Origin: a virus
Virus record (IMG/VR): IMGVR_UViG_3300034684_000440
Location: 1-38,668 of that record
Strand: one strand, 5' to 3'
Length of the DNA: 38,668 bases
Positions 1 through 38,668 of the stretch are shown here, in pieces. A model generated the notes under the pieces. That model saw only the letters and a program-made list of their open reading frames with translations. It made no database searches and was not told the origin of the DNA. A program made the translations under genes and the position numbers. Numbering within the stretch: the stretch's first letter is position 1; the number at the start of each line of letters is the position of its first letter.

Positions 1-354
1 ATGAAAGATAAGGAAGCTTTCCAGATCATCCGTATAGCGCTACTGGAAGCCGTAAGAGTGGAGATAGGCCCATTCAATATTTTCGGGCGGGGCTCTGAAC
101 CTAGGGTCACGTTGGATAGACAACTTGCGGGGGTTTTGCGTGGACTTGATATCCCTCGAATATACATTTCAGGATATGGGGCCAATTATTACTACCCGAC
201 AAGGGTGTTTAAGACAACACAAAAGATATTGGAACAAAAATTGGAAAGCAGTCGTTTCCAACTTGTTGTCAAAGAGGGGCGTGCATGGTTGAGAGACAAA
301 GTCGAATACCAAAAATTGATGGAACAACTTTCATCTCTGCACAAAAAGGACTAG
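1..354 (+). CDS. Unknown protein, possibly host flank
   Basis: A 117-residue reading frame begins with ATG at the first base of the window, so the true start may lie outside and the ribosome binding site cannot be judged. The protein is basic and soluble-looking, with no signal peptide or membrane segment. I do not recognise the family. It lies on the opposite strand from the recombinase genes, whose 3' end faces it across a 92-base gap. Because integrase genes commonly sit beside the attachment site, this gene may belong to the host chromosome, but nothing in the sequence proves that. The gap (355-446) holds no gene that I can see. Confidence 0.5.
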   Translation: MKDKEAFQIIRIALLEAVRVEIGPFNIFGRGSEPRVTLDRQLAGVLRGLDIPRIYISGYGANYYYPTRVFKTTQKILEQKLESSRFQLVVKEGRAWLRDKVEYQKLMEQLSSLHKKD

Positions 355-446
355 CAAAAGCGGGATTGATAAATTCAATGGACGACAAACCACTTTATTG
401 GGACGGATGCAACCCCCTGGATTGAGTACAAGATACAACCTCATGC

Positions 447-2021
447 TTAAATCTCCATCCCATTGCGGAACATGAATCGGACATCCTTCTTGCCATGCAC
501 TGTTGCATGGTCGACCAGCGAGTACCAGAGCCCATCCGAGAATTCTGTCACCAAGCCTTCCATTTTCTTCAGTTCCTTGATGAACAGCTCTGTCTTGGTC
601 CTGCGGTACTGCCTGTCCAGTATTGCCTCATCCAAGGTGGCAAGCTCGTCCTTGCCCTTGACGTACCGTTGTGAAAGCCCTTCGAAACGGGCTCTGTAGT
701 TTTCCTGATCCATCACCCGCGAGGCATTCTCGGCTGTGAGCTGCTCCATCATCCTGACGATCTCGGCTCTCTCCTGTCTCAGCTTCGCCAGCTGGGTCTC
801 TTCCTCTGCGGTGCTGAACACATCATCGCGGATTTCCTCAAAGGTCTTGATGATCCCCTCCCTGTCGGTTATGAGCTTGTTCACCGCCTTGACGAACATG
901 ATCTTGATGTCTTCCTCCTCGACCATCGGGCCGTTGCAGGGACTGCCCTTGCTCCTGTACTTGTGGTTGCACTGCCACACGACCTTGCGGTACTTGTCGT
1001 TCGAATGCCATACCTTGGGACCATAGAAAGCCCCGCACGCCCCGCACCGGATGCGGTTCGAGAACAGGTGGTCGCGTTTTCCCGATTCCGCAAACTTGCT
1101 CCGGTTTGCAATCTCCCTCTGCACCAGGTCGAAGATTTCAGCCGGGATGATGGCTTCGTGGTTGCCCTGCACATAGTATTGGGGGACCTCGCCCTTGTTG
1201 ACCACCGCCCTCTTGGTGAGGAAGTCGGGGATGTAGTACTTCTGAAGCAGTGCATCCCCCTTGTACTTCTCGTTGGAGAGGATGCTGGCAATGGTTGAGT
1301 TGTGCCATCTGGTCTTTCCGCTGGTGGTCCTGATGCCTTCTGCGGTGAGCCTTGCTGCAATGCCGTTGAAACTCATGCCCTGAAGGAACAGCGTGTAGAT
1401 GTACCGTACCGTCTTCGCCTGCTCGGGATTCACCACCAGGTTCCCGTCCGGCCCCCTGTCATAGCCGAGGAAGCTGTTGAAGGGGACGGTGACCTGCCCG
1501 TCCGCAAAACGCTTGCGCCGTCCCCATTTCACGTTCTCCGATATGGAGCGCGATTCCTCCTGTGCAAGCGAACTCATGATGGTTATCAGCAGCTCCCCCT
1601 TGCTGTCAAACGTCCAAATACTTTCTTTCTCGAAATAGACTTCCACCTTGTTTTCCTTGAGGCTGCGGATGGTGGTGAGGCTGTCCACCGTGTTGCGTGC
1701 GAAGCGGCTGACGCTCTTGGTGACGATCAGGTCGATCTTGCCGGCAAGGGCGTCTGCGATCATCTGCTTGAACCCCTCGCGCCTTGCCGTGCTGGTGCCG
1801 CTGATGCCCTCGTCGGTGTAGATGCCGACGAACTCCCACTCCGCATTGGACTTGATCATGGTGGTGTAGTAGTCGACCTGCGCCTCATAGGAGGTGAACT
1901 GATCGTCCCTGTCGGTGGAGACGCGGGCGTAGCCTGCGACCTTCCTCCTTGGTCTGAACTGATCGGCTCCCTGTCCGGTTGAAAACTCCCGCACCGCCGG
2001 GATCACCCGTACCTCTCTCAT
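447..2021 (-). CDS. Large serine recombinase (second of a tandem pair)
   Basis: This 524-residue protein is a site-specific recombinase that would cut and rejoin attachment sites through a serine-DNA link. The resolvase domain fills roughly residues 28-175, with the catalytic serine at residue 35 in the motif YARVSTDR and the conserved SRFARNTVD helix. A recombinase domain follows, then a zinc ribbon (CGACG and a later Cys pair), then a long coiled-coil stretch rich in Glu, Arg and Gln, all typical of large serine integrases. The start codon overlaps the stop of the upstream recombinase as ATGA, so the two are probably co-translated. It is probably part of the prophage integration and excision machinery. 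The paired arrangement recalls elements that use two serine recombinases. Confidence 0.93.
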   Translation of the reverse strand: MREVRVIPAVREFSTGQGADQFRPRRKVAGYARVSTDRDDQFTSYEAQVDYYTTMIKSNAEWEFVGIYTDEGISGTSTARREGFKQMIADALAGKIDLIVTKSVSRFARNTVDSLTTIRSLKENKVEVYFEKESIWTFDSKGELLITIMSSLAQEESRSISENVKWGRRKRFADGQVTVPFNSFLGYDRGPDGNLVVNPEQAKTVRYIYTLFLQGMSFNGIAARLTAEGIRTTSGKTRWHNSTIASILSNEKYKGDALLQKYYIPDFLTKRAVVNKGEVPQYYVQGNHEAIIPAEIFDLVQREIANRSKFAESGKRDHLFSNRIRCGACGAFYGPKVWHSNDKYRKVVWQCNHKYRSKGSPCNGPMVEEEDIKIMFVKAVNKLITDREGIIKTFEEIRDDVFSTAEEETQLAKLRQERAEIVRMMEQLTAENASRVMDQENYRARFEGLSQRYVKGKDELATLDEAILDRQYRRTKTELFIKELKKMEGLVTEFSDGLWYSLVDHATVHGKKDVRFMFRNGMEI

Positions 2022-3364
2022 GCGTTCACTCCTTCACTGCTGTTCTCGTTCCGTCCTGCCATCTTCTCACACCTCAAGACCCATGCATCTTTTCTTGCCG
2101 TGCTCTTCCAAGGCGAACACAGGATGCCCCCTTCCTTGAGATGGAACTCAAGGCTCTGGGCATGGACTACGATACGGTCGACCAGAGCCTCAATCCATGC
2201 CGGGTCGAACTCTGCCTCCCCGCTGGAGCCGGCCAGGGGCCCCAGCGAGGAGCAGCAAGCCTGGCGCAGGGCGCGAAGCGGAAGGTTCTTTGCATTGCAT
2301 GCGTTAATCCCATTGTTTCTCTTGTTCGAGCACCGGTACTGGCCCTGCTGGTATTCGGTGAGAGCTTCCTTGTCGGTACCGGTGCCGGGCGTATAGGTAT
2401 AGGTTTGGCCACAAATACCGCATACCAGCTTGCCGGTGAAGCACGAGGATGCTCTCCATCTCACCGCACCGGATTTCCGCCTGCGTTCCCGCTCCGCTTC
2501 CACCCTCCGGTGAAGCTCCTCATCGATGATCGGGGGGTGCGTTCCCTCCACCACGAAGCGGGGAAGTTGGCCGCGGTTCATCTTTTTCCGGTGCGTGATG
2601 TGGCTTTCCACATAGGTGCGCTGGAGGATGCTGAAGCCTCGGTACTTCTCCTGGTCGAGGATCCTGAGGATGGATGACTTGCCGAAAGGCTGACCCTTCC
2701 GGTTGAGGATGCCGCGCTCAGCCAAGGCTTCGGAGATTTCTGTGAGCAGCATGCCGTCTGCGAACGCTTGATGCATGAAACGCACCGCCTTGGCTTCCTC
2801 CTCGATGATCTCGAAATGGTCATCGACCCACCGGTACCCGTAGATGTTGTAGGCGGGGAACTCCCCCTGCTCGAATCTCTTTCGTATGCCCCACTTCACG
2901 TTCTCGCTGATCGAGAGGCTCTCCTCCTGTGCGTAGGAGGCAAGGATGGAGAGCAGAAGCTCTCCGTCGGCTGAGAGCGAATCAAGGTTCTCTCGCTCGA
3001 AGCGCACCGAGACACCCAGATCCCTGAGTTTCCTGACCGTGTTCAGAAGGTCGACGGTATTGCGTGCGAAGCGGCTGATGGACTTGGTGAGGATGACATC
3101 GACCAGGCCTTTCCGGCAGTCTGCGATGAGCCGTTGGAACTCACTCCGCTTCTTTGTTCCGGTTCCCGAGATGCCCGCATCGGCATACACCCCGCTGTAC
3201 TCCCATGCCGGGTTCGCCTGGATGAGCATGCTGTAGTGGCTGACCTGGGCGGACAGGGATTCCATCAGTTCATCCGAGTCAACCGAGACGCGTGCATACG
3301 CCGCCACCCTCAATCTGGAGGGAAGGGTGGGGACGGCATGTTCAATCTTGGTTATCCTGGCCAT
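2018..3364 (-). CDS. Large serine recombinase (first of a tandem pair)
   Basis: This 448-residue serine recombinase has its catalytic serine at residue 27 in YARVSVDSD, the SRFARNTVD motif, a recombinase domain and a zinc ribbon starting CGICG. It lacks the long coiled coil of its neighbour, so it is shorter at the C-terminus. The start has a good ribosome binding site (AGGAG, 7 bases upstream). The two recombinases are clearly divergent in sequence, so this is not a recent duplication. They probably act together or on different substrates (integration versus excision). No attachment site core could be recognised because only one end of the element is in view. Confidence 0.92.
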   Translation of the reverse strand: MARITKIEHAVPTLPSRLRVAAYARVSVDSDELMESLSAQVSHYSMLIQANPAWEYSGVYADAGISGTGTKKRSEFQRLIADCRKGLVDVILTKSISRFARNTVDLLNTVRKLRDLGVSVRFERENLDSLSADGELLLSILASYAQEESLSISENVKWGIRKRFEQGEFPAYNIYGYRWVDDHFEIIEEEAKAVRFMHQAFADGMLLTEISEALAERGILNRKGQPFGKSSILRILDQEKYRGFSILQRTYVESHITHRKKMNRGQLPRFVVEGTHPPIIDEELHRRVEAERERRRKSGAVRWRASSCFTGKLVCGICGQTYTYTPGTGTDKEALTEYQQGQYRCSNKRNNGINACNAKNLPLRALRQACCSSLGPLAGSSGEAEFDPAWIEALVDRIVVHAQSLEFHLKEGGILCSPWKSTARKDAWVLRCEKMAGRNENSSEGVNA

Positions 3365-3473
3365 GTGCAGACTCCTGCATGGCCGTTGCGATCTGCTGTC
3401 TGATTATGATTCATATCGTTCCTTTGCTTGATTCGTCCAAGACTCTTGCGCCGGGCAGGTGACCCGGGAAGCC

Positions 3474-3842
3474 CTAGTAATAACGTGATCTGATGTAGCA
3501 GTGATGGCTGCAGAACTTGCGCTTGTTGTTTCCATAGGCCGTGAAGGGCTTGCCGCAAGAAGGGCAGGTGAAGTGGTGGATGCATTTCGATGATCGGTTC
3601 ACCAACAACTGGTGGGAGCTCCACCAGTTTTGGCGGCATGCATCACAGCAGAAGATTTTTTTCTTGCGCTTGGCAACCTGGATGATCTGTTTGCCGCACT
3701 GCTTGCACACGTCCGCATCCAAATACATCCGCTTTCCCTGCCCTTCTGCAGATGGGAGCTCCCGGCATTCCCCAACTTCCTCTTTTTCAACGATTGCATT
3801 CATTCCTTTTTTGATGATCCCTTGTTTCTTGATTGTATCCAT
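3474..3842 (-). CDS. Zinc-knuckle protein, paralogue of 4057-4479
   Basis: A 122-residue protein with two Cys-rich zinc-binding units: CKQCGK followed by FCCDACRQ, then CPSCGKPF followed by FCSHHC. It matches the zinc half of the protein at 4057-4479 almost residue for residue (shared VAKRKK, WWSSH, GKPFTAYGN and SRYY), but its N-terminus has no helix-turn-helix; instead it has a Lys- and Glu-rich segment. The start at 3842 has AGAGGA about 6 bases upstream. It sits between the SHOCT-like gene and the recombinases and is probably a DNA-binding accessory factor. The function is inferred from context only. Confidence 0.75.
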   Translation of the reverse strand: MDTIKKQGIIKKGMNAIVEKEEVGECRELPSAEGQGKRMYLDADVCKQCGKQIIQVAKRKKKIFCCDACRQNWWSSHQLLVNRSSKCIHHFTCPSCGKPFTAYGNNKRKFCSHHCYIRSRYY

Positions 3843-3896
3843 ATTGTTCCTCTGTAAGTAATTGTATTGTATCAATCGCTCACATCGCACCAATAG

Positions 3897-4070
3897 TCAA
3901 CCAAATTCAGAGAACAAAGCCCCCAGGGAGGGTTTGTACCTGGCCAGCAGCAGATCCCTTGCCTTGGAGAACTCGGCCTCGGTCAGAAGGCCTGCCCGCA
4001 GTAGTCTTTCAGCGAGGGAGAGTGATGCCTGATAGGCTGTTTCGGCCCTGAACTGCTCATCGTCCATCAT
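3897..4070 (-). CDS. SHOCT-like small protein
   Basis: A 57-residue protein with the pattern SLAERLLRAGLLTEAEF followed by a short helix ending ALFSEFG. This is the short SHOCT-type helical motif that I know from small genes placed just upstream of tandem serine recombinases in Firmicutes mobile elements. It overlaps the end of the upstream zinc/HTH gene by 14 bases. Alternative ATG codons lie at 4076 and 4067, and 4070 is my best choice. The exact role is not known; co-transcription with the recombinases suggests a recombination accessory protein. Confidence 0.65.
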   Translation of the reverse strand: MMDDEQFRAETAYQASLSLAERLLRAGLLTEAEFSKARDLLLARYKPSLGALFSEFG

Positions 4071-4479
4071 CGGCATCCTGGTAGTAGCGGGACTTGATGT
4101 AGCACTGGTGGCTGCAGAACCTGCGCTTGGGATTTCCGTAGGCTGTGAAGGGTTTTCCGCAGGTGGAGCAGGTGAAGTGGTACAGGCTTTTTGACGATTG
4201 TCTGACCAGGAACGGGTGTGAGCTCCACCATTTCTGGCGGCAGGCGTCGGTGCAGAAGATCCGCTTCTTGCGCTTGGCAACCTGGACAATCTCCTTGCCG
4301 CACTGCTTGCATGTGCATGTTGCCGGTTCGCTTGGTGTACTCGGCAGGCCTTTCCTGGCAGCGCGAAGGCAGCAGGTTTTCACGGTTCCCTCCTTCAGGG
4401 AGAGACTGGCGGCAATATGGCCGTAGGTGCAACCGAGGCGGCGCATCTCAAGGATCTGGGTTTTCTGGTTCTCGGTCAT
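4057..4479 (-). CDS. Helix-turn-helix plus zinc-knuckle regulator
   Basis: A 140-residue protein. Residues about 1-45 form a sigma-region-4-like helix-turn-helix (ILEMRRLGCTYGHIAASLSL), followed by two zinc-binding units with CKQCGK, FCTDACRQ, CSTCGKPF and FCSHQC. The start at 4479 has GGAGA 5 bases upstream. It heads the recombination operon and is divergent from the restriction gene at 4790, so it is a likely regulator of the integrase module. The second half is duplicated in the protein at 3474-3842. The DNA-binding role is inferred from the domains. Confidence 0.75.
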   Translation of the reverse strand: MTENQKTQILEMRRLGCTYGHIAASLSLKEGTVKTCCLRAARKGLPSTPSEPATCTCKQCGKEIVQVAKRKKRIFCTDACRQKWWSSHPFLVRQSSKSLYHFTCSTCGKPFTAYGNPKRRFCSHQCYIKSRYYQDADDGR

Positions 4480-4731
4480 CTTGTTCTCCTGCTGGATGCC
4501 GGAAAACCGTACCCATGTGTTTGAGTGGTGCACTGGAATGCGTAATGTAATTCGGTCATTTCGTCCTCCTGGATGAGGGCTCATTGATTTGGTCCTCAAT
4601 GCTTTCCGGATGCGAAAGGGGATTTGACCGATGGAAAATGTCAAGATTTTCAATTTGGCATAGGTACCAAAGGCGAAGTGTGCATTCCTTCATGGTTCTG
4701 CTCTGAGAGCATTGCCATGAGCAATAAATCA

Positions 4732-4760
4732 TTGCAACCAGATGGAAGCGGGGTTATGAT
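4732..4760 (+). promoter_or_regulatory. sigma70-type promoter for the gene at 4790
   Basis: TTGCAA at 4732-4737 and TATGAT at 4755-4760 are separated by exactly 17 bases and lie about 30 bases upstream of the start codon. This is a strong vegetative promoter match and would let the restriction-type gene be expressed independently of phage late transcription, as expected for lysogenic cargo. Confidence 0.65.
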
Positions 4761-4789
4761 CAAATAAGAAGCAGAAAAGGAAGGGGCAC

Positions 4790-5869
4790 ATGGACATTCG
4801 TAACAAGCGTATCTGGCAGCAGGCATCCGGGGATACCGATAGGAACTATTCTGAACTTTGCTTGAAGTGGGGAGTGATACTCAACGGGCCCGGCTATGCC
4901 GGAAAATGGCCTGAGTGCCAGAATCTATTGCAGGATGAAGAATGGAGTGCGAGAAAGATTACCGATCTGAGAAGATTCTGCGAAACGATGCAAATAGGGG
5001 ATTTGGTGGTTTTGCGACTCGGGACAGCTTCCGTCTTAGCTGTAGGAGAAATCGCGGGAGAATATGAATGGCGGGAGGAATTTGGTGATGTCGATGGGTG
5101 GGATCTCCAACATTGCAGAAGAGTCCGTTGGTTATGGAAGGCTGCAGGGGACCCTGTGTCGTTTGAAACCTATGCCTTGAAATTTGGAGATACTACTCAG
5201 CTCCTTGATTCTCCCGAAGTAGAAGCATGGCTGGGTGCACTGGTTGTTCCTGACGAGGCGTTTCATGCCCCATTGCCGGAGATACCTCAAACGGAATTGC
5301 TTTCAAGAATTGATCTGGAGATGCGTGACATTTCGGAGTATTTGTACGACAAGGGGCTGTCCAGCGTGTCCATCAACAGACTGGTGGAAGATATCGGGGA
5401 GCTCACTCGGATTGCGAAATGGTACAAGAAGCAGGAAATGAGGCCCTCAGAGCATGAGACGGTAGCGTATCTGGTGATACCCTTGTTGAGATCACTGGGC
5501 TGGACCCCCCAGAAAATGGCGGTTGAGTGGAATCGTGTTGATGTGGCATTATTTGCGGATCTGCCAAGGGGAAATGATAATCTGACCGTTGTTGTGGAAG
5601 TGAAGAAACTCAACAACTCTTGTTTGATGGCAAAATCCCAGGCACAGGATTATGCTCTTGATAGGCCGAATTGCAGGCGGCTGATTGTGACGGATGGATT
5701 GCGTTATGGAGTCTACTCAAAGAATGAACTTGGGGATTTCTATCTTGACGCCTATCTGAATCTGACCAGGCTGCAAAGCATGTATCCAATTTATGACTGC
5801 GACGGTGCGATGGAATCTTTCCTATTGATGTCACCCGAGAGTAATTTTAAGAATGGGAGCAAGTCATAA
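4790..5869 (+). CDS. Predicted modification-sensing restriction nuclease (EVE/PUA-like + PD-(D/E)xK)
   Basis: A 359-residue protein with two parts. Residues about 7-118 look like an EVE/PUA-type base-reading domain: WQQASGD near the start, then GDLVVLRLG and the block DVDGWDLQHCRRVRWL. Residues about 200-330 resemble the N-terminal nuclease domain of type I restriction subunits, with the PD-(D/E)xK pattern formed by Asp251 (DVALF), Glu270 and Lys272 (VVVEVKK). The combination suggests cleavage of DNA carrying modified bases (type IV-like). It is transcribed from its own promoter against the direction of the phage late genes. The start at 4790 has AAGGAAGGGG just upstream. Function is inferred from domain logic; no biochemical fact is visible here. 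Confidence 0.7.
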   Translation: MDIRNKRIWQQASGDTDRNYSELCLKWGVILNGPGYAGKWPECQNLLQDEEWSARKITDLRRFCETMQIGDLVVLRLGTASVLAVGEIAGEYEWREEFGDVDGWDLQHCRRVRWLWKAAGDPVSFETYALKFGDTTQLLDSPEVEAWLGALVVPDEAFHAPLPEIPQTELLSRIDLEMRDISEYLYDKGLSSVSINRLVEDIGELTRIAKWYKKQEMRPSEHETVAYLVIPLLRSLGWTPQKMAVEWNRVDVALFADLPRGNDNLTVVVEVKKLNNSCLMAKSQAQDYALDRPNCRRLIVTDGLRYGVYSKNELGDFYLDAYLNLTRLQSMYPIYDCDGAMESFLLMSPESNFKNGSKS

Positions 5870-5986
5870 TTCTTTTCTCAATGCAGATTACGGCCTTTAC
5901 TTAAGGATGGTACAGAATGAGATTGCATTTATCAAATTTGCAATTGAATTTGCTGTATCAAATCTTGCAGATAGGGGGTGAATTGC

Positions 5987-6688
5987 ATGATGGTGATAGA
6001 CACAACTTTCGATTTCTATACAGATGCAACCAGCAAGGATCCCGATAACACCAGCCCCACTTTGCGAAGGTATCACAAGCTGTTGTGGAGCAAGGCCCTC
6101 CCCAACGGGAGGATGTTTGAATTGCGGGACGATGTGAGCGGTGCCTATTTGTACCATGCATCTGATCTTGGAGAGTTTTTCCTGGGAAGTGATGCTATCA
6201 CACATTCCTATAAAAATCAGGATCGAAAACAATGGCTGGTGCAACAGATTCCCGACGAGGTGGATGCATTATTCAAGGCTGGATCAACTATCGGGGCATA
6301 CATCCTATTTCCCAACAGGCGGATTGATGGCAAGCAAACAATCAACCAGGCACGAGGTGTCAACCGCCTCATCGATGATCGGTTTGATTTGACCTTGGAA
6401 TGCATTCGCCGTTTCTATTTAGGTATCGACAGCCCGCTGTACCAGACACTTCAATGGTACAAAGATTTCTTTGATCTGTTTCAGGATTTCACCGGATATG
6501 TCCACTTCTTCCTGTTGGAGGACTTGGTGGATGGAGATGGCAATATTAAGTTCCATATGCCGTTCGATGGATTTGCGTCTCCACCTGCATTTTCAGATAT
6601 TGGCGATTATCTGGCATACAAGCGGCAAGTTATGACATTCATTGAATCAAGAAACAGAAGGATTTCTGAAATCACCCAATCTACATGA
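5987..6688 (+). CDS. DUF6994-like protein
   Basis: A 233-residue soluble protein beginning MMVIDTTFDF, followed by SPTLRRYHKLLWSK and GEFFLGSDAITHS, which I recognise as the DUF6994 pattern, a family with no known function. GGGGGTG lies 6 bases upstream of the ATG at 5987. It is on the plus strand like the restriction gene before it and separated from it by 117 bases, so the two could be co-transcribed accessory genes. Its stop overlaps the 3' end of the convergent radical SAM gene by 8 bases. Confidence 0.65.
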   Translation: MMVIDTTFDFYTDATSKDPDNTSPTLRRYHKLLWSKALPNGRMFELRDDVSGAYLYHASDLGEFFLGSDAITHSYKNQDRKQWLVQQIPDEVDALFKAGSTIGAYILFPNRRIDGKQTINQARGVNRLIDDRFDLTLECIRRFYLGIDSPLYQTLQWYKDFFDLFQDFTGYVHFFLLEDLVDGDGNIKFHMPFDGFASPPAFSDIGDYLAYKRQVMTFIESRNRRISEITQST

Positions 6689-7937
6689 TCCCATGCCGGT
6701 TCCCTTTCTCCCTGGCCTCAACAGCCCAGTTGATCGGCTCCAGCCCCTCAAGCCGGTTGTACTCGTCCCAGTACCTTCTGGCCCACTTTACCAGCAGCTT
6801 GGTTATCTCACAGATGTAGGTTGTCCGGCGGAACTCGCCGAACTCGGAGTAGCAGCCCCCGATACAGTATGAGCAGGCGCTCTCCACCTCGCATGTCCTG
6901 CACTTCTCATCAAGTGAGCAATTGGAACGGTAGGCACCCTCGCGTACCTTCAGGAAGTTTTCCTTGTGCGTGAATCCCTCCTTTGCTGTTCCGACGATGA
7001 AACCTGCCTTGTCGACCTGGGTGTGGGGCAGCCATCTGATGCACGGGTAGATCCCCCCGTCCACCGAGAGGGCGGGCATGGCCCCGCTTCCGCAGTGGCC
7101 GGTACAGTCCCAATCGGGCCCTGTGGAGAGGTGTGCGTAGCCGAACTGCTCCTTGCTGAGCATGCTCCAGAACAGGTCGCCGCGGTGCTCAAGCACATAG
7201 GCGGTGCACTTCTCCATCTGACGGTCCAGTTCCTCATAATCGGCTTGGGTGCACCCGGTGTCCTCCATGATGAAGTTCTGGTTGATGTACCGGATTCCCA
7301 GCTGTTCATGCAGATACACCAGCGAGTCGTACAGGTAGGGGATGCTCTGGCGGTTTGCGGTGGACTTGGTCTGCATCGACTGGATCGGGAAGGTCTTCTT
7401 ATACCACGGCCAGTGGCGAATGATGCTCTGCATCGAACCGGACCCATCGGGGAACACCCGGTTTGCATCATGGATGGCGGGACAGCCGTCCAGTGATACG
7501 CCCACCAAGAGCATGTCCTTGTACTTCTCGCAGAACCGGCGGGCTTGTTCGGAGAAGAGCGTGCCGTTGGTGGAGATCGAGAAATGGAGCTTTCCCCGCC
7601 AGTTTTTGGCATTGGGGGTGTCGGTGGTCATCATCTTTGCAAGGGTGTAGGAACAGATCTCATCCAGGAACGGCACGTCCATGAAGCTGTCGCCGCCGAT
7701 GAAGTCGACGACCAGCCCCTTTTGGTAGGCCTTGCGGAACACGGGGTCCGGATCATCCAGCAATCCCGCAGGATCGGGATCGGACAGGATGTGGTCGATG
7801 AAGGCCCTGGCATCCGCCATCGAGAGGGTCCTCCTTCTCTTGTGCACCTCGTAGCAGTAGGTGCACCTGAGGTTGCAGTCCTCGGTGGTGTTCAGCGTAA
7901 CGTTGAACAGGCCGGGTTCACGAAAGGGAACAAGCAT
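6681..7937 (-). CDS. Radical SAM/SPASM peptide-maturase-like enzyme
   Basis: A 418-residue enzyme of the radical S-adenosylmethionine superfamily. The [4Fe-4S] motif CNLRCTYC uses Cys21, Cys25 and Cys28. The C-terminal SPASM region has Cys278, 282 and 299, then Cys340, 346, 349, 355, 358, 362 and 376, enough for two auxiliary clusters. Related enzymes install thioether or other crosslinks on ribosomal peptides or oxidise sulfatase active sites. The gene starts one base after the stop of the Cys-rich gene (junction TGACATG), with GGAGG 5 bases upstream; an in-frame extension to 8135 is an artefact because it overlaps the Cys-rich gene. The adjacent Cys-repeat protein is the obvious substrate. 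Its place at the end of the tail operon implies late expression. Confidence 0.9.
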   Translation of the reverse strand: MLVPFREPGLFNVTLNTTEDCNLRCTYCYEVHKRRRTLSMADARAFIDHILSDPDPAGLLDDPDPVFRKAYQKGLVVDFIGGDSFMDVPFLDEICSYTLAKMMTTDTPNAKNWRGKLHFSISTNGTLFSEQARRFCEKYKDMLLVGVSLDGCPAIHDANRVFPDGSGSMQSIIRHWPWYKKTFPIQSMQTKSTANRQSIPYLYDSLVYLHEQLGIRYINQNFIMEDTGCTQADYEELDRQMEKCTAYVLEHRGDLFWSMLSKEQFGYAHLSTGPDWDCTGHCGSGAMPALSVDGGIYPCIRWLPHTQVDKAGFIVGTAKEGFTHKENFLKVREGAYRSNCSLDEKCRTCEVESACSYCIGGCYSEFGEFRRTTYICEITKLLVKWARRYWDEYNRLEGLEPINWAVEAREKGNRHGIM

Positions 7938-7938
7938 G

Positions 7939-8586
7939 TCAGCCTCCGATGCGGGAAGAGTTCGAACAGCCGCTCGAGCAGGAGTTCCTGCAAGCGCCCG
8001 AGCAGTTGACGTTGCAGCTTGCGTTGCAGTTGGTGCTGCAGGAGGTGCATCCCGAGCACGCACTTTGGCAGTTCCCGGAGCATCCGCCGCAGCCGCGGCA
8101 GCCTCCGCAACCGGTGCACCCGTGGCATGAAACACACCAAAGTCCCCCCTTGCAGCTGTAGCAGTTGCCCGAGCAGCCGCTGCAGCCCGTACAGCCGCTG
8201 CACCCGGTGCAGGAGCCGGTACACCCCCCGGTGCAGTTGTGGCAGCCGTTGTAGCAGGTGGAGGTGCAGGTGTTGCTGCAGTTGGCGCAGCCGCGCAGGT
8301 CGGTGATGTCCTGCCTGTACTGGTCGATTTGGCTCAGCAGGCTTGCGCTGAGCAGGCTGCCGGCGGCGACCGATGCGATGGGGTAGGTGGTGTACAGAAG
8401 AGAATGCGTGTTGTTCTGCAGCGCATCCTTCATTGAGTTCATGTCCGCCGCCCTCATGGGAAGGCCGATTGCGAAACCGGAGGGAGGGGAGAACACATAG
8501 TAGTTGTCGTAGCGCTGGTAGCCGCCCGTGCGGAAGGCCTCCTGGATCGCCTCGAAGCGGCTGCGAATATCGTTGTAGGTTCCCAT
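7939..8586 (-). CDS. Cysteine-repeat protein, probable radical SAM substrate
   Basis: A 215-residue protein. Residues 1-95 are an ordinary soluble or virion-type domain (N-terminus MGTYNDIRSRFEAIQEAF). Residues 100-207 contain 31 cysteines separated by two or three small residues (Gly, Ser, Thr, Asn), for example GCTGCSGCSGNC, and the chain ends CSNSSRIGG. The ATG at 8586 overlaps the preceding stop as TGATG and has GAGGG upstream; a GTG one codon earlier is less likely. Repeated Cys with a dedicated radical SAM neighbour is the pattern of ribosomal peptides with thioether crosslinks, such as the CXXX-repeat peptide families. Alternatives are a metal-binding or disulfide-stabilised tail component. 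The substrate role is inferred from context. Confidence 0.85.
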   Translation of the reverse strand: MGTYNDIRSRFEAIQEAFRTGGYQRYDNYYVFSPPSGFAIGLPMRAADMNSMKDALQNNTHSLLYTTYPIASVAAGSLLSASLLSQIDQYRQDITDLRGCANCSNTCTSTCYNGCHNCTGGCTGSCTGCSGCTGCSGCSGNCYSCKGGLWCVSCHGCTGCGGCRGCGGCSGNCQSACSGCTSCSTNCNASCNVNCSGACRNSCSSGCSNSSRIGG

Positions 8587-8900
8587 CACACACCCTCATG
8601 GATATAGCACTCGCCGTTGATCACCAACAGCTCCCCTTCGGGATAGCCGTAATGGCTGCGGACCCTTTTCTCCCAGGTGGCGTACAGGAACCTTCCCTCG
8701 GCCATCTCGTCGAAGACCGCCTTGAAGTAGGCGTAGATGTCCCTGTCCTGCCCGAACCGATAGGATGCGTACACGTCAGCCTTCAGGGCGGTCTGTGCTG
8801 TGTTCATCTTGTCGACCGCCAGCTGCATGTCGGCGATCTCGCCGTCATCAAGCATGAAGGGCAGCCTGGTCAGCTGCCTTCCGCATTCATTGCATTGCAT
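8586..8900 (-). CDS. Small CxxC protein of the Cys-repeat cassette
   Basis: A 104-residue acidic protein starting MQCNECGRQL, a CxxC pair that could bind zinc, followed by a mostly helical body and ending ECYIHEGV. The start at 8900 has GGAGG 7 bases upstream, and it begins 11 bases after the tail fiber stop. It is translationally coupled to the Cys-repeat gene through a TGATG overlap. I do not recognise the family. It could be a tail component, a chaperone or a peptide-recognition partner for the radical SAM enzyme. Confidence 0.75.
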   Translation of the reverse strand: MQCNECGRQLTRLPFMLDDGEIADMQLAVDKMNTAQTALKADVYASYRFGQDRDIYAYFKAVFDEMAEGRFLYATWEKRVRSHYGYPEGELLVINGECYIHEGV

Positions 8901-8911
8901 TCTTGAACCTC

Positions 8912-11900
8912 CTAGTTCCATACGGCCCCCCACACCTTGTTGGCGGTGCCCTGTGCATTCACGTTCCCGTTCAGGTTCCCCGTCACGTTGCCGGTGACGT
9001 TGCCCTCCACGCCCCCCTGCAGGTTCCCGTGGAAGGTGTCTGCATGGACATTCGCATAGGGCTTCGTGGAGACGCCGATGTCGTACCGGCCTGAGTCCTG
9101 GGGGTACAGGCTCTTGGTGTACGCCCCCTTGGCCTCGGCGATCACGGTGAAGGAGATCGAGAGGGCCGAGAAGAGGTCGTTGCTGCGGATGCGCGAGACC
9201 GCGCCCGCTATGCTGGTGATGGTCAGGCTGGTTCCCGACCAGCTCACGATCGCGGGATCCGCCGCCGGTGCATCGGTGCTGTTGTAGATGCGGCTCCAGG
9301 CGATCGAGATGCTCTGGAACATGTCGAACGCCCCGGCTGCAACCTGAACGCCCGCCTTGAAGATGCCCGCGAACTTGTAGGCAAGCGATCCGGCAAGGGC
9401 TGAGAGATCGGTCCCGTCGAAGATGAAGGAGCCTGCATACCAGTCCCTTGCCGTGGTATGGCTGCTGATCCTGCCCCCTTCGCCGTCAAGCAGGTTCACG
9501 CCCACGTCGTAGGCGCCGAGGCTGTAGGAAGCCGTCAGCGTACCGGCCGTATGGGAGGTGGGGCTTGCCGCTTCAAGGGTGAGCGCGCTGAGGTAGCCCG
9601 CGCTGTCGACGGCGTAGAACACCCGCTCCAGCGTGGTTCCCGCCGAGGCGGGGTTGGCCCCCGAATCCGCATACACCGCGCTTCCCGTCTTGGTGGGGGT
9701 GTATCCCAGCGAGCGCTTGGACCAGGTGAGCCCCCCGTCGCCCGAGGCATAATAGTAGGGGGTGGAATGCTCGTAGGCGATGAAGAAGCCCGAGCCCCAG
9801 GCGATGCCGCTTGGGCAGGTGCTTGCGATGGTGATGGCGCTCCAGGTCTGCCCGTCGGTGCTCCGCCATACCGATGCCGAGGAAAGGGTGACGTAGCTGA
9901 CCTGGATGTAGACGCCGTTCCCGTAGGCGATCCTTGAGTTCATGAAGTCGTTGCTGTAGCTGGGGAAGGGATGGGCGCAGGTGAAGGGCGCGGCAGTCCA
10001 GCCGGTGCCGTTCGCCGAGCGCTTCCAGTCCGAAGCCCCGCCGCCCTGCACGTGGGCATGGAAGTAGCCGTTTGCAAAGAAGAGGTTGTCGTAGGCCTCG
10101 CTTGAGAGCTCGCTCCAGGAGGTGCCGTTCGCCCCTCCCGAGAGCACGCGCTTCTGCACCGTCCCCGCGCAGATGGCGAGGAAGATGCCGTTTCCGAACG
10201 CAAGGCCCAGGGTGGAGGGATAGGTGGAGCTCAGCTCGTATTTCGCAGCAGCCGGTGCGTTGCCTATGGGCATCGAGTAGAGGCTGTAGCCGCAGGCCGC
10301 CACCATGCGCCCGTTGCCGGAAGCCATGTGGGGCGTGGTGCCGAATGTGGATGCGACGCCCGCTACACGAGCCATAACCGCAGAGCCCGGATCCAGGAGC
10401 GTGCCGTCCAGGACCTGGCGCAGCTTCACCGTCCTGGCCTTGACGGTAGCCCAGTCGAGGCTGCGGCTCTCATAGTCGGTCCAGCCCGCGCCCCCGTCCA
10501 GGGAGTACTGCTTCTTGCCCGAAACCTGCGCTCCTGTAGAGCTGATCCCGGCCAGGCAGTTGGTGCCTGCGAGCTTCATCGCTGATTGCGTGCATGCGGG
10601 CAGGGCGGGAACGGTGAAGGCGGTGCCGGCATTTGCTGTGGTGACCTCCGCCGAGAGGAGGCTGCGGTCCTTGTCGCGCTCGGCAAGGCTTGCCACATGC
10701 AGCACGTTCGAAAAGGTGGTGGATACGGAGCCGCCCTCGACCTTGGCTGCCGTGAACGAGCCGCCCTTGTGCACCACCGCATTTGCAGCAATGCGGCCGA
10801 TGAGGTCTCCCATCACACTCCCCAGGTCCCAGTAGGGGGTGGGGGACAGGCTTCCGGTGAAGGTGTCGCCCGAGCGCTGCTCGTTGACGGTGCGGAGCAC
10901 GTCGGCGTCCAGGCGCTCGATGCGCGTCTCGGAGAGGTCGGCGTTGCGGATGACCGTGCCGACGAACTCGCTGGTGCCGTCGCTGTTGATGATGAAGCCC
11001 GAGCTGCCGTCCCCGATGGCCGTCTTGCCCATCGAGCGGATGCGCCCCTCTCCGAAGATCTGCAGGTCGCGCGTGGAGATCACCTCGATGTTCGCGCTCT
11101 GCGCGTACAGGCTTCGGTAGTATGCATACAGGGCCGTGGAGGTGGAGGGGATGTCGGCCCCATGCAGGAGCACCGCGTTGCCGCATTTGCTCATCGCCTC
11201 GGGGTGGGCCGGCGCATTCTGATCGGTGACCGGAACCCACACCCCGCCCTCGTACACCTGGGGTATGTAGTCGGACCCCTGCCTCAGTACATAGCAGTCC
11301 CCCTCGATCGCGTCGGTGATGGTCGAAGGCCCGTCCAGGATGCCGTAGCTTTTGGCGTACTCGGTCGCGTCGGTCGAGGTGAGGGTGAGGGAGCGGGTGA
11401 TGCTCTCCTGGATCGCCAGGCGCCAATAGGTCATGGTGCAGGTGACGTCGATGAGCGGGGGCGCCTGCTTCTTGGGGACGGTGAGGATCACCTGGTCCCC
11501 TGCATGCCCCACGCCGTTGACCAGCCACAGGTATGAGGGCTGGCCGTATCCGCGGCTGTCCGCGGTGAGGACCAGAAGCGAGCTCTCGACGCTGCGCTCG
11601 TTGCGCTCGTAGGTGCTGCGGTTCGCACGGGCCGTGAAGGACAGCGAGTTGAGCAGCAGGGTGTGCGCACCATGGTCGGGGAACGGATTGCCGTAGGTGA
11701 TGTGGGGGTTGGCCGCGGTGGAATCGCTCCAGGTGTACTCGGTGCGCGTCCAGTACATCAGCCCGTAGACCCAGGGCACGGGAAGCGAATAGACCCATAC
11801 GGTGGAGGCGTCGGGAAGCATGTCCTCCCTGATCAGGGTGTACTGGGTCCGGGGGCTCGCAGTCAGGCCGTCGCTTCCCGGAACCCCGTCGGCGCCCTTG

Positions 11901-12229
11901 GGGCCCGTCTCCCCGTACGAGACGAAGGAGGCGGCCAAGAGCTCGGTCTTGGCCGAATCGGTGTACACCTGCACATCGAATGCCGAGGCCGAGCTGTAGC
12001 TGTAGGTTCGCACCCCGCCGGTCATCGTCCCGCCGGCCCCGCTTGGCGCCCAGGTTGAGCCGTCCCAGCTTCTTGCCTGCACATGCACGGAGGCGGTGTG
12101 CAGGGCCCCGTTCTTGTACAAACCGATGTCCAGGACGCCCCGGGGGGAGCCTGTCATCGACAGCTGCAGCTGGTAGGAGGGGGCGTCGCTGAGCGAGGTG
12201 AGTGTGTAGCTTGCACTGGTGAACGGCAT
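8912..12229 (-). CDS. Large tail fiber/adhesin with Asp-box repeats
   Basis: A 1105-residue tail protein likely to contact the host surface. Residues about 106-121 are collagen-like (GETGPKGADGVPGSDG). Residues about 634-840 hold repeated units of the type GNG(V/I)(Y/F), then S-x-D-G-x-T-W, for example STDGQTW and SGDGGLTW; these are Asp-box motifs of sialidase-like beta propellers. The C-terminus has short GN(V/L) repeats (VEGNVTGNVTGNLNGNVN) before the end AVWN. The start has AAGGAG 5 bases upstream. It lies downstream of the hub and Ig-like genes and directly upstream of the Cys-repeat cassette. Enzymatic activity is not implied: Asp-boxes are structural. Confidence 0.85.
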   Translation of the reverse strand: MPFTSASYTLTSLSDAPSYQLQLSMTGSPRGVLDIGLYKNGALHTASVHVQARSWDGSTWAPSGAGGTMTGGVRTYSYSSASAFDVQVYTDSAKTELLAASFVSYGETGPKGADGVPGSDGLTASPRTQYTLIREDMLPDASTVWVYSLPVPWVYGLMYWTRTEYTWSDSTAANPHITYGNPFPDHGAHTLLLNSLSFTARANRSTYERNERSVESSLLVLTADSRGYGQPSYLWLVNGVGHAGDQVILTVPKKQAPPLIDVTCTMTYWRLAIQESITRSLTLTSTDATEYAKSYGILDGPSTITDAIEGDCYVLRQGSDYIPQVYEGGVWVPVTDQNAPAHPEAMSKCGNAVLLHGADIPSTSTALYAYYRSLYAQSANIEVISTRDLQIFGEGRIRSMGKTAIGDGSSGFIINSDGTSEFVGTVIRNADLSETRIERLDADVLRTVNEQRSGDTFTGSLSPTPYWDLGSVMGDLIGRIAANAVVHKGGSFTAAKVEGGSVSTTFSNVLHVASLAERDKDRSLLSAEVTTANAGTAFTVPALPACTQSAMKLAGTNCLAGISSTGAQVSGKKQYSLDGGAGWTDYESRSLDWATVKARTVKLRQVLDGTLLDPGSAVMARVAGVASTFGTTPHMASGNGRMVAACGYSLYSMPIGNAPAAAKYELSSTYPSTLGLAFGNGIFLAICAGTVQKRVLSGGANGTSWSELSSEAYDNLFFANGYFHAHVQGGGASDWKRSANGTGWTAAPFTCAHPFPSYSNDFMNSRIAYGNGVYIQVSYVTLSSASVWRSTDGQTWSAITIASTCPSGIAWGSGFFIAYEHSTPYYYASGDGGLTWSKRSLGYTPTKTGSAVYADSGANPASAGTTLERVFYAVDSAGYLSALTLEAASPTSHTAGTLTASYSLGAYDVGVNLLDGEGGRISSHTTARDWYAGSFIFDGTDLSALAGSLAYKFAGIFKAGVQVAAGAFDMFQSISIAWSRIYNSTDAPAADPAIVSWSGTSLTITSIAGAVSRIRSNDLFSALSISFTVIAEAKGAYTKSLYPQDSGRYDIGVSTKPYANVHADTFHGNLQGGVEGNVTGNVTGNLNGNVNAQGTANKVWGAVWN

Positions 12230-12244
12230 GGTATCTCCTTGTGT

Positions 12245-13291
12245 TCAGCTGACCGAACAGAAATAGGTGGCCTTCACCGTCACATCGTCGTGCGAGACGG
12301 ATATGGCCTTCTTGCGGGTTGCGGTGATCGAGCCGTGGGCCACCGCCGTGGGGGTGAACGCCACCGCCGTCCCGTCCTTGTCGGTCTTGGTCCAGGTGTA
12401 GGTGAGGCTGACCCCGGTCCCGTCGATTTCCTCGCCGTTCTGGTAGACGCGGCAGATGAGGGTGGTGCTTCCCGTGTTGTTCTTGAAGTAGCTTCCCGCG
12501 GTGGACTCGATGACCGCCTGGTAGGGGTCGGTGACGTCCAGGATCGAGACGGCCTCGGTGTCGTAGCTCTTGTTGTAGGTGTCCGATGTGGCGTCGGTGT
12601 CCAGGATCGAGCACTTGAACATGGCGAACGAGTCCACCATCGAGGCCGTCACGGCCAGCGTGGCAGAGGTGCCGGATGCAACGTTCTCCCAGACGGTCCC
12701 GTTGATGGATTTCTTCCACTGGTGGGAGAGGTTGGTCGTATCCTGGGTCGTGCCGCGGATGAGCTCGGCCTTGAGCGACAGGGAGGAAGGGCTGTGGTTC
12801 TTGAACTGGCTGCCCCCGGTTGCATAGGCGCGCGCGACCACGAACGAGGTGCCGTTCGCAACCCGGGAGAGGGTGATGACGATCTCCACGGGAAAGGCGA
12901 GGCCCAGCACGGCATCGGTGTAGGTGCCGCTGAACTGGTAGTCGATCTGCCACACGTCGGCGGTGAGCTTGTCCTCGCTCACCGTGAGGACCCCGGTGGT
13001 CGCGTTGATCGTCTCCCCGTTTGAGCCCGATGCCACGGCCGTCCAGGCGGTCGCCCCTGCGATGCGTCGCTTCCAGGCCTTGGCGGTCATGGTGGAGACC
13101 ACGTCGGAAGCGCCGGCCTTGCGCACCACGGGGGTGAGCTGCAGCGAGGTGGTTCCCGCCCACGAGGGGTTGAGGGTCTGGTTGGATGTATCGTACAGGC
13201 TGGTGAGGGGCAGGTTGCTGTCGATGCCGGTGATGAGGGATATGCCGTCGGTATAATCCATCAGGGTGAAACTGGCGCTTGTCTTTGCCAT
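12245..13291 (-). CDS. Tail protein with Ig-like domains
   Basis: A 348-residue beta-rich protein made of Ig-like modules, shown by repeated patterns such as TTLICRVYQNGEEI, LTYTWTK and a terminal ATYFCSV. Its last module resembles the C-terminal module of the preceding gene product (TTL-CRVY-N-EEI). It is probably an adhesion or fiber subunit on the tail tip. The start at 13291 has AGGAG 8 bases upstream. Confidence 0.8.
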   Translation of the reverse strand: MAKTSASFTLMDYTDGISLITGIDSNLPLTSLYDTSNQTLNPSWAGTTSLQLTPVVRKAGASDVVSTMTAKAWKRRIAGATAWTAVASGSNGETINATTGVLTVSEDKLTADVWQIDYQFSGTYTDAVLGLAFPVEIVITLSRVANGTSFVVARAYATGGSQFKNHSPSSLSLKAELIRGTTQDTTNLSHQWKKSINGTVWENVASGTSATLAVTASMVDSFAMFKCSILDTDATSDTYNKSYDTEAVSILDVTDPYQAVIESTAGSYFKNNTGSTTLICRVYQNGEEIDGTGVSLTYTWTKTDKDGTAVAFTPTAVAHGSITATRKKAISVSHDDVTVKATYFCSVS

Positions 13292-13304
13292 TGGTGATGC
13301 TCCT

Positions 13305-15110
13305 TTATGCTTCGAATCCGCCCAGGTCGATCTCGCAGAAGAAGACCGTACGCCCGGCGCAGTCGGTGCTCGTGATCTGGACGCTCTTGTGTCCGATCGC
13401 CTTGGACGAGGTGTCCCACCGCAGGTCGTCGGCGCTGTCGGTGCTGACCCGCTTCCAGCAGAAGCGCCAGGGGTCCAGGGAATCGGTGATCTCCTCGGTG
13501 TTGCGGTATACGCGGCAGCTGAGGGTGGTATCGGCCCGGCCGGGGCGGAAGACCGAGCCGTTGGACGACTGGATGGACACGGTGAACGAGGAGCCGTCCT
13601 CGCCCTTGGGGCCCTGCCTGCCTTCCGTATCGTTTTTGCCCCGCCCGAGCACCTGGAGGTACGCCGCGGCGGTGAGGTCGAAGGGCGAGACGCCCACCGC
13701 CTCGTAGCCGAAGACGGGGCTCTCGTCGGTGAGGGTGCGCGCGGTCACCATGACCGCAACGTTCAGGCCGCTGTGCGCGTCGTCGATGAGGCGCACAATC
13801 GCCCCGCAGCCCAGATCGGTCTTGGAGAAGAAGGTGTAAAGACTTCCTGCGTGGCGGTGGAACTGGCCCAGCAGGTTTGCATGCGCCTGGGCAAGCTCCC
13901 GCGTATGCACGAAGGACAGTTCCTCGGAGAGCAGGTTGTCCGAGCTCTCCCCCTCGTAGGGGCTGTCGGCCGTCCTGACGATGTTCACGTCGCGTTCGTA
14001 GATGATGTCGGCGTAGGCATCGAGTCGGGTGACGTGGTAGGAGAGGCTCCCGCCGTTGTGCGCCTCCACCTTCAGGTACGGTCCGCCCGCTGCAGTGATC
14101 GAGGCGGTGACATGGCCGCTTTCGGCGGCGAACCCGGTGCGGACATTGGAGACGGCGATGATCCTGCTCGATCCCACCAGCTGGATCTCGCTCTCCGCAT
14201 TGCAGGCCTCGATGAGGGCTGGGGTGCGGAAGCCGTCGGCCTGGCTCTCCTCCCACTCTGTGGGATCAAAGACCTCGGTCCCGTCGAATCGGTGGCCCGC
14301 CTGCAGCTCCAGAAAGCAGTAGGGATGGCCCTCAGTGCGGCCTGTGGTGTTTCGGTACACCAGATAGTCGCTTGCCGTGCCCAGGCGGGTGAATGAGACG
14401 CGTGCGCTCCTGTACCGGCGGATCTTCTTGCTCAGCGTGACCGCCTTGCCGCCTACCACCGCAAGGTCGTCCTTGTCCAGGACGGGGATGTTTTCGGTGG
14501 AGGTGCAGTCCACCTTGAACAGCCTCAGGTGCCCCAGTTCATCGAAGAAGTACACATGCCCCAGCTCGTAGACCAATTGGTCCAGCAGCTCGCGGCAGGT
14601 GGCCGATCCGTCGACGCTGCGGGTCAAGGATTCTGAAAGGGACGGGCAGGAGGGGGAGACGATGATGCCGGCCTTTTGGCAGATCGCACCTATCGCCTCG
14701 GTAGCGGTACAGTTGAAGAGGTGCCGCCCGCTTTCGATGAAGGCCTTTCCCAACAGCCGCGTGCCGGTGTCCTCGAGGGTGATCGCCAGCGCTTGCTTGC
14801 CTGAGTGCGTGAGCGTCCAGTTGTAGCTGGTGGACAGGTATCCGGTGAACAAGGTATCTGTGCCATCGGCGAGGGCCGCCTTCACGTCGCCTTCGGTTGC
14901 GATGATGTCCTCGATGGCGGGACAGCTCTTTTCCAAGAGCAGGTCCACCTGGTTGGACGAGCTTTTCAGGCCGGCCATCAGCTGATGGTGGAAGGTGATC
15001 GTCCGTCGCACGATGTGCTCTTCGGTTATCGCCTGCACCGCAGGATGCCCCGCCTCCAGGTCGCCGCCCAGGAAGGTGAGGGTGAGAGAGGGATTGTGCA
15101 TGATGCCCAT
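13305..15110 (-). CDS. Tail hub/baseplate protein with Ig-like C-terminus
   Basis: A 601-residue protein directly after the tape measure gene, the usual place of the tail hub (gpJ/Tal-like) protein. The first 450 residues are mixed alpha/beta (for example LTFLGGDLEAG and VRRTITFHHQL), followed near residue 503 by a short collagen-like linker (GPKGEDG) and an Ig-like C-terminal module with CRVYRNTEEI and FFCEIDL. The ATG follows the tape measure stop without a gap, suggesting translational coupling; an alternative ATG lies three codons later. The hub role rests on position more than on recognised motifs. Confidence 0.75.
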   Translation of the reverse strand: MGIMHNPSLTLTFLGGDLEAGHPAVQAITEEHIVRRTITFHHQLMAGLKSSSNQVDLLLEKSCPAIEDIIATEGDVKAALADGTDTLFTGYLSTSYNWTLTHSGKQALAITLEDTGTRLLGKAFIESGRHLFNCTATEAIGAICQKAGIIVSPSCPSLSESLTRSVDGSATCRELLDQLVYELGHVYFFDELGHLRLFKVDCTSTENIPVLDKDDLAVVGGKAVTLSKKIRRYRSARVSFTRLGTASDYLVYRNTTGRTEGHPYCFLELQAGHRFDGTEVFDPTEWEESQADGFRTPALIEACNAESEIQLVGSSRIIAVSNVRTGFAAESGHVTASITAAGGPYLKVEAHNGGSLSYHVTRLDAYADIIYERDVNIVRTADSPYEGESSDNLLSEELSFVHTRELAQAHANLLGQFHRHAGSLYTFFSKTDLGCGAIVRLIDDAHSGLNVAVMVTARTLTDESPVFGYEAVGVSPFDLTAAAYLQVLGRGKNDTEGRQGPKGEDGSSFTVSIQSSNGSVFRPGRADTTLSCRVYRNTEEITDSLDPWRFCWKRVSTDSADDLRWDTSSKAIGHKSVQITSTDCAGRTVFFCEIDLGGFEA

Positions 15111-17432
15111 CTAGGTAACCCCGTAGTAGTCCAGCTGTTCGAACTCGCCTCGGATCATCCGGGCGAAGGCGCGCATGCCGTCGCTTCCGACGACCGGCGC
15201 CTGCTGGTAGATGTTGATTGTCACCTGCGTCGCCCCCTGGTAGCCCGCATTTCCCACGGCCGTGCTGGTGGAGACGGCCTCTGTTGCAATGCTTCCCTGG
15301 CCTGCGATCGAATCGATGCCGGCAAGCCTGTCCGCAAGGCCGGAAAAGGCATCGCTTGAGAACCCGCCGGGACTGGATGCATAGCTTTTCTGACGGAACG
15401 GGTGGGCCAGGTTGTATGCAGCGGTTGCTATGACGCTTCCCAGGTACTGGACCCAGCCGCCCAGCCAGGAGAAGAGGTCGGCCACGTACTGAAGCGGGCT
15501 CATGAGGATGGTGAAGGCCTTGGCGACCAGAATCAGGATGGGCGAGAGGGCGGTCATCACACCGCCGAGGATCTGGAAGACCGGGGCGAGGCTCTGCAGG
15601 ACCGGTCCCAGCACGGCCGTGAGGATGTTTCCGATCAGCGCGAAGGCTGCGGCCAGCACATCCAGGATGGGCAGGAACAGGCCCGCCAGGGTGGTGCCGA
15701 TCCAGGTGAACACGTCCACCAGCGGCTGGAAGACGGCAGAAAGCGCCGGCTGCATCACCGAGACGAACCCCTCGATGATGGTCAGAAGGATCCCCAGGGG
15801 CGAGAAGGTGTTGAGGATGAGGTCGGCAAGAGGAGCGAGCGCTCCCACGATCGCAGTCACGCCTCCGAGCATCTCCTCGGCCGCCATGCCCGTCAGGCCG
15901 CCCCCTGCATCGCCCAGGAGGTTTCCCAGCAGGCCGTCCAGGCTGTCGCCGAATCTTCCCATCACCTGATCGCCCATGCGGGTGTCGGTCTTTTTGGTGT
16001 TCTCTGCCGTCTCGGCCGAGGAGGATGCGGTGCCTTTCCCGCTTTGGGCGATTTGGGACAGCAGCTTGGTCTGGTCGGCCGCATCGGCCTTCTGGGCGAT
16101 GGCCTCAAGGTCGGGGGCGACGATCTCGTCCAGCGCGGTCTTGAAACCGAGGCCGATGTCGCCGTACAGGGAAGAGACCATGTCTGCAGTGTTCAGCACC
16201 ACCGTCTGGGCTGTATCGATTGCATCGGTCACCGCGTCGCGCAGCAGCGGTCCCAGGTTCTCGAAGCTGCGGTCGGCCCGGCCCTTGTACAGTCCGGCTT
16301 CCTGTCTGACCCCCTCGGCCCCCATGTCCAAGGTGGCCAGCTTGTCGCCCATGCCGAAGAGCTTTCCCGCCCAGGTGCCCTGGATCTTGTCCCCCGCCTT
16401 GTTGATTGCATTCTGGACCGCACCCAGGATGGAGGCCTCGATGTTCAGGGCGATGTAGGTGATCCAGCTGATGACCCCGCCAACCACGTTGCCCAGCAGT
16501 TTGGGGATGCTCTCGAACACCGCCTTGAGCATGGCGCTGATCACAATGCCGATGTTCTGGGCTGTGGTGGTGATGACCAGCTTGATCGAGTCCCATTCGA
16601 AGGTGCGCTTGAGCATCTCCCACACCGTGGACAGCGTTAGCTTGAAGGCCTCAGGCAGGTTGTTCATCACCGCCCCCACGTAGTTGATGAGAACTGTCAG
16701 GTTGGCCTTGATGCCGCTGAAGGCCGCATCGAGGCCTCCCAGCCAGGGGCCGAAGTTGTAGTCGATGATGCCGCCCACCTGCTGGCGGATGTCGCCCCAG
16801 GTGTTCCTCATGTTCGTCAGGTGCTGTGCGGTGTCCCCGTCGGCCATCATGGCCGAGTACTCACCCAGCTTTTCGATTACCTTGTCGACCGCGGCCCCCT
16901 GGGCCAGCTCCTCCTTGGTCACCCCCTCAAGCTCTATGCCCAGCTTCCTAAGCTCCCCGGTCGCCCCGGTGTACGAATCCAGCAGGTTCATCATCGAGGC
17001 GTTCAGGTCCTTGCCTGTCACGTTGGACAGGTATACCGCTGCCTCGCTGATGCTCTCGATCTCATCTGCGCTCTTGCCCAGGGCTGCCAGCTGGGCGACC
17101 ATCGCCTCGATGTCCCCCTTGCCTGCGAGCGTCTGGGTGCTCAGCCGCTCGACCGCGGCGGTGACCTTCGCGTACGAGGAGCTGTCCCCCAGGGCGAGTG
17201 CCAGCTGCCTGTAGGACCGCTCGGCTGCGGAGAATTCGGAGAAGCAGCCGGAGACCGCATCGCCGAGCATCTTGGCCGAGGCGATGATGGCGGTCACCGA
17301 GAGTGCGGTCTTCAGCGCCCCTCCCAGCTTGTCGGCCGCACCCTTGAGGCCTGTGAGGTCGGAGGCTGCCGCCTTGACGGCTGCGCCGATGTCGTTCTGG
17401 CCCTTGATGATGACTTTCGCCTGTGCCGCCAT
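15111..17432 (-). CDS. Tape measure protein
   Basis: A 773-residue protein that would set tail length and be ejected into the cell envelope. It has the usual composition: Ala/Gly-rich helices, hydrophobic segments in the middle (VISWITYIALNIEASILGA) and a long hydrophobic tract around residues 500-680, with no recognised lysozyme domain. The start ATG at 17432 has AGGGGG upstream and is preceded by a GC-rich hairpin (17458-17478). Upstream is the frameshifted chaperone gene, the classic order in long-tailed phages. Confidence 0.92.
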   Translation of the reverse strand: MAAQAKVIIKGQNDIGAAVKAAASDLTGLKGAADKLGGALKTALSVTAIIASAKMLGDAVSGCFSEFSAAERSYRQLALALGDSSSYAKVTAAVERLSTQTLAGKGDIEAMVAQLAALGKSADEIESISEAAVYLSNVTGKDLNASMMNLLDSYTGATGELRKLGIELEGVTKEELAQGAAVDKVIEKLGEYSAMMADGDTAQHLTNMRNTWGDIRQQVGGIIDYNFGPWLGGLDAAFSGIKANLTVLINYVGAVMNNLPEAFKLTLSTVWEMLKRTFEWDSIKLVITTTAQNIGIVISAMLKAVFESIPKLLGNVVGGVISWITYIALNIEASILGAVQNAINKAGDKIQGTWAGKLFGMGDKLATLDMGAEGVRQEAGLYKGRADRSFENLGPLLRDAVTDAIDTAQTVVLNTADMVSSLYGDIGLGFKTALDEIVAPDLEAIAQKADAADQTKLLSQIAQSGKGTASSSAETAENTKKTDTRMGDQVMGRFGDSLDGLLGNLLGDAGGGLTGMAAEEMLGGVTAIVGALAPLADLILNTFSPLGILLTIIEGFVSVMQPALSAVFQPLVDVFTWIGTTLAGLFLPILDVLAAAFALIGNILTAVLGPVLQSLAPVFQILGGVMTALSPILILVAKAFTILMSPLQYVADLFSWLGGWVQYLGSVIATAAYNLAHPFRQKSYASSPGGFSSDAFSGLADRLAGIDSIAGQGSIATEAVSTSTAVGNAGYQGATQVTINIYQQAPVVGSDGMRAFARMIRGEFEQLDYYGVT

Positions 17433-17457
17433 GTGATCGCCCCCTTATGCAACAAGA

Positions 17458-17478
17458 AGGGCGCCGCACGGGCGCCCT
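17458..17478 (-). terminator. Leader hairpin before the tape measure gene
   Basis: AGGGCGCC pairs perfectly with GGCGCCCT around a five-base loop. On the minus strand the stem is followed by TTCTTGTTGC, only a weak U-tract, and then the ribosome binding site. It may be a weak terminator or a transcript-processing or translation-control element. Confidence 0.5.
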
Positions 17479-17482
17479 GGAA

Positions 17483-18105
17483 TCAGTGTTTCTGTGTCAG
17501 TTTCCTCGCCTGCTCATGCAGGTGCCGCCGGTAGTTGAGCTGGATGAGCTTGACGACCTGCATGGTCATGTACGGCTGGTCCATCAGGGACCCGGCGAAC
17601 GGCAGGTGCCTGAAATCCCCGCTCTCCGAGTCGCAGCAGGGAAGGAAAATGTCGGTTATGTAGAAGAGCCAGTGGCCGTATTCTCTGTAGAGCTCGGCGC
17701 TTCTTCTTCCGTTGAAGACCTCGGTGCAGAGGGATGCGATCTGCCTGCGCTGTCCCTCCTGCGGGAAAAAAAAGCGGCATGGGTGTATTCGTTGACCACC
17801 CTCACCGTCAGGTCCAGCGACTCGAATACCAGCTCTGCCACCTCCTGGTTCTTCATCTTCTTCTGTGCGCTCTCATCCTCGTAGAAGTTGTGGTCCACCA
17901 GGATGGAGGGGAGCAGGTCGCGAAGCAGGCCCAGCGTCTCGTTCTCCCCCTTCTCGGACGCTTCCTTGAGCTTGAGCATCTCCAGGGTGGGAAGCTCCCT
18001 GAGCAGGATGAAGGCCTCGTCGTCCTTGGCCAGCCCCACCAGCGTCCCCAGCTCGATGCGCACCTTCTGGATGCACCTGTCATAGTTCTTGGTCTTGATG
18101 AACAT
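17483..18105 (-). CDS. Tail assembly chaperone fusion (G-T type), -1 frameshift
   Basis: The upstream frame encodes the G-type chaperone. Near its end the T8 run at 17766-17773 forms the slippery heptamer T TTT TTT in the zero frame (codons GCT TTT TTT). A -1 slip there opens a clean frame that continues with FPQEGQRRQIASLCTEVFNG and ends with KLTQKH at the stop 17485-17483, giving a 207-residue product. The extra segment has no start codon near its beginning and would otherwise be orphaned. The position just before the tape measure gene matches the conserved G/GT frameshift of long-tailed phages. The frameshift is inferred from sequence; efficiency is unknown. Confidence 0.8.
17656..18105 (-). 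CDS. Tail assembly chaperone, unshifted form (G)
   Basis: A 149-residue product read without frameshifting. It begins MFIKTKNYDRCIQKVRIELG and is helical and acidic in the middle. The start at 18105 has GGAGG 9 bases upstream and lies 5 bases after the tail tube stop. After the slippery site the zero frame adds a low-complexity Ser/Thr/Glu tail, which is typical of the untranslated-in-function extension of such genes. In the known systems the short form is made in excess and the fusion at a few percent. Confidence 0.8.
   Translation of the reverse strand: MFIKTKNYDRCIQKVRIELGTLVGLAKDDEAFILLRELPTLEMLKLKEASEKGENETLGLLRDLLPSILVDHNFYEDESAQKKMKNQEVAELVFESLDLTVRVVNEYTHAAFFSRRRDSAGRSHPSAPRSSTEEEAPSSTENTATGSST
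17766..17773 (-). other. Programmed -1 frameshift site
   Basis: Eight consecutive T bases on the minus strand sit in the phase required for a -1 slip (T TTT TTT) and are followed by CCCGCAGGAGG. The GGAGG lies downstream of the slip site rather than upstream, so it would not act as the usual stimulatory Shine-Dalgarno. The frame opened by the slip stays open for about 95 codons. Confidence 0.7.
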
Positions 18106-18110
18106 CTTTC

Positions 18111-19070
18111 TCAACCTCCGTAGGGTGTTGCCGTCTTGTCGGTGATCACGACGGTGATCGGTTCTTGTTCTCCCACGCTGAGCGCCTCGCCTGAGACCGT
18201 TGCGTTGAGGATGCCGGTGCCCCCGACGTTCGCATCGACCTCGCTGATCGCCACGTGCGGCAATTTGACGGCGATGGTGTGTCCGGGGGCAGGCGAGGAG
18301 AAGGTCAGCTCGACGGCTGCATGCCCCTCGCTGGTGAGGTAGGAGCTTTTCAGCTCCTCCACCTCGGCGCTGTAGGGTATCTCGAAGCTGATGGTCACGC
18401 CCCTCTTTCCGTGCTGCGGTTGTCCTGCATACAGGCCGGATGCGTAGGTGCGCGGGGCGCTCTCCAGGGCGTTGTCGATCTTCAGCGACGCGCTTGCGAT
18501 GTCGAAGGAGCTCCCGTCGACGCTGAAGGTTGCGTTGGTGCAGCGGTAGGAGGGGATGGAAAAGCCCTTCAGCTCGGCATTGACAGCCCCTGTCTCCTCC
18601 CTCGTCCCCTTGAGGTCTATGCTGCCCTTCACATAATCGCCCGCCGCACAGTCCAGGCTCAGGGCGCCTATGGTGCAGCCTGCATACCGCTTGACCGCGG
18701 CCTTGCGGTCCACCACGACCGTGATGCTGGGAAGCTCCTCGTTTACGTCGCACAGGCCCAGGGTGTGGGTGTACGCTTGCGTACTCTCGACCTGTGCGCA
18801 CGCATCCGCCCCTCCGAGGGCTGCGTGGAGGATGAGCCCCGCCGACTCGGGGCGGAGGATGAAGCTCACCGAACCCTCCACCGTCACCGCGAGCAGGTCC
18901 CGGCTGGATGCGGTCTTGCTTCCCAGCAGCGAACCCTCGTCGCCTTTCTCCACCGATGCCTTGATGCTTTCGCCGGTCATGTCGACCAGGGTGGTGGGAC
19001 CGGCTGCCTGTGCGAAGGAGCTTTCCTTGCCGATCTGCAGCCGCGACCCGGTTCCCGTGAAAAATGCCAT
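18111..19070 (-). CDS. Major tail tube protein
   Basis: A 319-residue beta-rich protein with the beginning MAFFTGTGSRLQIGKESSF that I associate with the phage tail tube family. It stacks into the tube around the tape measure. It lies between the tail terminator-like gene and the assembly chaperone, the standard place. The C-terminal 90 residues (ITVVITDK near the end) may form an Ig-like surface domain. GAGAGG lies 9 bases before the start. Confidence 0.85.
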   Translation of the reverse strand: MAFFTGTGSRLQIGKESSFAQAAGPTTLVDMTGESIKASVEKGDEGSLLGSKTASSRDLLAVTVEGSVSFILRPESAGLILHAALGGADACAQVESTQAYTHTLGLCDVNEELPSITVVVDRKAAVKRYAGCTIGALSLDCAAGDYVKGSIDLKGTREETGAVNAELKGFSIPSYRCTNATFSVDGSSFDIASASLKIDNALESAPRTYASGLYAGQPQHGKRGVTISFEIPYSAEVEELKSSYLTSEGHAAVELTFSSPAPGHTIAVKLPHVAISEVDANVGGTGILNATVSGEALSVGEQEPITVVITDKTATPYGG

Positions 19071-19091
19071 ATGCGTTTCCTCTCTTCTTGG

Positions 19092-19550
19092 TTAGAATTC
19101 CTTGGACCACTGCAAATCGATGCTCGCCTCGATGGCCGTGACCGTCGCGCCTGCAGTGACGGCGGGGTAGTAGTCCATGTCCGTGATGCGGGCATCCTCG
19201 ATGAAGCCGCCCAGGGTGGGGTCGCCCCGCACCAGCAGGTACAGGGCGTTGTACAAGGCGAACACCCGCCGCACCAGGACGGCGTTTGCAGCGCCCTTGC
19301 AGAGGATGAACACGGTGGCCCGCATGGTGGCCAGGTCGCTTCCCATGCCCAGCGGCTCGAGGTTCTCGTAGTCGGGCTGGATGGAGAGCATCACAGGCCG
19401 CCGCATCGAGTCCGCGTCGGGGAAGTCGATCTCGACGTTGCCTTCGTCGAACTGAGCCGCCGATGTCCCTTCCTCAGGTTCCATCAGTGCAACCAGCGAG
19501 GTTGCGATCACCGCCTTCAGCCTTTCGAGCACCTGCATCTCCGTCTTCAT
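19092..19550 (-). CDS. Tail terminator/completion-like protein
   Basis: A 152-residue protein starting MKTEMQVLERLKAVIATSLV. Its size and place, between a gp10-like protein and the tail tube, suit a tail terminator that caps the tail and joins it to the head. The ATG overlaps the stop of the preceding gene as ATGA. No diagnostic motif was seen, so the assignment is by gene order. Confidence 0.65.
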   Translation of the reverse strand: MKTEMQVLERLKAVIATSLVALMEPEEGTSAAQFDEGNVEIDFPDADSMRRPVMLSIQPDYENLEPLGMGSDLATMRATVFILCKGAANAVLVRRVFALYNALYLLVRGDPTLGGFIEDARITDMDYYPAVTAGATVTAIEASIDLQWSKEF

Positions 19551-20065
19551 CGCCTCTTCTCCTTCTCGATGCGCGCCACTTCCTTCTCGACCAGCTGGTC
19601 CAGCCTGGCCTTGAATGCGGTGGTCCCCAGGTAGTGCTTCACCGGGGCGGCCACGAAGTCGCGTTCGGGAAGCTTCACCGAGTGGACCTTCACCCACTTG
19701 CCGTCCTTCTGGAAGGTCAGAAACCCGCCTTCCTTGGCGGTGATCCGGGCCCCCTTGGCCAAGGCGTAGCCGTAGAAGACCTTGTTCTGTTCGGATGCGG
19801 CCTTGGCCTCCACGATGACGGCCTTGCCGCTGCGGATCACCCGGCGGCTGATGCTCTTGTACAGCGCCCCGCTTCCCTTGGAGAGCCCCCGGCTCTTGTA
19901 GGCCTTGCGCACCTGCGCCCGTGCAGCCGTCCCGATGCCCCCCAGGATGCGGCGCATCACCTTGTCGCGGTTCGCCCCCAGGCCCTCGAGGAAGGACAGG
20001 GCTTCGCCCAGTTCGGTCTCCACCGATATGCTTTCGGTGCTGTACCTTTTTCGTCTTTCAAACAT
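19547..20065 (-). CDS. HK97 gp10-like head-tail joining protein
   Basis: A 172-residue basic protein. The central part (GTAARAQVRKAYKSRGLSKG) followed by hydrophobic beta segments, and the Lys/Glu-rich C-terminal helix, fit the HK97 gp10 or virion morphogenesis type of minor head-tail proteins. The start at 20065 is one base after the preceding stop (TGACATG). Its C-terminus overlaps the next gene as ATGA. The family call is moderate. Confidence 0.6.
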   Translation of the reverse strand: MFERRKRYSTESISVETELGEALSFLEGLGANRDKVMRRILGGIGTAARAQVRKAYKSRGLSKGSGALYKSISRRVIRSGKAVIVEAKAASEQNKVFYGYALAKGARITAKEGGFLTFQKDGKWVKVHSVKLPERDFVAAPVKHYLGTTAFKARLDQLVEKEVARIEKEKRR

Positions 20066-20066
20066 G

Positions 20067-20612
20067 TCAAAACCCCATGATGCGCAGGCCGTCCAATGGC
20101 TGGAGGTACTTGCGGTAGTTGCTGTAGTTGACGAAGGTGCGGCTGTTGTCGGCAAAGCTCTTGCCCGTGAGCCCGATGTTCCCGCCCGTCTCGCTGAGCA
20201 TGAGCGTGGCGACCCTCAGGATCGAGAGGGTGACGACCGGGGGCATCTGCTGCACTTCCCATCCTGCAGTCAGGCTCACGCGTATGTTGTCCTCGCCCCG
20301 GGGGAAGACGGTCGGGCCGTCGGCGAACCGGATGTGGTCGTCGCACGCCTCCACCTTCGAGGGGTCCACCAAGGCGGTCCCGATGACGAGCTTCTCAACC
20401 GAGACGATGTTGCGCACCGGCAGGTACAGGCGCCGCATGCCGGTCCCCGAAACGGCCAGGTCCGTGTAGGCTCCCAGGTTCGGGTCGAAGCCCAGGTAGG
20501 AGACAATGATCTCCTCGGCCGAGTTGAGGAAGGCAGTCTTGAGCAGCACGGCCTCGCTCGAGTCCTCGAAGTTGCCGCTGTAGGTGTTGAACATGGCGAT
20601 GCTGGCGATCAT
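20067..20612 (-). CDS. Head-tail connector protein (gp6-like)
   Basis: A 181-residue protein with the pattern of HK97 gp6-type connectors: an N-terminal helical part (LNSAEEIIVSYLGFDP), a central beta segment (MRRLYLPVRNIVSVEKLVI) and a C-terminal helix with VVTLSILRVATLML. It would sit under the portal in the connector ring. The start has GGAGG 4-5 bases upstream and is preceded by a hairpin. Confidence 0.75.
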   Translation of the reverse strand: MIASIAMFNTYSGNFEDSSEAVLLKTAFLNSAEEIIVSYLGFDPNLGAYTDLAVSGTGMRRLYLPVRNIVSVEKLVIGTALVDPSKVEACDDHIRFADGPTVFPRGEDNIRVSLTAGWEVQQMPPVVTLSILRVATLMLSETGGNIGLTGKSFADNSRTFVNYSNYRKYLQPLDGLRIMGF

Positions 20613-20633
20613 GCAGCCTCCTTCAAGGCAAGG

Positions 20634-20660
20634 GGCGCCCCCGCTTGGTGCAGGGACGCC
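20634..20660 (-). terminator. Leader hairpin before the connector gene
   Basis: On the minus strand GGCGTCCC pairs with GGGGCGCC (one G-U pair) around an 11-base loop. It is followed by CTTGCCTTG and the ribosome binding site. The U-tract is weak, so this is the least terminator-like of the series. Confidence 0.4.
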
Positions 20661-20678
20661 GTCGTCAAGCGGTTACCG

Positions 20679-20927
20679 TCAGGCCTCCATGAGGCCTGCG
20701 GTCCTGAGGGCGGCAAGCAGCGTGTTGAAGTCTGCTGCAAGGTCTTCGATCGTCGCCGCAGTGCTGTCGGCCTGGCCTGCTGCGGGCGTGATCGTCCCTG
20801 CGCTCAGGCCCTCGATGACCGCCCCGGCCTCGATGGTGAGTTTCGACCCGGCGGCAAGGATCACCTCGCCGCCGATGACCGTCTTCTCCCCGCCCTGCTC
20901 CCTATGGTTCTTGGTGTTGTATCCCAT
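20679..20927 (-). CDS. Head fiber protein
   Basis: An 82-residue protein starting MGYNTKNHREQGGEKTVIGG, followed by a Lys/Thr/Glu beta turn unit (GSKLTIEAGAVIEG) and ending in a helix (LLAALRTAGLMEA). This is the pattern of the short head fiber or decoration proteins found after the major capsid gene. The start at 20927 has GGAGG 6 bases upstream. Confidence 0.75.
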   Translation of the reverse strand: MGYNTKNHREQGGEKTVIGGEVILAAGSKLTIEAGAVIEGLSAGTITPAAGQADSTAATIEDLAADFNTLLAALRTAGLMEA

Positions 20928-20937
20928 CAACTGCCTC

Positions 20938-22143
20938 CTACGCCATCTTCTGCACGAGGACCTTGACGGCCTCGCCAAGGATCAGGCGCCCGTCCACGCG
21001 CTGGCTTCCCAAAAAGCCCACCTGGCCGGTGGGGGCGAACAGCTCGCCCAGGCGCTTGAAGGTTCTTCCCTGGCGGTCGGCGATCCAGTAGTACGAGAAG
21101 TCCCCGAAGGCCAGCGTCTTCGCCCCTGCTGCGATCTCGGGCATGTAGGCCGAGGTCTTCACCGGGCGGGAGAGGATGGTGTCGGGGGTGCCGGCGGTCA
21201 GCGAGGGCTGCCAGATGTACTGCCCGTTGCCGTCCTTGAGCTTTCTCAGCGCCTTGATCGTCGAGTCGTTGGTCAGCCACACCGCGTTCTTGCGGTAGGG
21301 GGAGCGCAGCGCATGGTACAGGTCGATGACCTCGTCGCAGGTCAGCGCGGTTGCCGATGCTGCAGTCACCCCCACCTGTGCACCCCCGCTGGAAGAGAGG
21401 ATGCCCAGGGGCTTTCCGGTACCGTCGCCGGTGAAGCAGGCCGCCTCTTCCTTGGCCCCGATGCGCCTTGCATACTCGCGTGCGATGTATCCCTCGATGT
21501 CGAACACGCTGTCGTTGATCAGCTCCTCGCTCACCTTGATGATCGTGCCCAGCTTGTAGGCGCTGATGGTCACCTGCCCGAAGCTGTCGTCGCTCTCGGG
21601 ATACGAGCCCTCCTCGTCGATCCATGCCGCCTCGCCCTTGGATGCGGAGATCGGGATCTTGCGGTCGCCGCTGGAAGTCTGGATGATGCGCGCGATCGAG
21701 CGGAAGATGTTCTCCTCCTGAAGGGCCTCGATGAGGGTGTGCTCGAACTCGTCGGGCACCAGGTAGCCGCCCTCGCTGTCGGTTCCCACCTGCAGCGCGT
21801 TGCGCAAATCGGGTGCGTTCTCGCGCCGCCTCAGGTGGTTCCAGAACGCCTGCCTGTACTCGTCGCTTGCGCGGCCGCTCTTCTTGTCGCCCTTGGCCGC
21901 CGTCTCGGGGCGGCTGGTGATGGGGGAGCCGACGTGCGCGTTCAGCTCGCGCTCGTACGCCTCGATGCGCTCCTGCCGCTCGATCTCGGCCCCGAGGTCC
22001 ACGATCTCGGCCTCCATCCGCTCGTAGGTCGTCCTGTCCTCTGCGCCCAGGATGCCCTTTTCGTTGCGTTTCGCATCCAGGAACGCCTTGGCCTGCTCCC
22101 AGGTCTTCGCGCGCTGGGCGCGCATGTCGTTGATCTTTCCCAT
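20938..22143 (-). CDS. Major capsid protein (HK97 fold)
   Basis: A 401-residue capsid subunit. Residues 1-70 are a charged coiled coil that resembles the scaffolding delta domain removed by the protease. The HK97-type core follows, with GTDSEGGYLVPDEF near residue 125, a segment around GEAAWIDEEG, and GDFSYYWIADRQG towards the end. The start at 22143 has GGAGA 7 bases upstream. It sits directly after the ClpP-like protease and before the head fiber gene. Confidence 0.93.
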   Translation of the reverse strand: MGKINDMRAQRAKTWEQAKAFLDAKRNEKGILGAEDRTTYERMEAEIVDLGAEIERQERIEAYERELNAHVGSPITSRPETAAKGDKKSGRASDEYRQAFWNHLRRRENAPDLRNALQVGTDSEGGYLVPDEFEHTLIEALQEENIFRSIARIIQTSSGDRKIPISASKGEAAWIDEEGSYPESDDSFGQVTISAYKLGTIIKVSEELINDSVFDIEGYIAREYARRIGAKEEAACFTGDGTGKPLGILSSSGGAQVGVTAASATALTCDEVIDLYHALRSPYRKNAVWLTNDSTIKALRKLKDGNGQYIWQPSLTAGTPDTILSRPVKTSAYMPEIAAGAKTLAFGDFSYYWIADRQGRTFKRLGELFAPTGQVGFLGSQRVDGRLILGEAVKVLVQKMA

Positions 22144-22154
22144 TGTCTTGTCTC

Positions 22155-22886
22155 CTATTGGGGTTTGATGAGATTCAGTCGTTTCTCGAGCTCGCCAAGG
22201 GCGGCTGTGCCTTCCTCGGGTGGCTCCTGGTTTTCCGTGCGTGCATGGGTTCCGGTGATCTTGTTCAGCAGCGAGAGCTCGGCCTTCCTGGCCGAGAACG
22301 AGTAGGAAGCATCGCCGGTGGTGTTCTTCTTTTCGTCCTCGAGCAGGCCGTCCGCGAAGCCCAGCTCGATTGCCTTGTTGGCGTTCATCCACGTCTCGCT
22401 GTCCATGAGGTGGCTGATCTTCGCCCTGCCCAGGTGCGTCTTGAGCTCGTAGGCGTTGATGATGCTTTCCTTCACCTCGTCCAGCATGCCGATTGCTTTC
22501 TGCATGTCGGCGTGGTTGCCGTAGGCGAGCGTCATGGGGTTGTGGATCATCATCAGGGCGGTGGGGGCCATGAGCACCCTGGTGCCCGCCATCGCGATGA
22601 CCGAGGCCGCGCTTGCCGCGATGCCGTCTATCTTGACGGTGACGTGACCCGGGTAGTCCATGAGCATCGCATGGATGCGGCTGGCTGCGATGCAGTCCCC
22701 TCCGGGCGAGTTGAGCCAGACCACCACCTCCCCGCTTCCCGCCAGCAGCTCGCCCTTGAACTGCTCGGCTGTGATGTCGTCATCGAACCAGCTCTCCTCG
22801 GCTATCGTGCCCGACAGCTCAAGGATCCTGGGACCCGACCCGTCTCCGCCCTGGTTTTTCCATTGCCAGAACTTGTTGTTCTTCAT
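22155..22886 (-). CDS. ClpP-like prohead protease
   Basis: A 243-residue serine protease of the ClpP class used to mature the prohead. The nucleophile is Ser92 in GIAASAAS, and the general base His115 lies in MMIHNP. NSPGGD near residue 60 is the conserved oxyanion region. The start at 22886 has GGAGGAG upstream and overlaps the 3' end of the portal gene by 68 bases; the overlap encodes the MKNNKFWQW start seen in phage ClpP enzymes, so I keep it. Confidence 0.92.
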   Translation of the reverse strand: MKNNKFWQWKNQGGDGSGPRILELSGTIAEESWFDDDITAEQFKGELLAGSGEVVVWLNSPGGDCIAASRIHAMLMDYPGHVTVKIDGIAASAASVIAMAGTRVLMAPTALMMIHNPMTLAYGNHADMQKAIGMLDEVKESIINAYELKTHLGRAKISHLMDSETWMNANKAIELGFADGLLEDEKKNTTGDASYSFSARKAELSLLNKITGTHARTENQEPPEEGTAALGELEKRLNLIKPQ

Positions 22887-24147
22887 TACTCTCCTCCTGG
22901 GATGTGTCCGTAGCCTTGCCTGCGAATGCCCCGGCCTTCGAGAGGGGGAGCATGTTCCCGTTGACGAGGTAGAGGTTGCCCCCCTGCTCGTCTGCTATCC
23001 TGTCCATGTCCTCGAGCGTGCGTATGTCGTTGGCGCTCATCCACCCGTTCTGCCTTGCAGTGGCGTACCCGCCCATGCGGCTCTGGTAGTCGCCCCGCAG
23101 CAGCCCCTCGACGTTGAAGCGGAAGAAGTGCGTCCGCTTCTCATCGGATGCCAGAAGCGCACGCGAGAGCGCCTGCTCCCAGCGGATCACCCAGGGGTCG
23201 AGGGTGTACTTGACGAACTCCAGCGACTGCTGCTCGATGTTGCTGAACGAGGACTTCTCCAGGTCCCCCACCATGTGCGGGGGGACGCGGAAGATGCGCG
23301 CGATCTCGTTGATCTGGAACTTGCGCGTCTGGAGGAACTGGGCCTGCTCGGGCGAGATCGAGATGGGGGTGTATTTCATCCCCTCCTCGAGCACCGCAAC
23401 CTTGTGCGAGTTGGCAGAGCCCCCGAACTGTCCCTGCCACGTCTCGCGAAGCCTCGTGGGATCCTTGACCGTTCCCGGATGCTCGAGCACGCCGCTTGGG
23501 GCCGCACCGTTGGCGAAGAACTTCGCCCCGTACTCCTCGCAGGCGATCGCCATGCCGATGGCGTTCTTGGCCATCGCGATCGGCGAGTAGCCCACCAGCC
23601 CGTCGAAACCCAGGCCCGGTATGTGCAGCACCTCCGACGGGTCGAGCACCACCGAGGTTCCCTGCATGGTGGGGGCGTCCTCGGCGCTGGTGGTGTACTG
23701 GTAGTAGAGCCTTCCGTTCCTGTCGCGGTCGACCTGCATCCGGTTGGGCATCAGGGGGTAGAGCGCAGCCACCTGGCCCCTGCCGTTTCGGATGATCTGC
23801 GCATACGCGTTTCCCCACAGAAGCAGGTGGGTCATCAGCGTCTCGCGGAAGACGAAGCTGGTCATCTCGGGGTTCGGCTCTGCGTGCAGCAGGTTGTACA
23901 GCGGGTGCTCCTTGGCCTTGTGCTTGCTCGAGTCGTCGTCGTGGCGGTAGAGGTGCAGCGGCAGCCCCGCGATCGCCTCGGCGAGGATGCGCACGCATGC
24001 GTACACCGCCGTCATCTGCATCGACGAGCGTTCGTTCACCGCCTTGCCGCTGGTCGAGCCCCCGAACAGGAAGCTGTACGAGGACCCGGCCGTCCTGTTC
24101 TGCGGCTTGCCGCGGATGGGGAAGAGAAGTTTGGTTATGATGTTCAT
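22819..24147 (-). CDS. Portal protein (HK97 type)
   Basis: A 442-residue portal subunit, the ring through which DNA enters and leaves the head. It shows the family pattern: YACVRILAEAIAGLPLHLY near residue 70, HPLYNLLHAEPN, then a clip region and the helix with ISPEQAQFLQTRKFQ and EIARIFRVPPHMVGD. I chose the start at 24147 (MNIITKLLF) because AAGGAAGA lies 5 bases upstream. The start is preceded by a strong terminator-like hairpin that separates it from the inserted nuclease cassette. Confidence 0.93.
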   Translation of the reverse strand: MNIITKLLFPIRGKPQNRTAGSSYSFLFGGSTSGKAVNERSSMQMTAVYACVRILAEAIAGLPLHLYRHDDDSSKHKAKEHPLYNLLHAEPNPEMTSFVFRETLMTHLLLWGNAYAQIIRNGRGQVAALYPLMPNRMQVDRDRNGRLYYQYTTSAEDAPTMQGTSVVLDPSEVLHIPGLGFDGLVGYSPIAMAKNAIGMAIACEEYGAKFFANGAAPSGVLEHPGTVKDPTRLRETWQGQFGGSANSHKVAVLEEGMKYTPISISPEQAQFLQTRKFQINEIARIFRVPPHMVGDLEKSSFSNIEQQSLEFVKYTLDPWVIRWEQALSRALLASDEKRTHFFRFNVEGLLRGDYQSRMGGYATARQNGWMSANDIRTLEDMDRIADEQGGNLYLVNGNMLPLSKAGAFAGKATDTSQEESNEEQQVLAMEKPGRRRVGSQDP

Positions 24148-24162
24148 GGATCTTCCTTGGGC

Positions 24163-24192
24163 AAAAAAAAGCACCCACCGAAGTAAGTGCTT
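24163..24192 (-). terminator. Terminator-like hairpin before the portal gene
   Basis: AAGCAC and GTGCTT form the stem around a 12-base loop. On the minus strand the stem is followed by eight T bases, then GCCC, then the portal ribosome binding site. It has the form of an intrinsic terminator and lies only about 15 bases upstream of the portal start. It could end the transcript of the cassette at 24250-25627. Confidence 0.75.
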
Positions 24193-24249
24193 CATGAGAA
24201 AATGATGATGATTGTTCAGTCTATTAGACCTGGTTCAGTGACTCGTACA

Positions 24250-24951
24250 TCAGGGATGCGTATTTTCTTCTTCCGTTTCGTCGAGGAGGATCTGGTAGCC
24301 GGTTTCCTGTTCCACGAGATCTGCAAAGGCCTGCAGTACATGGTCGACTTCAGCCTTGGAACACATGGATTCAAGATTTATCCGACTAACAACGAAGGCG
24401 GCGTCGGGAACTTTCTTGACATACGGCTCACCCCCATTTCCTTTAAGGACTTGGCTAATCCTCATGATCTCTGCTTTCTCGTCTTGGATTACATCCGTCC
24501 CATCATACTCAAACCAGATTGCTCGCCTGTTTTTATTCCAGATGGCAAAGGAAAGCAACACGTATGATTCTGACTCCGCTGGGGTATTGAAGTCCTTCGT
24601 TTCTGGCGCGGAATCGACATTGGTGGTACCTAAGAATCCGTCATCCATGACCTGCACAATTGAGAAACAACTGTATTTGGTTTCGGTTGGAATGCCTGTG
24701 AAATAGTACATGTACATGTATGTCGGGAAATAATCCCAACTCCGTAGACAACCTGTAAATTTCTGGTCTGCATAGTCGTCCAATGCTGGTATATGCCTTC
24801 CGATCGAAGCTGAAAATAATTGTTTACCTGCAATTTCCGAGTATTTGATTCTTGTACGGATGTAATCAACCATCTCAACGATGCTGTGTTGTACTTCGTA
24901 TGCAAGCCTGTAGGCTTTTCTGACATTCTGATACAGTTCCTTCCTGTCCAT
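24250..24951 (-). CDS. Unknown protein, partner of the nuclease at 24956
   Basis: A 233-residue soluble protein with many Tyr and Asp residues (WDYFPTYMYMYYFTG) and an acidic end (ETEEENTHP). I do not recognise the family. It starts 4 bases after the nuclease stop, with GGAGG inside the nuclease 3' end and 7 bases before the ATG, so the two are coupled. The pair is inserted between large terminase and portal, where phages usually have nothing, and looks richer in AT than its neighbours. Confidence 0.7.
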   Translation of the reverse strand: MDRKELYQNVRKAYRLAYEVQHSIVEMVDYIRTRIKYSEIAGKQLFSASIGRHIPALDDYADQKFTGCLRSWDYFPTYMYMYYFTGIPTETKYSCFSIVQVMDDGFLGTTNVDSAPETKDFNTPAESESYVLLSFAIWNKNRRAIWFEYDGTDVIQDEKAEIMRISQVLKGNGGEPYVKKVPDAAFVVSRINLESMCSKAEVDHVLQAFADLVEQETGYQILLDETEEENTHP

Positions 24952-24955
24952 TCCA

Positions 24956-25627
24956 TTACCTCCTGAAAATCAGGTTGCGATAGTCTCCAGGGGTTTCTAT
25001 CACATAGTCTGCAACCCAAGGTTTATCTTCGAGCCACTTGTAGCTTCTGAATCCGAACAGGTTGCATGCAAGCAGGAGGGAATCCACGACTCGCCGATCA
25101 CTCCCCGTTAACCTTTTTCGCTTGTCGATGAGCACTGCATGCAGGCTGACCCAGGAGCATTTGACAACCGTCCGTTCATGCCCTATGAGCCCAATCGTTT
25201 GATTTTGTAGATTGTTGCCATTGCCTCCCAGGGAAATGAGGAATGCTGGTCTGTCTGCAAGGCCACAGTTGTTTTCGTAGGCAATCAACTCACGTTCCCA
25301 TTGGTCTTGGTCTTGGCCTGACGTATCAAACCGCTTGGCTTCCACAATCAAATCCGCCTTGGAGAAGCGTAGAAAAACATCCGGCTCTATGTATTGTTCA
25401 TGGTCTGTCCCTTCGGCATTCCATTGTGGCCAGAATTCGTAGTGCTCAAGTACTCCCAAGTCCAAAGGCAGCACTTTCCTGTCATGGCAGGCTTTTCTCA
25501 GTACTTCCCACATCAATCGGTCAGGAAGATGCAGCAGTGCATCGAACATAGTACTGGTCCTGGGATCTTCCTTGGTGATGTCCTGGTTGTTTTTTCGCTT
25601 TATGCTATGAATCATGGCTGATATCAT
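24956..25627 (-). CDS. PD-(D/E)xK nuclease-like protein
   Basis: A 223-residue protein with a likely PD-(D/E)xK active site: Pro82-Asp83 in EPDVFLRF, and Glu96 and Lys98 in IVEAKRF, followed by a Gln/Trp helix (QDQDQWERELIAYENN). This spacing is typical of restriction-like nucleases. The start is uncertain: ATG codons at 25627 and 25615 both have weak ribosome binding sites after the terminase stop at 25654. With its partner at 24250 it is probably a cargo pair with a defence or DNA-processing role. Function is inferred from the motif only. Confidence 0.65.
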   Translation of the reverse strand: MISAMIHSIKRKNNQDITKEDPRTSTMFDALLHLPDRLMWEVLRKACHDRKVLPLDLGVLEHYEFWPQWNAEGTDHEQYIEPDVFLRFSKADLIVEAKRFDTSGQDQDQWERELIAYENNCGLADRPAFLISLGGNGNNLQNQTIGLIGHERTVVKCSWVSLHAVLIDKRKRLTGSDRRVVDSLLLACNLFGFRSYKWLEDKPWVADYVIETPGDYRNLIFRR

Positions 25628-25653
25628 ACCATGATATTTCTTGGGGCAGGCAA

Positions 25654-27255
25654 TTATATGAACAGGATTCCCCGGTTCTCGTAGACCGATTCGCGCAAGT
25701 CGTTGCCGCACCTGATCGCCCGGTCCAGCGCCATGATCGCAGCAACCGCCCCGTCGATCTTCTCGGTGGACTTCTGCTTGTCGGGCTTGATGTTCCCCGC
25801 CGGGTCGGTTCGGATGAAGATGTTGTCCATCATCCACCTGAGGACCGGGTGGCCCCCGTGTGCGATCCCCCTGCCCAGCACCAGCTTCATCAGCTCCTTG
25901 GTCGGGGGGCTCATGTCCTTGAAGCCCTGGCCGAAGGGCACCACCGTGCAGCCCATGCCCTCCAGGTTCTGCACCATCTGCACGGCCCCCCAGCGGTCGA
26001 ACGCGATCTCGCGGATGTTGTACTTCTTGCCGAGTTCGCCGATGAACTGCTCGATGAAGCCGTAGTGGACCACGTTGCCCTCGGTGGTCTGGATGTGGCC
26101 CGACCGCTCCCAGACGTCGTAGGGCACGTGGTCGCGCCGAACGCGAAGCTGGAGGCTTTCCTCGGGGATCCAGAACCAGGGGAGGACCACATACCGGTCA
26201 TCCTCGTCGCGGGGAGGGAACACGAGCACGAAGGCGGTGATGTCGGTGGTGGAGGAGAGGTCGAGGCCTCCGTAGCAGACCCTGCCTTCAAGCTCCTCGG
26301 CATCGACGGGGAAGTTGCACAGGTCCCATTTTTCCATCGGCATCCAGCGCACCGCCTGCTTGACCCATTGGTTGAGCCTGAGCTGGCGGAACACGTTCTC
26401 CTCGCCCGGGTTCTGCCTGGCGCTTTCGCAGGCCGCCTTGACCTTCTCAAGGGTGATGGTCTCACCGAGGGAGGGATTGGCCTTCATCCATGTCTTTGGA
26501 TCGGTCCAGTCGTCGTTCTCCTCCGAGCCGTAGATGACCGGGTAGAAGGTCTTGTCGTGTTTGCGGCCTTCGATGATGTCCTTGGCTTTCTGGTGCTGCT
26601 CGTAGCAGATGGAGTGCTGGTCGGTGCCCGCGGTGGTGATCAGGAAGAACAGCGGCTGGGCCCTGGCATCGCCCGAGCCCTTGGTCATGACATCGAAGAG
26701 CTTTCGGTTGGGCTGGGTGTGCAGCTCGTCGAAGACGACCCCGTGGATGTTGAACCCGTGCTTGGAGTAGGCCTCGGCGGAGAGCACCTGGTAGAAGCTG
26801 TTGGTCGGCAGGTACACGATGCGCTTGGTGGCGGAGAGGATCTTCACGCGCCGGTTCAGCGAGGGGCACATGCGCACCATGTCGGCTGCCACCTCGAAGA
26901 CGATGGAGGCCTGCTGTCGGTCGGCGGCGCACCCGTAGACCTCGGCGCGCTCCTCGTGGTCGCCGCAGGTCAGCAGCAGCGCGACCGCGGCCGCGAGCTC
27001 GCTCTTGCCGTTCTTCTTGGGGATCTCGATGTAGGCGGTGTTGAACTGCCGCCACCCGTCGGTTTTGACGATGCCGAACAGGTCGCGGATGATCCGCTCC
27101 TGCCAGCCGAGCAGCTTGAAGGGCTTTCCCGCCCACACGCCCTTGGTGTGGCAGAGGCATTCTATGAATCCCACCGCCCGGTCGGCCTTGGTCTCGTCGT
27201 AGGTCGAGTCCCCTGCCATGAAGGGCGTGGGAGTGTGCTTCTTCGGTTTCGCCAT
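25654..27255 (-). CDS. terL: Large terminase subunit
   Basis: A 533-residue packaging motor. The ATPase domain has its Walker A motif at residues 79-86 (PKKNGKSE) and Walker B at 173-178 (VVFDEL). The nuclease half includes GGLDLSSTTDIT near residue 300 and the acidic EKIDGAVAAIMAL near the end. It cuts the concatemer and pumps DNA into the head. The start at 27255 has GGGAGGA just upstream and is preceded by a terminator-like hairpin. The small subunit lies about 6 kb away, with several other genes between. Confidence 0.95.
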   Translation of the reverse strand: MAKPKKHTPTPFMAGDSTYDETKADRAVGFIECLCHTKGVWAGKPFKLLGWQERIIRDLFGIVKTDGWRQFNTAYIEIPKKNGKSELAAAVALLLTCGDHEERAEVYGCAADRQQASIVFEVAADMVRMCPSLNRRVKILSATKRIVYLPTNSFYQVLSAEAYSKHGFNIHGVVFDELHTQPNRKLFDVMTKGSGDARAQPLFFLITTAGTDQHSICYEQHQKAKDIIEGRKHDKTFYPVIYGSEENDDWTDPKTWMKANPSLGETITLEKVKAACESARQNPGEENVFRQLRLNQWVKQAVRWMPMEKWDLCNFPVDAEELEGRVCYGGLDLSSTTDITAFVLVFPPRDEDDRYVVLPWFWIPEESLQLRVRRDHVPYDVWERSGHIQTTEGNVVHYGFIEQFIGELGKKYNIREIAFDRWGAVQMVQNLEGMGCTVVPFGQGFKDMSPPTKELMKLVLGRGIAHGGHPVLRWMMDNIFIRTDPAGNIKPDKQKSTEKIDGAVAAIMALDRAIRCGNDLRESVYENRGILFI

Positions 27256-27275
27256 GTTCCTCCCATCCCCCGGGC

Positions 27276-27303
27276 AAAGAAAAAGGACCCGGTCCGGGTC
27301 CTT
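27276..27303 (-). terminator. Terminator-like hairpin before terL
   Basis: AAGGACCC pairs perfectly with GGGTCCTT around a five-base loop. The minus-strand stem is followed by TTTTTCTTTGCCC, then the terL ribosome binding site. It is a good intrinsic terminator placed between DUF7678 and terL, about 20 bases before the start codon. Confidence 0.75.
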
Positions 27304-27324
27304 GCAGGCGGCGGGTGCCTGCTG

Positions 27325-27549
27325 TCAGTTGTATGTCTTTTTCAGGCTTTCGAGGGCCTGTTTGGTATCCGGGTCGCGGGGCCTGACGTCCCAGCCGCGG
27401 TCGTAGTTGCAGACGATTTTGCCGTCGCGCTTGAGCATCAGCTTGGAGATCCTCCCCTCGTCGATGCCGTAGTCCGAGCCCTCGCCGTACACCTTGATGC
27501 AGTACCTGAAAACACTCGCCCCGATCTCCAAAGTTCCTTCTTTCCACAT
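27325..27549 (-). CDS. DUF7678-like protein
   Basis: A 74-residue protein starting MWKEGTLEIGASVFRYCIKV and containing YGIDEGRISKLMLKRDGK and NYDRGWD. I recognise this as the small DUF7678 family that sits just upstream of terL in related phages; its function is unknown. The start has GGAGG 7 bases upstream. The 137 bases before it (27550-27686) are AT-rich and contain no gene. Confidence 0.75.
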   Translation of the reverse strand: MWKEGTLEIGASVFRYCIKVYGEGSDYGIDEGRISKLMLKRDGKIVCNYDRGWDVRPRDPDTKQALESLKKTYN

Positions 27550-27686
27550 GTCCTTGCCTCCGTGTCCGTTTTGTTGGTGTATATATGCCTCAAATCGGAA
27601 ACTATAGCAACTCATTGCAGGCAAATAAGTTAAAGATATACACAGTTGATTCTTGGATTCGGTGCGGCTGGCGGTGAAGGCTCCTG

Positions 27687-27866
27687 TCAGCCTTCGCCGG
27701 TGAGGATGAAGTGCACGTATTCCCCCGTGTCATCGTTTTCGAGGTAGGCGGCAAGCTCGGAGAATCCCATGTGCGAGGCGATCCACTGGACCGCCCCCGT
27801 GTTGAACATGTTCGTCAAGCCGGTATCCCGTATCCTGAGGATCTGATCCTTGATCTGCTCAGTCAT
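27687..27866 (-). CDS. DUF5049-like protein
   Basis: A 59-residue protein starting MTEQIKDQILRIRDTGLTNM and ending GEYVHFILTGEG, which matches the small DUF5049 family of phage proteins. Its function is unknown. It is easy to miss because it is short. Its ATG overlaps the stop of the cyclotransferase gene by 8 bases, so it is co-translated with it. Confidence 0.8.
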   Translation of the reverse strand: MTEQIKDQILRIRDTGLTNMFNTGAVQWIASHMGFSELAAYLENDDTGEYVHFILTGEG

Positions 27867-28305
27867 CGCCGGCCTCCATCGATTCCATCACCGCCTGCTT
27901 GAGGACCGCCTCGTCGAAGCCGCAGTCGCGGTAGCCTTCGAGGATGGTGGTGTAGTAATGCACATCGGGCATCGCAAGCGGCGGCCCCTCGTTCATGACG
28001 TAGGCCATCGCAAAGAGCTCATCCCCGTCAAGGTTCACCGCCAGCCTCTTCTTGCGGTACAGGTGCGGGTGCCCCTCGTAGCGGTCCAGCGCCTTCTCGC
28101 ACTTCTCGGTGATCTCCCACAGGAGCACCGGGACGCTTGAGCCCCGCTTTCTCTCGATGGTTGCCACACCGCTGTGCCGGTCGCCTCGGAACAGCAGGCG
28201 GTAATCGCGCAGGGTCGCGGTCCCGATGACCGCCGCATCGGGGCAGCGCCTCCCCATCTGCTCGAGGTTCAGGTTGCTCCCGTAGGCAAGGTATACTTTC
28301 TTCAT
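27859..28305 (-). CDS. Gamma-glutamylcyclotransferase-like protein
   Basis: A 148-residue protein starting MKKVYLAYGSNLNLEQM, with the YGSN nucleotide-like loop and an acidic residue in DRYEG that matches the catalytic Glu of the gamma-glutamylcyclotransferase (GGCT/AIG2) fold. Family members cleave gamma-glutamyl amine bonds with formation of 5-oxoproline. In the phage group I know it usually pairs with an amidoligase, which is missing here. The start has AAGGAG 9 bases upstream; an upstream extension in the same frame has no good binding site. Confidence 0.8.
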   Translation of the reverse strand: MKKVYLAYGSNLNLEQMGRRCPDAAVIGTATLRDYRLLFRGDRHSGVATIERKRGSSVPVLLWEITEKCEKALDRYEGHPHLYRKKRLAVNLDGDELFAMAYVMNEGPPLAMPDVHYYTTILEGYRDCGFDEAVLKQAVMESMEAGDD

Positions 28306-28631
28306 CGCTTCAATCTCCTTCGATTGGTTTTCCACCACCCAAAGGGCAGTCGTCCCGCCGTCTTTCTCTCGTGAAAGCCCCGTCATCCCGATCCCGATCC
28401 CGAACCGTGTCGCCTTGTCCATGCCGCCTGTCTCTCTTTGGCGTGTTTTTCTTCATACTGTAGTAATCACTCAAAGCGGGATGGATGGCAAGTGTATATA
28501 TGAAAATAAGATATTCTAGTTTTTTTTATGATAAACAGATCGAATTCTTGTTGCCTTTTTTTGAGGCTTGCCTGACAATGCATGAGGCTTCCGACCGGGA
28601 TGCCAACAATGAGACAACCAAGGAGAAACAC
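28306..28631 (+). other. Divergent intergenic region, no gene seen
   Basis: This 326-base stretch separates the cyclotransferase (minus) from the plus-strand gene at 28632. It includes an AT-rich core (about 28490-28560) with runs of T and A. The plus-strand frame is open through part of it but lacks a good start. No promoter with correct spacing was convincing. Confidence 0.4.
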
Positions 28632-29330
28632 ATGGGCGACACCGATCAAATATTTGCGATGTACGCACAACCCGTTCCCAGGACGCTGGACGGCATCGAC
28701 ATGAAAACCTTCCAGCTTCTGATGGGCTGCGGCACGATAGACACGGTCAATCCGTCGCTTACCGTGCTGGGCCTTGGTGCGACGGGGAAGCCGTACGAGG
28801 CCGACCTCCTCGTCCTGGAGCTCAGCCCGCGCTCCCGGCGCGTGGCGGAGGCGGGGAGGGCCGCACTGGGTGACCTTCCGAGCTTCGGGATGGACCTTGA
28901 GCCGCTGTTCGCCCTGATGGGACCGGCCTGTCCGTCCCTGCTGCTCTCGCCTGTGATGCTGCCTCCGATGATTGTCCAGAAGCTGTATCACCTGTACTTC
29001 AGGTCCCGAGACGACGGCTTTCGGCTCCTTGAGGGAGTCAGGAACTGTCCCAACGACCCCTTCAAGCGGGTGAGGAGAGAAATGAGAGCCAAACATGCGG
29101 CCTCCGGACTTTTGGAGGACCGCAGGCTTGAAAGAGATGAGGCGACGGAACTGGCAGCGTCGTTGCTCAGGACCAAGGCCGTCGATATGGAATGGAAAGC
29201 CTTCATTCTTGCCTGGGACGAGGCCTGCAGCTCAGCCCTCGAAGCCGATCCCTCGGCCGATGTGATGAGCCTGAAGCAATTCCTTTCGGTCCATGCAGGG
29301 CTTCAGGCAACCTGCCGCCTCAAATGGTGA
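28632..29330 (+). CDS. Unknown plus-strand cargo protein
   Basis: A 232-residue protein starting MGDTDQIFAMYAQPVPRTLD, moderately hydrophobic in the middle (CPSLLLSPVMLPPMIVQKLY) and helical and basic later. I do not recognise the family. AAGGAGA lies 5 bases before the ATG at 28632. It runs against the phage late genes and its 3' end overlaps DUF4314 by 11 bases. It occupies the place where related phages carry an amidoligase gene, so it may be a replacement cargo gene. Confidence 0.65.
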   Translation: MGDTDQIFAMYAQPVPRTLDGIDMKTFQLLMGCGTIDTVNPSLTVLGLGATGKPYEADLLVLELSPRSRRVAEAGRAALGDLPSFGMDLEPLFALMGPACPSLLLSPVMLPPMIVQKLYHLYFRSRDDGFRLLEGVRNCPNDPFKRVRREMRAKHAASGLLEDRRLERDEATELAASLLRTKAVDMEWKAFILAWDEACSSALEADPSADVMSLKQFLSVHAGLQATCRLKW

Positions 29331-29586
29331 ACGGGCGCTGGAATATCTTGTTGCACGGGATCTGCTCGCCCGGTCGTTTGACGAGGTCGATGCCCGGCAC
29401 CACGCCCAGCGTCGAGCCGGTCTCCCAGTTCACATGCATCGTCCCGATGTCGTCGATATGGAGTACAACCCCTTTCGTCCCTTTCGGTGGTGCCTGTACG
29501 TCATCCATGCTTACCAACTCTACCGTACACCCCTCGGGGTACTGTTTTCTGAGGACCTCGATGCGTTTTTTGCCCATCTCATCCAT
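29320..29586 (-). CDS. DUF4314-like protein
   Basis: An 88-residue protein with the DUF4314 pattern: GCTVELVSMDD, GTKGVVLHIDDIGTMHVNW and STLGVVPGIDLVKR. This reads as a small SH3-like beta barrel; the function is unknown. The start at 29586 (MDEMGKK) has GGAGG 7 bases upstream. It is a regular member of the terS-to-terL gene block in related phages. Confidence 0.82.
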   Translation of the reverse strand: MDEMGKKRIEVLRKQYPEGCTVELVSMDDVQAPPKGTKGVVLHIDDIGTMHVNWETGSTLGVVPGIDLVKRPGEQIPCNKIFQRPFTI

Positions 29587-29649
29587 GGCTCTTCCTCCTG
29601 TCCGTATGCATTGATCGTTCACCTTCGCATGAATAGCAAGCCCCTTTCC

Positions 29650-30012
29650 CTAGGGCTGTGCCAACGCATCCAGGATGAGGTGCATCCGCCGTTGGTACTG
29701 GTCGTATTGGTGGGCAAAGAGCGGCAGTTCGTTCTCCCCATAGTCCAGCAGCTTGTCGGCATCCTCTTCGGTGATGCAGTACAAGCCGTTCCCGTATGAC
29801 CAGGTCAGCTCGGGAAAGGCTGGGATGACCGGGGCCTCGGGTGCCATCGATACCAGGACTTCCCGATATGGGTCATCGGCCGGTATGGTCGGCACGCTCG
29901 TGCAGCCGGTTGAGACGGTCAAGACGGCCGGCAACATCACCGCTTTGAGGACTTTCCATCTTTTCAGGCGGCGCCTCTTGGGTGATGGCGGTGATTTTCT
30001 GCTGTATCTCAT
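29650..30012 (-). CDS. Outer-membrane spanin-like lipoprotein (Rz1-like)
   Basis: A 120-residue lipoprotein. The N-terminus is very basic (KRRRLKRWK), followed by a hydrophobic stretch and a lipobox ending TVSTGC. The mature part starts TSVPTIPADDPY, with several Pro residues as in Rz1-type outer spanins. Its 5' part overlaps the inner spanin gene in another reading frame by 140 bases, a hallmark of Rz/Rz1 pairs. It would anchor in the outer membrane and link to the inner spanin to fuse membranes at lysis. This implies a host with two membranes. Confidence 0.7.
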   Translation of the reverse strand: MRYSRKSPPSPKRRRLKRWKVLKAVMLPAVLTVSTGCTSVPTIPADDPYREVLVSMAPEAPVIPAFPELTWSYGNGLYCITEEDADKLLDYGENELPLFAHQYDQYQRRMHLILDALAQP

Positions 30013-30163
30013 TGATCGTCCCCATTTCCTTGTCTTTCCGCTTTGCCGCATCCTCGGCCTTCCTTGCATCCTGCCTGAGGCTCTTGGTCTTGGATGCCTG
30101 CAGCCGTGTTATGCCCAGCAGTCCCAGGATGATGAGGATCAGCATCTGCATGATTTCATTCAT
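29873..30163 (-). CDS. Inner-membrane spanin-like protein (Rz-like)
   Basis: A 96-residue protein with a single N-terminal membrane segment (MLILIILGLLGITRLQ) followed by a charged coiled coil (LRQDARKAEDAAKRKDKEM). This matches inner spanins. It starts within the end of the holin-like gene (8-base overlap), with GAGAGG 7 bases upstream, and nests with the lipoprotein frame at 29650-30012. Confidence 0.7.
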   Translation of the reverse strand: MNEIMQMLILIILGLLGITRLQASKTKSLRQDARKAEDAAKRKDKEMGTINEIQQKITAITQEAPPEKMESPQSGDVAGRLDRLNRLHERADHTGR

Positions 30164-30467
30164 CGGCTTTCCTCTCCATGAATTTCCTTACGAGCGGCTT
30201 CCAGAACGCCATGCAGGCGGGAAGCTGCAGCAGGTAGATCGCCACCGTGTACAGGACCACCAGGTAGGGTGTGCTGTTCAGGTCCCCGACCGGCGTTGAT
30301 GCCGGTGCGACCCGGTAGGTCACGAACGCGAACAATGCAGAGCAGGCGAGGGCGACCAGCTTGATCTCGTTCTCGGTTGCCCTGTCTCTGCGTAGGCTCT
30401 TCTTGTACAGCTCCATCGCCAGGCCCAGGAATGCGGCGAAGGCGAGCAGTATGGCACTGAGGGTCAT
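30156..30467 (-). CDS. Putative holin
   Basis: A 103-residue membrane protein with about three hydrophobic segments (residues about 3-20, 37-55 and 68-88) and a charged C-terminus (VRKFMERKADE). Size, topology and position beside a spanin pair suggest a holin that forms lesions in the inner membrane. The ATG overlaps the upstream stop as ATGA. The holin call is inference from topology. Confidence 0.55.
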   Translation of the reverse strand: MTLSAILLAFAAFLGLAMELYKKSLRRDRATENEIKLVALACSALFAFVTYRVAPASTPVGDLNSTPYLVVLYTVAIYLLQLPACMAFWKPLVRKFMERKADE

Positions 30468-30769
30468 GTGTTCTCTCCCTTGCCGCCGAGCAGCGACAGG
30501 AAGTACTCGTCCATTTTCGCTTCCTGCTGTTCGCTCTCGCCGTTGATCTCATGGGTCCTCAGCGACTTGAAGATGACCTTGTCGTTCTCCAGTGCCATGA
30601 CCAGACCCACCTGGACCCTGGTGATGGTGGTCTTGATCTCCCTCAGGTCCTTCGCATAGCCGAGGCGGTCGTCGCTCCGCTTCGCCATGCGGTTGAGCAG
30701 CCATAATACGACGCCCCCCGACCCGAACAGGCACACCGAGATCGTTGCGGCCAGGGTGATCTCATCCAT
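30464..30769 (-). CDS. Small membrane protein, lysis-cassette member
   Basis: A 101-residue protein with one N-terminal membrane segment (LAATISVCLFGSGGVVLWLL) and a soluble, probably helical remainder ending LLGGKGENT. It could be a holin accessory or antiholin. The start at 30769 has GGAGG 6 bases upstream and lies inside the end of the methylase gene (8-base overlap). I do not recognise a family. Confidence 0.6.
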   Translation of the reverse strand: MDEITLAATISVCLFGSGGVVLWLLNRMAKRSDDRLGYAKDLREIKTTITRVQVGLVMALENDKVIFKSLRTHEINGESEQQEAKMDEYFLSLLGGKGENT

Positions 30770-32009
30770 CCTGTGCCTCCGATGGGCAGACTTCCCCGTA
30801 GGAGTAGTCCAACCCGTCGCGCTGGACGGTCACCCCTGCTGAGGATCCGACAAGCTCGATGTAGCGCCTGACGATCACATCGCAGTACTTCTCGTCCAGC
30901 TCGATGGTGCAGCATGACCGCTCGGTCTGCTCGCAGGCGACCAGGGTGCTGCCGCTGCCGCCGAAAGGATCGAGCACCAGCGTGTTGCTCATCGACGAGT
31001 TCATGATCGGGTAGGCCAGGAGGGCCACCGGCTTCATGGTAGGGTGGTCACCGTTCTTCCTGGGCTTGTCGAATTCCCAGATGGTCGATTCCTTGCGCCC
31101 GGTGTACCACAGGTGCTTGCCCTTCTTCTTCCATCCGAAGAGCACCGGCTCGTGCTGCCACTGGTAGGGCGAGCGGCCGAGCACCAGCGACTGCTTCTTC
31201 CAGATGCAGGTGCCCGACAGGTAGAAACCCGCCTCGCTGAAGGCCCTGCGGAAGTTCAGACCCTCGGTGTCTGCATGGAACACATAGATGGATGCGTCGT
31301 CGGCCATATGCTCTGCAGTATTGGTGAAGGCATCGAGCAGGAACTGCAAAAAGGCATCATTGCCCATATTGTCGTTCTTGATCTTGCCGGCCGAGCCCTC
31401 GTAGTTGACGTTGTACGGCGGATCGGTGACCACCAGGTTCGCCTTGGAGCCCGCCATCAAGAGCTCGAATGTCTCGGCCTTGGTGCTGTCGCCGCACACC
31501 AGCCGGTGCCTTCCCAGCTTCCACAGGTCCCCGCTCTTGGTGATTGCGGGCTTCTCGAGCTCCGCTTCCACGTCGAAGTCGTCGTCATGCACGCCCTCGG
31601 CAAGCGAGTCCTTGAACAGGTCGTCGATCTCGGCCGGGTCGAAGCCGGTCAGCGAGACGTCGAAGTCCTGCCCCTGCAGCTCGGTGATGAGAAGGGCCAG
31701 CTTGTCCTTGTCCCATTCGCCGCTGATCTTGTTCATGGCGATGTTGAGGGCCTTCTCCTTGTCGGTGTCCAATTCGACGAGGATGCAGTCCTCCTCCTCG
31801 ACTCCCATATCCTTGAGTACGTTCAGCCTCTGGTGGCCCGAGATGACGGTATTGTTGTTTGCTGCGTTGACCACGATGAGCTCGACGTAGCCGAATTGCT
31901 CCAGTGATCGCTTCAGCTTCTCATACTCGGGATCCCCGCTCTTGAGGGCCTTGCGCGGGTTGTATTTCGCCGGATTCAGATCCGACAGTCGCATCTTCTG
32001 TATTCTCAT
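30762..32009 (-). CDS. ParB-domain DNA methyltransferase fusion
   Basis: A 415-residue protein. Residues about 5-105 are a ParB/Srx-type domain (NPRKALKSGDPEYEKL, then VISGHQRLNVLKDMGV). Residues about 160-395 are an amino-methyltransferase domain with catalytic DPPY at 196-199, HPTMKP at 322-327 and the SAM-binding DPFGGSG at 347-353, the beta-type order. It would methylate adenine or cytosine amino groups in phage DNA. It lies 13 bases after metK, which supplies the methyl donor. The start has GAGAGG 9 bases upstream. Confidence 0.92.
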   Translation of the reverse strand: MRIQKMRLSDLNPAKYNPRKALKSGDPEYEKLKRSLEQFGYVELIVVNAANNNTVISGHQRLNVLKDMGVEEEDCILVELDTDKEKALNIAMNKISGEWDKDKLALLITELQGQDFDVSLTGFDPAEIDDLFKDSLAEGVHDDDFDVEAELEKPAITKSGDLWKLGRHRLVCGDSTKAETFELLMAGSKANLVVTDPPYNVNYEGSAGKIKNDNMGNDAFLQFLLDAFTNTAEHMADDASIYVFHADTEGLNFRRAFSEAGFYLSGTCIWKKQSLVLGRSPYQWQHEPVLFGWKKKGKHLWYTGRKESTIWEFDKPRKNGDHPTMKPVALLAYPIMNSSMSNTLVLDPFGGSGSTLVACEQTERSCCTIELDEKYCDVIVRRYIELVGSSAGVTVQRDGLDYSYGEVCPSEAQDG

Positions 32010-32022
32010 GGTGTGTTTCCTC

Positions 32023-33186
32023 TCAGTTGCGGATTCCCAGTTCTTTCTTGAGCGCCTCTATATACCGTTCACTCACCTGTTCCCATGCAAACAGCGCATT
32101 GCCGAAATGGCCGTAGCAGGAGGTGAGGTTGTAGATCGGGCTGCGAAGCCCCAGCTCCTCGATGATGTCCTTCGGCTTGAGGCTGAAAACACTGCGCACA
32201 GCCTTTGCAAGCCTGCCGTCATCAACCTTTCCGGTTGCGAAGGTGTGTACATCGACGGCCACAGGCTCGGCCTTCCCGATGGCGTACGAGATTGCAACGC
32301 CGCAGCGCTTGGCAAGGCCGGCCGCCACGATGTTCTTTGCGATCATGCGCGCCATGTAGGCTCCGCTGCGGTCCACCTTGGTCGCATCCTTGCCGCTGAA
32401 GGCGCCCCCGCCGTGCAGGGCCAATCCTCCGTAGGTGTCCACCATGATCTTGCGCCCGGTCAGGCCGGTGTCGGCGGCAGGCCCGCCCTCGACGAAACGG
32501 CCCGAGGGATTGATGAGGATCCGGGTATCCGCATCGAGGGGAAAGTGGATGAAGGCAGGCCCGAGCACCTTCCCGATGATCTCGGCCTTGAGGCTGTCCA
32601 GGTTCTTGTCGCGGTCATGCTGGACCGAGACGATGACGGCGGCAACCCTGACGGGCTTGCCGTCCTCGTACTCGACCGACACCTGTGCCTTGCCGTCGCT
32701 GCGGATGCCCATGATGGTGCCGTTCTTGCGGCACTTGTCCAGGATGCTGCAGATGCGGTGGGAGAGCTCAAGCGGCAGCGGGATGGCGGCGGGGGTCTCG
32801 TCGGTTGCATACCCGTACACCGTACCCTGGTCCCCGGCTCCCAGCTCATCGCATCTGCCGTCGGCATCCCTGACCTCCAGGGCGGTGTCGACGCCGCCTG
32901 CGATGTCCGCACTCTGGTTGTGCAGGAACACGCTGATCGTGAATTCCTTGGGATCGTAGCCGCACTCGGCGAGGGCTGTTCGCACCGTCCGGCGCACGTT
33001 GATCCTGCTTCGGCTGGTTATCTCCCCTGCTACGATGATCCGGCCCTTGGTCGCCATGACCTCGCAGGCCACGCGCGAATATGCATCGCTGCTCAAACAG
33101 GCATCGAGGATCGAGTCGGCGATGTAGTCGCACAGCTTGTCGGGATGCCCCTGGCAGACACTCTCTGATGTGAGGTGGTTCTTCAT
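32023..33186 (-). CDS. metK: S-adenosylmethionine synthetase
   Basis: A 387-residue methionine adenosyltransferase, making SAM from methionine and ATP. Signatures are GHPDK with His14, GAGDQG at 116-121 and GGGAFSGKD at 259-267; length matches bacterial MetK. A complete housekeeping-type enzyme inside a phage late operon, next to a methylase, suggests it raises SAM supply during infection. AAAGGA lies 8 bases before the start. Confidence 0.95.
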   Translation of the reverse strand: MKNHLTSESVCQGHPDKLCDYIADSILDACLSSDAYSRVACEVMATKGRIIVAGEITSRSRINVRRTVRTALAECGYDPKEFTISVFLHNQSADIAGGVDTALEVRDADGRCDELGAGDQGTVYGYATDETPAAIPLPLELSHRICSILDKCRKNGTIMGIRSDGKAQVSVEYEDGKPVRVAAVIVSVQHDRDKNLDSLKAEIIGKVLGPAFIHFPLDADTRILINPSGRFVEGGPAADTGLTGRKIMVDTYGGLALHGGGAFSGKDATKVDRSGAYMARMIAKNIVAAGLAKRCGVAISYAIGKAEPVAVDVHTFATGKVDDGRLAKAVRSVFSLKPKDIIEELGLRSPIYNLTSCYGHFGNALFAWEQVSERYIEALKKELGIRN

Positions 33187-33214
33187 GTTTGAATTCCTTT
33201 GATTGTTTGATTTC

Positions 33215-33754
33215 CTAGCGTGGCCGGGGCGCGCTGAGCAGCCGTTCCATCAGGTCGTCCTGCGGGTTCGCACCCTGGTAGGATGCGGCGTTGTTCTCCT
33301 TCACGACCTGGGATATCTGGTACCAGATCTGGGTGGCCTGCTTCATGTACTCTCGGCTCATCGCAACGTACGGAGAAGCGATCGCCGCCCCCGTGGTCGG
33401 GTGCTTTGCCAAAAAGCCGTACTCGCTGACGGCCATCTCGCACTGGATCCAGCGCGCCACCGCCATCGCATACTGGTTGATGACCTGGCTGCTGACCAAT
33501 TCCTCGCACCGCCTGGCCTTGAGCCAGTCCCAGGTCTCCTTGTAGACCTCCGCGGCATCGAGCTCGATGCCGCTCTTCTGGCTTACCGTCAGGTAGTACT
33601 TGACCGGCGGCATGTCCATGCCCTCGAGTGTAGGAGCCTCGGGCAATTGCACCACGCGGGCCTCTCTGCCTTCGCCGATCTTCTCGGAGAGCGCCTTGGG
33701 CTTGCGCCCCGCACCGACGCGTGCACCCCCGCGGTTGGTGCCGTCCTTTGCCAT
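33215..33754 (-). CDS. terS: Small terminase subunit (P27 type)
   Basis: A 179-residue protein with the P27-type N-terminus (GGARVGAGRKPKALSEK) and helical body (YKETWDWLKAR). It recognises the packaging site on phage DNA. I chose the start at 33754 (MAKDGTNRGG) because GAGGGGG lies 6 bases upstream. It is preceded by a strong hairpin and by the HNH gene, and followed by metK. Confidence 0.88.
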   Translation of the reverse strand: MAKDGTNRGGARVGAGRKPKALSEKIGEGREARVVQLPEAPTLEGMDMPPVKYYLTVSQKSGIELDAAEVYKETWDWLKARRCEELVSSQVINQYAMAVARWIQCEMAVSEYGFLAKHPTTGAAIASPYVAMSREYMKQATQIWYQISQVVKENNAASYQGANPQDDLMERLLSAPRPR

Positions 33755-33770
33755 GCCGAACCCCCTCAAC

Positions 33771-33796
33771 AAAAAACGGGGGTCAATCCCCCGTTT
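33771..33796 (-). terminator. Terminator-like hairpin before terS
   Basis: AAACGGGGG pairs perfectly with CCCCCGTTT around a five-base loop. On the minus strand a run of six T bases follows, then GTTGAGGGGG, the terS ribosome binding site. It is a textbook intrinsic terminator between the HNH and terS genes. Confidence 0.8.
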
Positions 33797-33887
33797 GAAT
33801 TCCCGTTTTTACGCGTGATTGCCCCTGCCCGTTGTAACCATATATGCTGTAGAGATTTGCAAGCCCCCTCCAAAGTGCTACGAAAAG

Positions 33888-34247
33888 TTAACTGTGCAAC
33901 CCATCATTTTTTTGTCGTCCGTGGAGGGAGGAATGGCAGCTTGCACACAGGGCCATGAGGTTCTCCTCATCATCGGTACCACCATATCTAGTGGCATTGA
34001 TGTGGTGCACTAGTGTTGCCGCTGTCGTTCTTCCCTGCCTCCGGCACAGCTCGCAGAAGGGATGTTCGTCAAGAAACTTCTTGCGGGCCTTCCTCCAGGA
34101 GGAGCCGTAGCGCTTGTGGGTGCCGGGATCCCGTTGGTTGCGCTCGTAGGTCCTCGCAGCCTCTTTTGCATGCTCCTCGCAATACCGTCCTTCGGTGAGT
34201 CGCGGGCAGCCTGGATGGCTGCACGGTCGCTTGGGCTTGTAGGGCAT
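33888..34247 (-). CDS. HNH endonuclease
   Basis: A 119-residue protein starting MPYKPKRPCSHPGCPRL, with CELC, VHHIN and CASCHSSLHG that form the HNH metal-binding nuclease fold. HNH proteins beside terminase genes in HK97-like phages assist genome packaging. The start at 34247 has AAGGAGA 8 bases upstream, after the leader hairpin. Three truncated copies of its first codons lie further right, each with the same leader, so this is the complete member of a repeated leader-gene unit. Confidence 0.9.
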   Translation of the reverse strand: MPYKPKRPCSHPGCPRLTEGRYCEEHAKEAARTYERNQRDPGTHKRYGSSWRKARKKFLDEHPFCELCRRQGRTTAATLVHHINATRYGGTDDEENLMALCASCHSSLHGRQKNDGLHS

Positions 34248-34266
34248 CGAGGGATCTCCTTGGGGC

Positions 34267-34296
34267 AAAAAGAAAGCCCGGGATGTTTCCCGAGCT
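34267..34296 (-). terminator. Terminator-like hairpin in the HNH leader
   Basis: On the minus strand AGCTCGGGA pairs with TCCCGGGCT (one G-U pair) around a four-base loop. TTTCTTTTTGCCCC follows, then AAGGAGA and the HNH start. It is also the start of the leader repeat R1. Confidence 0.75.
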
Positions 34297-34377
34297 CTGT
34301 ATGGACTTGTCTGAGTGTACAGTAGCGTGAAAGGTGAACTGAGCACAACTGTTATTTTCTGATAAATAAACGATAGG
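34273..34377 (-). repeat. Leader repeat copy R1 (functional HNH leader)
   Basis: About 105 bases shared by four copies: the hairpin, then on the plus strand GGACTTGTCTGAGTGTACAG and GAGCACAACTGTTATTT. It ends at the lipoprotein stop region. On the minus strand it lies directly upstream of the HNH gene, so it may hold a late promoter or regulatory leader. Copies differ by scattered base changes. Confidence 0.85.
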
Positions 34378-34387
34378 TTGCAAAGGA

Positions 34388-34888
34388 TTATTGTTCGATC
34401 GACTCTTGCTGCTTCCTTGCAAAGAACAACGTCCCCATATCCTTGTCTTTCATTGTCAGGAACAGTTCATTCTCGTAGAAAAGGGTATAGCTTTCGGCGG
34501 TATTGTCTTGCATGACAGCATAAACGCGCTTATCAAATAATGTATCGATGTACCAGATGAAATCTTGTTTCTCCTCAGTTTCGCTACCATAGGCCGAGGT
34601 GATTATGGACAAAGTGCCCTGATTATCTAATCCGAACGAAAAGGCGAGTTCAAATCTTGAATCAGAAGGCCAACCCTTCAACCCAAGATTTTTTGCAGTT
34701 TCTCCGAAGTTTTTGTCCGTATACACCCAAGTGCCTATGAACTTGGATTCGAGTTTTTCCTTCTGTTTCGCTGAATATCCACTGGTACCGGTCGACGATT
34801 CACTGCCTTCAAGGGCTAAGGTTTCGCAAGAAACAAGCATGGCAACAAACAGGACGAGGAAAATTATCCGGATGTAAGGTTTTTTCAT
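34388..34888 (-). CDS. Lipoprotein cargo gene
   Basis: A 166-residue lipoprotein. Signal peptide with basic start (MKKPYIR), hydrophobic stretch and lipobox VAMLVSC, then a Ser/Thr/Gly linker. The mature part contains GTWVYTDKNFGETAK and YTLFYENELFLTMKDKDM, like a small beta-barrel lipoprotein. The start at 34888 has AGAGG 5 bases upstream. It is AT-rich compared with the phage core and is flanked by leader repeats R1 and the R2 unit. A surface-altering or superinfection-exclusion role is possible but not shown. Confidence 0.75.
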   Translation of the reverse strand: MKKPYIRIIFLVLFVAMLVSCETLALEGSESSTGTSGYSAKQKEKLESKFIGTWVYTDKNFGETAKNLGLKGWPSDSRFELAFSFGLDNQGTLSIITSAYGSETEEKQDFIWYIDTLFDKRVYAVMQDNTAESYTLFYENELFLTMKDKDMGTLFFARKQQESIEQ

Positions 34889-34914
34889 TTCCACCTCTTA
34901 TGAAAGCCAACGTA

Positions 34915-35019
34915 TCACACCCAGTTTATGGTGGCAAGAATTTTATCAATCAAATCTTCCTGCCGGTGAACCCGGGCACAACCTGCATGGCTGCAAGATC
35001 GCATGGGCTTGTAGGGCAT
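34915..35019 (-). pseudogene. Truncated HNH gene, copy 2
   Basis: Encodes MPYKPMRSCSHAGCARV, the start of the HNH protein with changes, then an unrelated ending of about 17 residues (34 residues in all). The zinc and catalytic parts are missing. The upstream 140 bases differ from the other copies, so its ribosome binding site is lost. Confidence 0.75.
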
Positions 35020-35163
35020 GGGCTTTGCTTGCGTGGGTTGCAAACGCGTAGTAGAATGAACGAGCCAACGGTTGAATCCGGGGAATTGCGGAAGGACTCG
35101 CGGCAGAGGCTCGGTCAATACCGCCGGGCCTCACTTCTTGGTAGTTAAAACACGGACAAATGA

Positions 35164-35269
35164 AAAGCCCGGAAGGATTTCCCGAGCTCTGTATGGACTT
35201 GTCTGAGTGTACAGTAGCGCGAAAGGTTAACTGAGCACAACTGTTATTTTCTGATAATTCAACGATTGG
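35164..35269 (-). repeat. Leader repeat copy R2
   Basis: Second copy of the leader, including the hairpin (with a looser stem, AAGCCCGGA/TTCCCGAGCT) and the GGACTTGTCTGAGTGTACAG block. It is separated from its truncated HNH start by about 145 bases of unrelated sequence. Confidence 0.8.
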
Positions 35270-35573
35270 TTTCAACGGTACAGGGAGTTCCACTCAAGCA
35301 GTCCAGACACCTGTTCCCAACCTCGTTCTCAAGCACTCAAAAACCCCTATACGCGTATATATGTGCATTTGGGCATGCTGCGCTGGCATTATCCCCCTTA
35401 TATTACTGGTATTCATACTAAATAATATTTCAGGAACATAGGAACAGATACAGGGTAATTGCAGATAGGCCAACATTTCATGACCCGTAACTGCATTTGT
35501 TCTCGTTGGCGTAGCAGGAACATGGGAACTGGTGGTGTTCTGTTCCTTGTATCAACGATGAATCGCAAGAACA
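35270..35573. repeat. Repeat B copy 1 with palindrome and GGAACA motifs
   Basis: About 300 bases that recur at 37088-37392. Contains the perfect palindrome TATACGCGTATA (35348-35359), paired GGAACA motifs 8 bases apart (35433 and 35441; 35517 and GGAACT at 35525) and TGTTCTGTTCC (near 35537). It has no convincing gene and resembles a binding-site cluster or a noncoding remnant of an upstream phage module. Confidence 0.75.
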
Positions 35574-35618
35574 CATCGGCCATCTGTTTGGGTACATGCA
35601 GCTGTGATATAAATTGCA

Positions 35619-35678
35619 TCACGATGATAACCTGGGACAGCCTGGATGGCTGAACGGTCGCTTGGGCTTGTAGGGCAT
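35619..35678 (-). pseudogene. Truncated HNH gene, copy 3
   Basis: Nineteen codons, MPYKPKRPFSHPGCPRLSS, then a stop. Homology to the complete HNH protein reaches Leu17. The ribosome binding site has been deleted: only GCCCCAGAC lies between the T-tract and the ATG. Confidence 0.75.
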
Positions 35679-35693
35679 GTCTGGGGCAAAAAG

Positions 35694-35800
35694 AAAGCCC
35701 GGGAGGAATTCCCGAGCTCTGTATGGACTTGTCTGAGTGTACAGCAGCGTGAAAGGTGAACTGAGCACAACTGTTATTTGCTGATGATTCAACGATTGGG
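35694..35800 (-). repeat. Leader repeat copy R3
   Basis: Third copy of the leader with intact hairpin (AAAGCCCGGG...CCCGAGCTC on the plus strand), the GGACTTGTCTGAGTGTACAG block and GAGCACAACTGTTATTT. It is followed on its right by 212 bases without a recognised gene (35801-36012). Confidence 0.8.
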
Positions 35801-36012
35801 TAACAGGGACATCGGGAGCATCCACGAACGACTGGAGCTATATGAGCTCAAGGTAAGGTTGGGTCATGTTGAAAAACACCAAAGTAGTGAAAAGGATACC
35901 GACGCCATTTTTACTGTGGGTTTCTTATTGAGAGCATCATTTTTTTCTTGCGGTCGCTAGGTTTTTAGGTTTGAATTATCCTAATGATATAACTATAAGG
36001 CGGGTAATTAAA

Positions 36013-36900
36013 ATGCAACCTTCTACAAAAGCGACATCATTACGGGAAAAGATTTCTTTCTTCTTACACACGGCACCAAAACATTTGGCCATCATCACCC
36101 TCATGACGGTGGTAGTGCTTACAGCGGGTATTTCCTTTAGCTCTTGCTCGCTAGACCAGGACTTGGACGACACTAGGACGGTGACGATCCCTGTATTCGA
36201 GTCGTACGCACCAATCTCGAGAGCGGTATATATGGATCAAGAAACCAATAACACCAAGCAGTATTTCTTGTCCTTGCCTCCAGTGGTCGGGTGGGAGACG
36301 ACTGAGTTCTCCAGCACCTCCACCACAATCGATTTCGACTTCTTGGATACGAGTGTCACCTGTGACATCGAGGTATTTGATGACCGAGTGGTCTTTACCG
36401 GAGCCAATGACAGTATCGATCTCAACTTCACCGTGTATGATGATGGAAGGTTCTCATACACCGGGATAGTCCTGTCCGAGAGAACCAACGATGATGATGA
36501 TGCTACTGCGAGCTATTGGGGTCTGTTCGAATCAACGATCGAAGGAGAAATCGAAGGAGATTTCATTGCTGGTACGGGAGGAATCTTCAAAACATGGGAA
36601 ATCGCTCCCCAACAGAGTTTCAATGCGACCGAACCGGCTGAAAATTGTGGAAACCTGATATATGGAACCTATGATGTCGGTATCGATCGAGGGCTCCCTT
36701 TCTTCAGGATTGTAACGTTTGATGAGACGGAGAAAGTTGCTTCGTATTATCAGGATCCGACCACTATAACGCTCGACTCGTGGGAATCGAAACGGGGTCT
36801 TTTTGCAACTGTATTTGACATGGGTGCGCTTACCTCAGTTGGGATGACCTTGTATTTGAATGATGGGACATGGGGACCGCATCCCGATGATGTCCTGTAG
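36013..36900 (+). CDS. Secreted lipoprotein-like cargo gene
   Basis: A 295-residue protein on the plus strand. The N-terminal part is basic, with a membrane segment (HLAIITLMTVVVLTAG) and a relaxed lipobox (ISFSSC). The mature protein is acidic and beta-rich (TTIDFDFLDTSVTCDIEVFD). The family is not recognised. I chose ATG 36013 because AAGGCGGG lies 7-9 bases upstream; an earlier in-frame ATG at 35971 has none. It is flanked by leader repeats R3 and R4. The relaxed lipobox would suit a spirochaete host. Confidence 0.7.
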   Translation: MQPSTKATSLREKISFFLHTAPKHLAIITLMTVVVLTAGISFSSCSLDQDLDDTRTVTIPVFESYAPISRAVYMDQETNNTKQYFLSLPPVVGWETTEFSSTSTTIDFDFLDTSVTCDIEVFDDRVVFTGANDSIDLNFTVYDDGRFSYTGIVLSERTNDDDDATASYWGLFESTIEGEIEGDFIAGTGGIFKTWEIAPQQSFNATEPAENCGNLIYGTYDVGIDRGLPFFRIVTFDETEKVASYYQDPTTITLDSWESKRGLFATVFDMGALTSVGMTLYLNDGTWGPHPDDVL

Positions 36901-36954
36901 AAATCGATCTGTGCAGCCACTTTGGCTGCACGGTCGCTTGGGCTTGTAGGGCAT
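36835..36954 (-). pseudogene. Truncated HNH gene, copy 4
   Basis: Starts MPYKPKRPCSQSGC and then runs into unrelated sequence antisense to the end of the plus-strand lipoprotein gene (39 residues in total). Unlike copies 2 and 3 it keeps the ribosome binding site GAAGGAG and the leader hairpin, so a short peptide may still be made. Confidence 0.7.
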
Positions 36955-36976
36955 GGGATTTGCTCCTTCGGGCAAC

Positions 36977-37004
36977 AAAAAAGCTCGGGAATTCCTCCCG
37001 AGCT
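36977..37004 (-). terminator. Terminator-like hairpin in leader copy R4
   Basis: AGCTCGGGA and TCCCGAGCT pair perfectly (9 base pairs) around a five-base loop, with a run of six T bases on the minus strand. It is the best-conserved hairpin of the four leader copies. Confidence 0.75.
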
Positions 37005-37087
37005 CTCGATTGGACTTGTCTGAGTGTACAGTAGTGTGGAACACGAACTGAGCACAGCTGTTATTTTCTGATAAATTAACGATAGGG
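36980..37087 (-). repeat. Leader repeat copy R4
   Basis: Fourth copy of the leader: hairpin, GGACTTGTCTGAGTGTACAG block and a GAGCACAGCTGTTATTTTC block. It is more divergent than R1-R3 (GTGTGGAACACG instead of GCGTGAAAGGTG), which suggests an older or separately acquired copy. Confidence 0.8.
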
Positions 37088-37392
37088 TTTCAACGGTACA
37101 GGGGTTCTACGGAACAGTCCAGGCTCCTGTTCCCGATCGCGTTCTCAAGCACTCAAAAACCCCTATACGCGTATATATGTGTATATACGGGCATGCCGCG
37201 TTGGTATTCTCCCCCCTATATTATCAGTATTCATATCAAATGATATTTCAGGAACATAGGAACAGATGCAGGGTAATTGCTGATAAGCCAATGATTCATG
37301 GCTCGTAACCACATTTGCACCTGTTGCCTTGATGGGAACATGGGAACAGGTGGTGTTCTGTTCCGAGGATTCAGTCCCAAATTGTAAGAACA
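37088..37392. repeat. Repeat B copy 2
   Basis: Second copy of the 300-base noncoding repeat, directly beside leader copy R4, as copy 1 is beside R2. Keeps the palindrome TATACGCGTATA (37164-37175), GGAACA pairs (37251/37259 and 37335/37343) and TGTTCTGTTCC (near 37354). Conservation of these motifs between otherwise drifting copies argues for function. Confidence 0.75.
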
Positions 37393-37414
37393 GTTTTTCA
37401 CCTGGTATTGGATC

Positions 37415-38242
37415 TCAATCTTGAGATGGCCATCCCTTGTAAAGACATGCCAGATAATTGACCAGGGAAATTACTTTCAAGCTATTCATCTCCGTGTCAT
37501 AGTCAAGATTCTTCCCATGGAGAATGGTGTGACGATTCAGAAAAAACTTGTTATCATCTTTTCCCTCGGGTTTGTTGATAGCCGAGAAATTTGTAACTGC
37601 TGATAGCATGGCTTCGAGTAGCAGTGACTCATCAATCAAATCTCTCATGAACTGTGTTTGTTTTATCTTGGGTTGGCTATTGTTGGATGTAAACAGGCAG
37701 GCCTCTCCTGTTTTCAGGTAAGTAATGCCGTCTGCCATGGAGAGAAAGACCGGGATGGAAAACAAATATTTCCCCGTTCTATGCGCATCGAAAGCTTCTG
37801 TTATGAATCTATTACGTTCTGGATACATATGTAAAAGCCGTTGTTCAATCAATTCAAGATGAGAAACATAATATTCTTTGAAAATTCCTGATAATTCCGA
37901 AACCTCGTGATAGAAGAATATTTCTTTCATGAATGTTGAATACTCTTCTTCGGTCTCTCCAATGTCACAAAACCAGCCTTCCTTAGCCAATAATTTGTAC
38001 CGAGCGCTGAGGGTAGCAGAAATTCCTTTGACAAGGGCTTCTGCGAGCGGAATTGTGATCCGAGAGACTTTGTCCAGCATTGAAGAGAAGTGTTTTGCCA
38101 AACTCTCCAAAGGTTCATGATACGTCTGGAGGATACCATCGATTTTTTCACCCGCGTCTGACGTGATTTGCAACAATACTGATGTTGCTTGACCAATTTT
38201 CTTGAATATTTCATTGTATGAGGATTGAGGATTACTTTGCAT
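37415..38242 (-). CDS. HEPN-like protein, candidate defence cargo
   Basis: A 275-residue, AT-rich gene product, mostly helical. Near the C-terminus it has Arg237-His-Thr-Ile-Leu-His242, the Rx4H motif of HEPN ribonuclease domains, within NRHTILHGKNLDYD, followed by a final helix (SLVNYLACLY). HEPN proteins often act in phage defence or toxin systems by cutting RNA. The start at 38242 has AAGGAGA 6 bases upstream. It sits beside repeat B copy 2 and the late regulator. The role is inferred from one motif. Confidence 0.6.
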   Translation of the reverse strand: MQSNPQSSYNEIFKKIGQATSVLLQITSDAGEKIDGILQTYHEPLESLAKHFSSMLDKVSRITIPLAEALVKGISATLSARYKLLAKEGWFCDIGETEEEYSTFMKEIFFYHEVSELSGIFKEYYVSHLELIEQRLLHMYPERNRFITEAFDAHRTGKYLFSIPVFLSMADGITYLKTGEACLFTSNNSQPKIKQTQFMRDLIDESLLLEAMLSAVTNFSAINKPEGKDDNKFFLNRHTILHGKNLDYDTEMNSLKVISLVNYLACLYKGWPSQD

Positions 38243-38332
38243 TAAAAATCTCCTTAATGGAATTTCATAAGGCCTCACGATTGAGTCTAGCACATACTTG
38301 CTGTCAACTGCACAACTTCCTCCCATTAACAG

Positions 38333-38668
38333 CTATCTACGAAACTCATGGTCCATTGATCTATTTGAATCCAATGGGCACTTTATTAATGCCCCTGGAA
38401 CCCTCACCAACCCCAGCGCCTTCCGGTGCAGGTGATAGATGTAGTCCTGGCTGTAGTCCAGCTGGGATGCAATCTGGTCCCAGCCCAGGAAGGTGAGGTA
38501 TCGCATTTCCAGCAGCGTCTCGCACTCCATGTTGTTGACGCCCCTGATGGTTCTCCCGATTTCCTTTTTCAATTGCATCAGCTGGGCGATGCTGGTGTTG
38601 ATCTCAGCCTCAAGCTCCATGATACGAACCACCGCCTCCTCGACCGGAGATCGTCGGATCGAGGCAGA
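38333..38668 (-). CDS. DUF1492-like phage late regulator (partial)
   Basis: Open to the right edge of the window, so the start is not in view. Visible sequence has a coiled start (IMELEAEINTSIAQL), then LLEMRYLTFLGWDQIASQL and a helix-turn-helix (DYSQDYIYHLHRKALGLV). This is the sigma-region-4-like DUF1492 type found upstream of phage packaging genes, probably a late-transcription activator. A conserved leader repeat lies downstream of it before the packaging genes, a candidate target. The last 20 residues after LVRVP differ from the usual ending and may be non-native. Confidence 0.75.
   Translation of the reverse strand, partial: SASIRRSPVEEAVVRIMELEAEINTSIAQLMQLKKEIGRTIRGVNNMECETLLEMRYLTFLGWDQIASQLDYSQDYIYHLHRKALGLVRVPGALIKCPLDSNRSMDHEFRR

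What the first reader, a model, noticed from the sequence alone, without database searches (positions are those of the whole stretch)
6681..8900. Phage tail-operon cassette of Cys-repeat protein plus radical SAM/SPASM enzyme
Directly after the tail fiber gene come three tightly coupled genes: a CxxC small protein, a protein with 31 regularly spaced Cys, and a radical SAM/SPASM enzyme. The junctions are 11 bases, a TGATG overlap and a one-base gap. Ribosomal peptide systems with Cys repeats and a dedicated radical SAM maturase are known in bacteria (CXXX-repeat target families), but I know of no described tail-linked phage version. The product could be a crosslinked tail tip component, a surface adhesin or a toxin delivered or released by the phage.
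Basis: partly seen in the sequence, partly recalled or inferred. Interest (0 to 1): 0.92.

Follow-up and report, generated by a model that had tools for sequence, protein, structure and literature searches.

The report
Phage tail-linked Cys-repeat protein and maturase
Next to its tail genes this spirochaete prophage carries a conserved gene pair, a protein made largely of evenly spaced cysteines and an iron-sulphur enzyme that probably cross-links it, and the same pair turns up in gut, rumen and well-studied giant Salmonella and Erwinia phages, where the cysteine genes were missed or misread.

Summary
On the minus strand, after an 1105-aa tail-fibre-like ORF, lie P0003 (104 aa, CxxC), P0001 (216 aa, 31 Cys in residues 101-208, spacing 3 or 4) and P0002 (418 aa, radical SAM/SPASM), with the junctions as described.

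The pair is real and widespread. All 31 Cys are invariant in seven Sphaerochaeta prophages, and core dN/dS is 0.01-0.04. Window-type enzymes (46-53% identity) in rumen and other large phages and in an Oscillospiraceae prophage have a Cys-repeat gene nearby (in one, elsewhere on the contig), with up to 111 Cys. Jumbo phages of the SPN3US/CR5/phiEaH2 type carry two Cys-repeat ORFs and radical SAM genes in the tail region (12 of 12 loci); in SPN3US one ORF is unannotated and one is called in the wrong frame. Conversely, every convincing Cys-repeat ORF found by DNA pattern lay beside such an enzyme or in a truncated jumbo locus.

The nearest known kind is NCBI's predicted bacterial CXXX-repeat system (TIGR04114-04119). 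The window's enzyme scores below its cut-off; four phage relatives exceed it. Best reading: a tail-linked phage branch of CXXX-repeat maturation making a cross-linked fibre or tip. Chemistry and virion location are untested.

The parts
8912..12229 (-). Tail-fibre-like ORF, 1105 aa, directly upstream of the cassette
   Evidence: No PHROG or Pfam hit of its own; called tail-like from its position after the tail proteins at 15110-12245 and before the cassette; conserved at the same place in L208 and L209.
8586..8900 (-). P0003, 104 aa small cassette protein with N-terminal CxxC; predicted strand-helix-helix-hairpin
   Evidence: AlphaFold2 mean pLDDT 90.4. Same position in L005 and L006 (25-32% identity), with shorter counterparts in L026 and L027 (14-20%). 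Possible counterpart of TIGR04116, not proven.
7939..8589 (-). P0001, Cys-repeat protein, 216 aa: about 100-aa N-terminal domain plus a core with 31 Cys (start GTG 8589 or ATG 8586); probable substrate
   Evidence: Core dN/dS 0.013-0.036 against 0.11-0.18 in the N-terminal part; 31 of 31 Cys invariant in seven prophages.
6681..7937 (-). P0002, radical SAM/SPASM enzyme, 418 aa; probable maturase of P0001
   Evidence: TIGR04115 232 bits (cut-off 350), phrog_1802 E 1.7e-38, Pfam Radical_SAM above cut-off, CteB (5wgg) E 1.5e-16 over residues 14-380.
12245..13291 (-). Tail protein (context)
   Evidence: phrog_3267 tail protein, E 5.5e-57

Best explanation
The cassette is a phage-borne branch of the CXXX-repeat radical SAM systems. 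P0002 binds the N-terminal domain of P0001, probably with help from P0003, and works along the C-[ST]-G-x repeats of its core, joining cysteine sulphurs to nearby residues and losing 2 Da per bond. The product is a long, stiff, protease-resistant Cys/Gly/Ser/Thr rod held by its other domain on the tail, as a fibre or tip element in contact with the host surface. Shown here: the genes, their order, their co-conservation across distant phages and the selection on every cysteine. Inferred: that P0001 is the substrate (likely), that the bond is a thioether (plausible), and that the product sits in the virion (from gene context only).
For: Linkage in both directions. From enzyme to Cys gene: the window-type enzymes in L001, L002, L005-L007, L009-L013, L026 and L027 have it close by, and L004 has it elsewhere on the same contig. 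12 of 12 jumbo loci have two, while 8 of 8 loci with unrelated radical SAM genes have none. From Cys gene to enzyme: convincing Cys-repeat ORFs from a DNA pattern scan lie beside the enzyme in L048, L051, L060, L075, L078, L083, L113, L114 and L160; L057 and L161 are truncated jumbo loci. Selection: core dN/dS 0.013-0.036, all Cys invariant; jumbo Cys ORFs dN/dS 0.05-0.11 in frame and above 1 in the other frames. Best family model for every main enzyme tested is TIGR04115, with PapB, a thioether-forming maturase, second in most. Tail context; in SPN3US the genes just upstream, gp168-170, are virion baseplate or tail-fibre candidates by mass spectrometry (PMC5694885).
Against: No enzyme, mass or virion data for any of these Cys proteins. 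The N-terminal domains match no known tail family. No tail gene was recognised near the cassette in L006, L027 or L048. In L051, L075 and L113 the Cys repeats come first and the other domain last, so it is not a simple cleaved leader. The window's enzyme is below the TIGR04115 cut-off. The AlphaFold2 model of P0001 is uninformative (mean pLDDT 37.5).
Confidence: 0.55

Rival explanations
1. The product is a secreted or lysis-released peptide (bacteriocin or toxin) that merely lies beside the tail genes as a moron.
For: Most characterised radical SAM peptide systems make small bioactive peptides (general knowledge). The bacterial CXXX cassette L018 lies next to tatA/tatC-like genes. Cassettes end the late operon in Sphaerochaeta prophages.
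Against: No exporter, peptidase or immunity gene was seen in the cassette. The core grows to 92-111 Cys in large phages, more like a fibre than a peptide. Obligately lytic jumbo phages keep two copies between virion genes and the tail chaperone.
Confidence: 0.15
2. The Cys-repeat protein is unmodified by P0002 and works as a metal or Fe-S binding, or disulphide-rich, protein; the radical SAM enzyme acts on something else.
For: Very high Cys content with CxxC and CxxxC spacing suits metal binding. No modification has been measured.
Against: The strict pairing of the two genes across very different phages and the match to a family defined by this kind of target. C-[ST]-G-x repeats lack the charged residues common in metallothioneins.
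Confidence: 0.12
3. The modification is real but the product decorates the infected cell or lysogen, for example as a surface adhesin or receptor block, and not the virion.
For: Late-operon position next to tail genes does not prove assembly into virions; some cassettes are not near tail genes (L006, L027, L048).
Against: No signal peptide or anchor is evident in P0001. Lytic jumbo phages keep it among baseplate genes.
Confidence: 0.13
4. The Cys-repeat ORF is not a gene but a low-complexity or wrong-frame artefact.
For: Pattern hits elsewhere are often antisense or wrong-frame, and databases annotate another frame in SPN3US.
Against: dN/dS of 0.013-0.036 with all Cys invariant; dN/dS below 0.12 only in the Cys frame in jumbo phages.
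Confidence: 0.01

Closest known systems
CXXX-repeat radical SAM systems of bacteria (NCBIfam TIGR04114, 04115, 04116, 04117, 04118, 04119)
   Same: A Cys-repeat target, a radical SAM/SPASM enzyme best matched by TIGR04115, and a small accessory protein. Four phage members pass the TIGR04115 cut-off (L051 388, L060 455, L078 352, L083 434 bits). The phage and bacterial enzymes fall on one side of a supported branch away from other peptide maturases (97/94).
   Different: The window's enzyme scores 232 against a cut-off of 350. Its target has no hit to TIGR04114, 04117 or 04118 and carries a domain of its own of about 100 aa; half of its spacings are CXX rather than CXXX. No TIGR04119 partner and no Tat genes. 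It lies in phage tail operons.
PapB-type ranthipeptide maturases (NF047865)
   Same: Second-best model for most of these enzymes (125.7 bits for P0002); same radical SAM/SPASM layout; thioethers from Cys are known for the family (general knowledge).
   Different: Far below the cut-off of 340. The acidic acceptor of the CX3D/E motif is nearly absent: Asp or Glu at the third position in 40 of 743 CxxxC units.
SCIFF maturase CteB (PDB 5wgg)
   Same: Closest solved structure by sequence, E 1.5e-16 over residues 14-380.
   Different: CteB acts on a short six-Cys peptide and has an N-terminal extension; P0002 starts at the radical SAM domain and its partner has 31 Cys.
phrog_6085 and phrog_1802
   Same: phrog_6085 is the jumbo-phage Cys-repeat protein, phrog_1802 a phage radical SAM protein.
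   Different: phrog_6085 has no function and neither is described as part of a system; P0001 itself matches no PHROG.

Membership tests
Bacterial CXXX-repeat radical SAM system | Maturase scores above the TIGR04115 cut-off (350 bits) | tested here: not met
   P0002 232 bits; best model all the same. Met by the phage relatives L051, L060, L078 and L083.
Bacterial CXXX-repeat radical SAM system | Target with CXXX repeats recognised by TIGR04114, 04117 or 04118 | tested here: not met
   P0001 has no NCBIfam hit at E 1. By eye the motif is there: 14 of 30 spacings are 4 and 15 are 3; in the wider phage set spacing 4 prevails, 743 against 113.
Bacterial CXXX-repeat radical SAM system | Small TIGR04116 accessory protein | tested here: inconclusive
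   P0003 no hit. Counterparts L078 17 bits and L026 14.3 bits against a cut-off of 50. Profile alignment of the P0003 group with bacterial members is collinear but weak (probability 9%).
Bacterial CXXX-repeat radical SAM system | TIGR04119 second maturase domain | tested here: not met
   No such gene beside the window cassette; present in bacterial L018.
Radical SAM/SPASM peptide maturase | CxxxCxxC motif and C-terminal SPASM cysteines | tested here: met
   C21, C25, C28 and C282, C299, C346, C349, C355, C358, C376 invariant in eight distant enzymes.
PapB-type ranthipeptide system | CX3D or CX3E cross-link motif in the target | tested here: not met
   Asp or Glu at x3 in 40 of 743 units.
Sactipeptides or other thioether RiPPs | Thioether bonds in the product | not testable with these tools
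   Needs mass spectrometry or NMR.
Phage virion tail proteins | Homology of P0001 to a known tail family | tested here: not met
   No PHROG or Pfam hit of the full protein or the N-terminal part.
Phage virion tail proteins | Encoded within the tail module | tested here: met
   Window: tail proteins directly upstream. Also L005, L013, L051, L113 and SPN3US-type phages. Not general: L006, L027, L048.
Phage virion tail proteins | Present in purified virions | not testable with these tools
   The SPN3US mass spectrometry used a locally made protein database (PMC5694885); the Cys ORFs are missing or in the wrong frame in the deposited annotation.

The most novel reading that the evidence does not exclude
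Several unrelated groups of tailed phages build part of their tail from a Cys-repeat protein that a phage-encoded radical SAM enzyme turns into a covalently cross-linked rod: a radical SAM-matured virion structural protein, which none of the papers searched describes.
Probability: 0.45. Interest if true: 0.9.

Novelty: new variant of a known kind. Interest (0 to 1): 0.78.

Why it matters
If true, radical SAM peptide chemistry, known mainly from small peptides and cofactors, is also used to build long phage structural elements, and it can be tested in phages already grown in many laboratories. Two conserved genes of well-studied giant phages have been overlooked because their Cys-rich frame was not called, so existing virion mass data may hold the answer. 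Repeat arrays of 12 to more than 100 Cys would also give a natural series for studying how one enzyme works along a repetitive substrate.

Tried and rejected
AlphaFold2 of P0001 from 12 relatives gave mean pLDDT 37.5 and was not used. Foldseek of the good P0003 model gave no match below E 0.001 in viral or PDB libraries; three phage proteins of 89-94 aa with TM 0.62-0.69 may be counterparts but were not followed. P0003 as a proven TIGR04116 member: rejected as unproven. Searching the viral contigs with the L017 enzyme alone found nothing. N-terminal domains against PHROGs and Pfam: no tail family. Phage SAM synthetase (32023-33186) as a supplier for this enzyme: it is kept in the two Sphaerochaeta relatives tested but in none of the other cassette carriers convincingly, and it sits beside a DNA methylase gene, so it was dropped as part of the system. 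Literature: no paper found in the open-access library on phage CXXX-repeat or Cys-repeat radical SAM systems; two jumbo-phage reviews do not use the term radical SAM. The Haft and Basu 2011 paper (10.1128/JB.00040-11) was not held.

Full report
What is there. On the minus strand of the window the late genes run from a terminase, portal and tail tube through a tape-measure-like protein and tail proteins to an 1105-aa tail-fibre-like ORF, and then to three tightly packed genes: P0003, P0001 and P0002. P0001 has an N-terminal part of about 100 residues without Cys and a core in which 31 Cys follow one another at distances of 3 or 4, with a single 6. P0002 is a radical SAM/SPASM protein: Pfam Radical_SAM above cut-off, best NCBIfam model TIGR04115 at 232 bits, and the solved SCIFF maturase CteB as its closest structure by sequence.

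It is under selection as described. Seven Sphaerochaeta-type copies of P0001 keep all 31 Cys. Nei-Gojobori dN/dS against the window copy is 0.06-0.08 for the whole gene, 0.11-0.18 for the N-terminal part and 0.013-0.036 for the Cys core, at dS of about 0.75-1.3 in the core; for P0002 it is 0.04-0.08. The cassette occurs in 9 of 139 genomes of the host order at high identity (one a degraded copy with stop codons), including two on contigs of more than 3.5 Mb, after the same 1105-aa tail ORF.

From enzyme to Cys gene. Window-type enzymes (46-53% identity) were found on viral contigs of 42-285 kb and in an Oscillospiraceae prophage. Each has a Cys-repeat gene close by (L005 489 aa with 92 Cys, L006 34 Cys, L013 31, L026 73, L027 46) or, for L004, at the far end of the same 195-kb contig, running off its end with 111 Cys in 589 aa. 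L005 and L006 have the window's exact order: small CxxC protein, Cys protein, enzyme; L026 and L027 have it with shorter small proteins lacking the CxxC.

The jumbo phages. tblastn with P0002 led to the giant Erwinia, Cronobacter and Salmonella phages. Between virion structural genes and the tail assembly chaperone these carry two Cys-repeat ORFs and two radical SAM genes. All 12 loci retrieved with the main enzyme have both Cys ORFs, while eight retrieved loci with other radical SAM genes below 30% identity have none; the 12 are relatives, so they count as one or two lineages, not twelve. In four Erwinia-type phages the first Cys ORF has dN/dS 0.05-0.11 in its frame and values above 1 in the other two. 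In SPN3US the first Cys ORF is not annotated and the second is overlapped by a called gene in another frame, gp166. The virion mass study of SPN3US lists gp168-170 just upstream as baseplate or tail-fibre candidates and used a locally generated protein database (PMC5694885), so the Cys ORFs may simply not have been searched for.

From Cys gene to enzyme. Forty-two had a mechanically Cys-rich ORF. Reading those ORFs showed most to be antisense, wrong-frame or simple repeats of larger genes; the convincing ones lie beside an enzyme of this family (L048, L051, L060, L075, L078, L083, L113, L114, L160) or belong to truncated jumbo loci (L057, L161). That sorting was done by eye and after the scan, so it is supporting evidence and not a blind test; L060 and L114 appear to be near-copies.

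Relation to known systems. Across the phage set 743 of 954 neighbouring Cys pairs are CXXX, with Ser/Thr, Gly and Gly/Ser/Thr prevailing at the three positions. TIGR04115 is the best model for all the main enzymes tested, and L051, L060, L078 and L083 exceed its cut-off. In a tree the phage enzymes and the bacterial TIGR04115 enzymes sit together on one side of a supported branch (97/94); the window group joins the long-branched jumbo enzymes (95/94), and the other phage group (98/95) lies beside the bacterial ones with weak support (85/71). So the phage versions are probably old and diverse, and the window belongs to the part that lies beyond NCBI's cut-off. I file the window cassette as a new variant and not as a strict member.

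The small protein. P0003 is predicted with confidence as strand, two long helices and a hairpin. Small proteins sit at equal places in several cassettes; two give weak hits to TIGR04116, the accessory protein of the bacterial system, and a profile alignment is collinear over the whole length but far from significant. A role as helper of the maturase is a fair guess.

How it most likely works. P0002 probably recognises the domain next to the repeats and proceeds along the repeats. The family neighbours (PapB, SCIFF) form thioethers from Cys, but the acidic acceptor of PapB targets is rare here (40 of 743 units), so the acceptor would be Gly, Ser, Thr or Asn, or a Cys to Cys arrangement not yet known. 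The domain can come first or last (L051, L075, L113 have it last), which speaks against a leader that is cut off and for a lasting anchor. Repeat number varies from 12 to more than 100, as in fibre repeats. Tail context is strong in the window, L005, L013, L051, L113, SPN3US-type phages and a clostridial variant, L206, and not seen in the flanks of L006, L027 and L048. Gene context is the only evidence for a place in the virion.

Confidence. That the two genes form a system: about 0.95. That P0001 is the substrate of P0002: about 0.85. That the bond is a thioether: about 0.6. That the product is part of the tail: about 0.6. The joint statement is put at 0.55, allowing for partial correlation between these. 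The literature search covered open-access papers only and found no description of this system, so prior description in a subscription journal or preprint cannot be excluded.

Noticed in passing
L004 7410-9455 (195-kb viral contig): The window-type radical SAM gene is interrupted, in frame, inside its CxxxCxxC motif by an intein-like stretch (CNLRCKY ... VLVHN then CYE); the first residue of the insert, Asp, is unusual.
   Followed up: no
L206 5597-10924 (clostridial prophage, G356:C26): A radical SAM gene directly after a Prophage_tail endopeptidase gene is followed by a 142-aa protein with a different Cys pattern (CxC clusters): perhaps a parallel tail-linked system. Its place in the tree is unsure (long branch).
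   Followed up: partly
L212 7932-9386 and L213 1258-2712 (genomes of the Sphaerochaeta search set): A 112-aa protein with 18 Cys (CKTGCKSGC repeats) next to a 371-aa radical SAM gene, close to integrase-like genes in a small element without evident tail genes.
   Followed up: partly
L024 6100-6492, 6503-6907 and 6923-7129 (SPN3US): Cys-repeat ORFs missed or called in the wrong frame in a much-studied phage; a third, short copy with only four Cys follows.
   Followed up: yes
L210 and L211: Degraded copies: an enzyme remnant with two stops in G509, and an enzyme fragment joined close to tape-measure pieces in G400, suggesting decaying prophages.
   Followed up: partly
window 32023-33186 (-): Complete S-adenosylmethionine synthetase gene beside an N6/N4 DNA methylase gene (30762-32009); kept in L001 and L002 records at 91% identity, not convincingly in other cassette carriers.
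   Followed up: partly
window 447-3364 (-): Two adjacent large serine recombinase genes at the end of the prophage (524 and 448 aa).
   Followed up: no
window 4790-6688 (+): Two genes on the opposite strand between the recombinases and the cassette: 359 aa without Pfam hit and 236 aa DUF6994; possible cargo genes that differ between related prophages.
   Followed up: no
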